A stretch of 64,000 nt of DNA from Terebella lapidaria (taxonomy: Eukaryota; Annelida; Polychaeta; Terebellida; Terebellidae), in NCBI GenBank assembly GCA_949152475.1, contig OX424568.1, positions 4,377,667 through 4,441,666 of the forward strand, read 5' to 3'. A program made the translations under genes and the position numbers. Positions 1-64,000 of the stretch are shown piece after piece. The notes beneath the pieces were generated by a model, which was not told the origin of the DNA, ran no database searches, and saw only the letters and a list, made by a program, of their open reading frames with translations. Each line of letters opens with the position of its first letter. Position 1 is the first letter of the stretch.

Positions 1-792
1 TATGGTAACAAGCCCGACCAGCCTCGAGATGTAATCGCGAGATTCTCTAAGCACAGTTCAAAGAAGGCTGTACTCCACGCCGGCAAGGAACTGAAAGGTC
101 GAGTTGAGCCAATCTACGTTAACGAGCAGTTTCCGAAAGAAATCATGCAAAGGAGAAACACCCTGCGCCCAATCCTGAAACGAGCAAAATCCCTGAAAAA
201 GCAGGCCACCCTCGTGCAGGATACCTTCTTGATAGATGGCAAACGCTTCACGATCGACAACGTCCGTAGCATTCCCTTCGATATATCTGATATCGGGACC
301 AAAACCACTGACGGCCACATCCTGTTCGGAGGTCGGTTATCTCCCTTCAGCAATTTTTATACCCGACCTGGTCTCATGACAACAGCGGATGGTATCTTCA
401 ACTCCAGTGAGCAACGCTTCCAGTTCACCAAAGCAACCGACGCTGGCGACGACTCAGCCGCTGTAGCAATAATGCTGGAGACTGATCCTCTATCCATCAA
501 GCGACTGGGAGACGCTGTTACCCCATCAAAAGACTGGGACAAGCGTGCTCCGGCGGTCCTGAAGGACTGTGTCGTAGCGAAATTCTCACAAAACGAGGAT
601 CTCAACAGCATGCTGCGAGCGGCCGGCTCCCGTTCCTTCGCCGAGTGCACGCGAGACAGGCGCTGGGGCATCGGTCTGACCATCACCGACGAGGATGCTG
701 ACAAGGAGGACAAGTGGCACGGGAAAAACGAAATGGGGAGTATACTGAACAGTGTTAGAGACGAACTGGCTTCAGTGAATGGGACAAACTAA
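1..792 (+). CDS. L1-ORF1-like RNA-binding domain fused to NADAR domain (5' partial)
   Basis: The frame is open from the first base of the window to TAA at 790-792 (263 residues), so the true start lies upstream; the ATG at 145 is internal. Residues 1-90 (PRDVIARFSKHSSKKAVL, then a KG-rich stretch and a basic RRNTLRP segment) resemble the RRM and C-terminal domain of L1-type ORF1 proteins, which bind RNA. Residues about 108-258 match the NADAR (YbiA/DUF1768) fold: GGRLSPFSNFY, SSEQRFQFTKA, RRWGIG and WHGKNEMG hit the conserved core. Known NADAR enzymes are N-glycosidases acting on ADP-ribose-linked or riboflavin-pathway substrates; some remove ADP-ribose from guanine in nucleic acid. The frame is undamaged, unlike most coding sequence here. 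Inference: an ORF1-type retroelement protein carrying a NADAR domain, or a host gene built from one. The joining of the two domains is seen directly; its function is not. Confidence 0.75.
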   Translation, partial: YGNKPDQPRDVIARFSKHSSKKAVLHAGKELKGRVEPIYVNEQFPKEIMQRRNTLRPILKRAKSLKKQATLVQDTFLIDGKRFTIDNVRSIPFDISDIGTKTTDGHILFGGRLSPFSNFYTRPGLMTTADGIFNSSEQRFQFTKATDAGDDSAAVAIMLETDPLSIKRLGDAVTPSKDWDKRAPAVLKDCVVAKFSQNEDLNSMLRAAGSRSFAECTRDRRWGIGLTITDEDADKEDKWHGKNEMGSILNSVRDELASVNGTN

Positions 793-1672
793 CTTGGATC
801 TAACATGAACTGACCAAACCGACGAAATCTAGTATGTAAATTTGTGTAAATACCAGTAAGCTATACATGTAGATCTATCTCAGATGTGTTTAATGTGTTT
901 AATGCACCATATTGTATATGTTAACTTCCATGGGCACCGTAGAGTCTACTGCAATCCTATTGCAAACTCCAACGCAGTCGTGATCTCTCTGACTATAGAA
1001 TGTTCACACAATATTATCTGAAAGTATATTTCCTAAAGAATTGTCAATGAATCAATATATACACATGCTTATTTTTTGCATAAAAGCACATACATATATC
1101 GCCATGCTACCATGATACTGCCAAGGTTATGTGACTGCGGGTGACTGTTCTCATATATATTTTAGTGATGTTTTTCACTATATACATGTAAATATATATG
1201 ACACACAACTCCATACGAAGATGCACCTGTTGGTTACTGTGATCACTCGTGATGAATCTGTACTGAAATTAATTTGTTGCGAGATCAGCTGGTATATGTT
1301 TTCATGTCATGGCTCGGTGGCGCTGACCCAGTGACTCGACCCAGCACGGCGTTTAATCCAGTCGAGTGTTTATTTACATGTTCCAGTATGCCTAATTGGC
1401 CATGACGGAAGGTCTAGACATCCAGTACTTCTGGGCCAATTACTATGTACTCGTGGACCTTATTGGGGTCATAAATGAATAGGTTAGTGGGTCAGTGCGG
1501 TCGGTTGCAATGTAATATATTGATTGCACTAAAATTGGCTGGCTCGTTGTATTGTACACCCTTCAGGTCAGACACAACACAACAAAACACAACGTTATTT
1601 CTGTAGATGAGTGCGGGGTTGTTCCCACCTTACCAATCACATGTACATGATACATTTCTGACATGAAATGAT

Positions 1673-1874
1673 AACACCACAATAACTTACCTGTCCCGTG
1701 TGGCTTACAGGGTTTGTTCCCAACCGACTGTACCCACGGAACAGTACACACACACATTCAACACAAAGCACATTATAGACATAACACAATAACACCACAA
1801 TAACTTACCTGTCCCGTGTGGCTTACAGGGTTTGTTCCCAACCGACTGTACCCACGGAACAGTACACACACACA
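1673..1874. repeat. 118-bp tandem duplication
   Basis: The segment beginning AACACCACAATAACTTACC at 1673 recurs at 1791 almost unchanged for about 84 bases. Both copies run into CA repeats. The near identity suggests a recent duplication, perhaps promoted by the CA tract. Confidence 0.85.
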
Positions 1875-1875
1875 C

Positions 1876-1928
<53 letters not shown>
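1861..1928. repeat. (CA)n microsatellite
   Basis: About 34 CA dinucleotides with one interruption near 1876. Apparent His-Thr reading frames across it are artefacts. Confidence 0.95.
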
Positions 1929-1931
<3 letters not shown>

Positions 1932-2723
1932 CATATATATGGTGATTGGAGTGAGGCTGAACTCGTGTCTAATCCATGTGTCTGTAAAACTTATTCTGTG
2001 GCATATATTATTTATATTATGTTTTGAGCATTAATTGTATAATGTTAATATTTGTATGCAGGACATTACTTCATGCTCAATATACCGATTACATGTAGTA
2101 TAGATTCGTTATGCGATGCTGATCGTGTCATATTTCCATATGTAATAATTTTGTTGTTGTTGATGATGATGCTATATGGTTTGCTTGTTTGTTTGCTTGA
2201 ACTTATATTTTTTTCAAGGCAAGATGTCTAACTAAAGTATTGTACAATTTAAAATTGACTGTGCTCTTATTAAGACAGAAATCCTTTCATTAAGCTATGT
2301 CCTCTGCTGCCTATTTGTTATATTGCGTTCATAATGTCGATGTAGTGTTTTCTGAGTTTGCACTGGCATTCGTCAAGATAATGATGTATGAAAGTGATAT
2401 ATGAACACATGTAATCATCTCTAAATCCATTTTATCTTATTTAGTACCAATTAATTTATGACTGTATGGGAGGGGGGCAGGAGGTGCTTCCAATGTTATC
2501 CACCACATGAAATTTCTTGGACACCAGGAAATAAGTAGGGTTGGGGTACTCACAACCATTCTGATTTGATCGTGCTTGAATATGTCTTATGTTTTATGTC
2601 ACATTGTTGTTATTACTAAACTATGTTATGTTCCATTGAGTTACCTTGCAGAAACGTGTGTGACGTCCGGTGGGTGGGGTATTGGTGAAGGCCTGATAGA
2701 TGTTATGATGTACCACAATCATA

Positions 2724-5700
2724 ATGGCCAGTCAGGCATATGACCATTTACGGACAGGTGCCGAATACGACTTGAAATCATTACTTGACCATGTTGATGA
2801 GCAAGGTGAGGAATCATGTACTGTTAACACCCTTGCAGCTTGCAGTTACTATATGCCTGAAGATTATATTCGCGACGTTGTTAGCAATGACTCGTACATA
2901 TCATTTTTTCATTTAAACTGCCGCGGACTCTCAAGTAATTGGGAGAGTTTCAAAGAACTGATAGCAAATCTGCATTCTGATTGTTTCTCATTTGACTATA
3001 TAGGGATAAGCGAAATATATCAATCAGCTGAGTTGAGGCGCCTCGGGTTACCAGGATACCAGGATCTGATCATGAAATGCCGCCCGAATAGTCCAAAGGG
3101 AGGTATTGGTCTATACGTTAAGGACAATATCAATTATAAAATTCGTGATGATTTAAGCATCTTTATACCCCATGTTATTGAAAGCCTATTTATTGAAGTA
3201 CACCATGAAAAGACCAAAAATTGCATTATTGGAGTAATATATAGACCCAATAGCGAACCAAAGGCAGACATTGATATATTTTCATCTAACATTGATGATA
3301 TTTCGAATATTGTTAATCGAGAGAATAAAAAACTTGTTATGATGGGCGACATGAATATAGATCTATTGAAATTTGAGACACATAAAAAAACCAACGACTA
3401 CCTGGACAACTTATTCACACAAGGCCTACTCCCAAAGATCACTAAGCCCACAAGAGTCACTGCAACATCGGCAACTTTAATTGATCACATCTATACCAAT
3501 AATCTGAATACCACAAGCAAAGCAGGTATAATAATAACAGACGTCGCTGACCACTTCGGAATCTTTTATCTAGAACCTCTAAAAGTCACAAACACGCCAA
3601 CGATCACAAAACAAATCAGAATATTCTCAGAATCTAACCTAAACAAGTTCAAACAATCTCTTGCTGATACCGACTTCCAAGATTCACTAGATGAACCGTG
3701 CCCCAACATATCATACCGTTATTTCATGGATAAATTTACAGAATCATTTGATAACTCATTCCCACTCAGGACTGTCAGCACTAAATCGAAATTTACGAAA
3801 AGAGATCCATGGATAACGAGTGGTCTAATAGTGTCATCTGAACGCAAAACTAAACTTTACGTAAAGAAAATTAAAAAACCTACCCAAGCGAATATAGAGA
3901 ATTATAAGTTATACAACACGTTATACAAGAAAATACGACGAATAATGAAGTCCATATACTTCGAAAATATACTTGAAGGAAATAAGTACGATATAAAAAG
4001 AACTTGGTCAATACTGCGAACAGCCATCAATAAAACTAATAGTAAATCTGGTCTCCCTAATTATATGACCATCAATGATCAATGCGTAACAGATAAAAAA
4101 TCTATCGCCAATGCATTTAATGCTTTTTATGTCAACATAGGTATCGAAACCTCTAACAATGTCCCTAAAACAAATGTAAATTTCATGCAATATATGCCAA
4201 CTCCCCATCAAAACACTATGTTTATCACCCCTGTGGACACCATAGATGTCGAAAATACAGCGCGGAATATGAAGCCAAAAACTAGCGCGGGGCATGACAA
4301 TGTATCCACAAAAATATTAAAATTTTCAATCTCAACAATAATAGGACCCATTACGCACATAATAAATCGATCATTGGTGACCGGGGTTGTCCCTACAGAA
4401 ATGAAAATTGCAAAAGTTATTCCTATACATAAGGCATCAGACAAAAACTTATTGAAAAACTACAGACCGATTAGTTTATTACCAGCTTTCTCAAAACTAC
4501 TAGAAAAAATAATGTGCAAAAAACTTCTCAGTTTCCTGGAACGCAATAACATCTTATATAAATACCAATTCGGCTTCCGACCTAGGCACTCTACAATCCA
4601 CCCTATTATACACCTACTAAATCATTGTGCCAAAGCAACACAACTTGACAATCCTGAATATACACTAGCTGTTTTCTGTGACCTGTCAAAAGCATTTGAC
4701 GTCATTGATCATGAAATACTGATGAAAAAATTATAAATATATGGAATTCGCGGGGTGGCCAATGACTGGTTTCGCAGTTATTTAACAAATCGAACTCAAT
4801 ATGTCAATTACGATGATGCAAATTCTGATCTCGCCGACATACGCTGTGGTGTCCCCCAGGGGTCTATCCTAGGGCCTATCTTGTATCTTATTTATGTGAA
4901 TGACATAGGCAAATCATCTAATGCAAACATTTTGTCCTTTGCCGATGACACGACACTGTTTTCCTCCCACCGAGACCTATTTACCCTGCACTCAACAATA
5001 AACGGTGAATTAAATGGCCTATACCAATGGTTCTGCTCTAATAAACTCTCACTCAATGCCAATAAAACCAAATATATCGTAATTCGTCCAAAGCAAATGA
5101 AGGGGAACATGAGTGAACATGCAATATCAATCGGTAATACTGTATTGAACCGTATAGGAAACGACTGCGAGGAAAAATCGGCTAAATTCCTGGGTATTTA
5201 TATCGACGAATTTTTATCTTGGCAACAACATATATTGAATATTAATAAGAAAATATCGCGCGCATTGTTTGCAATCAATCAAGCAAAACATGTCCTTCCT
5301 CGAAATTGTCTCCAAACACTTTATTTCTCATTAGTGCATTCACACCTGTCGTACGGCCTACTTGCATGGGGCAATGCGCCCAGATCATATTTCTCACGTA
5401 CAGAGATACTTCAAAAACGGGCAATCAGGATCATAACTAAATCAAAATACAACAGTCACACCGATCCACTGTTCAAACGTAATTGTATTCTAAAAGTATC
5501 TGATTTATATGAATATCAGATTGTATTATTCGTGTTTGATCAAATATCGGGCCATCTCCCGGAGTCATTTTCTACAATGTTCAACCTTAACCGAAATATT
5601 CAGAACACTTATACTACGAGACAATCCGAATTGATGTATATACCAGTAACAAATAGGCAATTTTCACGCAATCTTCCAGTATTTCACTTCCCCGTTATAT

Positions 5701-5846
5701 GGAACAAATGGGCAGTCCATTTAAGTAGTAGATCTATAGAACGTAAACCGGCCGTGAAGAAAACATTGAAATCAATAATAATAAACACATATCTGGCACA
5801 GGTTACGTGTTCAAGATCCGGGTGTCCTGATTGCTCGCGGCGCTGA
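2724..5846 (+). pseudogene. LINE ORF2 (APE endonuclease + reverse transcriptase), one in-frame stop
   Basis: A single frame of 1,041 codons runs from ATG 2724 (in-frame TGA upstream at 2706) to TGA at 5844-5846. It is broken only by TAA at 4734-4736, just after SKAFDVIDHEILMKKL. Residues about 58-285 form an APE-type endonuclease, with FHLNCRGL, GDMNIDLL, LIDHIYTN and DVADHFGIF. Reverse transcriptase motifs follow: AKVIPIHK near residue 560, NYRPISLLP, GFRPRHST near 616, DLSKAFD near 652, GVPQGSILGP near 709 and the catalytic FADDT near 739. The C-terminus ends with a Cys cluster (CSRSGCPDCS). This order is typical of CR1/Jockey-group LINEs, which insert by target-primed reverse transcription. 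With one stop in over 3 kb, the copy is young. The exact clade is uncertain. Confidence 0.93.
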
Positions 5847-5950
5847 GCATACAAACTCCACTGCTGGGCATATAGAGTATCTATCCTCTTGATACCGCTC
5901 ACTCAATGATGAAAGCTATTGCTGCTTATCAACTCACAGCTCTGGTCAGT

Positions 5951-7791
5951 TTTTAGGTTACCGGACCTATGGTCCGATAACCTATTGGCATGGCGTTGCG
6001 TCCGTCGTCCGTCGTCGTCCGTCGTCGTCCGTCGTCGTCGTCGTCCACATTTTTATCTTTTTTGTTTACGGGCGAATTCTTCTGAAATTTTGCACAAAAA
6101 TACTTAAAAATATTTCAAGAAGGAGGTATTTTTTAGTTTTTTGATTTTCGCATTTGTTTCAAAATGGCGGCCGTTTTCGACGAAAAATGCCTGATTTTGG
6201 ACTTTGGTGGCCATTTTCTCAAAATCTGTTCAGTAACTTTTTTTCTTTTTGATACATAACACTCCTGATATGTACTCCTATGATGACTATAAATTTTGTT
6301 GCGCTTGAATCGCTCGAAGTGGACCATTTTGGCCCAAACTCGGCCCAAATGGGACTTTCCCATGTTAAATTCTCCTATGCTTTATAATGGGATATATTAT
6401 GCCTAATATCTCACTTAATATTGAGATTAGAGACTAGGAATCAATTGTGGACATATAGGAAATGATATATGCTGAATATTCTCGTGACCTTGAATTTGAC
6501 CTCTGACCTCAATTTCAAGGTCAGAGCACAAAATGGCTGATATCTCGCTTATTATCGACTCTACAGCTTAGGAATCAATTGTGGACATATAGGAAATGAT
6601 ATATGCTGAATATTCTGATGACCTTGAATTTGACCTTTGATCCCATTTTCAAGGTCATAGGACAAAATGACTAATATCTCGCTTGTTATCGACTTTACAG
6701 CTTAGGAATCAGTTATCAACATATAGGAAATGATATATGCAGATTATTGTCATGACCTTGAATTTGACCTTTGACCTCATTTTCAAGGTCACAGGACAAA
6801 ATGGCTAATATATCACTTATTATCGACTCTGCAGCTTAGGAATCAATTGTGGACATATAGGAAATGATATATGCTGAATATTCTGATGACCTTGAATTTG
6901 ACCTTTGACCCCATTTTCAAGGTCATAGGGCAAAATGACTAATATCTCGCTTGTTATCGACTTTACAGCTTAGGAATCAGTTATCAACATATAGGAAATG
7001 ATATATGCAGATTATTGTCATGACCTTGAATTTGACCTTTGACTTCATTTTCAAGGTCACAGGACAAAATGGCTAATATCTCACTTATTATCGACTCTAC
7101 AGCTTAGGAATCAATTGTGGACATATAGGAAATGATATATGCTGAATATTCTGATGACCTTGAATTTAACCTTTGACGGCATTTTCAAGGTCATAGGACA
7201 AAATGGCTAATATCTCGCTTGTTATCGACTTCACAGCTTAGGAATCAGTTATGAACATATAGGAAATGATATATGCAGATTATTGTCATGACCTTGAATT
7301 TGACCTTTCACCTCATTTTTAAGGTCACAGGACAAAATGGCTAATATCTCACTTATTATCGATTTTACAGCTTAGGAATCAATTGTGGACATGTAGGAAA
7401 TGATATATGCTGAATATTCTCGGACCTTGAATTTGACCTCTGACCTCATTCTCAAGGTCCAAGGACAAACTGGCTCATATCTTGCTCCTCTATTGACTGT
7501 ATGGCTTGGGAATCAATTGTGGACATGATATAGAAAATGATATACACTGAATATTTTGATGACCTTGAATTTGACCTTTGCCCCTTCATTTTCAAGGCCA
7601 CAGCACAAAATTGCTAATATCTCGCTGATTATTGAATTTACAGCTTAGCAATCAACTGTCGACATGATATATGCTTAATGTTATATATGCTGAATATTCT
7701 CTTGACCTTGAATTCAACCAGTGACCTGGCTAACATCTAAAATATTAAACATTGTCCGGTAACCTATCTTTGGCCCTTGGCCTAATTTTTT
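5951..7791 (+). mobile_element. H element copy A (HINE/Helentron-like, non-autonomous)
   Basis: Starts in TTTTT then AGGTTACCGGACC, whose first 27 bases fold on themselves (GGTTACCGGACC with GGTCCGATAACC). A GTCGTC-rich stretch and a conserved non-coding head follow (TGAAATTTTGCAC, CAAAATGGCGGCCG), then eight to nine 134-bp units. It ends with GTCCGGTAACC, the inverse of the start, and a small hairpin (TTGGCCCTTGGCCTAA) followed by T-runs. Asymmetric subterminal inverted repeats, a tandem core, a 3' hairpin and T-rich insertion sites match HINE/DINE-1 elements. No replicase or transposase is encoded. The class assignment is an inference. Confidence 0.7.
6425..7480. repeat. 134-bp tandem array with 268-bp higher-order period
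   Basis: The word GGAATCAATTGTGG or its variant GGAATCAGTTAT recurs with its TC at 6441, 6575, 6709, 6843, 6977, 7111, 7245 and 7379, an exact 134-bp step. From 6575 onward the two variants alternate (TGTGGACATATAGG with GCTGAATATTC; TATCAACATATAGG with GCAGATTATTG), giving 268-bp dimers. Each unit holds TGACCTTGAATTTGACC, TTTGACCTTTGACCTCA and TTTTCAAGGTCA, that is, clustered nuclear-receptor half-sites. Confidence 0.95.
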
Positions 7792-8097
7792 AATAATGCA
7801 CGGGATATTGGTTTTCCTCCATATTTCAGTGTGGATATACAGAACTATTCTTTTTTCAAAATCCTTTTCTACACATTGTATATGAGCAACTACATATCAG
7901 TATCGAATTCCCTAATACCACTCACTCATGAGTGGAAATATTCACTACAAGAACTCGTTTCGGCGACCTGTCCGTCCGGCCGATCTGTACCTTATAGTAT
8001 TTTTACGATCATGAAATTATTTTGACAATGGCCTCCTCCCATCGTCATCCCGCCGGGCGCACACGCAAACTGCATGATTTATCAAGGCATATTTTCC
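7792..8097 (+). other. Spacer between H copies, possibly LINE 3' UTR
   Basis: About 300 bases unlike the H elements. It contains TACCACTCACTCATG, resembling TACCGCTCACTCAATG at 5893-5908 just after the LINE ORF, which suggests it belongs to the LINE 3' UTR or a partial duplicate of it. No coding potential. Confidence 0.4.
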
Positions 8098-9651
8098 TTT
8101 TTAGGTTACCGGACCTATGGTCCGATAACCTATTGGCATGGCGTTGCGTCCGTCGTCTGTCGTCCGTCGTCGTCCACATTTTTATCTTTTTTGTTTATGA
8201 GCGAATTCTTCTGAAATTTTGCACAAAAATACTTAAAAATAATTCAGGAAGGAGGTATTTTTTAGTTTTTTGATTTTCGCATTTTTTTCAAAATGGCGGC
8301 CGTTTTCGACGAAAAATGCCAGATTTTGGACTTTGGTGGCCATTTTCTCAAAATCTGTTCAGTAACTTTTTTTCTTTTTGATACATAACACTCCTCATAT
8401 GTACTTCTATGATGTCTACAAATTTCATTGCGCTTGAATCGCTCGAAGTGGGCCATTTTGGCCCAAACTCGGCCCAAATGGGACTTTCCCATGTTAAATT
8501 CTCCTATGCTTTATAATGGGACACATTATGCCTAATATCTCACTTAATATTGAGATTAGAGACTAGGAATCAATTGTGGACATATAGGAAATGATATATG
8601 CTGAATATCCTCGTGACCTTGAATTTGACCTCTGACCTCAATTCAAGGTCAGAGCTTAAAATGGCTGATATCTCGCTTATTATCGACTCTACCGCTTAGG
8701 AATCAATTGTGGACATATAGGAAATGATATATGCTGAATATTTTGATGACCTTGAATTTGACCTTTGACCCCATTTTCAAGGTCATAGGACAAAATGGCT
8801 AATATCTCGCTTGTTATCGACTTTACAGCTTAGGAATCAGTTATGAACATATAGGAAATGATATATGCAGATTATTGTCATGACCTTGAATTTGACCTTT
8901 GACCTCATTTTCAAGGTCACAGGACAAAATGGCTAATATCTCACTTATTATCGACTCTACAGCTTAGGAATCAATTGTGGACATATAGGAAATGATATAT
9001 GCTGAATATTCTGATGACCTTGAATTTGACATTTGACCGCATTTTCAAGGTCATAGGACAAAATGGCTAATATCTCGCTTGTTATCGACTTTACAGCTTA
9101 GGAATCAGTTATGAACATATAGGAAATGATATATGCAGATTATTGTCATGACCTTGAATTTGACCTGTGACTTCATTTTCAAGGTCACAGGACAAAATGT
9201 CTAATATCTCACTTATTATCGATTTTACAGCTTAGGAATCAATTGTGGACATGTAGGAAATGATATATGCTGAATATTCTCGGACCTTGAATTTGACCTC
9301 TGACCTCATTCTCAAGGTCCAAGGACAAACTGACTCATATCTTGCTCCTCTATTGACTGTATGGCTTGGGAATCAATTGAGGACATGATATAGAAAATGA
9401 TATACACTGAATATTTTGATGACCTTGAATTTGACCTTTGCCCCTTCATTTTCAAGGCCACAGCACAAAATTGCTAATATCTCGCTGATTATTGAATTTA
9501 CAGCTTAGCAATCAACTGTGGACATGATATATGCTTAATGTTATATATGCTGAATATTCTCTTGACCTTGAATTCAACCAGTGTGACCCGGCTAACATCT
9601 AAAATATTAAACATTGTCCGGTAACCTATCTTCGGCCCTTGGCCTAATTTT
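8098..9651 (+). mobile_element. H element copy B
   Basis: Same head, core and tail as copy A in the same orientation, with about two fewer 134-bp units (array about 8555-9300). The non-array parts are nearly identical to copy A, including the unusual last units (CTGTATGGCTTGGGAATCA). Copy B therefore probably arose by local tandem duplication rather than independent insertion. Confidence 0.75.
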
Positions 9652-9857
9652 TCTCAGGGGCCAGTGGGAAGACAGTAATATATTACTACACTGGTCCCAC
9701 GATTCACATACTAATTCGTAATCTAATCCCTATCTGTAAGGCCATCTGACCTAATGATTTTCGATGTCTATCTATATATCTGATGTCTTTAATTCTTGAT
9801 ATGTATTATAATGTGAATTGTGAATAAACTATCACTATCACATCACTATCACCAATT
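9652..9857 (+). other. Probable LINE distal 3' UTR and tail
   Basis: Contains a palindrome AGTAATATATTACT between CCAGTG and CACTGG arms, a Thr-free AT-rich run, GTGAATAAACT and a terminal imperfect repeat of ATCACTATC. The tail resembles the short-repeat 3' ends of CR1-group LINEs. Confidence 0.5.
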
Positions 9858-10183
9858 CCACCATAGAGTATGGGATATAGTTCTGTATTTATTGACAATA
9901 TACAGATTCCCTAGCTTCCCTAGTGTATTCACAATTATGTTCACCGATTCTGAACACCGATATAAATGAACCCACCGAGTCCAATCATACGTTGAAGTAA
10001 TATGGTTTTGCACATATAAACAACCAAAAGTACACCAATATCAATAGTGCAGTAGTACTAGAACATCGCCTTTCGATTTTAAGGTGTTTTATTATGTTTC
10101 TGTTTCACCTTAAGTGTTTTTTGGCCGGGGCATGATTTATTGGAAGGGACAATATTGATATTTAATCAATCTATTAATCTATC

Positions 10184-10425
10184 AAGATATTAAGAATCAA
10201 TCTAATACCACCAATAGTCAGATTTTGATGATGCCAATAACAAACGTAATACACAACATATTGCAATAGAAACAAAGCCCGACCAAATAGTTTATACAAA
10301 GACACACTGGCGTCATCAGGGGCAGACAGTGTAGTAGTTTCTACTGTACACATGATGGAATTAGTATACAACTGCCCAACAACCTATGAAAATAATTTAG
10401 AAATCTGAAACAAACCCCATGTAAT
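10184..10425 (+). repeat. Dispersed repeat R2, copy 1
   Basis: A family recognised by CAGATTTTGATGATGCC, AAACAAAGCCCGACCAAAT and GACACACTGGCGTCATCAGG. This copy extends through ACAACTGCCCAACAACCTA. It recurs at 13728, 54015, 54428 and 62139, and partly at 34630 and 51715. Non-coding; class unknown. Confidence 0.8.
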
Positions 10426-10427
10426 AG

Positions 10428-11407
10428 GTATGGGATAGTGACCCAGGTTGAGTGATTCGCCCAGTTAGTAACCTCCCACGAGCGCGAAGCGCGAGTTACT
10501 AACTGTGCGAATCACGAAACGAAACCGTGGTCACTATCCTATATAGTGCATGATTTCACCCCCTGGCCATTACGACCCATAACGCTACAGTTCGACCAGG
10601 CATGCACATAAGTGGTCACACTTGAATGGACACAATAACTGAAAATACTTGAATGAAAATTACAGTGAATACATAACCCCTTGTATATGATGCCAATTAA
10701 TGTATTGCAAAACCCTGTTTTCAAAATGCGGTCAAGTGGAACCAAGACCAACAGTAGGCTAACATGCAACTCACGGCTTCGACCAACTCAGATATTTACA
10801 TGGCGACACTCAACTCCAGAGAGCATTCTGTTGTTATGGCTACTATGCACATAGTCCAACCGAGCATGTTTCTAGTGGATGTGTTTACCTGTTTCCCTAG
10901 TAACCTGTTTGTGTGTATTGCTCACATGAACCATTATAAAAGCGCGCGCTCACTTTACAACGGAAAATGGGGGGCGGGATGGTCATGATGGTGCAGTGGC
11001 AGAGCGCTCGGCCCATGATCTACAGGTCGTGGGTTCGAGTCCGCTCAGCGCCACTTGTGCCTGAAAACCTCCCACGCCAGTGCAGCCCGACTGGCGGTAA
11101 AAACAAAGGCCGGGTGGTGTCAGAGACTGTCTATGGTGTCTGGCACCTAAAAGATCCCTTGGGATTTATCGTAAAGAGTAGGGGATTTCCCCGATCCCGG
11201 GTTTCTGTCTAGGGGGCATATCATCGAGTTATGGCGCCCCCTTACCCCTAGTACAAGTACCAAGTACCACGGAAAACACTGCAATAACGTTCAATGACCA
11301 GTGCGAAAATTTCGTGATTCGCACAGTTAGTAACCCCCCCTCGCGCTTCGCGCTCGTGGGAGGTTACTAACTGGGCGAATTAGTCAACCTGGGTCACTAT
11401 CCCATAC
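10428..11407. repeat. Inner inverted repeat pair (about 90-98-bp arms)
   Basis: GTATGGGATAGTGACCCAGG at 10428-10447 is answered by the reverse complement ending at 11407; the arms continue to 10517 and back to 11310. Each arm also folds on itself (AGTTAGTAAC with GTTACTAACT around a GCGCGAAGCGCG core). It is either a foldback element nested in the outer one or an inner part of the same element. Confidence 0.85.
10970..11290 (+). mobile_element. tRNA-derived SINE
   Basis: An A-box-like TGGCAGAGCGCTCGG (10997-11011) and a B box GGTTCGAGTCC (11032-11042) sit 21 bases apart, as in a pol III tRNA-type promoter. No acceptor stem pairs, so it is not a tRNA gene. The body has TGGCACCTAAAAGATCCC and GGGATTTATCG, which resembles conserved SINE central domains of the Meta type (moderate confidence). 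It lies between the inner inverted arms. Confidence 0.7.
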
Positions 11408-11428
11408 ATAAATCATTGCGTATGTACT

Positions 11429-11480
11429 CCATCAGTGCGTGCCCTGAGGAATACATAATCCTCAGGGCACGCACTGATGG
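11429..11480. repeat. Perfect 22-bp-stem hairpin, 8-nt loop
   Basis: Left arm 11429-11450 begins CCATCAGTGCGTGCCC, loop is ATACATAA, right arm 11459-11480 is its exact reverse complement. No mismatch in 22 pairs. Confidence 0.95.
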
Positions 11481-11840
11481 AGAAACAGGAGTATTCAGGA
11501 AGGAAGGTTTATTTTTCATGAATCTCCGATTCATGTACCTCCTCCCGATAAATCATGCCCTGGCCAACAAACAAATATATATGACTTGGATGAAACAAAT
11601 ACACGATAAAACGCCTTACAATTGTAAGCCGATGTTCTAGTATAACCATACTTTAGAGATAGGGTACTTTTGAGTGTTTACTGACGCATAACCAGAGTAA
11701 TTCCATGTGTTATTAGTCCTGGCGGGTTCATTTCTCTCGGTGTTCAGAATCGGTGAACATAATTGTGGATAAACTAGGGAAGCTAATGAACTAATATATG
11801 TGTCAACAAATACATAACAATATCCCATACTCTATGGTGG

Positions 11841-12372
11841 CATTACTTTGTCTGTTCACACATCGTAGGCGAGTAATTTGCGGCTATTTAGCAACCTACT
11901 TTCACGTTTTCCTCCGAATATCTCACGCCCCCATTCCCAATAATGTTCCTCTGAATAATTCAGGTACGCTTGACCCCCGTGTTTTGAATTGGTTGTGATA
12001 ATTACATGCCGTAAGGACCATTTTGCTCAGGTCAATGAGATATTTCTTAAAAGCTCACATCAGATTTGCACTTTACTAGTACTTTAACATGAAACCCACA
12101 ATCCTTCAGGTATTTTAACATATTCGCTGCGCTATTGTATTGAACATTGATTTCATCGATTTGTTTGTTGACACTGTTCAACGCCAATATCAGAATATTA
12201 GTACCTAGACTAAAAAAAAACTCTCTAACCTCTGAAAATGGGGTCTTTTGTCTTTAGCTCCACCACGAATGATACTGATGGTGCCTTGAGTGATTCAGCT
12301 CAGCTAATTGAGCGATAAGGTGATCTGTTTATATCTCGGGTACTTAAGGCGATGGGTGACACCCTGTATCTA
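11841..12372. other. No gene seen
   Basis: AT-rich sequence with scattered stops in all frames. Nothing repeated or coding is evident. Confidence 0.5.
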
Positions 12373-12752
12373 CACAGGGAGGAAACATTTGTCTGATTCT
12401 CTGTGCATTAGTCTGATTCTATGGGTAAAAAGTCTGATTCTATGGGCAAATAAGCAATTAAGCGATGGGGCACCAGTAAAACATACTGGATCAACGACAA
12501 ATTTCTCAACACAATCTGACGGCATACGTTCTATTTACTCCATAAGCCATTGCAGAATATGGATCATGTTCAGTTTCTTATGCAGTGTTCACTGTTTTTC
12601 ATATATTTTTCGCACGGCCAGGCGGTGGAACAGTCAGTCATCATAAAAATCACCAACTGCAAAGCATTCACAGTTACGATGTGAAATCAAGACTTTTTAC
12701 CCATAGAATCAGACTAGTGCACACAGAATCAGACAAACGGTTCCTCCATGTG
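12373..12752. mobile_element. Foldback (inverted-repeat) element, about 380 bp
   Basis: A left arm near 12373-12434 (GGAGGAAACATTTGTCTG then TAGTCTGATTCTATGGGT) is inverted at 12690-12752. Inside the left arm GTCTGATTCTATGGG is repeated at 21-22-bp spacing. The arms are about 60 bp and nearly identical. No transposase and no defined target duplication. Confidence 0.75.
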
Positions 12753-13727
12753 ATCTAAACAAAGACCAGAAATATCAGCATGAGGATTTTCATGTGCCCC
12801 CCCCCCCCTCCCCCCCCCTTAATCTGTGATCCTGAACACTCACACACAAAAAGTATGCTTATGCTCTTAAGGTGGTATGGCGCGTCCAGGTTGGAAAAAG
12901 AGCCGCGGTCAGACGCCGTGTTTGAAATATGGTCACCAAGGGCGAATTCAGTTTAGTACGATAGCTAAATTTTCAAGCACGTCATATGGCAGATAATTGC
13001 CGACTTTCGAGTTTCTTCCAACTACCATAGACATAGAATGGACTACCGACTCATACTCAATGACCATGAGCTTGTGTCTAGAAGAAGAGGGGTACTTTAA
13101 GCCACATTTATTTGATTTGTTGATTCACGGATCCGCCGACTGCTAAAAAAACCCGCCGACTTGCAGAAAAAAAATGGCTCCAGGCCTTTTTTTTTCAAAT
13201 GGTCCGACCGACCGTCTGAAACCCACAGTCCACATTTTACACATTTCATAAAGATCGTTGGTGTTTCTCCCAAAACAAGCCCTAAATATTTTTACTGAAA
13301 TGACTAATTCAATATAGTACAGTTTGTTGATGAATCTCTCTCTGGGCACATGGTGATATTTGGGCAAGATGAAAAGCACACATACTAGTATGATTGGTCT
13401 AGGCAGTTTGCAGGATATACACTCATAATAATTAAATGAAAGTGGCCATTATTCTCAAATCATGCTTGAAGTTTGCCTGTCAATGCTATTTTTATTGCAA
13501 AGTGTCATGATACACCTCCTTAAAATTCGTGCCTACCTAAAATATACAAAATTAGTAGGTTAATTTTGCATAATTTTTTCCACCATTTTGGAACACTTTG
13601 AAACTGGCCATCTTGCATCATTTTCCCTTGATATTCAACAGATGGTAGCACTAGTCAATGTAGTTATCAGACAGAGGGCAGTACTGAAGGAATTCTGATT
13701 ATGAACCCGTATAGTTGCAACAGTGTG
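12753..13727. other. No gene; poly-C tract
   Basis: Contains a C-rich run near 12799-12820 and a segment of CCGCCGACTTGC and CCGACCGACCG words near 13140-13220, loosely mirrored near 14400-14450, which hints at an old inverted-repeat element. Not resolved further. Confidence 0.4.
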
Positions 13728-13865
13728 CAAATGTAAGTATCAATCTATTACCACCAATACAATCAGATTTTGATGATGCCAATAACAAACGTAAAATACA
13801 ACATTTTGCAATAGAAACAAAGCCCGACCAAATAGTTTATCCAAAGACACACTGGCGTCGTAAAA
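13728..13865 (+). repeat. Dispersed repeat R2, copy 2
   Basis: Starts TGTAAGTATCAATCTATTAC and keeps the GATGATGCCAATAACAAACG and GCCCGACCAAATAG words. It stops at GGCGTCGTAAAA, shorter than copy 1. Confidence 0.8.
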
Positions 13866-15521
13866 CTCAATACTTTGATAAAAACATGTCATTGACAAAC
13901 TAATAGTTAAGCCTACTGGCAATAATAAATAATATTTCTATAAGAAATCTGAATTTGTTGATATTCTTCATTTTCAATACCTGGTCATGGTTGGAACATA
14001 ATACACTCCAAACCATCTTGATTTTGATTTGAATTTTGAATCTGTATGGTGTGCATGTAAATAAATTGTATTTGAACACAATCGAGTGAAATAGGAAATT
14101 CCACCACACAACTCCGACGACTGGTGAACTGAACCTCTTTTTGAAGGTCACCCAACTCTGGATGTGTTTGAACTTAGCCGCAGATTGGGCATATTTGGGG
14201 AAACTGTCTCTAGTTGTTGTATTGGAATCTAAGACACCATCGACCTTATTGTTGAGCATTTTATTTCATTTCACAAGATGAACATAACCAATTGATTTTT
14301 TGAATAAATTTATTTTTAAATGAAAAGTGTTTACACGCCTTGTGTTGCAAAAAAGACGAGAGTTTATAGGTTTCTGTGTTTTTTTAATCTTTTTCTATCC
14401 TGCCCGACCGACTTGACAAAATCAGGGTTTTTTTCTCAAGCCGACCCCAAAAAAATTCCTACCATTCCTGCTATTACCATCTAACATTCATGTTTATCAT
14501 CAACCTTTTTAGGAACACTCAGAACTTGAACATGTTCTTGAATAAGAACACTGACTTATTAACGATAGCTTGTACGTTAGCAATTCCGCTAGTTGGTAGT
14601 CCTATTGATAAATATGTTTATCTAAAAAACACTTGAAATACTTGTAGGCTTAGTATGTTTCGTGCAACCGCTAATTGGTCATTCTTTGAGGTCTCCTTCT
14701 TCCGGTACAGTAACAAAAAATCATCAGGACCGAATCATCGGTTTACTGTTCAATGTGTAATAACCTGGACATAATTCATCAATCCACCTTGACATGATTT
14801 ATCGATCTGCTCTGCCATTAGAAGAGCCAAAACATTACCTAAAACACCCAATGTTCATGTACTCACTGAGAGAGACCAAACTAGTACAATCTTCCCGAGG
14901 GAAAATTATCGGGTGACTGCCCTATGTTGTTGTTTTTCCCGTCGGCATGATTAGGTGTAATTATGACAAAAAGCGGGACACAAAGCAATCATTGTCCAAG
15001 TCAATGTGCAATCGTGTCCATGATAGGAACACTGCTTTGTTGTATCAACACACACGCTGTGCCTGAGAGAAGATGAGTATTTTAGCGGCAGACCACATAG
15101 AGATAAATGCTGAGAATGAGAAATAATTGTGTTTTTAAGCGCGCATTTTACGATTTTTTCTATCTAACAGGAATCACACGGAATGTTGTATCCCGAAGTA
15201 TTCCTACTTGCCACGTGATTTATTTCTACTTGCGTCTACTTCTTGTCAAATTCATGAACAAAACACATTCAGTTTTTACCTAACAATGTACTTTCTATAT
15301 TAAATATAATATTTCTACCATTTCGTATCCTCCGGATAAGCCTTGTCTGGGAGATTCTGAATTGACCAGTATCGCCTAATTCCCCATCCTCGATACTCGT
15401 AAGGTGACCGTTTCAGAAGAAATGGAAGAAATATTCAGCTTGTTTGAGATAGATGGTTTCCTATTATAAAGGATATTTTCTATTTATTCGGACGAAATAT
15501 CGTTATTTCAAAATGTTCTCG
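13866..15521. other. No supportable gene; one unassigned minus-strand frame
   Basis: A minus-strand frame at 14259-13900 begins MLNNKVDGVLDSNTTTRDSF and looks locally protein-like, but its C-terminal half is low-complexity AT-rich sequence and I recognise no family. The rest shows nothing. Confidence 0.3.
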
Positions 15522-15972
15522 TCATTTCGACATGATTTTCTTATTCCTTCGGATATGTTCAATGGCAAAAACGCACACATCCTGTTTATAGAGCTTCTCG
15601 AATAGAAACGTCTCGAATTGACTTCTCTCATTGATTGCCTCGTATGTTGCCAGAATTAGAGCATTCTTTTCAGCACTCAAGCCCTTTAGGTGATCCGATG
15701 CCTGTGTGGATTCCAAGTAGGTGATTGGCACCTTTGGCGCAAAAAAATGTCCATCGTGAGGCTTATCACGAAACACCCACCAAAGCAAAATGATGTTCTC
15801 CATGTAGCAGCTCATTCATCAGAAATGATTCACGTATAAAAATTACTGACTTCCCGTAACCAATTGGCAAAACTGACAGTATGCGATCCATTAGGTACAT
15901 CATCACATGTGAGTGCTCTGTTGAAAGTGAGAATAAATTCGAAGTTCTTTTGTACTGCCGATGAGCTTTCAA
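15522..15972 (-). pseudogene. RecQ-like helicase fragment (decayed)
   Basis: Two overlapping minus-strand frames. The first (15972-15766) has DRILSVLPIGYGKSVIF, close to the Walker A motif of RecQ-like helicases (VLPTGYGKS). The second (15815-15522) has ITYLESTQASDHLKG, ALILATYEAINERSQFETFL and YKQDVCVFAIEHIRR. The last aligns with the region before the DEAH box, but the box itself is lost. A frame change separates them and there is no complete helicase core. RecQ-like fragments of this kind are common in invertebrate genomes, often in mobile elements. No ATPase function is expected. The assignment rests on two motifs. Confidence 0.5.
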
Positions 15973-17239
15973 AACGTCGACTTTTGAAAACGAGATAAAT
16001 TGTTAAATTTGAAATAGTTTCATAGGCTACACTGATGAACCCAATACAATGGGTTACATGTATGTGTGAACTCATGTATCGATGGAAGAAAAGAACATGT
16101 ACTTTCCAGACATGAATAGAGCATGCAGACTGTAGGTATCCCTCACCCTCAGACAATGAAACAGAATTTATTCTTCATGATCCCGATTGGAGTGCATAAT
16201 CTCTGCATGATCTTGTTTCGCTTGGATTCCATCAATACAGTCCAGTAGTATTGTTTGGCCTTCAATATCATGTCTGACCGTGTTCATTGGATGATGTCAG
16301 GTGGTGTTTCCCCCAAAATGGCAGGGATCAAGTGGGGAATATTTGAATGTACAGAGCTAAATTTGTGGAAATATGCGTTTAATCGGTGCTTACAGAGATA
16401 TTACAATGGATTACAATACACGTGAGTGTAGTGAAGCTGCTAGGACAATGTGTCGTAGATTTATGATTTATTCAAGTGAAATATGGACCGAAGTGATTGT
16501 GTCCAGTTACAGAGTCTAACAACAAAACGGCATTTCGTTCCTCATGCTTCACTCTTCGCATGCCCGGGAACGTAATTGTTTGTTCATGGTCAATAATAAA
16601 GCAGTGCTGATATAACGCAGTACAACCAACAAATACAATCCACTTCCCAACCATTATTTAGAAGGCCTGGAGCATAGCGAGAACAATCGTGGGAAACTAA
16701 ATGCAGTAATTTTAAATGGCCGACTCCATGCAAACATCCAACAGCAAGTCAAACAATGGTAATAGTTGAAGGAAGAAAACAAACCTATTGTCGTGGTATG
16801 CGTCTAAAGCGGTTAATAAACCATTTCACAAGATAAACAAGCCGACTCATATATGAACGATACTACAGGAATTGACGGATAAAAAAACATTGGCATCTTT
16901 GACAACAAAACAATCTATGTATGAACATCAAAGTGCTACAAATAACTTTGTAGGCATTTACAAGCAAGAAATAATAATAACATTAAACGTATTAGATAAT
17001 GAATAATTTAATTTCACTTATTATCCCCTATATGTATGTGCACAGTCCCTGAAACTTTACAGATCGATATAAAATGTACAAGGAAATTATTTCACACATA
17101 CACTGCACTTACTGATCAGTTTCAAACTGTTGAATAAATAATAACATTAACTATGAATAATTTAAATGGTAATTCTATGAAACAATACAGCATAAATATG
17201 TTAGCTACCTACAAGGGTAACACACACGATAATAAACAT
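15973..17239. other. No gene seen
   Basis: Non-coding. A stretch near 16955-17065 (GGCATTTACAAGCAAG then CACAGTCCCTGAAAC) resembles 17909-17985, suggesting an internal duplication. Confidence 0.4.
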
Positions 17240-18600
17240 GCTTTAACATGAGCAACATAAACCAATACATGCATTTATGCTGAATAGTGAAAGCACTGGC
17301 TCATACGGTGCGACGATAGTGGTCCAGGTGATGGAATTGCTGGTACGATGGTCGATTCTCTTTGTCTGGTCGATGATCGGGATGACGTCTTGGGAATGGA
17401 TGTAATTAAATGCAAAGGTGAGTACTGGTCTCTCTGGCTTCCTAAATAGGTCGGGACGTGGTCCGTATTTGATGTCTTGGATCCTTTCTTATTGAAGCAA
17501 AGTTCATGGTCAAATATGAAGTGATGTCTTGTGGGCTGCCGAATATGGCTTGTCCTAGCTGGTGTTCTAGCTGTCACTGATTCTTTGTAGAAGCAGCTTC
17601 TAGTGGTTTCGCTGATGGAGTGTCCAGGTCAACCCAGTGATGAAGTTCGATGACCAGAATTGGTGTTTTGGTGGAGTGGACTTGGTTGCTTTGGTGATGA
17701 GATACGAGGACCTGCTATTGCAAACAATGAGAGACGATTCTGTTCCGGTAACACAGAATTCTCCGATGATGAATGGGCCGAGGATGAGAATGAAGAAGTC
17801 GATCTTGTACTGCAGGACCAGTGCTGATGTAGTTTGTCTTTGTTATTGCGGGGATTGCAATCTGGTCGGAGATCGAGAGGCTGGGTTGCTCAGGTCAGTT
17901 ACCTGGAGGCATTTACAATCATTAAACATATTAGATGATAAATAATTCCAACTTCACTGTACAGTCCCTAACAATTACAGATCACCTGGAACGCAAGGTA
18001 CTGGTGTGACCTTGCAAACGACCATTCGTGGTGGAGTGGGAGCGGTAGCGGCACTGTTTTTAACCCGTCTTCCACGATGACCTCGACCTCCTCGGGTGCA
18101 CCGTCTTCATGCTGGATGATGACAGGGTAGGCTAAGTTTCCGGCATGGAAGTCAAGGCCATTCATGGCAAGGGGCAGCTTCATTCCACGTCTACTACCAA
18201 TTCAAGTATACCAAGCTTCTGGTCACTGACTGCAGATTTCGTAATATGTTGGTTGCCTTCTTTGTCCCTGCCTTGACTTTCTTCACCATCTTGTCTCCCC
18301 ACACCCGCTGGTTTCCTTCTGTGGTTCACTGGGTGAAAGGCTGCTGAATTATTTCCTCCTCTATGGATCATTAATTCTTCTTGCTGCTCATCTTCGCTAA
18401 ACATGCTCTGGTGTGTTTTTTTTTCTTGGCAAGATGCTGCTTCAGTAACGAATGGCTGCCGCTATAATGATGACATTGTTGACAATCGCACGGCCCCTCT
18501 TTCTCCGTTGCATGTCGCAGGTGTAGTGATCTATTACGCATACTTACATTCCCGCGTACGGCCATCCTTCCGTATGGCACCGGCATAGTCTCTTCTCACT
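17240..18600 (-). pseudogene. Minus-strand coding remnants, unrecognised
   Basis: Several minus-strand open segments have protein-like composition but lie in different frames. 18586-18371 holds CDCQQC, then LLKQH and KHTRAC, a possible C2H2-type finger. 18183-17968 starts MKLPLAMNGLDFHAGNLAYP and continues with an acidic PEEVEVIVEDG run. An overlapping frame there reads RGGRGHRGRRVKNSAAT and ends at TAA near 17981. 17480-17240 is open with RPVLTFAFNYIHSQDVIPI. Sequence like that at 17909-17985 also occurs near 16955-17065. This could be an old multi-exon gene or a decayed element protein. I recognise no family. Confidence 0.25.
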
Positions 18601-19555
18601 TGAAGCTATCTCAGCTGTGAACAAAAAGAAAAAGGATGCATGTATACCCTGTTACCACCATTTGTCATGTCACTTTATTGCTGTAATGTAGAGCCTTCAT
18701 TTTCTCTTTGCTGTCGACTTGGATTCCGAAGCCGAGATCATTATTTTCCTTTTTTACAACTTAGTAAAAGGTCCCGTGTAAATTGTTTTTGCAGTTTTGA
18801 TGCTTGTCCAAATTTTCTGTCTATCTTCCTTGATTCCCACCATGTCTGCAACACGATATTGATGAAACGGACCCTTTGTCGCTTTGACCCCATGTCGCTT
18901 TTTCATTGATTTTTTTTCAAAATTTTCTTCACGATGGTATGTACCTTAGATAAATTCTTTCCCAATTGAACTGCGTAATCAGTGTAATGATTACTTGATT
19001 CTTGTTTTGGACTTGTGATGACAGTGACTGTCCGAGTTCTCGAACTAGCATTAGGTTATTCGGGGTGTATCCAGTAGTTTGTTTGGAGTGGCTCGGTATG
19101 CTGTTGACAGGGAGTTCAGATTTAGATCCCAGTCCTTGTTCTCCTTGCTATAAGCCCCGATCATGCTTAAAAGAGTGTGATTACATTATTCCACAAGCCA
19201 GTAGCACTGTGGGTGTCGTGGTCTCTCCATGATATAGTGCTAGCACTTATTCGCATATTATGTTTTAGTCAATTCATATAGGTTTCACATGTTGAGGAGG
19301 AAATGCTCATCCTCTCCAGAACACTTGATTTCATCTCCTTATGGCCATATATGGGGTTTCACGAAGTTCTATAAATTTTTCTTAATTTGTCTCGACAGTG
19401 GACATTGAGATTGGACTTGGTAACTTCATGAAGAGATATCAAAAAGAACATTTTCGCACAAGAAAAACAATACCTTTTGAAGTGCGAACAATGGAACCAC
19501 CGGGAAAAGAATGCAAGGCAGATAGAAGCCACAGTAGAGCACAGTACGGCACATA
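18601..19555. other. No gene seen
   Basis: T-rich non-coding sequence with short frames only. Confidence 0.45.
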
Positions 19556-19720
19556 ATAATAATAGGTTCTTATATAGCGCTTTACCAACATCATACACAT
19601 TCTCAGAGCGCTTCACAGTTCGGAATTTAGTCCTCTGAGAGTGGTTACTGCCAGGGTACATGTCGTTCTCAGAGGGGTCTTTTACATCCCTTTACAACAT
19701 GTTTTTTATAGATGGGACCT
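19556..19720 (-). mobile_element. SINE 3' fragment
   Basis: AATAATAATAGGTTCTTATA followed by TAGCGCTTTACC and CAGAGCGCTTCACAG is the reverse of the common SINE 3' end (GCGCTTTGAG, then GCGCTATATAA, then a TTATTATT tail). The tRNA head is missing, so the copy is truncated. It is related to the fuller copy at 21069-21425. Confidence 0.7.
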
Positions 19721-21068
19721 CCATATTACGTGATATCCGATTGGAAAAGGGACAAGTACGCTTTGATATGTATGGTTGATCCCACCAGGTTAAATCAGTC
19801 AGTTCCCCATCACAAGAGATAATTCACCAATTTCATATTACTTTGTTTCATAACTACATAATTTTTGTTCACTAATTCTTTTGGAGAACATGTTCACATC
19901 GATTTCCATTGCAAATATCCAATATTGTTGTGAGAAAACTAAAACAGGAAGATATTAAACACGTGGGAACCCGTACGACATCAAATTCCAAGGACACGCG
20001 AACAACGGAACAATAAACCAATTTTGCATGAAAGCTTCCGTCTCGAGCAGGCTCTGCTATCTGTACACATGTGGCTTCTGTAATCGGAGAACATGATCTG
20101 TGCCACGTACGTCCAGCCAGTATGCCTGCAGTGCTACTTTAGAGATACATGTATATCGTTTTGTTTTCAACGTTTCTCACTTACGGGAATGTATTAATCT
20201 TTCATCATGGATGCACCCCCCGTTAGAAAAAACTAGCTCTCCGACGACCACGTGGGTGTATCCCCCTGGTGCCCTATCGTCGTCGTTGCACAACTTATTA
20301 TTCTTAAAATATTTTCTTAAAATACTTCTAAGAACGCTTGTCACAAGATTGAAACCTTGCTCCATTCCCCTTACATGTGATTCCGATATTTACAGTTGCG
20401 GAAAATAAATATGGTGTAATTGTTGCAATAAATTAACATTCTTAACTAATATTATTATCGACGCTATGAAATCTGTACCGGACAAAATATTTGCCTTGTT
20501 TTGTCCTGTTGTTTCTTTCTCACCACAACTATTTTAATTTGGAGCAATAATATACTTATGTACTGAAATTCATGTTACTTTCTTCAGTAATATTAATCGG
20601 TTTTGCTCAATACTATCAGCTCTATACCTTATATATCAGTGTTGAACAATAAATGATGGCGGCTGATGCTAAAGTAAAATATTCCAGTTTCTCGAGGATT
20701 TCATTGTTTTGAAATAGAAAACTAGCCAGTTGACAAACAAAATCTATGCTTGAGAATACCTTCATCTTTATGTGCATTTATATTTGTCCTTTTTTCAAGT
20801 ATTTGTTGTGCCCTCCTATATGCACAGTGTAGGCCTAGTTCCCTTTTTCAGATTCCATGCTTTCTATTCACTCATCCACTGAACTATTCGATCTATTTGC
20901 CTGAGCTAGACACTCCTCTTGCGTGCGAGATTGAGAACACGCATGCGCATAACCAAGGGCGGTGATTTCGTGCTGGTGTGTACTTTTGTGTCAGTATTCG
21001 ACGAAAACGGTGTCCCAATGAGAAGTTTCGTTGAATGCATGCATGCATAAAATTCTGGCATAATCATG
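19721..21068. other. No gene seen
   Basis: Non-coding and AT-rich. TCACAAGATTGAAACCTTGC near 20340 shares words with 39428-39455, an old dispersed repeat. Confidence 0.4.
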
Positions 21069-21425
21069 CGATAATAATAATGTGAAGTTTTTATATAGCA
21101 CTTTTCCAGGAACCTGCTCAAAGCGCTTCACAATTATTACTCCCGATATATGGCCAGGAACCACTTTCCGACTCCCTGGAGTCCATAGACAATCGCCTAT
21201 TTGTCAGAGACTTTTTGCTGCCATATTGGCGCAAGGTGACTAGGACACACGTACAATTGCCAATCGGGTACTCAATTATACGACTGAGTGAACCGAGACA
21301 CATTGTGGTACACACCTTGCCCAAGGATGTTAGACAGCCAACACAGCAGCACCAGCGCCACGGCTCGAACCAGTAATCTACTGGTCACGAGACGAGCGCC
21401 TTAACTGACTGCGCCAACTGCCCCC
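21069..21425 (-). mobile_element. tRNA-derived SINE, nearly full length
   Basis: Read on the minus strand, the head is GGGGCAGTTGGCGCAGTCAG (A box) with GGTTCGAGCC as B box (rc of 21362-21371). A body of about 250 bases follows. The 3' end is AAGCGCTTTGAGCAGG, then AAAGTGCTATATAAAA and a (TTA)n tail at 21071-21081. The order of pol III boxes, body and simple tail identifies a SINE. The anticodon-arm region has drifted, so it is not a functional tRNA gene. Confidence 0.85.
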
Positions 21426-22254
21426 ACTATAATGACGGCCATTGAACGCAAATGGTAACGTATACTGTACTCAGCGCAAATGGCATACTGTATGGCATAG
21501 ATCTTTATCCATCAATCATTTGATACACTGTATGTACTATGGCCGGGAATCCATTATGCTCATAATGATGGCAGTCTTGACATATAGGATGCTCTAGTAT
21601 ATTGAGGTCATCAGGTTTGCCAGTTGCTCACATGAATAATTATTGTAGGCGAGCTGGGGTTGTGGACCTGGATTTTATTCAAATAACGCAGTTTCATAAT
21701 CATGATAATCGTCCAAGGAACAGAAACTTTTCATTTTTTAACAGAAAGAACATTTTAGATGTTCTAACCCATGTGATTTTCAAGGTCACGTCGTTGTAAC
21801 CTTTGTCAGAGGGTTGCAATGGATATAATGGGAACATGGGTGGTACCATACAACCAAATATAGGGTTATTTATACGGATATTATTATTGTAGTCATATCC
21901 GTTTATAGGTCACATGAACTGTGATTTTTTCATGCACTCGGTGTGTTCACAATATTCAGCCTTGGCCGTACGAAGATTTTGGGAAAGTTATCGTATTCAG
22001 CACTGCCTACTCTCCGTGAAAAGTCAATACCTCTTTAATTGAGTTTCTGTCACGGACCTTACTTCGGTATGGCTTCTGTGGACTTCATGTAAATATTTTA
22101 TTAAGTAGGTCCTATAACGTGTGTCAATTACTTGCTCCCGATATAGCAACACATGAACATTCGGGTATGAATCAAGGGAAAATACCCAAGTTCATTAACA
22201 ACTTCTAAGAAATATCAGTGTTATTGATTTGACGCCCTACCTTAAACCGATAAT
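21426..22254. other. No gene seen
   Basis: Non-coding; a small inverted pair CGGATATTATT and GTCATATCCG lies near 21876-21901. Confidence 0.4.
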
Positions 22255-22675
22255 AGACGTGGAATCAATACCCAGTATTAAGTATTCCGAGCAAACAAAA
22301 CAGGGTCCGTTATCGAATCTCATAGTCCGGGGACAGAAAGTCATATTAGGCATACGAAGTGAGAGAATACAAAAATGACAGGGAAACTCATGAACCCAAA
22401 AAAATGGCCATTAGGTCATCATGTGTCAGGTGAAATCAGGTGTTCCGGAAAGAGTGAGCATTTCCTGCCCCACTAGTGGCACCCGTCATGAATTCCCCCA
22501 AAATAACATGAAAATAGATCTAGTTGCATGGCAGACATGGATTCGGTGTATTTATCAACCAGATCATGATGACGTCCATAGAATTTCTTGAACGCAGCTA
22601 TAAGTCTTGGTATAACATATCCTTGTCGCAGCAGTTTAGAGACTAGATATAAATATTTCCCATAATATTTCAATG
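22255..22675 (-). mobile_element. R3 retroelement 3' end, copy 1 (longest)
   Basis: On the minus strand a short frame reads LVSKLLRQGYVIPRLIAAFK then KFYGRHHDLVDKY. I take this for the C-terminal end of a reverse-transcriptase-bearing protein, as this motif type recurs in animal retroelements. A 3' UTR follows with TTCCGGAACACCTGATTTCA-like words and the end ACTGGGTATTGATTCCACG. Six sites in the window share this 3' end, or part of this 3' region, with different 5' truncation points, as expected from target-primed reverse transcription. The parent family is not identified. Confidence 0.65.
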
Positions 22676-23699
22676 TACCTAATTATATTCAAATAATATG
22701 GACTCTACGCTTCCGTTGACCCTACTACGCTTCGACGAGTCTTCAACTTCATGTCTAACCACACATTTGTCATACCCAACACATTATATACAAGTTACGT
22801 ACAGTGAAGAGAATTATTTTTGTGGCCAGCGGAAATATGTTGAGATGAGAAAGTTTGTGTGATTAATAATAATTGCTCATTATTCTCCATATAATGAACA
22901 AAGAAGAAACATATCTATAGATGTATATCCGAGCACAGATATTCAATGGTTTTAATGTTGCTCAATGTTTTGGATCAAATTGATAGTTTATACGTATATT
23001 TTGGTGTAGAAAAATATTTTTCATCACATTTTATTACTTCTATATCGTAAACTATAAAAGTTGTCAACATTTCGTAATTGTTCTACCAAAATCAGAAATT
23101 TAGCTCAATATTTTTCGTTGCGCTACTGTATGCGTATGCATTACGGTAAATCAATAAATATCGCAAAGCTCTCACAGTATTTGCGTTTATTCACAAGATT
23201 AAAATGTAAAACCTCATGAAAACAATCAGAAATATTAGTTTTGAAAGTGCTGTGATCCTTTTGTTTAGATTACTATATTTAACAAATGATAGCAGGACTG
23301 GGCCCACTCATGCCTACCCTCCGTGGGTCTGTTTTTACAAAAAGAATACACACGTGCAATCCAGTGAAAAGCGTTTAGTACCTAGAACCCTGGATCTTCA
23401 TAATAGCCGCATGGAAGAAAAATAACGGAATAAATACCAGGAACTCGTAGATATTAATTCACATCACCCGCTTGTAATTTTGATGATTCTTGGTGTGGAA
23501 CCTCACTTGAAGACTCGTACCAGATTTTAGTGAAATTTCTTGGTGTTCGAGCAAGTATTTGGATTGTCATCAGAATATGAGATACTAGTACACCTTTGTG
23601 AAAAACATGTAAATTGATAAAATTATATATCAAGAAAATCACTAATGAAGCACCTTTTGCAAAGATCTTTTGATCACCCTTTTTGGAGCAATGGCTCTG
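22676..23699. other. No gene seen
   Basis: AT-rich, no repeats or frames that I can support. Confidence 0.4.
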
Positions 23700-24011
23700 T
23701 GGTGCGACATGATACTGGAAATAATGGCGATATACAACTACCTAACAAATTCCATAAAGCAAAATGTCACGTCAATCTGTTAAGGACAAGCTGGGGACAG
23801 GGTGGTCACGTTTCCCGCTAAGTACTCGTGTGTAATAAGAGTGATTTATTGTGAACCTGTGACTATGATAAAACATGGATAGCCAAAAGCCGTTTTCCCC
23901 AGTGGTTGAGGGGAACTACCTATCAAATTTGTCATGACACTTAAATCGCACGTAGAACCCAAGATGTACTTGAAACTATCATGTTTTGTTTGCTGGAAAA
24001 AAATAAGCTGT
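23700..24011 (+). repeat. Tail fragment of a paralogous block (block 0)
   Basis: GGTCACGTTTCCCGCTAAGT at 23807 and the following GTGATTTATTGTGAACCTGTGA resemble 38699-38770 (GTCACGTTTCCACCTAAGCA) and, more weakly, 49285. It may be the end of a further unit of the block array. Confidence 0.4.
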
Positions 24012-25663
24012 TTTTAGGTTACCGAATCTTTGGTCCGATATCCTATTGCCGTGGCGTTGTGTCCGTCGTCCACATTTTCATCTTCAATGTTTTTTCCTGA
24101 AATTTTGCACAAAAATATCTAAAAATATTTCAACAGGGAGGTATTTTTTATTTTTTCATTTTTTCAAATTATTTTCAAAGTGACGGCCATGTTTTATGAG
24201 AAAAAAACTAATTTTGAAATTTGACGGTCGTTTTCTCAAATTCTGTTCAGTAACGTTTTCGTCGAATTGATGCATAAGACTACTCATTTGTACCCCTGTT
24301 ATGTGTATGAGTTTCGTTGTCCTTCAATCGTTCGACGTGGGCCATTTTGGTCCAAATGGCCCAAATGAGTCTTTCCCATGGTAAATTCTCCTATGTTTTA
24401 TAGTGGGACGCATTATTGCTAATATCTAATTTAATGTTGAGATTATAGATTAGGAATCAATTGTGGACATATGAAATAGGTAATATCTCTGTAATTATCA
24501 ACGTTAAAGCTTAGGAATCAATTCTGAGCATATAGAAAAATGATATATGCTGAATATTCTCATGACCTTGAATTTGACCTTTGGCCTCATTTTCAAGATC
24601 AAAGCACAAAATGTCTAATATCTCTCTTATTATCGACTTTAAAACTTGGAAATAAGTTGAGTACATACATGTATAGGAAGTCATATATGAAGATTATCGT
24701 CATGACATTGAATTTGACATTTGACCACAATTCCAATAACAGAGCTGCAAAATTGCTAATATCTCTCATATAATTGCATTTACAGCATAGCAGTCAATTG
24801 TGGACATATAGGAAACAAGAAAATGCAGTTAACTGCGGTAGACGACATTGGAGCTCGAGCACATCATCAGCACCACGACAGCTGTTATGAATCTTACACA
24901 ATGCTACCCCCCCCCCCCCCCCGCAAAAAAAGAACATTGAACCATATCATGCCCCCACATGATTCCAATTCATTCCCTATATTATGATGAAACACATAGG
25001 CGTACTTCAATCATATTCTTAATAAGTAAACATTTATTTTGAACTCAATGAAACAGATACGCCTGATAAAATGATATTGAACCTCAATAAAATATCCTCA
25101 AATATTGGATACTATGAGGAGTATCTGCATCTGATATCATGATATAGATAACACATGCATACTGAGCAAATTTAAAGAATAGTTTAAAATAAAAAGGTTT
25201 CGCAACCCAGCATGGTTGCGGTAAAATTTGCTTTGCATTCTGGGAACGTGAATTTCCATCGGCTCCGCCATTTTGACGTTTTTCAGACGAGCTGACCATT
25301 TTGCGTAATTTTCTCAAACCTAACACATCGATTTATGCATTATATATCTGTGGAATATTCAAAGCTTGCCATCAAATCGAGAGATTTTATGTCAAGGACG
25401 AAGAAAATCGTCATTTGAAGTAGGTGTACAAAGGTTTACAAGCCAAAACGGGCGTCGATAGGTTGGCCTGAAACCTCCATGAAAAAGTCAGCACATAGAC
25501 ATGTAGAGAGTTGGGGGCTTCGCCCCCAACGCTCTAATGTCAAAAATGTATGCTGGCTTGAATATGACCAGTGACCTATTTTTAATGTCACGGAACAAAA
25601 AAGCTACTATCCAACGCATTAAGCATAGATTGTCTGGTAACCTTTCTTAGCTCTTGGGCTAAT
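24012..25663 (+). mobile_element. H element copy C, split by R4
   Basis: The start (TTTTTAGGTTACCGAATC) and end (TTGTCTGGTAACCTTTC, then TTAGCTCTTGGGCTAA) are diverged. Three to four decayed 134-bp units occupy 24440-24810. An R4 element interrupts the core, after which the last partial unit resumes at about 25553. This is older than copies A and B. Confidence 0.7.
24813..25552 (-). repeat. R4 repeat, copy 1 (inverted relative to copy 2)
   Basis: One end has GAAAATGCAGTTAACTGCGG. The other ends with a perfect hairpin GTTGGGGGC-TTC-GCCCCCAAC at about 25511-25531, then GCTCTAATGTCAAAAATG. The internal words ATGGCGGAGCCGATGGAAAT and CAGAATGCAAAGCAAATTTT are shared with copy 2 at 43742-44676. 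A C16 tract is near 24907. No coding function. Confidence 0.75.
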
Positions 25664-26181
25664 CTATTGCAGAAGCAAAATATCGAAAAAATTATTTATA
25701 TTTATTGCAGAAGCAAAATATCGAAAAAATTATTGATAGCACGTGATATTTTAAAATTAACATTCTTGAAATCGGTGGATATCAGTTTCAAATTGGTGCG
25801 TGAGAAGCTTATTTTGGCATTTCTGTACTCCTGTATTGTAAAGCGAATTAATCTGTTGCGAGATGAAATATACCATAGCCATATGACGTATGTTATTGTC
25901 ATGGCAACCATTCTGTGTATACAGCGCCATATCAGCCGTGGTTTCTAAGAGCGAAACTCACAATCATTCCAAAATTAATCATGTGTTTATGACGTTGGCT
26001 AATGAAGTTCCTATAATTAGCAATTTGAATTGTTAATTTATGTTGGCCGCTTTTCAAAATGTATGCCATGAACATTATTGTTCATGGCATTTAGGCCCTT
26101 AGCAACCATAGTTGCTATGGTATATACCTCGAGAGTGGGTACCATAACAACCACAAAATATACCCACACGCTGATTATGAC
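25664..26181. other. No gene; perfect 12-bp hairpin
   Basis: ATGCCATGAACA (26063-26074), loop TTAT, then the exact reverse complement to 26090. The first 100 bases contain a duplicated GAAGCAAAATATCGAAAAAA. Otherwise nothing. Confidence 0.6.
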
Positions 26182-26862
26182 CGATATCTACGGAAGACCG
26201 TTAGTGCCAGGTGTGAAAATATATCTAAGTGGCGGCTGCCACATAATTATCTGGCGGTCGCCACATAATTAGTGCTTTAACCCAGCATTTTGGTCTATCC
26301 ACATAAATTCAATTTCCGAATTTGTATGCGGTCAAAATGTTACATTTTATTTGAAATACATTATCGATAAGTCAATAGACGTGGAATCAATACCCAGTAT
26401 TAAGTATTCCGAGCAAACAAAACAGGGTCCGTTATCCAATCTCATAGTCCGGGGACAGAAAGTCATATCAGGCATACGAAGTGAGAGAAAACAAAAATAA
26501 CAGGGAAACTCATGTCAAACTCATTGAGGGAAGCTCAATATTATCAAGTTTCTAACTCGGGAATTTACAAAAAAATCTCCTTCTTACTTGGATACTAATT
26601 AGCTACATGTATATTGCTTTACAAGAATCTCCTACAGAGATAATTATGTGGAGGCCGCCGGATAATTAAGTTGCGGCCACCAGATAATTATGTGGCAGCC
26701 GCCAGAAAATCAAGTGGCGGCCGCAAGATAATTATGTGGCGGCCGCCAGATAATTAAGTGGCGGCTGCCAGATAATTAAGTGCCGCCAGATAATTATGCC
26801 GCCGAATAATTATATTTTCACATTTTGCAGTATCTGGCCTCAACGGGCTTCCGTAGATACCA
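26182..26862. mobile_element. Inverted-repeat element with GGCGGCCGCC minisatellite
   Basis: GATATCTACGGAAGACCGTT at 26183 faces AACGGGCTTCCGTAGATAC ending at 26860; GTGAAAATATATCTAAGTGG is also mirrored. The right arm carries about six degenerate copies of a unit like GTGGCGGCCGCCAGATAATT, the left arm two. An R3 fragment is nested inside. No transposase. Confidence 0.7.
26376..26515 (-). mobile_element. R3 3' end, copy 2 (truncated)
   Basis: GACGTGGAATCAATACCCAG followed by the same 3' UTR as copy 1, breaking off after CAGGGAAACTCATG. Only about 140 bases remain. Confidence 0.8.
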
Positions 26863-27118
26863 AATATGACATATAGTGAATTACTAGTAGACCTGTTGAT
26901 TGGTTGGAAATTTACATTATGAATACTCATTATTTTGTAGGTCAAAGCTTTGAAAGTTAAATGTTCACACAAAGTGCGAGAAACGGAGATATTAGCAAGC
27001 TGTACTATACTAATCCACAAAATTCATTCAACTTTTTGTCACCACTATATTCTAAAGTTTACCCGCAAAATTAAATGCATGCGAAACAACGTTTGAACTT
27101 ACATTCCTGGTATACATA

Positions 27119-27715
27119 TAGGGGAGGGACGTGTAATATGGACCAGTGTGTAATACGGACAACCCCGGGTTGTAGCAGCAGGAAGACATCAATCAACATG
27201 GTGATTGACGTAATTATGACGATCGTCATTTGTAACTTTCTGTCATTGAGGAGAGCAACATCACAGGAAGCAGGGTATATGGAATGAAATTTAAATGAAA
27301 ATCGCTGAAATTTATGTTATTTTTCAATTGTAAATATTATCGCGTGGTCATCCCATTATTTATATCGAATGCTAGGTTGTGATTCCTTGTTACAAAACAC
27401 TAAACGTAGCATTTCGACGGTTAGTTGTGGTTATGCATTAAATTCGTTGAAAAACATATTACACGGGCAGTGGTCCATTTTAATTACAGGGTGGTCCATA
27501 TTACACACAGAGCGTGTAATATGGACCACTTGTATGCTTATTTTTAATCTTTCGTTTTGGTGTCAGTTCCCGTGTGATATCATTTTAATACAGCACCACA
27601 CACAAAGTATTATTTATACAATTCACACATGTGTAAAACATATCGGATTATCGAGAAGCCTTGTTGTAAAGTGACTGAAAGTCTTAAGTGGTTCATATTA
27701 CACGTCTCTCCCCTA
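27119..27715. mobile_element. MITE with about 25-bp TIRs and TA duplication (Tc1/mariner-like)
   Basis: The left end GGGGAGGGACGTGTAATATG follows TA (27119-27120). The right end, inverted, reads GGGGAGAGACGTGTAATATG and is followed by TA (27714-27715). Subterminal copies of GTGTAATATGGACCA occur in both orientations inside. TA duplication and TIR structure fit Tc1/mariner. The interior is non-coding. Confidence 0.8.
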
Positions 27716-27839
27716 CTACCAGTCTTTTTAACGATTTGAGTGATCAATGACACTTTTATCAAGTCCTGAATTTTACATGCGATGAAAGGGGATATAATGG
27801 TGATGTGTGATATAGTATGAATAAATAACTGATTATTCA

Positions 27840-28360
27840 TACTAGAATATGTATAGTATGTATAGTATGAAGTTCTTCTACCAGTAGAACTTCTACTAGT
27901 ATAAAGTTTTTGTGTGTTTCATTATGCCAGTAGTACTAGTAGAACTTTTCTTTCTACTGGTGGACAAAAAAGGTTACCACAAATCAATTAAAAAGTTCTA
28001 CCAAAACAATCAGTTGTGTAAATTGCGTCATATGTGAAAATACAGAACACAATAAATACCAATGCCATAGGCCTGGATATATAATGAAGAGTTATTATGG
28101 TATATCTATGACCAATGAATTTTGTAACATCACAATGAGACACATGTATGCAAACGTCATGACGACGATATGTAACTTCTAGTGCGCGTTTATCTATATC
28201 AGTAGAATGTCTACTGGCAGAAGTTCTACCAACGCGTTTCTCTATGCAATTTCCAGTGGAAGTTCTACTAGTAGAATATTTGTTCTAAGAGTAGAATATC
28301 AAAAGTTATACTTTCTACTAGTAGGTTTTTCTACGGGAATAAAGAAACGCACCGAATAAT
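27840..28360. repeat. Cluster of TTCTAC/GTAGAA short inverted motifs
   Basis: At least ten occurrences of CTACTAGTAG-, CTACCAGTAGAAC- or GTAGAACTTCTAC-like words at both ends of the segment, many palindromic. Probably a foldback element with complex ends; limits are uncertain. Confidence 0.5.
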
Positions 28361-28835
28361 AGTATGAATGCATACCGAAGTCGAACACCTTTCTAGTCAG
28401 TTCCACAATTATCCGAATTATTTCATTATACATTATCAACAAGGGGGGGGGGGGGTGGTTGGGATCAGGAAAAACTTTTAAATCAGTGCGAGTTTTCCAC
28501 TGTTCGACTTGTATTGCAAGATCTCAAAAAGTTGTCCTTGTCGTGTTCACAGCATGTTCACAGTGGATATAATCTACACATACGGCAGATTGATCAAATT
28601 AAAACAAGGGGGAACATACATATGGTTTATACTGTACCTTTGGCGTATAACTGAGCTTTTCTGTCATGCTGATATCTTAAGCCTTCCAGATCCTGCGTAT
28701 AGGTTTATTAGAGACCTTGGCCCTGATTAACTGTATTTTTCTGATGAAACTGCGGAGATTGAATAAATCGTTCAGCTGTGACAGCTGCGGATTTGTAGAG
28801 AACAAGGACATATTCGGACCTTTGATGTCAGGTAA

Positions 28836-29479
28836 TGCCTAAGTCACATTTGCACCGATGCCTACGCCGATGAGGATACGATGCCTGAAAACGCTGAAAT
28901 TTTGACCATTTCGGCCGGTCACCCACCAAGCGCTTAAGGATCATCAATGACCATCGCACAACAATCGGACATCGTGGACACGTCGGTGGAGACATCGGAA
29001 GAAAATAACGCAGTTTTATTTTCTCGCGGTGACCGGTGGAAAAAATGACATCGGTAATGAATCGCTAGCACGCCTGCCGGCGAGCGGCCAGAGCCTCTTC
29101 AGATGCCCATCTGGTGCCGAGGGAATCAACCAAGTTTTTCGGCCGATCAATGTAGATAGCTCACCAGGCGATCCCCTCTGGGTATCCTGCGGGGCGCCGA
29201 TAAATGTCCGGAAGGTGCCCTTCAGATAATCGGCCGATTTGTATACATCAAACGGTTACCGAGCAGGTATTAGTAGGGAATCATGCGGTCTCCGGTAGGG
29301 CATCGTTGGTTGGTCAGTCTTTCTGGATATTCTTAATATTTGGACGGGCACGGTGAAAACACGCGATCGTAGGTGGCTATGGCGGTCACCGGCGGACAGT
29401 GCCTGGTGGTTTCATGACCACTCGAAAGATATGGGTGTCCCAACATCGGCCGGCGACCTGTACAAATGTGACCCAGACA
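28836..29479. mobile_element. PIF/Harbinger-type MITE with TAA duplication
   Basis: TAA at 28833-28835 and 29480-29482 flank ends TGCCTAAGTCACATTTG and, inverted, TGTCTGGGTCACATTTG. The 3-bp TAA duplication and the GTCACA-bearing TIR fit PIF/Harbinger. The GC-rich interior is full of CCGATG and CGGCCGAT words, like the subterminal arrays of the large Harbinger at 55302. Block 2 shows the unoccupied site (TTTGATGTCAGGACATG near 32750). Confidence 0.8.
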
Positions 29480-29635
29480 TAAGCAAGGTTTGTATCGGTA
29501 CGCGGTGTATATCAACGGGTGTAAGATAGAAAACCAGCCCATTTAAACTACCTATGATATCGATCTTTTGTCGTTCCAGTGCACTGGCTGCTGCTGTACA
29601 ATCGTTTGACTACAACAAACTGCAGATTACGAGAA

Positions 29636-29955
29636 CATGGCATTCACCATGATCTGGTTGATAAATACATGTACACCAAATCCATGACTGCCATGCAACT
29701 AGATCTATTTTCATGTTTCATTTTGGGGAATTCTTGAGGAGTGCCACTAGTGGGGTAAGATATGCTCCTCTTTCCGGAACACCTGATTTCACCTCCTAAT
29801 GGCCTTTTGGGGGGGGGGGGGTTCATGAGTTTCCCCGTCATGTTTCTTTTCTCTCACTTCGTATGCATGATATGACTATCTGTCCCTGGACTATGATATT
29901 AGATAACGGACCCTGTTTTGTTCGTTCGGAATACTTAATACTGGGTATTGATTCC
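29636..29955 (+). mobile_element. R3 3' end, copy 3
   Basis: Begins within the GATCTGGTTGATAAATAC part of the frame, keeps the 3' UTR, has a G12 tract near 29810 and ends ACTGGGTATTGATTCCAG. It is 5'-truncated relative to copy 1. Confidence 0.8.
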
Positions 29956-29961
29956 AGTGTA

Positions 29962-30672
29962 TTAACCTCTTGACCGCCAGACCTGAAAAATTGTCCCACG
30001 CCGGGCATTTTTTCTAGGAAAATTGCAAAATATATATTATCATAATAATATCTCTAAAGAAAGACCCACAGTTGATTGAAATTATGAGAAGTATGAAAAA
30101 GTATCTAGCCTTATGCAAGCAACATCATTGGGCCTTGGTGTGTTCTGGTTACCATAGCAACAACAACCACTAATTCGTGAACTTTTCACAAATCTTGAAA
30201 TAATATACACGAAAGCATGCAATGTTTTCACAGAATATTAATATCCCCATGTCTTTGATTATGAATATTATACATGCAACTCAGTTTCTTTTATTGATGT
30301 TAAATACCATACCTAGATCTAACTGGCACAAATCACAGTGAATTCAGTGGAGAATACCTTTGCTCAGCATGCTCACACACTTACATACATCTGTCAGACG
30401 ACAACACCACGGAAAACCCAATAATTTCTCTTTCCATTCTAGCATTCCCATTGTATTGATGTACTATCTTTGACCCACATATCGATTGTAACGAACACTA
30501 CAACAGTTTCATCAATATACGGAAGCTGCATGGGTACTTTTGACTGAAAAATATAGACTGTACAAGAAGAAACATGGGAATGACTTTGCGCCGGATATTT
30601 CCGGCACATAGGCGTCACACAATTACGTTTTGCGCCGGAAATATCCGGCGCTGTAGGCGCTGAAGAGGTTAA
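29962..30672. mobile_element. piggyBac-type MITE with TTAA duplication
   Basis: TTAA at 29962-29965 and 30669-30672 flank CCTCTTGACCGCC and, inverted, CCTCTTCAGCGCC. Near the right end are two hairpins in opposite sense, GCCGGATATTTCCGGC and GCGCCGGAAATATCCGGCGC. TTAA target and CCTCTT ends are typical of piggyBac. The 703-bp interior is non-coding. Confidence 0.85.
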
Positions 30673-30965
30673 TTAATTGATATTTTCAATTGCATGCAAT
30701 CATGTCTCTAAATGTGTACGTTTTTTAAAGGTGCGAGTTCAATAAAACAGCCTCCATAACACTAGCTGGATAAGAAACTAATAGGCGTGCCGGTTCGGCA
30801 TTCATTACCTAGCACGTATTATGTACATGGAACATAACGGTCACATTTGGGGCTAATACGGTTTTGTATTTATTGGTTACATTTCTCGCGGTCCACCTTC
30901 ATGTGATAGACAACAACATGTACTGATGGTCACGTACAGCATAGCTCGATAGATGTTCAAGCAAA

Positions 30966-31025
30966 ATGAACATGTCAACGAGACCAATTATCCTCTGGAG
31001 TGAGTTACACTCTTACAGAAAACAG
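30966..31025 (+). CDS. Candidate first coding exon, block 1 (P1)
   Basis: ATG at 30966 opens 20 codons (MNMSTRPIILWSELHSYRKQ) up to a possible splice donor, CAG|GTGAAT at 31025/31026. The context GTTCAAGCAAAATG and the words ACC-ATTATCC recur at 33660 and 45239 in blocks 2 and 3. Conservation across three diverged blocks, centred on an ATG, is the only support. No downstream exon could be assigned and the family is unknown. Low confidence as a real exon. Confidence 0.2.
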
Positions 31026-31419
31026 GTGAATAGGTGCGAAGCGTGGCGTTTTGTGGAGTCATTGTCGCCGCTGCTTTCATTATCATCCGGTGTTGCAAGT
31101 TTGAAGTGCGCCAATTATGTTGTCCTGACGATATTCACTTACAGCCTCGCGCTATGCATGTGGAGGACATCGTAGCATTTCCTCCGGAAAATGTTTTATC
31201 TAATAATGCACGTTACAAAATGGCAGGATGTATCGATGTCTGGAAATTGTTTTGTTGACAGAACAACTACACCGACTCGCAGGTCATTATTGTTGAAGAT
31301 ATGTGATTATGAGATATCATTGTGCAAAGTCATTGGCATTATGGTATTTTCATTTCACCCGGCGAAAGACAAATTCCAGTACGGCAGGAAACCAAAACGT
31401 TGGCATTAGTGATATTCTG

Positions 31420-31974
31420 TTGTATATGTAGTTAGTACATGAGATTTATATTTTGTCTACTCATTGCACTCTCATTTGTATCTTCCTCTTTGGTGTCGTG
31501 TTATTGATGATATGTGCCTGTCACACATGAATCTATAACATTGATGCATTTAGACTATTGATGAATTTAGAAATGATGACTCGTGTACTCACCCGATCAC
31601 CTTTTTTATTCGTCATATATACACCAGGGGAATGGATGGGCGACATGTATAGCCCTGCTAGTAAGCTCCAGTTCTGCTTCAACTGACGTCAGCCATGCAC
31701 GTGGCTCAAAATAAAATCGTGATGAAAATTTTCGGCAATTCACGAAAGCAGTGCTTATTTGATTCAATATCTCGGAATCCATTGATTATATTTGTGAAAT
31801 TCGTTCTAACGGTTCAAAATCATATCAACGATTTGTAGGAACTACATATTATACGTTCGTTTACTCATACTATATTTTACTGATGCATACATACAACATG
31901 ATGATATATACAAAGTCATATATTATCACCGACTGTTGATAATTTACCAGACGTTTCCTGAACCATATTCACCA
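31420..31974. other. No gene seen
   Basis: Non-coding part of block 1. Confidence 0.4.
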
Positions 31975-33659
31975 CTGGTTACATCACTATTACAGATAAC
32001 GATTCATATATTCTTTTTTTTCTCTCTCTCAAGCACCAGCTATCGCTATGAGATAAACCAGACAATTGGTTGCTATGATTGAGATGAGCTCTTTCTTAGT
32101 GTTCTTTTCCATGAAATATGAATCTTTTGATGAGGGATACATATATAAGTGGATGAATGTTGATGACATTGAGGATCAAAGGGATTTTACCAGTCGATGA
32201 CCCTGTATTTGCTGCGTGGATCCAACACTGCTTTTCAGATGACTGTAATAACCACAACATTATAAACATTTTTTAATCATGAACATCGCAATATGGATGT
32301 ATTCAGCGGAATCGATTCTAGATATCTTAATGGTCAAGTCGGGACTAATCCAAGAACGATTAGGAAGATTGCAACTTTTTGAAAAGCTAACCCAACGGTG
32401 ACCCATAAGATGAGACAAAAATATTTCGTTTTGCTCATGATTAATTTCTTGGCGCGAGTCAGTCCTTGTTTTGACCACATCATGTTCCAGTAAATTCCAA
32501 TTCCCAGTGTGAAACCCTATACAGGGATTCTAAAATTGAGACAAAGGCAAACATACAGATGGTTTATTCTGATATTTTTGATATTCCGGCCCTAATTAAC
32601 TTTCTTGTTTCATATAAGTTGGGAAAACTGACTAAAACGCAAAACTTGTTTCAAGGTAAGTGCGGATTGGAAGCTATTATGCTGGTTTTCAGATGACTGT
32701 AATAACCAAAACATTATAAACAATCATGTAACAAGAAGATATTTGAACTTTTGATGTCAGGACATGTCAGGTGATATCAGTTTCTTGTGTATATGAACCG
32801 GTATTGGCTAGGAGACGTTACCATTCAAATTACTCGTCGGTCTTCCCTGAGTTCTGGATGTCGACTGCACGTTGTTTGATGACAGTGGTTTCTGAAAATA
32901 TATTATGGTTGTTCGCCAGTCATGTCTTTAGAAACCTTAATTGTGTACATTACTTTAGCTTAAGCGCAAACCTGCCTTTACGTTCGTCGGCCACATTCCT
33001 ATCTTGAAAGTTTACGGTCAAAATTATTTGAGGCGGATTTTTTTTCTTTTTCTCAAACTGTCCATTTTTTGGAAAAAAAATGTTTGCCTTTTAAAAATAA
33101 AAAAAAAACGGGTGACCGAAACGAAATGGTTGGGTCCAAAATCAAGAGATTATGTGTTTTGAGCTGTTTCCCATATTTTTTGCCTTCAAAAACACTTTGA
33201 ACCACTTCTTCCTTACTTATTTTCGCGAATTTGTATTCATGTACTACTAAGAGCTGGATGATAAGCTCGTTTTCATAGTATGCAGAGTTTAACGTTTGTA
33301 CTAAATACTAGAATGTAAAGAGTTTTACTGTGCGTCGACTAAGACTGGTCATATCAATCAAGTCAGAACAGGGATACCCGTCATGCCTGTTCTGCATGCA
33401 ATCAAAATATTCAATGAATATTCGAATTCCTTATCATGCTAATCAATACCATAATGACATTGTGTGCATTAGCAACGCAGAAGCACTCAGTGGCATTCAG
33501 TAGCAAACTAATAGACCTATCGGTTTAGCATTCTCGACCAGCACCATGTTTCATTGAGGTCCGTTTTTGCCCATCCCTCTTCGTGTGATGCACGACACCA
33601 GGTACTGAAGATCGAATGTACTTCAGGCTGCAACATAACTTGTTAGACGTTCAAGTAAG

Positions 33660-33720
33660 ATGTACCTGCCAAAGACACCAATTATCCTTTGGAAATGAGT
33701 TACACCCATACAGATTTCAG
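33660..33720 (+). pseudogene. Candidate first exon, block 2 (P2), frameshifted
   Basis: ATG at 33660 followed by ACACCAATTATCC as in P1. One extra A in TGGAAATGAG relative to P1 (TGGAGTGAG) creates TGA, so this copy would be dead as an exon. The donor-like TCAG|GTAAAT sits at 33720/33721. Confidence 0.2.
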
Positions 33721-34540
33721 GTAAATAGGTGCGAAGCGTGGCATTTTGTGGAGTCGTTGACACTAGGACATTGATTAACGTTTGGTGTGGCAAGTTTGAA
33801 GTGAGTCATTCATGTTGTTTTGTCGCTACTCACTTGCAGCCTCATATCATGCATACAAAAGGCATCCAGCATTGTCCATTTTAAAAGAAATGCATGTTAC
33901 ATATGTTACAAAATAGACAGCTAGAACTAAGACACCGCCTGACAGGTCATCATTGTTGAAAATATGCCATTATGTGGAATGACTGCACGATGCCATGTTG
34001 ACACGAGATAATTCATATTTCCCCACTCAACACCACAGAGTAGAAAATCCACACGGTCATAGAGTAAGGAGTCATAGAATAAGGTCTTCCTTATTTTAAC
34101 TTTTTCAGATTTCCTGATGTCTTCATCACATTCGTATGATTAAAGGTAATTATATGTATATATATCTGTTCTCTTGATCGTCAACATCAGCAAATATAAC
34201 AATATAGGAGCTCGGTCTTGAGCGCTCCGCTGCAAAAGTTCGAATACCGCTCATAGTAGTAATGTTGAAATTCAAAATTTGATCCAAATGTTTGACAAAA
34301 AGTGGCCGTTTTGACCATTTAGGGTCATCGAAGGTCAAAACCAAGGTCAACACACAAATCATCATATATGACTTGCCATTTGATAGTGACAATATCTAAG
34401 CTCTATCTTCAACCATTCTATGCGTACATTTGTGGCAGTTCCCATTATGAAGGAAAAAAGTGCCGAAAATGTCCAACATTTTTGTCAAAGGAGAAATTTA
34501 TAATTTTTATTTTGCTGCACATGGCTTTAAAAGTGATAAC

Positions 34541-35075
34541 GGCTCAGTGGTATGAATACATTGGGAAAATTGTTGTATGGTTGACCGAATGGACCAAATT
34601 CGACCGGGTTAGTCGGAAAACGATGGAATTAGCGTACAACTGCCCAACAACATATAAAATTAATTTAGAAATCAGAAACAAACCCCATGGAATAGATACA
34701 TTACAAGTACATAAGTATCTGATCACAAGCCAAAAGGCTACAGATTCAACGTCCACCAGCAGTGATACCGGCTCAGTGGTATGAATACATTGGGAAAATT
34801 GTTGTATGGTTGACCGAATGGACCAAATTTGACAGGGTTAGTCGAAAAAAGATGGAATTAGCATACAACAGCCCAACAACATATAAAACTAATTCAGAAA
34901 TCCGAAACAAACTCCATGGAATAGATACATTACAAATACATAAGTACCTGATCCCAAGCCAAAAGGCTACAGATTTAACTCCACCAGCAGTGATACCGGC
35001 TCAGTGGTATGAATACATTGGGAATATTGTTGTATGGTTGACCGAATGGACCAAATCCGACCGGGTTAGTCGAAA
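34541..35075 (+). repeat. 228/229-bp tandem repeat, 2.3 units
   Basis: GGCTCAGTGGTATGAATACA starts at 34541, 34770 and 34998. Units 1 and 2 are open in a shared frame (AQWYEYIGKIVVWLTEWTKF, then MELAYN and IRNK). Between units I count about six silent and seven replacement changes, fewer replacements than expected for neutral drift, plus a 1-base deletion that shifts frame at the unit join. The stretch GGAATTAGCGTACAACTGCC links the unit to the R2 family. It may be a relic of an element-coded protein. Confidence 0.7.
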
Positions 35076-35948
35076 AAAGTTAGGGGGAAATGGTTGGCTG
35101 AATTGGCCATACTTGACCAGTTCGTTCATCAGCACCCAAAGTTAGTGAATAAAAAAAAAGAAAATCGCGTCGCCACATCACTTTTTCAGAGATCATAAGA
35201 ACCAGAAACATAATACTTTTTTGGCGTTAGTATGGTTTTTGGATTTTACTAATTGCACTGCATCACGATTCACCACTGGTTGCATCACTAATTACGGATA
35301 ACACATACAATTACTCAATTACTACAATAAAATGGGCTTTGCTCCAAACAACATAGATTGCTATGAGTCAATCACCCAACTGGATACCACGATTGTGAGC
35401 TGGGATGGATTTTCTCTCTCGAGTGTTCATTTCCTCGAAATATCGATCTCTTGGCCAGAAGGTGTGAGGTAAATGCTAATGATATAGAAGATGAAAGTGA
35501 TTTTACCTGTGAATGACTCTTTAACAGATACGTGGATCAAATTAAAGCTGCTCTTCAAAAGATTGTGCTATGGGTGGTTTTCTTTTAAGTAGCAAGTAAG
35601 TCAATTATTTCAATTTCCCACGACACTGAACACACCCTTTAAACAGAACAAATGGGTACATATATAAAAAAAATTGAAGAACCAACATAACATAATTGCT
35701 GTCCTACTTCCTGTTTGCCCTTGAGAAAGTGTAATAATAAATAATATAAGCAAAATAATCAGAAACCCACATATTACATAATCATAATATTTCACAGTAA
35801 GAACAGGGTACCCGATCGACCATGCTATATTGCCTTTTTACCTGTCGACACCAGCAGGTCTGCCTCTGGTCGCATCCCTGCTGAAATATGTTCGTAGGAG
35901 GAAAAGTGTGATCACGTCGCAATGCCATGTTTTCAGGTTGCGGTGTTC

Positions 35949-35990
35949 AGGTTACCAAACCACAGATCCGATATTGGTATTTGCAATGCA
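35949..35990 (+). mobile_element. Ancient H element relic in block 2
   Basis: AGGTTACCAAACCACAGATC with CCGATATTGGTAT is a diverged H start. The equivalent position in block 3 (47838) has the same variant, so this insertion predates the block duplication. Confidence 0.6.
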
Positions 35991-36477
35991 ACCCTGAAAA
36001 TTTTTCATGCATTATTCGAATATAAGATTGCAAATGGAAATAAAATCGAATATTCAGTATATTTTCAGGAGATTGCTTGCAAGGATAATAAAGAACCGGT
36101 ACCCAAGGTGTTGTTTATTATATTACCTACTGTTTATACTATTTGATTACCATTATGGTGTCTACTTTTTGATTGTGATTTCAGGGTCAAATATTCTCTG
36201 TCAGCATGACAAAACATATCGTTTCAATTCAATTATTAACCCGTATTTATTCTGCACCCAGGTTATGATGATTTGGAAATTCAAAGAAGACAGTCGACAG
36301 TGAAGACAGTCGTGTGGAAAACAAATGAATACACCACTGCCCACTTTCCGCCACCAGCATCAACATTGCTGTACCTTTCACAATCGACCGCAAGATCTGA
36401 CCTTGTAATGTGTTCTGTCGGATTCATGTGGCTATTTCTTCAGCAGGTTTAGACAATTGTGCCTGTTAAGATGTGCA

Positions 36478-36509
36478 TATATAGATTGGCCTATGCAGAA
36501 TTTTCCGTT
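36478..36509 (+). promoter_or_regulatory. Candidate TATA/initiator pair, block 2
   Basis: TATATAG at 36478-36484 and TCCGTT at 36504-36509, about 28 bases apart, lie in anchor D. Block 3 keeps TATATAG and TCAGTT at the same spacing. Spacing and retention fit a metazoan core promoter; no transcript evidence. Confidence 0.3.
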
Positions 36510-36857
36510 AGAGCGGCAAGAAGTACAGAACGAGAATATGAACCAATCGTGATACTTGTCATAATATTTCGACAGATGAGATATGTAGTCATAAATAAAT
36601 ATGTATGGTGTGCATATATATGTAAATATGGTACGCGTACCATATGTAGAGATATTTTATGGGTAATAATTCATCCTCAAAGTATAATGTATGACTATGC
36701 TCATTCTCTGCCTTATCAGTGACATTGTGGTTTTAAGGTGTTAATATAATGTGAAGATACGGATAGCATCAACCGCTTAGATGTTTAGTTATGATACGTG
36801 TATAAGGCAACAGATGAAATATATCTGCAAAATATGAGGACTTTGTCTATCGAAGTG

Positions 36858-37252
36858 CCCAGCTAGTCTCTAAACTGCTGCGACAAGGATATGTTATACC
36901 AAGACTTATAGCTGCGTTTAAGAAATTCTATGGACGTCATCATGATCTGGTTGATAACTACACCAAATCCATGTCTGCCATGCAACTAGATTTATTTTCA
37001 TGTTAATTTTGGGGAATTCATGACGGGTGCCACTAGTGGGGCAGGAAATGCTCACTCTTTCCGGAACACCTGATTTCACCTCCTAATGGCCATTTTTTTT
37101 TGGGGGGGGGGGGGGTGGTCATGAGTTCCCCTGTCATTTTTGTTTTCTCTCACTTCGTATGCCTGATATGACTTTCTGTCCCCGGACTATGAGATTGGAT
37201 AACGGACCCTGTTTTGTTTGCTCGGAATACTTAATACTGGGTATTGATTCCA
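36858..37252 (+). mobile_element. R3 3' end, copy 4
   Basis: Plus-strand copy with a frame reading LVSKLLRQGYVIPRLIAAFK, followed by a G13 tract near 37099 and the shared end ACTGGGTATTGATTCCACG. Nearly as long as copy 1. Inserted in block 2 after the D anchor. Confidence 0.75.
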
Positions 37253-38010
37253 CGACTATGTCTCATACAATCCTATGATAATATTTCGTCATTGTAACTA
37301 ATAATAAATTTATCAAAACAGTTGTTATTCCCATTGTTTCAAGTTACGTGCCTCAAACTTACATGACTCATTCGCGACCAAATTAATAGCATTGAGTTAT
37401 TCCATGTTGCTTTGCAAGTATCCCTGCATGCTTCACCTCATCACTGATTAAACTTGAAGTGGACACCCGTTGAGGAATAAATTGCCATTGGTACAGATCT
37501 AATCGCTAGTTCCTGGGTTTGTATCCTCCAGAGGAATATAATTGATGCTAAATAAGGTATATACGTATTGCCCTTTGTCAGTAATCCTTTCAAGTATCAT
37601 TCTGGTGAACAACAAAAGATTCACCAATTATATGTTTTTGGACTTAATCGTATCTTGCTTATTATCCGTCAGTCAAGTTAAAACACGAAATACTGCAATT
37701 ACATCTGATCAAAGGCATTACTTTGTGGGTGGGCACCTTGACTCAAAGAGTGCTTTTTATGTATAAAACAAAATTAGAAAATTATACATAGAGCATAACA
37801 TAGAATCATGTGTACCGCTCCACATGTGGCATCCGTCGTGAATTCTGAAAAAAACTGATAACACACTTGTCACATATTTGGTGTATTTATCAACCATATC
37901 GTGTTCAACAGATATCACTGAAGTCAATTAATAGTTTATGTCTGCAATGTATGTAAACAAAGACACAAATGAGCATATACTGTCTTTATCGTTGCTGCTG
38001 ATAGAGCAAG
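37253..38010. other. No gene; decayed R3 piece
   Basis: About 37815-37912 matches R3 in reverse at low identity (GGTGTATTTATCAACCATAT). The remainder is unassigned. Confidence 0.35.
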
Positions 38011-38025
38011 CTTCGGATAACCACA

Positions 38026-38202
38026 ATGATAAATTATTTATGTGTGTTCATAAGTGATAAGTATTTGGTCAACGGCGCAGAGACGATTTACACAAATGTA
38101 TACGATAACACAGAGATAATTGAGAGCTGTTGTCCACATATTCAATTTCATGCCAAAGCTGGTAGCATGTTCACGAATTGTATACCGGGAGCTGAATTAC
38201 CA
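38026..38202 (+). CDS. Open segment with donor-like end, unrecognised
   Basis: A frame reading SDKYLVNGAETIYTNVYD, then ESCCPHIQFHAKAGSMF, ends at CCACAG|GTAATA (38202/38203), a plausible splice donor. The composition looks protein-like (paired Cys, mixed polar residues). I do not recognise a family, and no clear counterpart was found in block 3. It could be an exon of a cryptic gene or chance. Confidence 0.2.
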
Positions 38203-38899
38203 CAGGTAATAACTCGGACATCCAGTGTCCAGTGTTTGTTCACAGCTTGTTAAATGACCATGAATAGGTTGACAAAGAAAACGTGACGAAAATAACAGGT
38301 AAATAATGAAAGGCTGGTTTCACACACAAACATTGTCTATACTAGTTGACAACCATATGTTTGTATTGTGGACACGTGGCGCATCACAAAATGGAAAACC
38401 CCAGTTTCCTTCACGTTCAAGGAAGACGCACATGGAGATAATACTGATTATTTTATTGAAAATAGTCACACCCATGCCAAGCTATAGTAATATTGGTGTT
38501 CAAGTTCGATGAAACGTTTTTAACCATCAGTTCATTTCCTCGTGTATCCAAGTCTGTAGTGAGTGAGTGAGCGACCTATGGTATATTAATGAGGACTGTC
38601 ACGTTCCCTGACATTATTGATTTTTCTAAGTCTTTCCTCACTGTTCTTGTGGTCAACTGGGTTGCTTTTAGCAGTTTTTTCTATACATGAGGACACGATA
38701 GTCACGTTTCCACCTAAGCACTGTTATGCAAAGATAGTGATGTATTGGGCATCTGTGAGTACCATAGCATATACATGTAATTATGTCTAGCCACAGTGTT
38801 GTTCTCGTCCACAGTTAAATGTACACACGTGCCAGATTTGCCATGACATTTAATGCAAGTAAAAATACTGTTAAATACACAGTTGCTGTAATACTGTTG

Positions 38900-40250
38900 A
38901 TCGTCGATTTCCATTTAAATAACTCGTATGGATGAAGGGAGACACCCAGAGGTAATCAATGAAATGATAGGAAACCCGGAAACGAGTCTCAAGTTCCAAG
39001 AAAAAGGTGTCATCAGTGTATAGTCAGTATTTGTCCGGGAGCTATATGAATAATATATATACATTGAACCTTAAAACCTTATAAGAAATAGATATACAAA
39101 GTTGCAATAACGAGAACAGACTTCTATTCCAATCTTCTTCATTTTGTTAATGTGAAATTGCAAAATGACGACATAAACTAGACGCTCTCTGGTCGCCTAC
39201 GACTGCATCGGTGTATGCCACTGGTGGCCTATTATTCAAGTTTTCCAAAACGGATAAATTCAAATATCATTATTGCTGAGCCAATTTGCTTCATCAATGT
39301 CAGTAATAATAGTCCCGGACTTCAACTATTTTTATTCCATGCAGTAATATTCTTAGCGACTAAAATATTCATTGACTTATTATTTCTTACCAAATGTTGT
39401 TGGAATATGAAACAAGATTATGTCACAAGATTGAAATATGAAACCTTGCTCAACCCAACATTATGGATGATTTCAATAAGTTAACTTATATCAAGTTATT
39501 AACATTTATTCAGTCTTTCCGAGAAACATTTTTTTCGTGTCTGAGCACTCAACATGCCTGTTTATTATGGCATTGATTCCAGTGAAAAAACACCCCTGGA
39601 GCGTTCACAAGCCTTGTGTGTTGAAAGATTGATTTTGTCCAAAATGTGTCGCCAATTGGCCATTTCAGTCGCTATGGCAACCAAAGTCGATATGTATCGT
39701 GACCAAACCATAAGACATGTCCACAATGAATACTATCAGAATCGTTTGAATTAGATTTGCACCTGCAGAGTGTTCACAAGAAAATATCCAGTGTAGCGGC
39801 GGATGTGGCGTGTAGCGGCGGATGTGGCGCGACCAGGCGTTAGCTTGGCGGGTTCTCGACTGATTTGATCCATTTGTGATATCATACAGTAATATTAACA
39901 GAAGGTGAGGCACACCCGATGCAGAAATACTGAATAAAATACGACGGCACCTTTTTGTTGGAATTTGAAACGCGGAACTTCGAACTTGAAACTTCGAACA
40001 TGGAACTTCAAACTTGGAACTTGAAACTCGTTTTCGGGTATTCCTGACAGGATGTACATTGTATGATGATCGTAGTAAATATTTTGCGTCGAAAAATCAT
40101 GAATATTTAGAACATCCCTATACGTAACTCAGGACTTATCAAAGAAACACTAAGTACATAACATTTCATAACGTCACCCATAGGCTCTGATGAGGAATGG
40201 ATTTGTTTTGTTCAGGATTTAATTATCAGAGCGAGTCAGTTTCGTGTTTT
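38900..40250. other. No gene; small tandem repeats
   Basis: TGTAGCGGCGGATGTGGCG is present twice in tandem at about 39793-39830. An imperfect repeat of GGAACTTCGAACTTG fills 39975-40029. A segment at 39265-39335 (GCTTCATCAATGTCAGTAAT) matches 62413-62440. Confidence 0.6.
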
Positions 40251-41079
40251 GTGTCTTGAGTATGGCCTTTAATATGTATATGTTCTTGCTTTGTCCACAG
40301 CATATTTCAAGTTAATTTCCATTCTCAGTGGGAGACATGTATACTGCGAATTGATTAAAATAATATTGACACAAAGATAATGATACAAATGATTGGCATA
40401 TAAATGGGCTCATCGGGCATGCTGAGAGGCTAAGCCTTTTTATTGATACGTTTCTATGGGTGGATTTACATCAGAAACATTGGTCCTGATTAGCTTTCAT
40501 TTTCCTGATGAGGTGGGAATTTGATTGATACGCAAAGCTGAGTTCAAGGTAACTGCGGATGTGCATTATTATATGGTGGAAAACAAGGAGATATTGGGAC
40601 TTTTGATGTCAGGGAATTTAGAATTGTCAGGTGCCATTAGTTTCTTGTGTATATGAGTGGGTTTGGGTTAGAAGACCTAAATTAAAAAACAATATTTAGG
40701 TTACCGAACCTACGTTCCGATAACCTATCGGCATGGCGTTGCGTCCGTCGTCTGTCGGCGTCATCGTTCGTCCACATTTTTATCTTCAAAGTTTACGGGT
40801 GAATTTTTCTGAAATTTTGCACTAGAAATATTTTAAAAAGAGGTTAATTTTTTTTTATCTTCGCATTTTTTTGCAAATTGGCCGCCATTTTCGACGGAAA
40901 AAACGGCCATTTTCTCCCAAACTGTTCAGACCGTTTTGAGATTTTTAGGTCAGAGCACATAATGGCTAATATCTCGCTTATCATCGACTTCACAGTTTAG
41001 GATCGAACTGTGGACATATAGGAAATGATGTATGCTGAATATTGTCATGATTTTGAATTTGACGTTGACCTCATTCTCA

Positions 41080-42352
41080 TGTGCTAATTGATCAAATGTC
41101 ACGGTGTATGAATCCATTGATGTCAAATAGACTGTCAGGGTTTAGGAAAGGCTATAGCTGCGAAACTGTTCTAATTGATATGATGGAAAATTGTAAGAAA
41201 GCCCTCGACAACAAACTTATATGCTCAGCTCTAATGACAGACTTGTCAAAAGCTTTTGACTGCCTATCACATGGTTTACTGGTAGCGAAACTTGATGCAT
41301 ATGGGTTTAGTGACGATGCATGCACGTTGTTGGGCAACTACTTTAGTGGACGTAAACAAAGGGTGAAGCTTGGGGACAATCGAAGTGATTGGTTAACAGT
41401 AAAAAAAGGCACAGCTCAAGGCTCAATGATAGGTCCTTTTGCCTACAACATATATTGTAATGATCTAATGTACTTTATGGAAAACATATGTGATATATAT
41501 AACTATGCAGATGACAATACCATTTGTGTTACTGGTACCAAACTGGAAGATATCATTGAGAATCTCACCAAATGTGCAAACTTGGCCATAACATGGTTCA
41601 AAAACAATGGTCTCCAGGCAAATCCTTCGAAATTCCAATTCATAACATTCAGCAAACAGTTTATGGATAGTCCTCTGACTATAGGTGATATAACCCTGGA
41701 ACCTCAAAAATGTGTTAAACTACTTGGTGTTCACATAGACCACAGTTTGAACTTTGATGTACATGTGTCTGAAATTTGCAAAAAAGCAGGCAGAAATCTT
41801 ACTGTAATAGCAAGACTGTCGAAAGTACTGGGGGAAAAGCAGAAACTTATGTTGCTCGAAAGTTTTATATTGTCTTACTTCAACTACTGTCCACTAGTCT
41901 GGCACTTCTGTAGCGTAACTAGTTTGAAGAAAATCGAGAAAATACAAGAACGTGCACTACGATATGTTTTCAATGATTTTAAGTCATCATATGAAGAACT
42001 GAGAAAGAAATGTGAAAAACCACTGTTGTATGTACATAGGTTGAAACTCATAGCGATGCATGTATATAAAACGCTGTGTCATAATGTTCCTCCTTATATC
42101 GATGACCTTTTCCATGCGAAGGAGAGAAAATATGATATGAAAGATTCTAGTATTGTCAAAATACCCAAGTATAACAACGTAAGTTACGGAAAAGAAAGTC
42201 TTAGATACCAAGGTTCGGCCTTATGGAATAAACTGCCTACCACAATTAAATCTAGTGAAAATTACAACACATTCAAAAGAATGATAAAAGCATGGACAGG
42301 ACCAAACTGTGCTTGTACAGTCTGCAAAGTTTGTATTTTGAACCAGCTGTGA
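41080..42352 (+). pseudogene. Reverse transcriptase, C-terminal part (5'-truncated ORF2)
   Basis: About 423 codons are open without a single lesion, ending at TGA 42350-42352. The motifs are SGFRKGYSCETVL, LMTDLSKAFDCLSHGLL, GTAQGSMIGPFAYNIYCND, the catalytic YADDN (in IYNYADDNTICVTG) and GLQANPSKFQFI, with a thumb-like region beyond. The C-terminus ends GPNCACTVCKVC, a Cys cluster seen in CR1/L2-type ORF2. The endonuclease and the first RT motifs are absent because of 5' truncation, so it cannot move by itself. The intact frame points to recent insertion. It would encode an incomplete polymerase even if transcribed. Confidence 0.9.
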
Positions 42353-42552
42353 TGCGCATGTGATGTTTCTATAGTGTATAAATATATTATGCACAACTGA
42401 TCAATGTATGTTCATTTGTAAATATTTTCCTCTCATTGTACATTCTCATTATGATCATGTCGGTAAATAGCCAATTGGCTAATGTTTTATGTTTTGTTGA
42501 TCCGACGTTAAATAAATCTTATCTTATCTTATCTTATCTTATCTTATCATCG
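41080..42552 (+). mobile_element. 5'-truncated LINE with (TTATC)n tail
   Basis: TCTCA at 41075-41079 and 42553-42557 is a candidate 5-bp target duplication. The insert starts inside the reverse transcriptase and ends with TTAAATAAAT and a CTTAT repeat at about 42515-42547. 5' truncation with a short-repeat tail is typical of CR1/L2-group LINEs. It differs in sequence from the LINE at 2724. Confidence 0.8.
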
Positions 42553-43439
42553 TCTCACAGGACAAAATGGATAATATCTTGTTTATTATCAACTTTACAT
42601 CTTAAGATCCAATTGTGGACATACAGCAAATGATATTTGCCAAATATTCTGATGACCTTTAACTTGACTTTTGATTCCATTTCCAGGGTCACAGGACACA
42701 ATGATTAATATCTTTCTTATTATTGAATTTACAGCTCAGTAATCATGTATAGGAAATCATATATACTGAATACTCTCGTGACTTTGAATATGACCAGTGA
42801 TCTTATTTTCAAGGCCACGGGACAAAATAGCTATTATATATTGTCCGGTAACCTATCTTAGCCCTTGGGCTATTTTTTTTTGCTTCTTCCGTCATTTTCT
42901 GTCACTCTAGCCGTCTGTCAGTCAGTCACATTTCTATCTGTAAGGCTTACAGTATAATCTCTGAAAACTCGGGAGAAAAGGTTTGAGAAGGAAGTATTTT
43001 TTTTCCCGAAAACAACCGATAGAGCGCGCTGTGCTTTCCTCAGGTAATTTTTTTTCTAAACGCTATATCTTGTATGTTTTGTGGAATTGAACGTTCAAAC
43101 TACATGTACCTACTACTCACTAGCATGTAAAAGTTTACATCAAAAAGGTTACTCATCGTGCCTGTTCCAATTGCTATCAAAGTAACTGATGGATATTCGA
43201 TCTACTTTGCATGGGTATTGACCAGTGATAGAAATTAGCCCAAATTTTCAGGCAGACACCAGGACCTGTGACATCATATTTTCTACCGGTCCTGATCACA
43301 TTCTACCAGACCTAATTTTCCAGAATAAGCAAATTAATTTAAGACAAAATTTTCACCAAATTTATTTCGATTTATTCCACAATTAACCTACAATCAACAA
43401 TGAAATGAATAAGAACACAGATTTCAAGTTTCAACATGT

Positions 43440-43742
43440 TCAACTGTCAATAGAACTTTCACTAGAGCTGTCACTGTCGTTGCTACTTTCGGAACCGGAT
43501 GATGATTCAGTGGCACCTGCTGGCCTCTTTTTCCGTGCTTTTCCATGGAAATTAGGCCTGCGAGTACGAGGACCAGAAGAATTCCACAGTTCAATGGCCG
43601 GGATCGGGTCAAAGGATTTGATGGGGGCAGACTCCATATATACCATCATGAGATCAGACCCTCTAGCCATCTCCACATGATTGCAAATGGAGTCAGTATT
43701 ATTAACAGCTGCACGAACACAAAAGATTCGCCATAACGCGCC
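43440..43742 (-). pseudogene. hAT transposase C-terminal fragment
   Basis: The minus-strand frame reads RIFCVRAAVNNTDSICNHVE, then SFDPIPAIELWNSSGPRTRR and PNFHGKARKKRPAG, and ends in a Ser/Asp-rich tail with TGA at 43440-43442. FDP-PAI--WN--G-R-RRP resembles the tail of hAT-derived proteins. Its position inside a hAT-type TIR/TSD frame supports this reading. The dimerisation and catalytic regions upstream are missing, replaced by R4. It is a relic and cannot cut DNA. Confidence 0.6.
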
Positions 43743-44676
43743 ATTTTTGACATTAGAGCGTTGGGGGCGAAGCCCCCAACCCTCTACATGTCTATGTGCT
43801 GACTTTTTCATGGAGGTTTCATGCCAACCTATCGACCCACGTTTTGACATGTAAACGTTTAGATACCTACTTCAAATGAGGATTTTCTTTGTCCTTGACA
43901 TAAAATCTCTCGAATTGATGGGAAACTTTGACTATTCCACAGATATATGAGGCATGAATCGATGTGCTAGGTTTGAGAAAATAACGTCAATGTTCAAATT
44001 ATCTAGAAACGTCCCAAAATGGCGGAGCCGATGGAAATTGACGTTCCCAGAATGCAAAGCAAATTTTACCACAATGACGCGTATTTTGAAACACAATTTC
44101 TGTTCAGCAATTCGTGTATGCATACATGTATGTGTTCATTGTGGGCATCTGCGTGTGGACTTTTTTGGCGTTATGAAGTAAACACAGCGATTCGTCTGCG
44201 ATGCAACGGCTACATTTACCGTAATTTGACGTATTTTATAACATGACAATTAAGCTGGTGTTCTGTGCTGGATTGCGAAGTCTTTTTATTCTTAACTGGT
44301 ATTTTAATTTGCCCAGTGAAGGCATGTGTTAGGCTATATCTGATGTTATCAGATGCAGATATTCCTCATAGTTTCCAATGTTTTGAGGATATTTTAATGA
44401 GGTTCCATATCATTTTAGGAGGCATATCTGTTCCATTGATCGATTTTAAAATGAATGTTTACTTATTAGTAATATGAATGAAGTAGGACATGTTTTTCAT
44501 CCTAGTATACGGAAATGAATTGGAATCACACAGGGGATGAAATTATGGCTTCTTCTTTTTTTTTTTGGGGGGTGGGGGGGGTAGGCCTAACGTTGTGTAA
44601 GATATATTCAGCTGTCGTGGTGCTGATGATGTGCTCGAGCTCTAATGTCGTCTTCCGCAGTTTGCTGCATTTTCTT
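43742..44676 (+). repeat. R4 repeat, copy 2 (inside the hAT element)
   Basis: Starts CATTTTTGACATTAGAGCG and the perfect hairpin GTTGGGGGC-GAA-GCCCCCAAC (about 43764-43784), then the same interior as copy 1 in opposite orientation, ending near GCTGCATTTTCTTGTTGC. About 200 bases longer than copy 1, with a T/G-rich tract at 44555-44582. It may be an insertion in the hAT or its original filler DNA. Confidence 0.7.
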
Positions 44677-45238
44677 GTTGCATAACCGACTGATGTTACA
44701 ACACCGATTTTCATTGGCTGAAAACGCCTCCCTATCAAACAGTTAGCCAATCAGAGAGACTATAACAATTCAAGCTCACGAAAATAACCCGAGCATTTCC
44801 GATGACGATCGATCACTTGTAGGAATTTACCGTACTGACGCGCATTCGATGTGGTTTCGATAACTTTGCGTAAATCAGTTCGAAACTTTTGCTCATTATT
44901 CACCGGACCGCCGGGCCTCTCAGTTGGGCATTTTTGCAGGTCCTGATGGAAATCTCCCGGCCTCGGGCCGTCGGACTGGCGCTAATTTCTATCACTGGTA
45001 TTGACTACCAGGACATTTTCTGCCTTCCTCAGAAAGGTTCGGTTACAGTCAATAACATGAAAACTAATAGGCCTACCGGTTTGACATTATCGACCAGCAT
45101 ATTATTTCATCGAGATTTATATGGTTTCGTATTGATCATTGATACCGTTTCTGCCCATGCCTCCTCCTGTGGTACACTATGTACTCACGAGCGGATGTAC
45201 TTCAGACTGCCACATAACATGTTAAACGTTCAAGCAAA

Positions 45239-45300
45239 ATGAACAGGTCAATAACACCGATTATCCGAAAAAAGTTACACCCAACCTGGATATATCACGG
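45239..45300 (+). CDS. Candidate first exon, block 3 (P3)
   Basis: ATG at 45239 in the shared GTTCAAGCAAAATG context. The first ten codons (MNRSITPIIR) parallel P1 (MNMSTRPIIL). The following residues differ, and the donor-like CACG|GTGTAA near 45300 is weak. The evidence is paralogy only. Confidence 0.2.
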
Positions 45301-45685
45301 TGTAATAGGTGCAAAACGTGGCATTTAATGGGGCATGTCATATACACATTCAACAGGTGGCAGCGTTGTAGTTGGGGTAATATTTTGGCGCCAAATCACT
45401 AACGAAAATCGTCTATAATCAATATTGACGTAAATGATGGCAGTTTAATTACGTTCATATTGATAACGCCAGAAAAACATAATAGTGACGTCATGTATAC
45501 CCCCAAAACAGTGCTGCCAGCTGGCGACTGCCGATATGAACTAAACATACCCCAGTGGATCGTTGGCACTAATGCCTCCATTATCGTATGGTGTGGCAAG
45601 GTTGAATATGTTATTGATGTTGTTTCTGTCTCTATTCATTTGCAGTCTCACATTACGCATACGGAAGTTATCCAGCATCGTCGTC

Positions 45686-46248
45686 TTTAGTTTACCGGAC
45701 CTTTGGTTAGCTTGACCTTTGAACTTATTTTCAAGGGCAGAGCACAAAAAATGGTTAATAAAATGGTTAATATCTCGCTTGATATCGACTTAACAGCTTG
45801 GGAATAAATTGGGGACATGTAGGAAATGCTGTATGCCGAAATTATATATAGGAAATGCTGTATGCTGAAAGTTTTGATGACCTTTCAATTTGAATCTTGA
45901 TATCCATTTTCAATGTCAGAGCACAAAATGGCTACTACTACTAATGTTTCACTCATTATCGACTTTACGATTAAGGAGTCAATTGTGCACATATAGGACA
46001 CGATATATGCTTGTTGTGGCCTTGGATTTGATCTTCAACTCATGGGAGCTGTATGGAGTAAACGCCTAGAACATTTCAAGATATACCTTGAATCTTGGCA
46101 GTATCAAATGGGAAATCGTATATTCCAGTTTCAATGGTGACTTTATATTTGACCTTCAATGACCTTGAAAGGTCAAAACGGCAATTGTAATGAAAAAAAG
46201 TTATGGTTTTCTCCGGTAACCTCTTTTAGCCTTTGGGCTAATTTTTTT
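45686..46248 (+). mobile_element. H element copy E (short variant)
   Basis: TAGTTTACCGGACCTTTGG runs directly into the repeat core, so the usual 400-base head is deleted. It ends TCTCCGGTAACCTCTTTTAG and CCTTTGGGCTAA. It abuts copy F head to tail, sharing the T-run. Confidence 0.7.
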
Positions 46249-46366
46249 AGGTTAACGGATCTTTGGGTCCGACAACATATTGGCTTGGCGTTGCGTCTGT
46301 CACCATTCAACGAAAAATCTTGCTGAAATTTTGCACAAAAATTCCTAGAAATCTTTCAAGAGGAAG

Positions 46367-46450
<84 letters not shown>

Positions 46451-46820
46451 TTTTTTTTTCGAAAGTTTTAAATATGGCAGCCTTTTTCGACGAGAAGGCT
46501 AAATTTTTAATTTTGATGTCATATTCTGAAAATCTCTTTTATTGATACATAAGACTTTTTTTATGTACCCCTGTGATGTGTTTTGTTACCCTTGAGTCGC
46601 CGGTCTGCGTGTGGCGAACACGTCAATATCAAGTCAATACTCGTTTTGAGCCATTTCCCACAAAATAATGTTTCTGCAACATTGACATTTTTTTTAACTT
46701 TCATCCACTTTTTCATTCATGAAGGGACTTACATGGAGTAAACTCCTAGGACACTTCAAAATAGAGCCTACATTTTGGTAGCAACCTAGAAATCGGTCGG
46801 GAGAACAACACGTCAGCCTT
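46248..46820 (+). mobile_element. H element copy F (head only)
   Basis: AGGTTAACGGATCTTTGGG followed by the head (TGAAATTTTGCACAAAAA), an AT microsatellite and CTACCCT-free T-rich sequence. The 134-bp array and 3' terminus are not seen. The right limit is approximate, near the AAACTCCTAGGACACTTC word also found at 46053-46075. Confidence 0.5.
46370..46449. repeat. (AT)n microsatellite
   Basis: About 39 uninterrupted AT dinucleotides within H copy F. Confidence 0.97.
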
Positions 46821-47837
46821 TGTTTCAAATCCTGGACTGTGCCCGCCGCTCGCTAAAAACCGTGTTGCTCCGAAAAAAAACAATCATTACATTCTAACAC
46901 AAAATATTTGAAGGCGTTACATAGCTGAAGCCGGACTTCATATGACCGATATATTTATGTCGAGACACGTGGAAGCCAGACAACAGTTGACTGTCAAGAA
47001 GCCAAACCGTCGAAAAGAAGATTATATTACTTCATGTCCGTGTTCTGATTCACTGTAACAGATATGTGCTGTGCTTGTCATTTCTTTGAATATAATGAAC
47101 TATTGCAATGAAATGGGTTGTCTGATCACTTACTTGAGATACAAAAACATGGTAGGGAAAATGAAGAAAAACACTCTCACGTATGGCGGAAATGTTATGA
47201 TCACATATGATTGAAAATGCTTTGTTCTTCACGTGATTGTTTGGTTAGGTTGTCCTTCTCCAAACGACATTCTTTCGAGGTTTCCTGGCTTCTTTATCAC
47301 ATTCGCGGGATATTATGTATATAATTATACCTACATGTCCTCTTGATTGACCACACCAGCAAATGTAATAACAAACACCTATTGTTAGAATGGGTTTCCG
47401 GATATTACCTGATTCCATTTCATCATCCATTCACCACTGATTGCGTCAATAATTACGGGCAGCACATACAATTATTCTGAGGTTTCCTCCAGAACAACAT
47501 CTATTGCTATCAGCTAAATCAGGTAATTGGCTGTCGCGATTGTGACCATGGGTGGATTATATTCTCTGGTGTTCCTCTCGTTTACATATTGATCTTTTAA
47601 CACAAGATGCAGAGATACCTGGCCGGAAGGTATGAGGAAAATGCTGCTGATATAGAAGATCAAAGTGATTTTACCTGTGAACCTCTCTTTAACAGATCAA
47701 ATTAAAGATCTTCAAAAGATTGGGCTTTGGGTTTCTTTTCATGTTTACCTGTCTGGTTTGCTTCTGTGCATAATCTTATTCTTGCTGAAATATGCTGGGG
47801 GAAGGAAAAGTGTGAAATGTTTTTATTCTGCTGTGTT

Positions 47838-48540
47838 AGGTTACCAAACCATAGATCCGATATTGGTATGGCGCTGCATCCGTGTTTGGCATGGCGTTCT
47901 CATCTTCTAATGTTGAAGTAGGATCTTTCTAGATATCAGACAGAAATGCTTAAAATAATTAACGAACAGTTACTTTTCCACGCCTAACAGATATTTTCTC
48001 AAACTGATTTTTTATGATGGATACAGAGGATCACTCTATGTGTCATTGGAACGTGTGTAAGTTTCATTGCACTTGAATTGTCAGTCTGCGTATGGCAACC
48101 ATTTTGATTTTCCACCGAATTGGTGGGGACAAATGGTCCCTGTCATGTTATTGTGTGTTCTGAGACATTCCAGCAATGAGATGATATTGCTTTTTGTTGG
48201 AATTTATTTTTTTTTTATTCTTCATGATAACAGTATGGAATAGCTCCTAGAATATTTCAAGTTAGAACAATGTCAGTGTTGACCTCGAATTTGACTGTCG
48301 ATGATCTTGAATGTTCAAAACGTTGGCAGCCGTTTTATCAAAATATGATATTAACTCAAATTCCGCATGGGTATTCCCTGACATATATAAGATTTTTGTT
48401 CTTGAATCGCACGTATGTGTGACTTTTTTATTCTTCAGAGGATTGACCAAAAAATTGATCCGAATTCAATTTACTACAGTATATGTTTTGAGCCACCTCC
48501 AATCATATATTGACGTACCAAGCCATTCAGCTATTTTTAT
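47838..48540 (+). mobile_element. Ancient H element relic in block 3
   Basis: AGGTTACCAAACCATAGATC with CCGATATTGGTATGGCG, then decayed head words (TTTCATTGCACTTGAAT near 48060). It sits between anchors A and C, as does the relic at 35949 in block 2, but retains more of the body. Confidence 0.6.
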
Positions 48541-48923
48541 TGCATAAATTTACAATGCAATCCTGAATGATTCTCATGCAATATTCGAGTATAGCATTGC
48601 AAATGAAAGTAGAATCAAATATCCTATTCATTATATCGCATGCAAATGGTTATGAAGAACCAGTCACCATGTACCCAAGATGCTGTGTTTTATATTAGCT
48701 ACTGTTTGAACTATTGTACTATTGGAATGATTTTGGCCATTCAAAGATTGTGTGAAGACACACGTGGGAAACACCACTGCCCACTTTCCACCATCGAGGC
48801 ATCCATTTTGCTGTGTCTTTCAAGATCGACCTGCCATGCTCTGACCTTGGAATGTATTCTGGTGGATTAATGCGTCTATTTGGTCAATATGTTTACACAG
48901 TGTGCTACCAATTACGATGTCCA

Positions 48924-48955
48924 TATATAGACTGACATACGCAGCCTTTTCAGTT
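48924..48955 (+). promoter_or_regulatory. Candidate TATA/initiator pair, block 3
   Basis: TATATAG at 48924-48930 and TCAGTT, a consensus-like initiator, at 48950-48955. Spacing matches the block 2 pair, and the following AACAGAACGAGAATAT is also shared. Confidence 0.3.
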
Positions 48956-49049
48956 AAAGCGCAAGGAGACGAACAGAACGAGAATATAAAGCGATCGTGT
49001 GGTTTCCTTCATTTGGCTCAGTCATTATATGAATTCAAAGATCGTTTTT

Positions 49050-51000
49050 AAAACTAGAATCCATTTGTTACAACCGTCGTTGCAATTACGAATGCGCTGC
49101 CCTTTGTAGTACCGACATATGATGTTTTACCATGACGCTTGATGCCCGAATTGAACTTATTGGGGATTGAGTTCAGAATGTACATTGGGTTTCTCATCTT
49201 ACATTTTATTTATGGCAATATGGAAGTAACCTTGTGACTGCTACAGGGGAGCGGATTCCTGCCGATTGGGTTAGTCTGAGGACACGCTAGTCACGTTTTA
49301 TGCAGTTGCAACTGCGTATCTATTTAGAACGATCACTATGGCTTCTGGCCGTAGGTTGCACATTGTACTAAATGACCAACTCATTTGATAGCATATGATT
49401 AGCCAAAAGCGTATATTATTGGAAATGTCAGTGTTGCATTGAAAAGGTTTTCCTAATGCTACACTTAGTACATGGTTTCATGAGAAAAGGTATCAAGTCC
49501 AGGTTTAGGGAAACAAATCCCCATACGTGTATATGACCATAAGGAGGTGTAATTAGTTGCAACGACGCCAACTCGCACGTCGTTGTCTTGATTTGTATCA
49601 TTCTCCTCCTGCTAAGTTAAACGCGGAATGTTAAGATCATGTCATCATTAAAGCCATGTCGTCTACGAGAACGCTGGGCTTGTGGACTTTGATACATGTC
49701 ATTGGAAATGGCGGATGCTGGTCTTGGTAACGGATACACCAGTGTTTATTCAGCCCGTGGTGTAATTCTCAGAGAAGTAAATCTCTTGAGTAAACCATTC
49801 CGAACTGCATCACTAAATGTATACTTCAAGACAAACCTACATAACTACGCCTATCACATTCCCATCCAGTGCCATGCCTTTTGTTTTAACTTTTTGGCGA
49901 CAAGTATTTTGACAGAAGTTCAAATAATTGGTGATAAATAAGGCTACGCATCCCAGAAAGAGTGATAATATGGATGATAACTCGTCCTTTTGAAGTAAAA
50001 TGTACGAATATGCTGATTTTCTGCATGGTGATGACGTCATCGTGGTTTCACTGTGTGACTATATTGTGTGGATTCCGATTGGCATCGAGCTAGATTATGT
50101 CATGATGTGTTTGTATTTCAGCAGAATCCAATTTGCTTAAAACCTTTGATTGACATGTGTCACGATTTAATTGTGCAACTCACAATGTCTTTTAAATGAA
50201 GGGAGTCCAAAAACATGAAAGAAAACAAGGGACGACTGATCTTTCTTTTGAAATGTCAAGTCCTACTAGAACGAAACTCATGATCCAGTCATGATATCTT
50301 TTTCACCAGGCTTCTCCTTCAGATGGAGCAACTTCAACTTCAGCAACGGGTCCCATGCTGAAGGATATGCATTGAGTTTGTTTTCATCATGATGTTTAAA
50401 CTATATATAAATATTGTATTTGTACTAGTATTGTAAATATAGTGACCATTTGCTTGTTATCTGCAAATTTGTTGAATAGACGTGGAATCAATACCCAGTA
50501 TTAAGTATTATTTTCAACTTGCTGGTCAGGATATTTACATGTATATGGTATATGAAATATATATATATTTGTATTTGCTGCAGAATTTCATCATGATGGA
50601 AACACAATTATAATCATCATCACCATTATGTACAATAAAAAATATGTGCGAATCATTTGTGTATGTATATGTTGGTTTCTAGACTTTGTAGCTGTGAACC
50701 AGAAGCCGAACTGCAATGCATAGCCTTGCATTTCAGCAAGGTTACAATATGATGATTCACAATTGATTCGGCATAACTTGATTTTCTCGGGCAGGGTCTG
50801 GTGTACCATATAATATCATGTTTTCCACATTCTCGTCAAGCATAATTATGATCTTGCAATTAACCCTCTCGAATTTCCCGTCTCTTTCACTCATCACGTG
50901 GTTAGTTCAGAAGTTGAAAATATCCATGATAGTTCCATTACATGTTCTTGTATACGTGATGATGAATAGAATAAGAAAGATCACATGAATACACGACTGG
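49050..51000. other. No supportable gene
   Basis: Within block 3. GAGGACACGCTAGTCACGTT at 49278 resembles 38690. Short frames (for example from 49696) have no recognisable domain. A 33-base R3 3' end lies at 50477-50510. Confidence 0.4.
50477..50510 (-). mobile_element. R3 3' end, minimal copy
   Basis: GACGTGGAATCAATACCCAG plus TATTAAGTATT is all that remains, the shortest member of the truncation series. Confidence 0.7.
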
Positions 51001-51349
51001 TTGTACACACAGTCCCTCTACTCTAGTATTGTACCTACTAATTGACAACCATATGCTTGAACAGTGAACACCTGACTCAATACGAAATGGGAAACCCTTA
51101 GTTGCCTTTAATTTCAAAGAAGAGACGTTTGCGATAATACTGATTACCTTGTTAAAAGTCGTTAGCTTCGTGACAAGCTGTAGGAGAAAAATCAATAAAT
51201 TTTCGCTGATATTAAACTCTGTTGTGAGCGCCTTATGAGATAATAATGATGATTATCACGTTTCCTGAAACTGGTGTGTTTTCTTAGTGTGTCCTCGCTG
51301 TGCACGGGATAGCTTTTCGATAATTCAATAGTTTAAGGCAGTTTTTTTG

Positions 51350-52210
51350 CCTGTGGATAGCGCATAGTTGTTTGAAATTACTATTGTGTACAAAGGTGTG
51401 TCCGGTATTTACTAACGTTGGGATATAGTCTGAAACAACGCACTCATTTACATCGGAATGTGGAGTTCATTCATCGAACTTTTATAGGCAGTGATGGTGT
51501 GAACCTAAAACTGAAATTATTAATTATTAATGGTTGTCATTTTGAAAATTGACTTGACAGTAATCATACTGTAATAATCACGTGTGCACTGTCCAAATGA
51601 TACAAACTATCAGCAGCGCGTGTGAACCATATGCCATGTTTCATGTTTCCTCCATCCTATTCATATTATCCCCAACACCAGAAATCGATGATAAAAACAA
51701 TCTAGCCTGAAACTATTTCGGAATAGAGACAAAGCCCTTTAAAATATTTCGATCGAAAGACACACCAGTGTCATCAAAAGCAATGGTATGGAGACTGTGC
51801 TAGTGACGTCTGAAAGTCAACGAAAAAGCTCAGATTTTCTCTGGACACGTCTTTAGACTCATAAATAGGTTTATACCTCATTGGAACTACTGTCAGTCAT
51901 GAAAATGTTTATCCTTGGTGAAGAACGGATCGGAATACCGTCATGACAAGGTTATCTGAGACCACTGTTCCTTGATCATAGATCACGTGTGGTGTATTAT
52001 TCCACCAATATATTAACCTCGAAGGACCTAAAGGTGCGGGTGGCAGCAAAAAGACACACAATAGTCTAACCGGCTCTCATTGATTATATATGTCACTGCT
52101 GGCAGAGAATGCATGTAATTGAGCAAGATGACCTTTGTGTTGTGCTCCACGTGGCCTTGAGGATTTGACAGGTGAACACATCACCTATGTACATGTATTA
52201 TGCACAATAA
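51350..52210. other. No gene; diverged R2 piece
   Basis: 51715-51790 (GAGACAAAGCCC, AAGACACACCAGTGTCATCA) is a decayed R2 relative. Otherwise unassigned. Confidence 0.4.
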
Positions 52211-52212
52211 AT

Positions 52213-52815
52213 TACCACCTCTGTGAACGTTTATCTTCCATTCTCTGTCGTGGTGATATCAGTTAAGACAACCTCTGTGAATGTTTATCTCCCATTCTTT
52301 GTCGTGGTAATATCCTTTAAGACAACCTCTTTGAATGTTTATCTTTCATTCTTTGTAGTGGTAATACCAGTTCAGACAACCTCTGTGAACGTTCATTTCT
52401 ATTCTTTGTCGTGGTGATATCAGTTAAGACAACCTCTGTGAACGTTCATTTCTATTCTTTGTCGTGGTGATATCAGTTAAGACAACCTGTGTGAATGTTT
52501 ATCTCCCATTGTTTGTCGTGGTAATATCTGTTGAGACAACCTCTGTGAAAGTTTATCTTCCATTCTTTGTCGTGGTAATATCAGTTAACACAACCTCTGT
52601 GAATGTTTACTTCCCATTCTTTGTCGTGGTGATATCTGTTAAGACAACTTCTGCGAGTGTTTATCTTCCATTCTTTGTCATGGTGATATCAGTTAAGACA
52701 ACCATTGTAAATATTTAGTTCCTAATCTTTGTCGTGGTAATATCAGACAACAAGTTAAGACAACCTCTGTGAATGTTTATCTTCCATTCCATTCTTTGTC
52801 GTGGTAATATCAGTT
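52213..52815 (+). repeat. 54-bp minisatellite, about 11 units
   Basis: CTCTGTGAA with TTTATCTTCCATTCTTTG and TCGTGGTGATATCAGTTAAG recurs every 54 bases (52221, 52275 and onward), with one longer unit near 52745. As 54 is divisible by three, the array reads as an 18-residue repeat (VYLPFFVVVISVKTTSVN-like), but stops interrupt it and there is no start context. Confidence 0.95.
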
Positions 52816-53321
52816 TAAACACTTTGAACGAAATAAATCCTTATACTGGAAATGTGGCCATCAACCAGCTATTTTCTTTGGGTTGTGATATATGGAAGTA
52901 TACATTGGTCACTCACATTTTGTTTCATCTCGAAGTGAAAGAGTGACATGAGTTTTGTTGCTTTTTACAAAAATTACCTATGAATGTATCATTTAAAGAA
53001 GGATATAGAGTGATTTCCTAAAATTAAAAAATGACGGCCGCATTGAACGGAACAGTGCTTCATAGCTTACATGTACTAATGTAAGTACTAATGTTTCACT
53101 TGAAAAGAACCGTTCAATGAACTGTTGAAACTTGGAACAATGAGTCGACCCGCGTTAAAATTTAAAAAGACATGCTATTACCACCTCTGTTATGTGCAAC
53201 CTCCCTGTCTGATCGTGATAAGACCCGCAATATCACCTAAAAAGCATGCTGGAAATGTGGCTATCGATCAATTATTTTCCTTCGCAAAAAAGGAAACAAA
53301 ACAAATTCTTCACATCTTCCA
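52816..53321. other. No gene seen
   Basis: Non-coding flank between the minisatellite and the Tc1 MITE. Confidence 0.4.
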
Positions 53322-53504
53322 TACACTACCCACCAAAAGTTTAGGTTCATCATGTGAGCAACATCAGGACTCAGAAATGGTCAGCTCATAGTCCAGACCT
53401 GAACCTCATCTGAACTCCGCTTCTTCGAACTGGACTTTGGGCTGATCACTTCCGAGCCCTGATGTCGTTTACACGTTGAACCTAAACTTTTGGTGGGTAG
53501 TGTA
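53322..53504 (+). mobile_element. Tc1/mariner internal-deletion element, 26-bp perfect TIRs
   Basis: CACTACCCACCAAAAGTTTA starts the left TIR at 53324; the exact inverse ends at 53502; TA flanks both. Inside, a short plus-strand frame reads WSAHSPDLNLI, the conserved catalytic-region motif of Tc1 transposases (HSPDLNPIE). This is therefore a shrunken Tc1 copy, 179 bp long, and not an unrelated MITE. Confidence 0.92.
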
Positions 53505-54014
53505 TATAAAACATAAATGACATTGAAGGGAGACTAAACAAGGGCAACAACTGACGTAGATCAACCGATTTGTTATCACCTGATATCCGTTGCTGCGTGC
53601 AGGAAATGTAAATAAGCATGGTGGTTTTTGCACTGTGTCCCCTTTGCCCCCAGAAGACCGGCGGTATGTTGACTGCGGAGTATTGTCACTTTATATGAAC
53701 GAAATTTGCATGGAAATGTCAAATAGGTTTGCGAATGGTGGTGTTCCGTTCACACGTCTGCTCGCACTGATTGTCTTCACTGAAATATTGCACTGAAATT
53801 GGCTTTCCGAGGGTGGGATTATGATAATGGAATGAATCTTGCTATGAGGATAATGCAGATTTCTGGCATATTTCTGGAAATTCATTCAACTCTGATTACT
53901 ATGATAATTAATATGTGCTATGTTACAAGTGTATAAGTACTTCATTTACAGCATGGAATAATTTTCCACATTTCCCACATTCAAAATGCAAACAATTCTG
54001 AGTCCTCATATCAT
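53505..54014. other. No gene seen
   Basis: Short frames only; nothing repeated. Confidence 0.4.
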
Positions 54015-54090
54015 AGGATGTAAGTTTCAATCTATTACCACCGATACAGTCAGATTTTGATGCTGCCAATTACAAACGTAAAAAATACAA
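54015..54090 (+). repeat. Dispersed repeat R2, copy 3 (decayed)
   Basis: TGTAAGTTTCAATCTATTAC then CAGTCAGATTTTGATG, breaking off after AATACAATATTC. Confidence 0.65.
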
Positions 54091-54427
54091 TATTCTGTAT
54101 TTTACAGAAATACTAATAAGAAAGGAATATCGTCTGTTGTAATCCCTGCACATGTCATTTTGCGCGAAAATCCGTGAGTTAGGAGTAATATCATGGTATC
54201 GTCATAATAAATATCGCTAAATATCGACTTTGACTGTGAATAACGTCTAATATTGGTTGTATAGTAATGGAGCCCATGGTATCCGTTAAACAATGTCGAA
54301 CAATCGCGTGGACTTTCATGTCCTCAATATATGGCCTCCATTAGTGAAACCGTCACACTATTCTGGAAGGTGAAATCGAGCGTTCCGGAGAAAGTGAGCA
54401 ATAAGTATTGATAGTAGCTTCACTATT
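54091..54427. other. No gene seen
   Basis: Short interval between two R2 copies. GAAATCGAGCGTTCCGGAGA near 54371 resembles R3 3' UTR words in reverse. Confidence 0.35.
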
Positions 54428-54560
54428 TCAGTGTAAGTATCAATTACCACCAATACAGTCAGATTTTGATGATACCAATAACAAACGTAAAATACAACAT
54501 TTTTGCAATAGAAACAAAGCCCGACCAAACAGTTCATCCAAAGACACACTGGTGACCAGA
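54428..54560 (+). repeat. Dispersed repeat R2, copy 4
   Basis: TGTAAGTATCAATTACCACC through GACACACTGGTGACC; same 5' start as copies 2, 3 and 5. Confidence 0.8.
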
Positions 54561-55301
54561 AATGGTTTTTCATCAACTCGAGAGAACAAATAAAGATATT
54601 CAAGTTTTTTTGGAAACCACAAACAGTTATGCGCAAATGTCGTACTGATACAAAGGACGTGATATGCGTGTCATATTGCAGTGATCTTTACTAATGTTAT
54701 TCTAAGTGTCAGAAGGAATGATGTATCTAATCCTCATCAGTCATGACGATATTTTTGTTGGGAACAAACCTGATAGTTTCCGGTACTGTTATCAAAATGA
54801 GATTCACGTTTCCTCTTGCCATCATCTCGTCTCACATTTCCATTTCGCTTCATTACGTTCATATTAACGTGTGGTATGACGTTTTGCATTTCAGCTGCGT
54901 ATTCTTTGCATTTCAGCTGAGTATGCGTAATCTGAGAGGATTGCTTTTCTAAATTTGCTGAATTGCTACAGCATTGGTCAATTTGACATTTTGTGTTTAG
55001 TCCGTGCTGACAAGTGTAAACAATATATTGAATTTGAACATTTCCGAACTGGCTTATTGCAAAATGTCAATTGGCAATACTGCACATACATGCATGTAAA
55101 CATGATTTAATCCTGTGTGTTGCAATCAATGAATTAAGCAAAATTTCTCTCAATATTTCACAGTTGAGCTCAGCTCCAATACTACAAACATATCACTCCG
55201 ATATTCGCACGTAGCTCTCCATTACCTATTGGTAATGGAGAGAAAAAACAATAGAGTGACGTCACGGGTGGACTTTACATGTAATCAAAGGAGTTGCTTT
55301 G
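54561..55301. other. No gene; perfect 12-bp hairpin
   Basis: CTCTCCATTACC (55215-55226), loop TATT, exact reverse complement to 55242. The rest is non-coding, with CTGCGTATTCTTTGCATTTCAG-like duplicated words near 54890-54920. Confidence 0.55.
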
Positions 55302-55310
55302 TAATGGCCC

Positions 55311-55790
55311 AGTCACACTGGGCTCCCGGCAGACCCCGGTAGACCCCGGTACAGCGACGAGGATCTACCGGGGTGTCTGCCGTGTTCACGCCGGCGTCTA
55401 CCGTGGTGTAACGGGGGCTATCGGGGTCTGCCGGGATGAAGATTTTAATTTTTAAACATGCTTAAAATTTCCGGGGTCTACCTGGCGTCTGCCGGGGCGC
55501 CGGGCTCTACCGTTTTGCTACCGGAGTCTGCCCTGTCTCTGCCGTGTCTCTGCCGGGGCTGCCGTGTTGCTTCCGGGGCCTACCGGCGTCTAGCAGGGAG
55601 AAATTTTTGAGCACGGCAGCAACACGGTACATCCCGGTAGAGCCCGGCAGAGACAGGGCAGACCCCGTCAGCAACACGACAGAGACACGGCAGATCCCGT
55701 TAAGAACCCCGGTAGCTCTCATTATATCCCGATACACCCCGGCAGAACATGGTAGACCCCGGCAGCAAGAGGGTAGCATGAATCTAATAT
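55311..55790. repeat. Left subterminal repeat array of the Harbinger
   Basis: More than fifteen occurrences of GGGGTCTGCCG-, CTACCGGGGT- and ACCCCGGTAGA-like words in both orientations, far more GC-rich than the surroundings. Such arrays are plausible binding sites for the element's DNA-binding protein. Confidence 0.85.
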
Positions 55791-55848
55791 AAAAATACAC
55801 GTACTTTTCATTTCAGAATCAATTCAGTTTTCGATATATTACGTCAAC

Positions 55849-57214
55849 ATGGATGATTCCAACATCACAAAAGATCGACTTCGACTCCTGATGATGCATA
55901 GCCAGTTGAACCAACAGAAGACACAAAACGCCCTACTACTGGCGCAAATCAAACTCAAGCACAGAAAAAAGAAAACAGATGGAGAGGCCGAGAAGAAACA
56001 AAGGAAGAAAAGAAACATCTGAGTACGAAAGTGGCTGCAAAGAAGACCAGAACTTGGGCAGTACAGACAACTCCTGAACGAGTTGAAAAAAAGAAGACAA
56101 AAAAGCTTTCCATAACTTCATGCGCATGGATTATGAAACCTACAGAGAAATCCTCCACCGTATCGAGCATCGCATCAAGAAGTCGGGTTGCAACTTCCGG
56201 CAACCTCTATCTCCTGGACTAAAACTTGCGATAACTTTACGCTACCTGGCATCGGCTGATAATTACCACTCATTAATGTACGGATTTCGTGTGGCTCACA
56301 ACACTATTTCCATCGTGATACGCGAGGTGTGTGAAGCCATTATCGCTGAGTTTGTCAACAAATTTATGGCGTGACCTACTACAACCGAGGAGTGGAAGGA
56401 GATCAGCAAGAACTTCTCCGATCGCTGGAACTTCCACCACTGTTTGGGGGGGGGGCCCTGGATGGCAAACACATAGCCATAAGATGCCCCAAAAATGGCG
56501 GTTCAGTGTACTACAACTACAAGGGCTTCCATTCCGTGATCTTGATGGCCTTGGTCGACACAGGCTATAAATTCACATGGGTCGAAATAGGATGTAGCGG
56601 CTCTGCGGGTGATGCGCAAGTATTTAACAACGGGGAGCTCAAGGAAGCCATCGACAGGGGAGCTCTCAACTTCCCACCTCCAGAGCCACTCCCGAACGAC
56701 GACAAGGACATGCCCTACGTCATCGTGGCGGACGACGCCTTCGCACTCAGAAAATGGCTGATGAAACCTTTCTCCCTGAGGAACATGACCAGAGCCCAAA
56801 GAATATTCAACTACAGACTGTCCAGGGCACGACGTATTGTGGAGAACGCTTTCGGGATCCTCGCCAATCGCTTCCGATGCCTGTTGACCACGCTGCAGCA
56901 GGAGCCTAACACAGTATCATCTATCGTGCTGGCGTGCTTTTAGTCTGCACAACATGCTGAGGTCAAAGAAACCGATGGATATTCACAGCGCGGCAGACCA
57001 GGAAGACGAGAATCACAATGTAATCCCAGGTGTTTGGCGCGAGGATTCTCCTCTAACTGATGGAATCTCCGAATTCGCCAACAACACGACGACACAAGGA
57101 GCGAAACTACAGCGAGAGTACCTCTCGGCCTACTACAACTCAGATGCTGGATCAGTGCCATGGCAGGACAACATGATAGGACTTTTGAACGTTTATTTGA
57201 TCAATTTAACTTGA
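55849..57214 (+). pseudogene. PIF/Harbinger transposase (HARBI1-like), five lesions
   Basis: Start ATG at 55849 (MDDSNITKDRLRLLMMHS). The N-terminal half includes VRKWLQRRPELGQYRQLL and FMRMDYETYREILHRI. The nuclease part has GALDGKHIAIRCP (first Asp), YVIVADDAFALRKW (second Asp) and ARRIVENAFGILANRF (Glu), so the DDE triad is visible. Lesions: TGA at 56020-56022 where Trp is usual; a one-base insertion near 56111 (CTTTCCATAAC); TGA at 56372-56374; a frame change at a run of ten Gs (56446-56455) just before the first Asp; and a shift near 56940 (TGCTTTTAGTCTGCAC) before the usual LHN motif. The C-terminal frame continues to 57214. Function was cut-and-paste DNA cleavage; no active protein is possible from this copy. 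Confidence 0.92.
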
Positions 57215-57593
57215 ACTCGAATAAATTAGAATTTGAACTAAAACAATAACATTTGAAATGGAACTTGAACATTGTAACTTGAACAAATAAACTTGTATTC
57301 AAATGATGCTTTTTGAAGAACAATAAACATATTGTTACATTTATATAATGTATTTTGAATCATTTCTTTTAACTTCGTGAAATTTGTAGATGGGTTGTGT
57401 GGTTCCTTGAACAATTAACTTTTATATGAAGCAAGTTTGAATAAGCATATATACTAAAATTTGTATGGAATACTATACGGCTATTTAGCCGTCTTTCTGT
57501 AGTAACCGGGAACATAAAATATAGAACAAGACAGTCCGAGACAGGATACCTCCACCACCCCCATGGACCATTTTTCAGTCTATTTCACCGAGT
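57215..57593. other. Spacer between the convergent Harbinger genes
   Basis: AT-rich. Contains AATAAA-type words on the plus strand (57285-57292 and 57323-57329), which could have served transposase polyadenylation. Confidence 0.4.
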
Positions 57594-59222
57594 TCACTGC
57601 TGCTGTTCCGGCTGATGGAAGGTCGGAGTATTCATGAAGTCGGAGAGGCCCGACAAGTTCCCGAGGGAGCTGTGGGACATGTTCAGAGTGCTGTTTGGGC
57701 GTGGTGGGATCTGGAAGGTCACTGGTTGTGCTGTCGACTGTCCAGCAGTTGGCACGGGTGTGTCCCAGGAGCAATCAGGTGGGGCGTTGGGCGGGCCGTT
57801 CCATGTCTGTTGCTGGCTTGATCCGGATTGCATCGCACGGAAAGATGGGACGGGGTCCACAAAATCTGTCAACTGCTGTTGTGGAGGCTGCTGGAACTGC
57901 TGGACGGGAGGAGGCTGTACGGCAGGCGGTAGAGGAGAAGGCTGAACGGCAGGCGGTAAATGAGACGGCTGTACTGGCTGTGGCTGTGGCAGCTTGGAGG
58001 AGGACTCCACCAGTGACAACATCATGTTCATGGAGTCACGGTACATCTGGGGGTGTAACCGAGGGTCTATCTGTTTGGCCATGGCGCCCATCCACACTCC
58101 CCAGGCCTCTGTCGCGGACTGCTGTTCTTGGGTGAGGAGGAACTCAATTTGACTCTGTATTCTTGACGCGTCGATGTTGCGCCGTGAGTTGAGCAACGAT
58201 GTTAGCTGCTTCGTCATCGTCGTCGTCGCTGCGTTGAGCTCCTTTCTTTTTGCTCTTCCCCTTGACCTTGCCTCTCCCTCCTTTGGACGTGGACGTGGAC
58301 GAAGACTGTACGGCTGAAGACTGGGCGGCAGATGACTGTACGGCTGGAGACTGGGCTGCTGAAGACAGGGTAGCTGGCCAGCTTTCTTTTGACCTCTGGG
58401 TGTTATATGAGAGGTGGTCAACGTCGTCTTCTATCTCCATATCAGATCCCGATGACGCCACTGGAGACACTGGGACGCTGGGCATCAACTGTAAGGGGAG
58501 TAGAAAAAGACATTAAATATCGTGTCTAATTGTTATTGTTATTTGTAATGTTATTGTTATTGCCATTTCATTAAAATTATTCAATTATGAAAACTCACAC
58601 TGCATGCTGTGCGCCCCTTCACACGGGAGATGTGAGACAAAAGGAAGCCGAAGTTTGCATCTATGAAAGTGTCCCGATCTGTTCTCTCCTTAGCTGCTGA
58701 TCCCGACTTCGAGTCGTGCAGTTTCCCCACCTTGGTACGAATACTTTCGTACCAGGTCTCGAGCAAGTCTCCCGATTCCAGTATCAACTCTGCCCCCTTC
58801 TCTGCCCACAGACTTGTCTTTTTGTTGGTGTCCTTGTATTCCTTCATTGATTTCTGATACAAGCAGGGGTTTTTGCGCAACCACTCCCCCATGTTGATCT
58901 CGTCCTCCTCGCTGAGGATCGTACCAAAGTTACGACGCCTTGTTTTTTGGGTTGGTTGCTCTGACTACTTCGATGGTTTTAACTGTTTCGATGGTTTCTC
59001 TGATTCTTTGGACGCCCCTGCCAATTCATCGTCGTCTCCATGGGATGAAGCTGGAGGAGTAGGCGAACGTGGGTTCACTGGAGGGTCATCATCATCAGTC
59101 CCTTCACCAGGATTCAAGGCCTTCTTCGGTGGTGCCCTTGGACTCTCCGACCTTGACACCACGATCAATTTCTTTGTCTCGGTCCTCTTGCTTCTCTTCG
59201 GCGGCATCTCTTCACCCTTCAA
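57594..59222 (-). pseudogene. Harbinger MADF-type DNA-binding partner protein, broken
   Basis: Exon 1 runs from 59222 (or the inner MPPKRSKRTETK start) to a good donor GTGAGT at 58598-58593. It has a basic/acidic N-terminus, then a MADF-like domain (EWLRKNPCLYQKSMKEYK, LWAEKGAELI, ETWYESIRTKVGKL). A 110-base intron ends in a strong acceptor (CTCCCCTTACAG at 58489). Exon 2 starts TTGATGCCCAGC in phase, encodes a Ser/Gln-rich linker, a helical segment (QIEFLLTQEQQSATEAWGVW) and a Pro/Gln-rich tail, and stops at 57594. Lesions: in-frame TAG at 58967-58965 and a one-base shift near the GAC run at about 58200-58215. The partner protein of these elements carries the transposase to the nucleus and binds element DNA. 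Confidence 0.8.
58489..58598 (-). other. Intron of the Harbinger partner gene
   Basis: Donor GTGAGT, pyrimidine-rich acceptor TCTTTTTCTACTCCCCTTAC then AG, phase 0. Its presence indicates nuclear spliceosomal expression in the ancestral element. Confidence 0.7.
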
Positions 59223-59274
59223 ATAACAAGTAGTTAATGAAATTTACCCCAAAATGCCTCACCTTTCATAGCAG

Positions 59275-59600
59275 ATGAAAATCTGCTGGGCTCTACCGGG
59301 GTCTGCCGTGTTGCTGCCGGGGCCTGCCGTGTTGCTGCCGGGGTCTGCCGTCTTTCTGCCGTGTATCTACCGGGATCTACCGTGTTGGCACCGTGTTACT
59401 ACCGGTGTCTGCCGTATCTCTGCCGTGTCTCTCTTGTGTTCACGCCGGGGCCTACCGTGTTAATGCTGGGTAGATGGCGACCGTCAACTGTCACAACGAT
59501 CGTCGAGCGATTTTCATCCCGGTAGAGCCCGGCAGAGCAAAATTCACCACCGGCGTTTACCGGGGTGTACCGTGTAGCTGCCGTGCTCTATGTGACTGGG
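59275..59600. repeat. Right subterminal repeat array of the Harbinger
   Basis: CTACCGGGGTCTGCCG, TGCCGTGTTGCTGCCGGGG and related words repeat about ten times, matching the left array. Confidence 0.85.
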
Positions 59601-59606
59601 ACTTTA

Positions 59607-60002
59607 GTGGATGGGCATCCTGGTTTTTATATGGAATACATGATATGCAGTGAAGAGTATGCAGTGAATTTTTAACATGGAATTACCTGGAACATTCAAT
59701 CGATAAAAGCTCATATATGTTGTATCTCTGAGTATCCATGTTAATCGAGTCATTAATTGTTTCCAAGCCGCAGGAACTGTTGACTTGGTTCTGATTTTCA
59801 AGCGACTCGAGCACCACACCTACCAGCAGGGTCGCCAAGATCCTGCAAATTGCGGGCGCATTGAGGACAAGGCCTAAATGTAGTTATGGTCGGCCCCAAG
59901 GAAGTTTTGTTTTCATATGTAAGAAGAGTGGCAATTCTCCTTTGGGGAAGGGAAAGCCAGACACAGAACAAGCTGCATGAACCAGCCCGATCCCGGACCC
60001 CA
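59607..60002. other. No gene seen
   Basis: A minus-strand frame at 60007-59798 includes CPQCARNLQDLGDPAGRC, locally protein-like but with no recognised family and no supporting signals. Confidence 0.3.
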
Positions 60003-61098
60003 CACATGGTTCTCAGCCAGAACAGAGGAAGCTAAAGAGAAGGGACCATGTCGGGTTACCTGTCAAGTATGCCCAGCGTTGGTATACATCCCTGTCATAT
60101 CGAGCAGGCTTACATATCGTGATATTCCAAGGCCCAACAGGCGTGTTGGATGTGTCATTCATTGGAAACGGGAGTGGGCCACTTCCTTCACCACCTCCAT
60201 CCGGAAATTGATCCGCAACACTCCAGTGTATCACCGCTAACGGCAGCAACCTACAACGGTTGGCGAGTCTGATGAAAGGCCTGTTACTCTTCATCTGTTC
60301 CACCTCGGATGCGCCTCCGCTTGGGCGATGTCCTGGAGCGAGTGCAACGCGAGCAGTAGTACGTTCCCGCCGGCTACCATGCTTACATCGAGGGGACTAT
60401 GTCAATGCCTCGATTTCTGGCACCTTTCAGAAGCTCAAGGTTGCAGCTCTATTTGGGTAAGGCCATAACAAATAAATTATTAGTTTCACAGGGACCACCC
60501 GCATCGTTTCTCTCGGTAGATTTTATTGGGATGGACAATGAAAGAAATCACACATGGTTCTCAGCCAGAACAGAGGAAGCTAAAGAGAAGGGACCATGTC
60601 GGGTTACCTGTCAAGTATGCCCAGCGTTGGTATACATCCCTGTCATATCGAGCAGGCTTACATATCGTGATATTCCAAGGCCCAACAGGCGTGTTGATGT
60701 GTCATTCATTGGAAACGGGAGTGGGCCACTTCCTTCACCACCTCCATCCGGAAATTGATCCGCAACACTCCAGTGCATCACCGCTAACGGACATCAACCT
60801 ACAACGGTTGGCGAGTCTGATGAAAGGCCTGTTACTCTTCATCTGTTCCACCTCGGATGCGGCCTCCGCTTGGGCGATGTCCTGGAGCGAGTGCAACGCG
60901 AGCAGTAGTACGTTCCCGCCGGCTACCATGCTTACATCGAGGGGACTATGTCAATGCCTCGATTTCTAGCACCTTTCAGAAGCTCAAGGTTGCAGCTCTA
61001 TTTGGGTAAGGCCATAACAAATAAATTATTAGTTTCACAGGGACCACCCGCATCGTTTCTCTCGGTAGATTTTATTGGGATGGACAATGAAAGAAATC
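60003..61098 (+). repeat. 548-bp tandem duplication, two units
   Basis: CACATGGTTCTCAGCCAG starts at 60003 and again at 60551; the two units differ at only about five places, including one-base indels (GGATGTG to GATGTG; GATGCGCC to GATGCGGCC). The duplication is therefore recent. The unit is less AT-rich than its surroundings. A minus-strand frame in unit 1 (60303-60013) reads MEQMKSNRPFIRLANRCR and ends GNPTWSLLFSFLCSG; the unit 2 indel breaks it. I cannot name the unit. Confidence 0.92.
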
Positions 61099-61151
61099 AT
61101 TTTTTTTTCCACATCCACATTCTCCCCGCAAAAAAAAATGGATATTGACCA

Positions 61152-61445
61152 CAAAAGCTCCTGATCTAAAGAAAAGCGAAGTATACAATTTGCAATCGAT
61201 TCGTTACCGCATGACTGAACATGTCAACAGCTTATTTCTCATCATTAAGATTTACATACACTTCCATTTCAATGTAATCTAACTTGTTTAAAATTTTTCA
61301 ATTTCAATGCACAAAATGCACCGCTCCTGATCGATAAAATAAAAGCGAAGTATATAATTTGTAATGGATTGATTACCGCATGACTGAACATGTCAGTAGG
61401 TTACTTTTCATCCTAAAGATTTACATACACTTCCATTCTAATGTA
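61152..61445. repeat. Diverged 166-bp tandem duplication
   Basis: GCTCCTGATC, AAAGCGAAGTATA, ACCGCATGACTGAACATGTC and AAGATTTACATACACTTCCA appear at 61158-61275 and again at 61324-61440, with more differences than in the neighbouring duplications. Confidence 0.85.
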
Positions 61446-61655
61446 GTGTATCAATTTTTCAATCTCCGAATAAATTAAACTATGCAAAAATCAGCATATG
61501 TTGCAGGAATAGATCGATCACTATGAGCACTTCACTGAAACCTAGCGAATACCTCAACAATCAAGTGATATAAAGGCCGATTGACTCAGTTGTGCTTCTG
61601 CCCAGTGAAACCTCATTTCATCTTCACAACTCGCTGTAGGAAGGGAAAGGGTGGT

Positions 61656-62010
61656 CCTACAAGCATAAAACTAACAAAGAGCCTCCCTAAATCCCTACCT
61701 GTACATTTCGAGCGGAAGCCGCGATTTTTTATATAATATTCCTTCATGCTTCATTTTGACCGAAAATAAAACGTAAATCGATTCCGGTCTGGACCCAATA
61801 ATATCCGTCAAAGTTGTTGAAAAAGAATTTTGACGGACCTACAAGCATAAAACTAACAAAGAGCCTCCCTAAATCCCTACCTGTACATTTCGAGCGGAAG
61901 CCGCGATTTTTTATATAATATTCCTTCATGCTTCATTTTGACCGAAAATAAAACGTAAATCGATTCCGGTCTGGACCCAATAATATCCGTCAAAGTTGTT
62001 GAAAAAGAAT
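61656..62010. repeat. 182-bp tandem duplication, near identical
   Basis: CCTACAAGCATAAAACTAAC begins at 61656 and at 61838. The units are virtually identical through AAAGTTGTTGAAAAAGAATT. Very recent. Confidence 0.95.
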
Positions 62011-62138
62011 TCAAACAAATTCTTCTTTCCACAATAATCAACACGAAAGAATGGGACACAGTTCAGATGTGCGAGCGACTATAATTGTATTATAAATTTT
62101 ACTGTACACGCCAGCATTGACACTGAATCAGTGGTATG

Positions 62139-62349
62139 AATGTAAGTATCAATCTATCACCACCAATACAATCAGATATTGATGATGCCGATAACAAACA
62201 TAAAATACAACATTTTGCAATATAAACAAAGCCCGACCAATTACTTTATCCAAAGACACACAGGCGTCATCAGGGGCAGACATTGTGTTAAATGTAGTTG
62301 TTTCTACTGTACACCTGATGGAATTAGTATACAACTGCCCAACAACCTA
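62139..62349 (+). repeat. Dispersed repeat R2, copy 5
   Basis: TGTAAGTATCAATCTATCAC through ACAACTGCCCAACAACCTAG, the most complete copy besides copy 1. Confidence 0.8.
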
Positions 62350-62456
62350 GATGTCACCCATATTGCTCAAAATATGTCAATTGAGAGAAATTACCATTAC
62401 TGCTGGGCCAATGTGCTTCATTAATGTCAGTAATAAAAGTTCAGGGCCTTAACTAT

Positions 62457-64000
62457 TTTTTAGGTTACCGGACCAATGGTCCGATAATCTTTTGGCGTGG
62501 TGTTTCGTCCGTTGTCGTCCACATTTTTATCTTTTTGTTTACGGGCGAATTTTCCTGAAATTTTGCACAAAAATGCTGAAAAATAATTCAAGGAGGAGGT
62601 ATTTATTAGTTTTTTTATTTATTTTCACATTTTTTGGCAGCCGTTCTCGACAAAACTGCCTGATTTTTGACTTTGGCGGCCATTTTCTCAAAATCTGTTC
62701 AGTAACTTTTTTTTTTATACATAACACTCCTCATATGTACTCCTATGATGTGATGCAAGTTTCGTTGCGCTTGAGTCACTCGAAGTGGGCCATTTTGGCC
62801 CAAATGGGACTTTCCCATGTTAAATTCTCCTATGCTTTATAATGGGACACATTATGCCTAGCATCTCACTTAATATTGAAATTAGAGACTAGGAATCAAT
62901 TGTGGACATATAGGATATGATATATGCTGAACATTCTCGTGACTTCGAATTTGACCGCTGACCTCAGTTTCAAGGTCAGAGCACAAAAATGGCTTATATC
63001 TCGCTTGTTGTCGACTTTACAGCTTGGGAATCAATTGTGGACATATAGGAAATGATATAAGCTGAATATTCTGATGATCTGGAAATTGACCTTTGACCTC
63101 ATTTTCAAGGTCACAACACAAAATGGCTAATATCTCGTTTGTTATTGACTTTACAACTTGGGAATCAATTATGAACATATAGAAAATGATATATGGGATT
63201 ACTGTCATGACCTTGAATTTGACCTTTGACTTCATTTTCAAGGTCACAAGACAGAATGGTTATTATCTCACTTATTATCGATTTTACAGCTTAGGAATCA
63301 ATTGTGGACATTTAGGGAATCATATATATGCTGAATATTCTTATGGAAATTGACCTTTGACCTCATTTTCAAGGTCACAACACAAAATGGCTAATATCTC
63401 GTTTGTTATTGACTTTACAACTTGGGAATCAATTATGAACATATAGGAAATGATATATGGGATTAATGTCATGACCTTGAATTTGACCTTTGACCTCATT
63501 TTCAAGGTCACAAGACTGAATGGTTAATATCTCACTTAGTATCGATTTCACAGCTTAGGAATCAATTGTGGACATTTAGGAAATGATATATGCTGAATAT
63601 TCTCGTGGCCTTTAATTTGACCTCGTGACCTTATTTTCAAGGTCACAACACATAATGGCTAATATCTCGCTTATCATCGACTTTACAGCTTAGGAATCAA
63701 TTATGAACATATAGGAAATTATATATACAGATTATTCTCATGACCTTCAATTTGACCTTTGACCTAAATTTCAAGGGCATATGACAAAATGACTAATATC
63801 TCCCTTATTATCGATTTTACAGCTTAGGAATCAATTGTGCGCATATAGAAAATGATATATGCTTAATATTGCCATGACCTTGAGTTCGACCTTTGACCTC
63901 ATTTTCAAGGTCAAAGGACAAATTTGCTAACATCTTGCTCCTTTATGGCGTGGGAACGAATTGTGGACATATATAAAATGATATACATTGAATATTTTGA
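62457..64000 (+). mobile_element. H element copy H (runs off the window)
   Basis: TTTTTAGGTTACCGGACC at 62457, head at 62510-62860, then about eight 134-bp units with phase marks near 62896, 63031 and 63165. The final units (CTCCTTTATGGCGTGGGAAC) resemble the ends of copies A and B, so the 3' terminus should lie soon after 64000. Confidence 0.85.

What the first reader, a model, noticed from the sequence alone, without database searches (positions are those of the whole stretch)
1..792. Fusion of an L1-ORF1-like RNA-binding domain with a NADAR domain
One intact frame joins a retroelement-type RNA chaperone domain to a domain known to act on ADP-ribose-linked substrates, including ADP-ribosylated guanine in nucleic acid. 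If it belongs to a mobile element, the element may carry its own countermeasure to host ADP-ribosylation; if host-owned, it may be a domesticated ORF1 used in nucleic-acid repair or defence. The undamaged frame contrasts with the decayed coding sequence around it.
Basis: partly seen in the sequence, partly recalled or inferred. Interest (0 to 1): 0.8.

Follow-up and report, generated by a model that had tools for sequence, protein, structure and literature searches.

The report
Retrotransposon ORF1 proteins carrying NADAR domains
The reading frame is the end of a jumping gene's RNA-packaging protein fused to an enzyme-type domain that can remove ADP-ribose marks from nucleic acid, and in this animal genome the fusion recurs in many retrotransposon copies with unrelated replication enzymes.

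Summary
In detail: 1-792 is one open frame, the last 263 of 423 residues of a LINE ORF1 protein (coiled coil, L1-type RRM, CTD, then NADAR). It is almost certainly not a domesticated host gene. Capped searches of the 762-Mb source genome give 261 distinct loci matching the ORF1 or NADAR queries. The window copy belongs to a LINE running from about 836 bases before the window to about 9843, with an endonuclease/RT frame at 2709-5846 (one in-frame stop) and two nested repeats; a second near-identical copy has the same layout.

NADAR in LINE ORF1 is already in print for oyster Tx1 LINEs (PMC12477816), so the fusion itself is not new. What I did not find in print is its spread: the module sits upstream of three RT lineages, one of L1/Tx1 type (B) and two of another type (A, the window's, and C). 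Related ORF1s carry UPF0029 in the same C-terminal slot, and a young Penelope-like element carries its own NADAR.

The catalytic residues are kept in lineages A and C; three of six B representatives lack the catalytic lysine. Most likely function: an ADP-ribosyl-guanine hydrolase carried in the retrotransposon RNP. This is inferred, not shown.

The parts
1..315 (+). 3' part of ORF1 coding for the end of the L1-type RRM and the C-terminal (CTD) domain; the first 160 residues (coiled coil, start of RRM) lie upstream of the window
   Evidence: boundary to NADAR from the alignments
319..789 (+). NADAR domain (Pfam match nt 340-768); catalytic residues E137, K144, E215, with D219 and W222 (residues counted from window base 1)
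   Evidence: residue roles from PMC11543638 section 12
790..792 (+). ORF1 stop codon
793..2708 (+). inter-ORF spacer of the same LINE, shared with the second copy on C6
1671..1928 (.). 118-bp tandem duplication and (AC)n run inside the spacer
2709..5846 (+). ORF2 frame (first ATG at 2724): endonuclease plus reverse transcriptase, type A; one in-frame stop at 4734-4736 in this copy
5955..7785 (.). nested repeat inserted in the LINE 3' region, with 134-bp tandem units
7786..8102 (+). LINE 3' region, continued
8103..9647 (.). second nested copy of the same repeat
9648..9843 (+). 3' end of the LINE with AATAAA and a short-unit tail without a poly-A run

Best explanation
The frame is the C-terminal part of the ORF1 protein of a non-LTR retrotransposon (LINE). 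By homology, ORF1p coats the element's RNA through a coiled coil, an L1-type RRM and a CTD, as type II ORF1s do. The fused NADAR domain most likely works as an ADP-ribosyl-guanine hydrolase held in the RNP, removing ADP-ribose from guanine in the element's RNA, its cDNA or the target site, so that reverse transcription is not blocked. Shown here: domain order, multicopy mobile-element context, linkage to ORF2, conserved catalytic residues in lineages A and C, purifying selection. Inferred: catalytic activity, substrate, benefit to the element, and a host enzyme as the source of the mark. The module is shared by LINEs with two kinds of RT, best explained by exchange of ORF1 between elements (inferred).
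For: NADAR E=3.6e-29. Equivalents of P. nicotianae E43, K50, E125: 50 of 50, 47 of 50 and 48 of 48 aligned copies; D130 and W133 equivalents 48 of 48 each (roles). In 21 diverse representatives, E, E, D and W are kept in 21 of 21 and K in 11 of 11 A, 4 of 4 C and 3 of 6 B. L1 ORF1p structures matched by profile, E=1.1e-10. ORF2 copies that reach the ORF2 start and have an ORF1/NADAR locus on the same strand within 6 kb upstream: A 16 of 60, B 20 of 29, C 13 of 36; wrong strand or downstream 0, 1 and 0; chance about 0.001 per copy. Median pairwise dN/dS 0.27 for NADAR and 0.27 for RRM-CTD in 205 pairs with NADAR dS 1.2-3. B ORF2 (L043) matches human L1 ORF2p at 7e-85 from endonuclease through RT; A ORF2 (L046) only in the RT core at 5.9e-16; the window piece has no L1 match at E up to 0.1. 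RRM-CTD profiles of A and B match at 1.3e-42.
Against: No activity is shown. Three of six B representatives have Leu, Arg or Gln in place of the catalytic Lys (L047, L048, L050); PMC11543638 finds this Lys essential, with Arg active in vitro only, so part of lineage B may be inactive. In lineage A the ligand-contacting R79 is Asp in 10 of 11 and R93 is Arg in 1 of 11 representatives, so substrate or rate may differ. dS is saturated in 953 of 1225 pairs, and 12 of the 13 pairs at dS 0.6-1.2 are one comparison. The NADAR-only tree does not recover the ORF1 NADARs as one clade (one clade not rejected, p-AU 0.405). The fold prediction failed (pLDDT 33).
Confidence: 0.45

Rival explanations
1. NADAR in ORF1p is a binding rather than cleaving module: it recognises ADP-ribose on modified proteins or nucleic acid and steers the RNP, for example to DNA breaks.
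For: Contacts to the pyrophosphate are mostly replaced in lineage A (R79 is Asp in 10 of 11) and the catalytic Lys is lost in 3 of 6 B representatives, while both distal-ribose glutamates are kept in 21 of 21.
Against: Lineages A and C keep all three catalytic residues E, K and E in 15 of 15 representatives, which binding alone need not require.
Confidence: 0.28
2. NADAR is a counter-defence: the host ADP-ribosylates retroelement nucleic acid, and retroelements captured an eraser. This narrows the best explanation rather than excluding it.
For: NADAR occurs in LINEs with two kinds of RT, in a Penelope-like element and, in print, in Ectocarpus Gypsy (PMC12477816). NADARs reverse guanine ADP-ribosylation and act as antitoxins (PMC11543638, PMC11125620).
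Against: I looked for no host enzyme that ADP-ribosylates retroelement nucleic acid. The Penelope-like NADAR lacks the catalytic Glu by eye (sequence). Recurrent capture also fits a housekeeping role.
Confidence: 0.2
3. The fusion is a domesticated host gene derived from a LINE ORF1.
For: The ORF1 frame is intact while ORF2 carries a stop in this copy.
Against: A second copy, 98-99% identical and with matching 5' and 3' ends, lies on another contig; 261 loci match the queries; ORF2 follows on the same strand.
Confidence: 0.02

Closest known systems
Tx1 LINE ORF1 proteins of Crassostrea gigas with YbiA-family NADAR (PMC12477816; passages read)
   Same: LINE ORF1 with NADAR; lineage B here has an L1/Tx1-type ORF2
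   Different: The window element's ORF2 is not of L1/Tx1 type; the passages I read report no spread over other LINE RT types
Type II ORF1 (coiled coil, RRM, CTD) of L1, CR1, L2 and R1 clades (PMC4120745; passages and section 13 read)
   Same: Same N-terminal architecture; the paper proposes ORF1 shuffling between elements
   Different: An added C-terminal NADAR or UPF0029 domain; a find for words starting with ADP gave 0 in that paper
YbiA-type NADAR hydrolases (PMC11543638, passages and section 12 read; PDB 8bau, 2b3w)
   Same: Same domain; catalytic E, K, E plus D and W in the window copy
   Different: Fused to a retroelement RNA-binding protein; R79 and R93 contacts mostly replaced, and the Lys lost in half of the B representatives
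Gypsy Pol NADAR of Ectocarpus (PMC12477816; passages read)
   Same: NADAR carried by a retroelement
   Different: LTR element; the domain is N-terminal in Pol, not in a LINE ORF1
Esterase-type ORF1s of CR1/L2 LINEs (PMC4120745, section 13; PMC3905857 seen in a search listing only)
   Same: Enzyme domain in a LINE accessory protein; the B element L043 has an SGNH frame between ORF1 and ORF2
   Different: Different enzyme

Membership tests
NADAR (PF08719), YbiA family | Pfam NADAR match above the curated cut-off | tested here: met
   102.6 bits against 35.1; 21 of 21 ORF1 NADARs scanned match
NADAR (PF08719), YbiA family | catalytic Glu in the last strand (YbiA) rather than Asp or His | tested here: met
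   E215 in the window; Glu in 48 of 48 aligned copies; definition from PMC11543638 and PMC11125620
NADAR (PF08719), YbiA family | catalytic Lys (K95 of E. coli C7, K50 of P. nicotianae) | tested here: met
   met in the window copy, in 11 of 11 A and 4 of 4 C representatives; not met in 3 of 6 B representatives
NADAR (PF08719), YbiA family | guanine ADP-ribosyl hydrolase activity | not testable with these tools
   needs an assay
Type II LINE ORF1 | coiled coil, RRM and CTD in that order | tested here: met
   profile of 12 relatives matches L1 ORF1p structures, E=1.1e-10; heptad score reached by 7 of 500 shuffles. Transposase_22 on the single protein stays below the curated cut-off, 19.9 against 22.4
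Non-LTR retrotransposon (LINE) | ORF2 with AP-type endonuclease and RT downstream on the same strand | tested here: met
   Exo_endo_phos and RVT_1 in 2709-5846; same layout in the C6 copy
Non-LTR retrotransposon (LINE) | target-site duplication | tested here: inconclusive
   no convincing duplication at the ends of the two copies examined
Tx1/L1 type (window element) | ORF2 matching L1 ORF2p across endonuclease and RT | tested here: not met
   no L1 match for the first 675 residues of the window ORF2 at E up to 0.1; RT core only for the A relative L046. The B element L043 does match, 7e-85
Jockey superfamily (CR1/L2-like) for the window element | RT groups with CR1/L2/Jockey reference elements | not tested
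   no reference LINE set was at hand; the label is recalled from RT motifs. A and C are related over about 950 aa (5e-80), B matches them only in the RT core

The most novel reading that the evidence does not exclude
In animals, reversible guanine ADP-ribosylation of retroelement RNA or cDNA is a restriction system, and retroelements of at least three kinds (L1-type LINEs, CR1/L2-type LINEs and Penelope-like elements) have captured or exchanged NADAR erasers as counter-defence, with the ORF1 C-terminus acting as a slot for interchangeable enzymes (NADAR, UPF0029).
Probability: 0.17. Interest if true: 0.88.

Novelty: new variant of a known kind. Interest (0 to 1): 0.62.

Why it matters
PMC11125620 states that the roles of NADARs in eukaryotes are unclear (passage). 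Finding the domain in ORF1 of LINEs with two kinds of RT, and separately in a Penelope-like element, gives a concrete setting to test: does an ADP-ribose eraser raise retrotransposition, and against which host modification? It also suggests that an ORF1 module moves between distant LINEs, and that its C-terminal slot holds different enzymes.

Tried and rejected
Domestication was rejected (see rivals). One NADAR capture for all ORF1s could not be shown: the NADAR-only tree of 35 rows (21 ORF1 NADARs, two ORF1 remnants, one Penelope-like row, 11 others) has unresolved deep forks; p-AU 0.405 for ORF1 alone and 0.271 with the Penelope-like row added. The RRM-CTD tree of 28 rows recovers B, C and the UPF0029 group as clades but puts the UPF0029 rows beside some A rows on a long branch, so I draw no direction of exchange. 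In both trees many A, B and C labels are by ORF1 clade, because I did not read the RT behind each row. Row L054 conflicts: its RRM-CTD sits beside B and C (99/95), its NADAR beside an A row (88/66), its ORF2 is type A; it is a long branch.

A viral-contig scan with the window NADAR found no relative; phages and plasmids do hold NADARs at 28-44% identity in the rows listed. Rows dropped before counts: 18 of 51 ORF1s before the tree (near-identical or truncated), RT rows that do not reach the ORF2 start (7 of 67 A, 8 of 37 B, 4 of 40 C) and 5 of 93 rows that are further pieces of loci already listed. The 261 loci come from capped lists, and include fragments and some places matched only by the ORF1 query or only by the NADAR family; the list ends at 119 bits and so leaves out the Penelope-like copies.

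Full report
What is there. Bases 1-792 hold one open frame of 263 residues ending in a stop at 790-792. The window is part of contig C15 of an unnamed 762-Mb genome, an animal by its LINEs and base make-up (inference). The frame continues upstream; from its first ATG, 480 bases before the window, the protein has 423 residues: coiled-coil region, L1-type RRM, CTD, NADAR. NADAR is certain (E=3.6e-29; 21 of 21 ORF1 NADARs scanned match Pfam). The L1-ORF1 part is weak from the window alone (E=0.057), better with the full protein (E=9.7e-4, below the curated cut-off) and clear with a profile of 12 relatives (LINE-1 ORF1p structures at E=1.1e-10).

The element. A second copy on contig C6 shares the sequence from about 836 bases before the window to window 5954, then 7786-8102 and 9648-9843, at 98-99% identity. 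The two copies start at about the same base and end in AATAAA plus a short-unit tail. Between lie ORF1, a 1.9-kb spacer with a duplicated 118-bp unit and an (AC)n run, and ORF2 at 2709-5846 with endonuclease and RT, interrupted in this copy by one in-frame stop at 4734-4736; the C6 copy's ORF2 also carries a stop. Two copies of another repeat with 134-bp tandem units are nested near the 3' end. No convincing target-site duplication was seen.

Copy number. The window protein gives 146 rows, a B-type ORF1 93 rows, and the NADAR family 150 scored of 973 candidates, 150 of 150 above cut-off. After five secondary pieces were left out, 384 rows merged into 261 distinct loci. The searches score only the best candidates; some loci are fragments, and some are matched by one query only.

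Three RT lineages. Besides the two near-identical copies I read the sequence downstream of 12 ORF1 loci. Five have an ORF2 like the window's (A: L045, L046, L068, L071, and a remnant in L072), three an L1/Tx1-type ORF2 (B: L042, L043, L044), three a third type (C: L067, L069, L070), and in one (L073) none was recognised. B (L043) matches human L1 ORF2p from endonuclease through RT at 7e-85. A (L046) matches L1 only in the RT core at 5.9e-16, the first 675 residues of the window ORF2 not at all at E up to 0.1, and C (L069) in the RT core at 1.2e-17, about as well as R2. A and C are related over about 950 residues (5e-80, 27% identity); B matches either only over a few hundred residues of RT. 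C frames L069 and L070 carry a 2A-like NPGP motif near the start, absent from L046 and L043.

Linkage. Of ORF2 copies that reach the ORF2 start (query start at most 62 of 675, 7 of 1262 and 52 of 1161), 16 of 60 A, 20 of 29 B and 13 of 36 C have an ORF1/NADAR locus on the same strand within 6 kb upstream. The wrong-strand or downstream control gives 0, 1 and 0, and chance expects about 0.001 per copy. The locus lists are capped, so these fractions are lower bounds; ORF2 copies without a partner may have lost ORF1, carry another ORF1, or have one outside the lists. The names CR1/L2, Jockey and Tx1 and the meaning of 2A in LINEs are recalled; no reference LINE set was at hand.

ORF1 relationships. 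In a tree of 33 ORF1s, the three rows with a read B-type ORF2 fall in a starred clade of six, and four rows with an A-type ORF2 in a starred group of 22. RRM-CTD profiles of A and B match at 1.3e-42. PMC4120745 (section 13 read) proposes that a 5'-truncated LINE landing between ORF1 and ORF2 of another makes hybrids. The long, variable gaps between the ORF1 and RT matches (343-5462 bases) would fit, but I show association, not the event.

A slot for enzymes. A search with the RRM-CTD part alone (150 rows) led me to six regions that were not in my NADAR lists. Frames in four of them match UPF0029 (IMPACT/YigZ type by recall) where NADAR would be, E=1.1e-15 to 6.6e-25 (L088, L089, L090, L092); L093 resembles L089 and the ORF1 of L091 is a shortened relative of L090 by eye. 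Their RRM-CTD profile matches the NADAR-bearing one at 1.2e-28. L091 is followed by an endonuclease with a 2A motif, most like type C. No paper in the library holds both UPF0029 and retrotransposon. In L043 an SGNH-hydrolase frame (Pfam E=1.1e-13) lies between ORF1 and ORF2.

A Penelope-like element with NADAR. L083 holds a 574-residue frame with NADAR (E=6e-16), followed by RT (2.5e-11) and GIY-YIG (2.1e-4, 22.0 bits against a cut-off of 22.6), the layout of a Penelope-like element (recalled). The genome search scored 76 of 1292 candidates; all 76 are 98-100% identical, 74 of 76 without internal stops, and several stand in tandem at about 4.9-kb spacing. Its catalytic-Glu position is not Glu by eye (sequence). 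Two papers hold both Penelope-like and NADAR; in the passages of PMC12477816 that I read the two are not linked, and PMC6679389 was seen in listings only.

Active site and selection. By the numbering of PMC11543638 section 12, the window keeps the E43, K50, K75, W89, E125, D130 and W133 equivalents. Over 50 ORF1 copies, near-identical ones included: E 50 of 50, K50 47 of 50, K75 47 of 50, W89, E125, D130 and W133 48 of 48 aligned each; R79 is Asp in 38 of 50, R93 Ala in 41 of 47 aligned. In 21 diverse representatives the exceptions at K50 are Leu, Arg and Gln in three of six B rows; A (11) and C (4) have none. One of these (L047, Leu) stands for the B family with many near-identical copies, so recent activity there does not depend on this Lys. 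Median pairwise dN/dS is 0.27 for NADAR and 0.27 for RRM-CTD in 205 pairs with NADAR dS 1.2-3; 953 of 1225 pairs are saturated; near-identical pairs (22 with dS under 0.05) give 0.19 and 0.69. The domain is kept as well as the RNA-binding part.

What is known. PMC12477816 (passages read) reports YbiA-type NADAR in ORF1 of several oyster Tx1 LINE families and in Ectocarpus Gypsy Pol, and suggests RNA processing. Searches for NADAR with ORF1 and Tx1 (one paper, that one), NADAR domain with transposable element (one, the same) and NADAR with retrotransposon (104 papers, 20 listed, many apparently author names) showed me no other report. The fusion is therefore known in kind. The sharing across RT types, the UPF0029 counterpart and the Penelope-like carrier are what I did not find in print.

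Mechanism. Best reading: ORF1p carries an ADP-ribosyl-guanine hydrolase into the RNP and clears ADP-ribose from guanine in RNA, cDNA or target DNA. Domain, conservation and context are shown; activity, substrate and benefit are inferred.

Noticed in passing
L083:2275-6277 (G000 C6) and 76 scored genome copies: A young, partly tandem Penelope-like element carries its own NADAR domain in a 574-aa frame upstream of RT and GIY-YIG.
   Followed up: partly
L088, L089, L090, L092: LINE-type ORF1s with a C-terminal UPF0029 domain in place of NADAR.
   Followed up: partly
L043:63-719: SGNH-hydrolase frame between a NADAR-ORF1 and an L1/Tx1-type ORF2.
   Followed up: partly
L069, L070, L091 (start of ORF2): 2A-like NPGP motif near the start of ORF2, after a hydrophobic stretch.
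   Followed up: no
L047, L048, L050: Catalytic Lys of NADAR replaced by Leu, Arg or Gln in part of lineage B.
   Followed up: partly
window 5955-7785 and 8103-9647: Two nested copies of one repeat with 134-bp tandem units and a GGTTACCGGACC-type end, inserted in the LINE 3' region.
   Followed up: partly
L054 with L068 (G000 C4:12903006): An ORF1 whose RRM-CTD groups with lineages B and C but whose ORF2 is type A: a possible further ORF1-ORF2 mismatch.
   Followed up: partly
L083:1-2059 and 5206-7270: A repeated unit (97% identical) holding an antisense C-type NADAR-ORF1 stretch beside the Penelope-like element.
   Followed up: no
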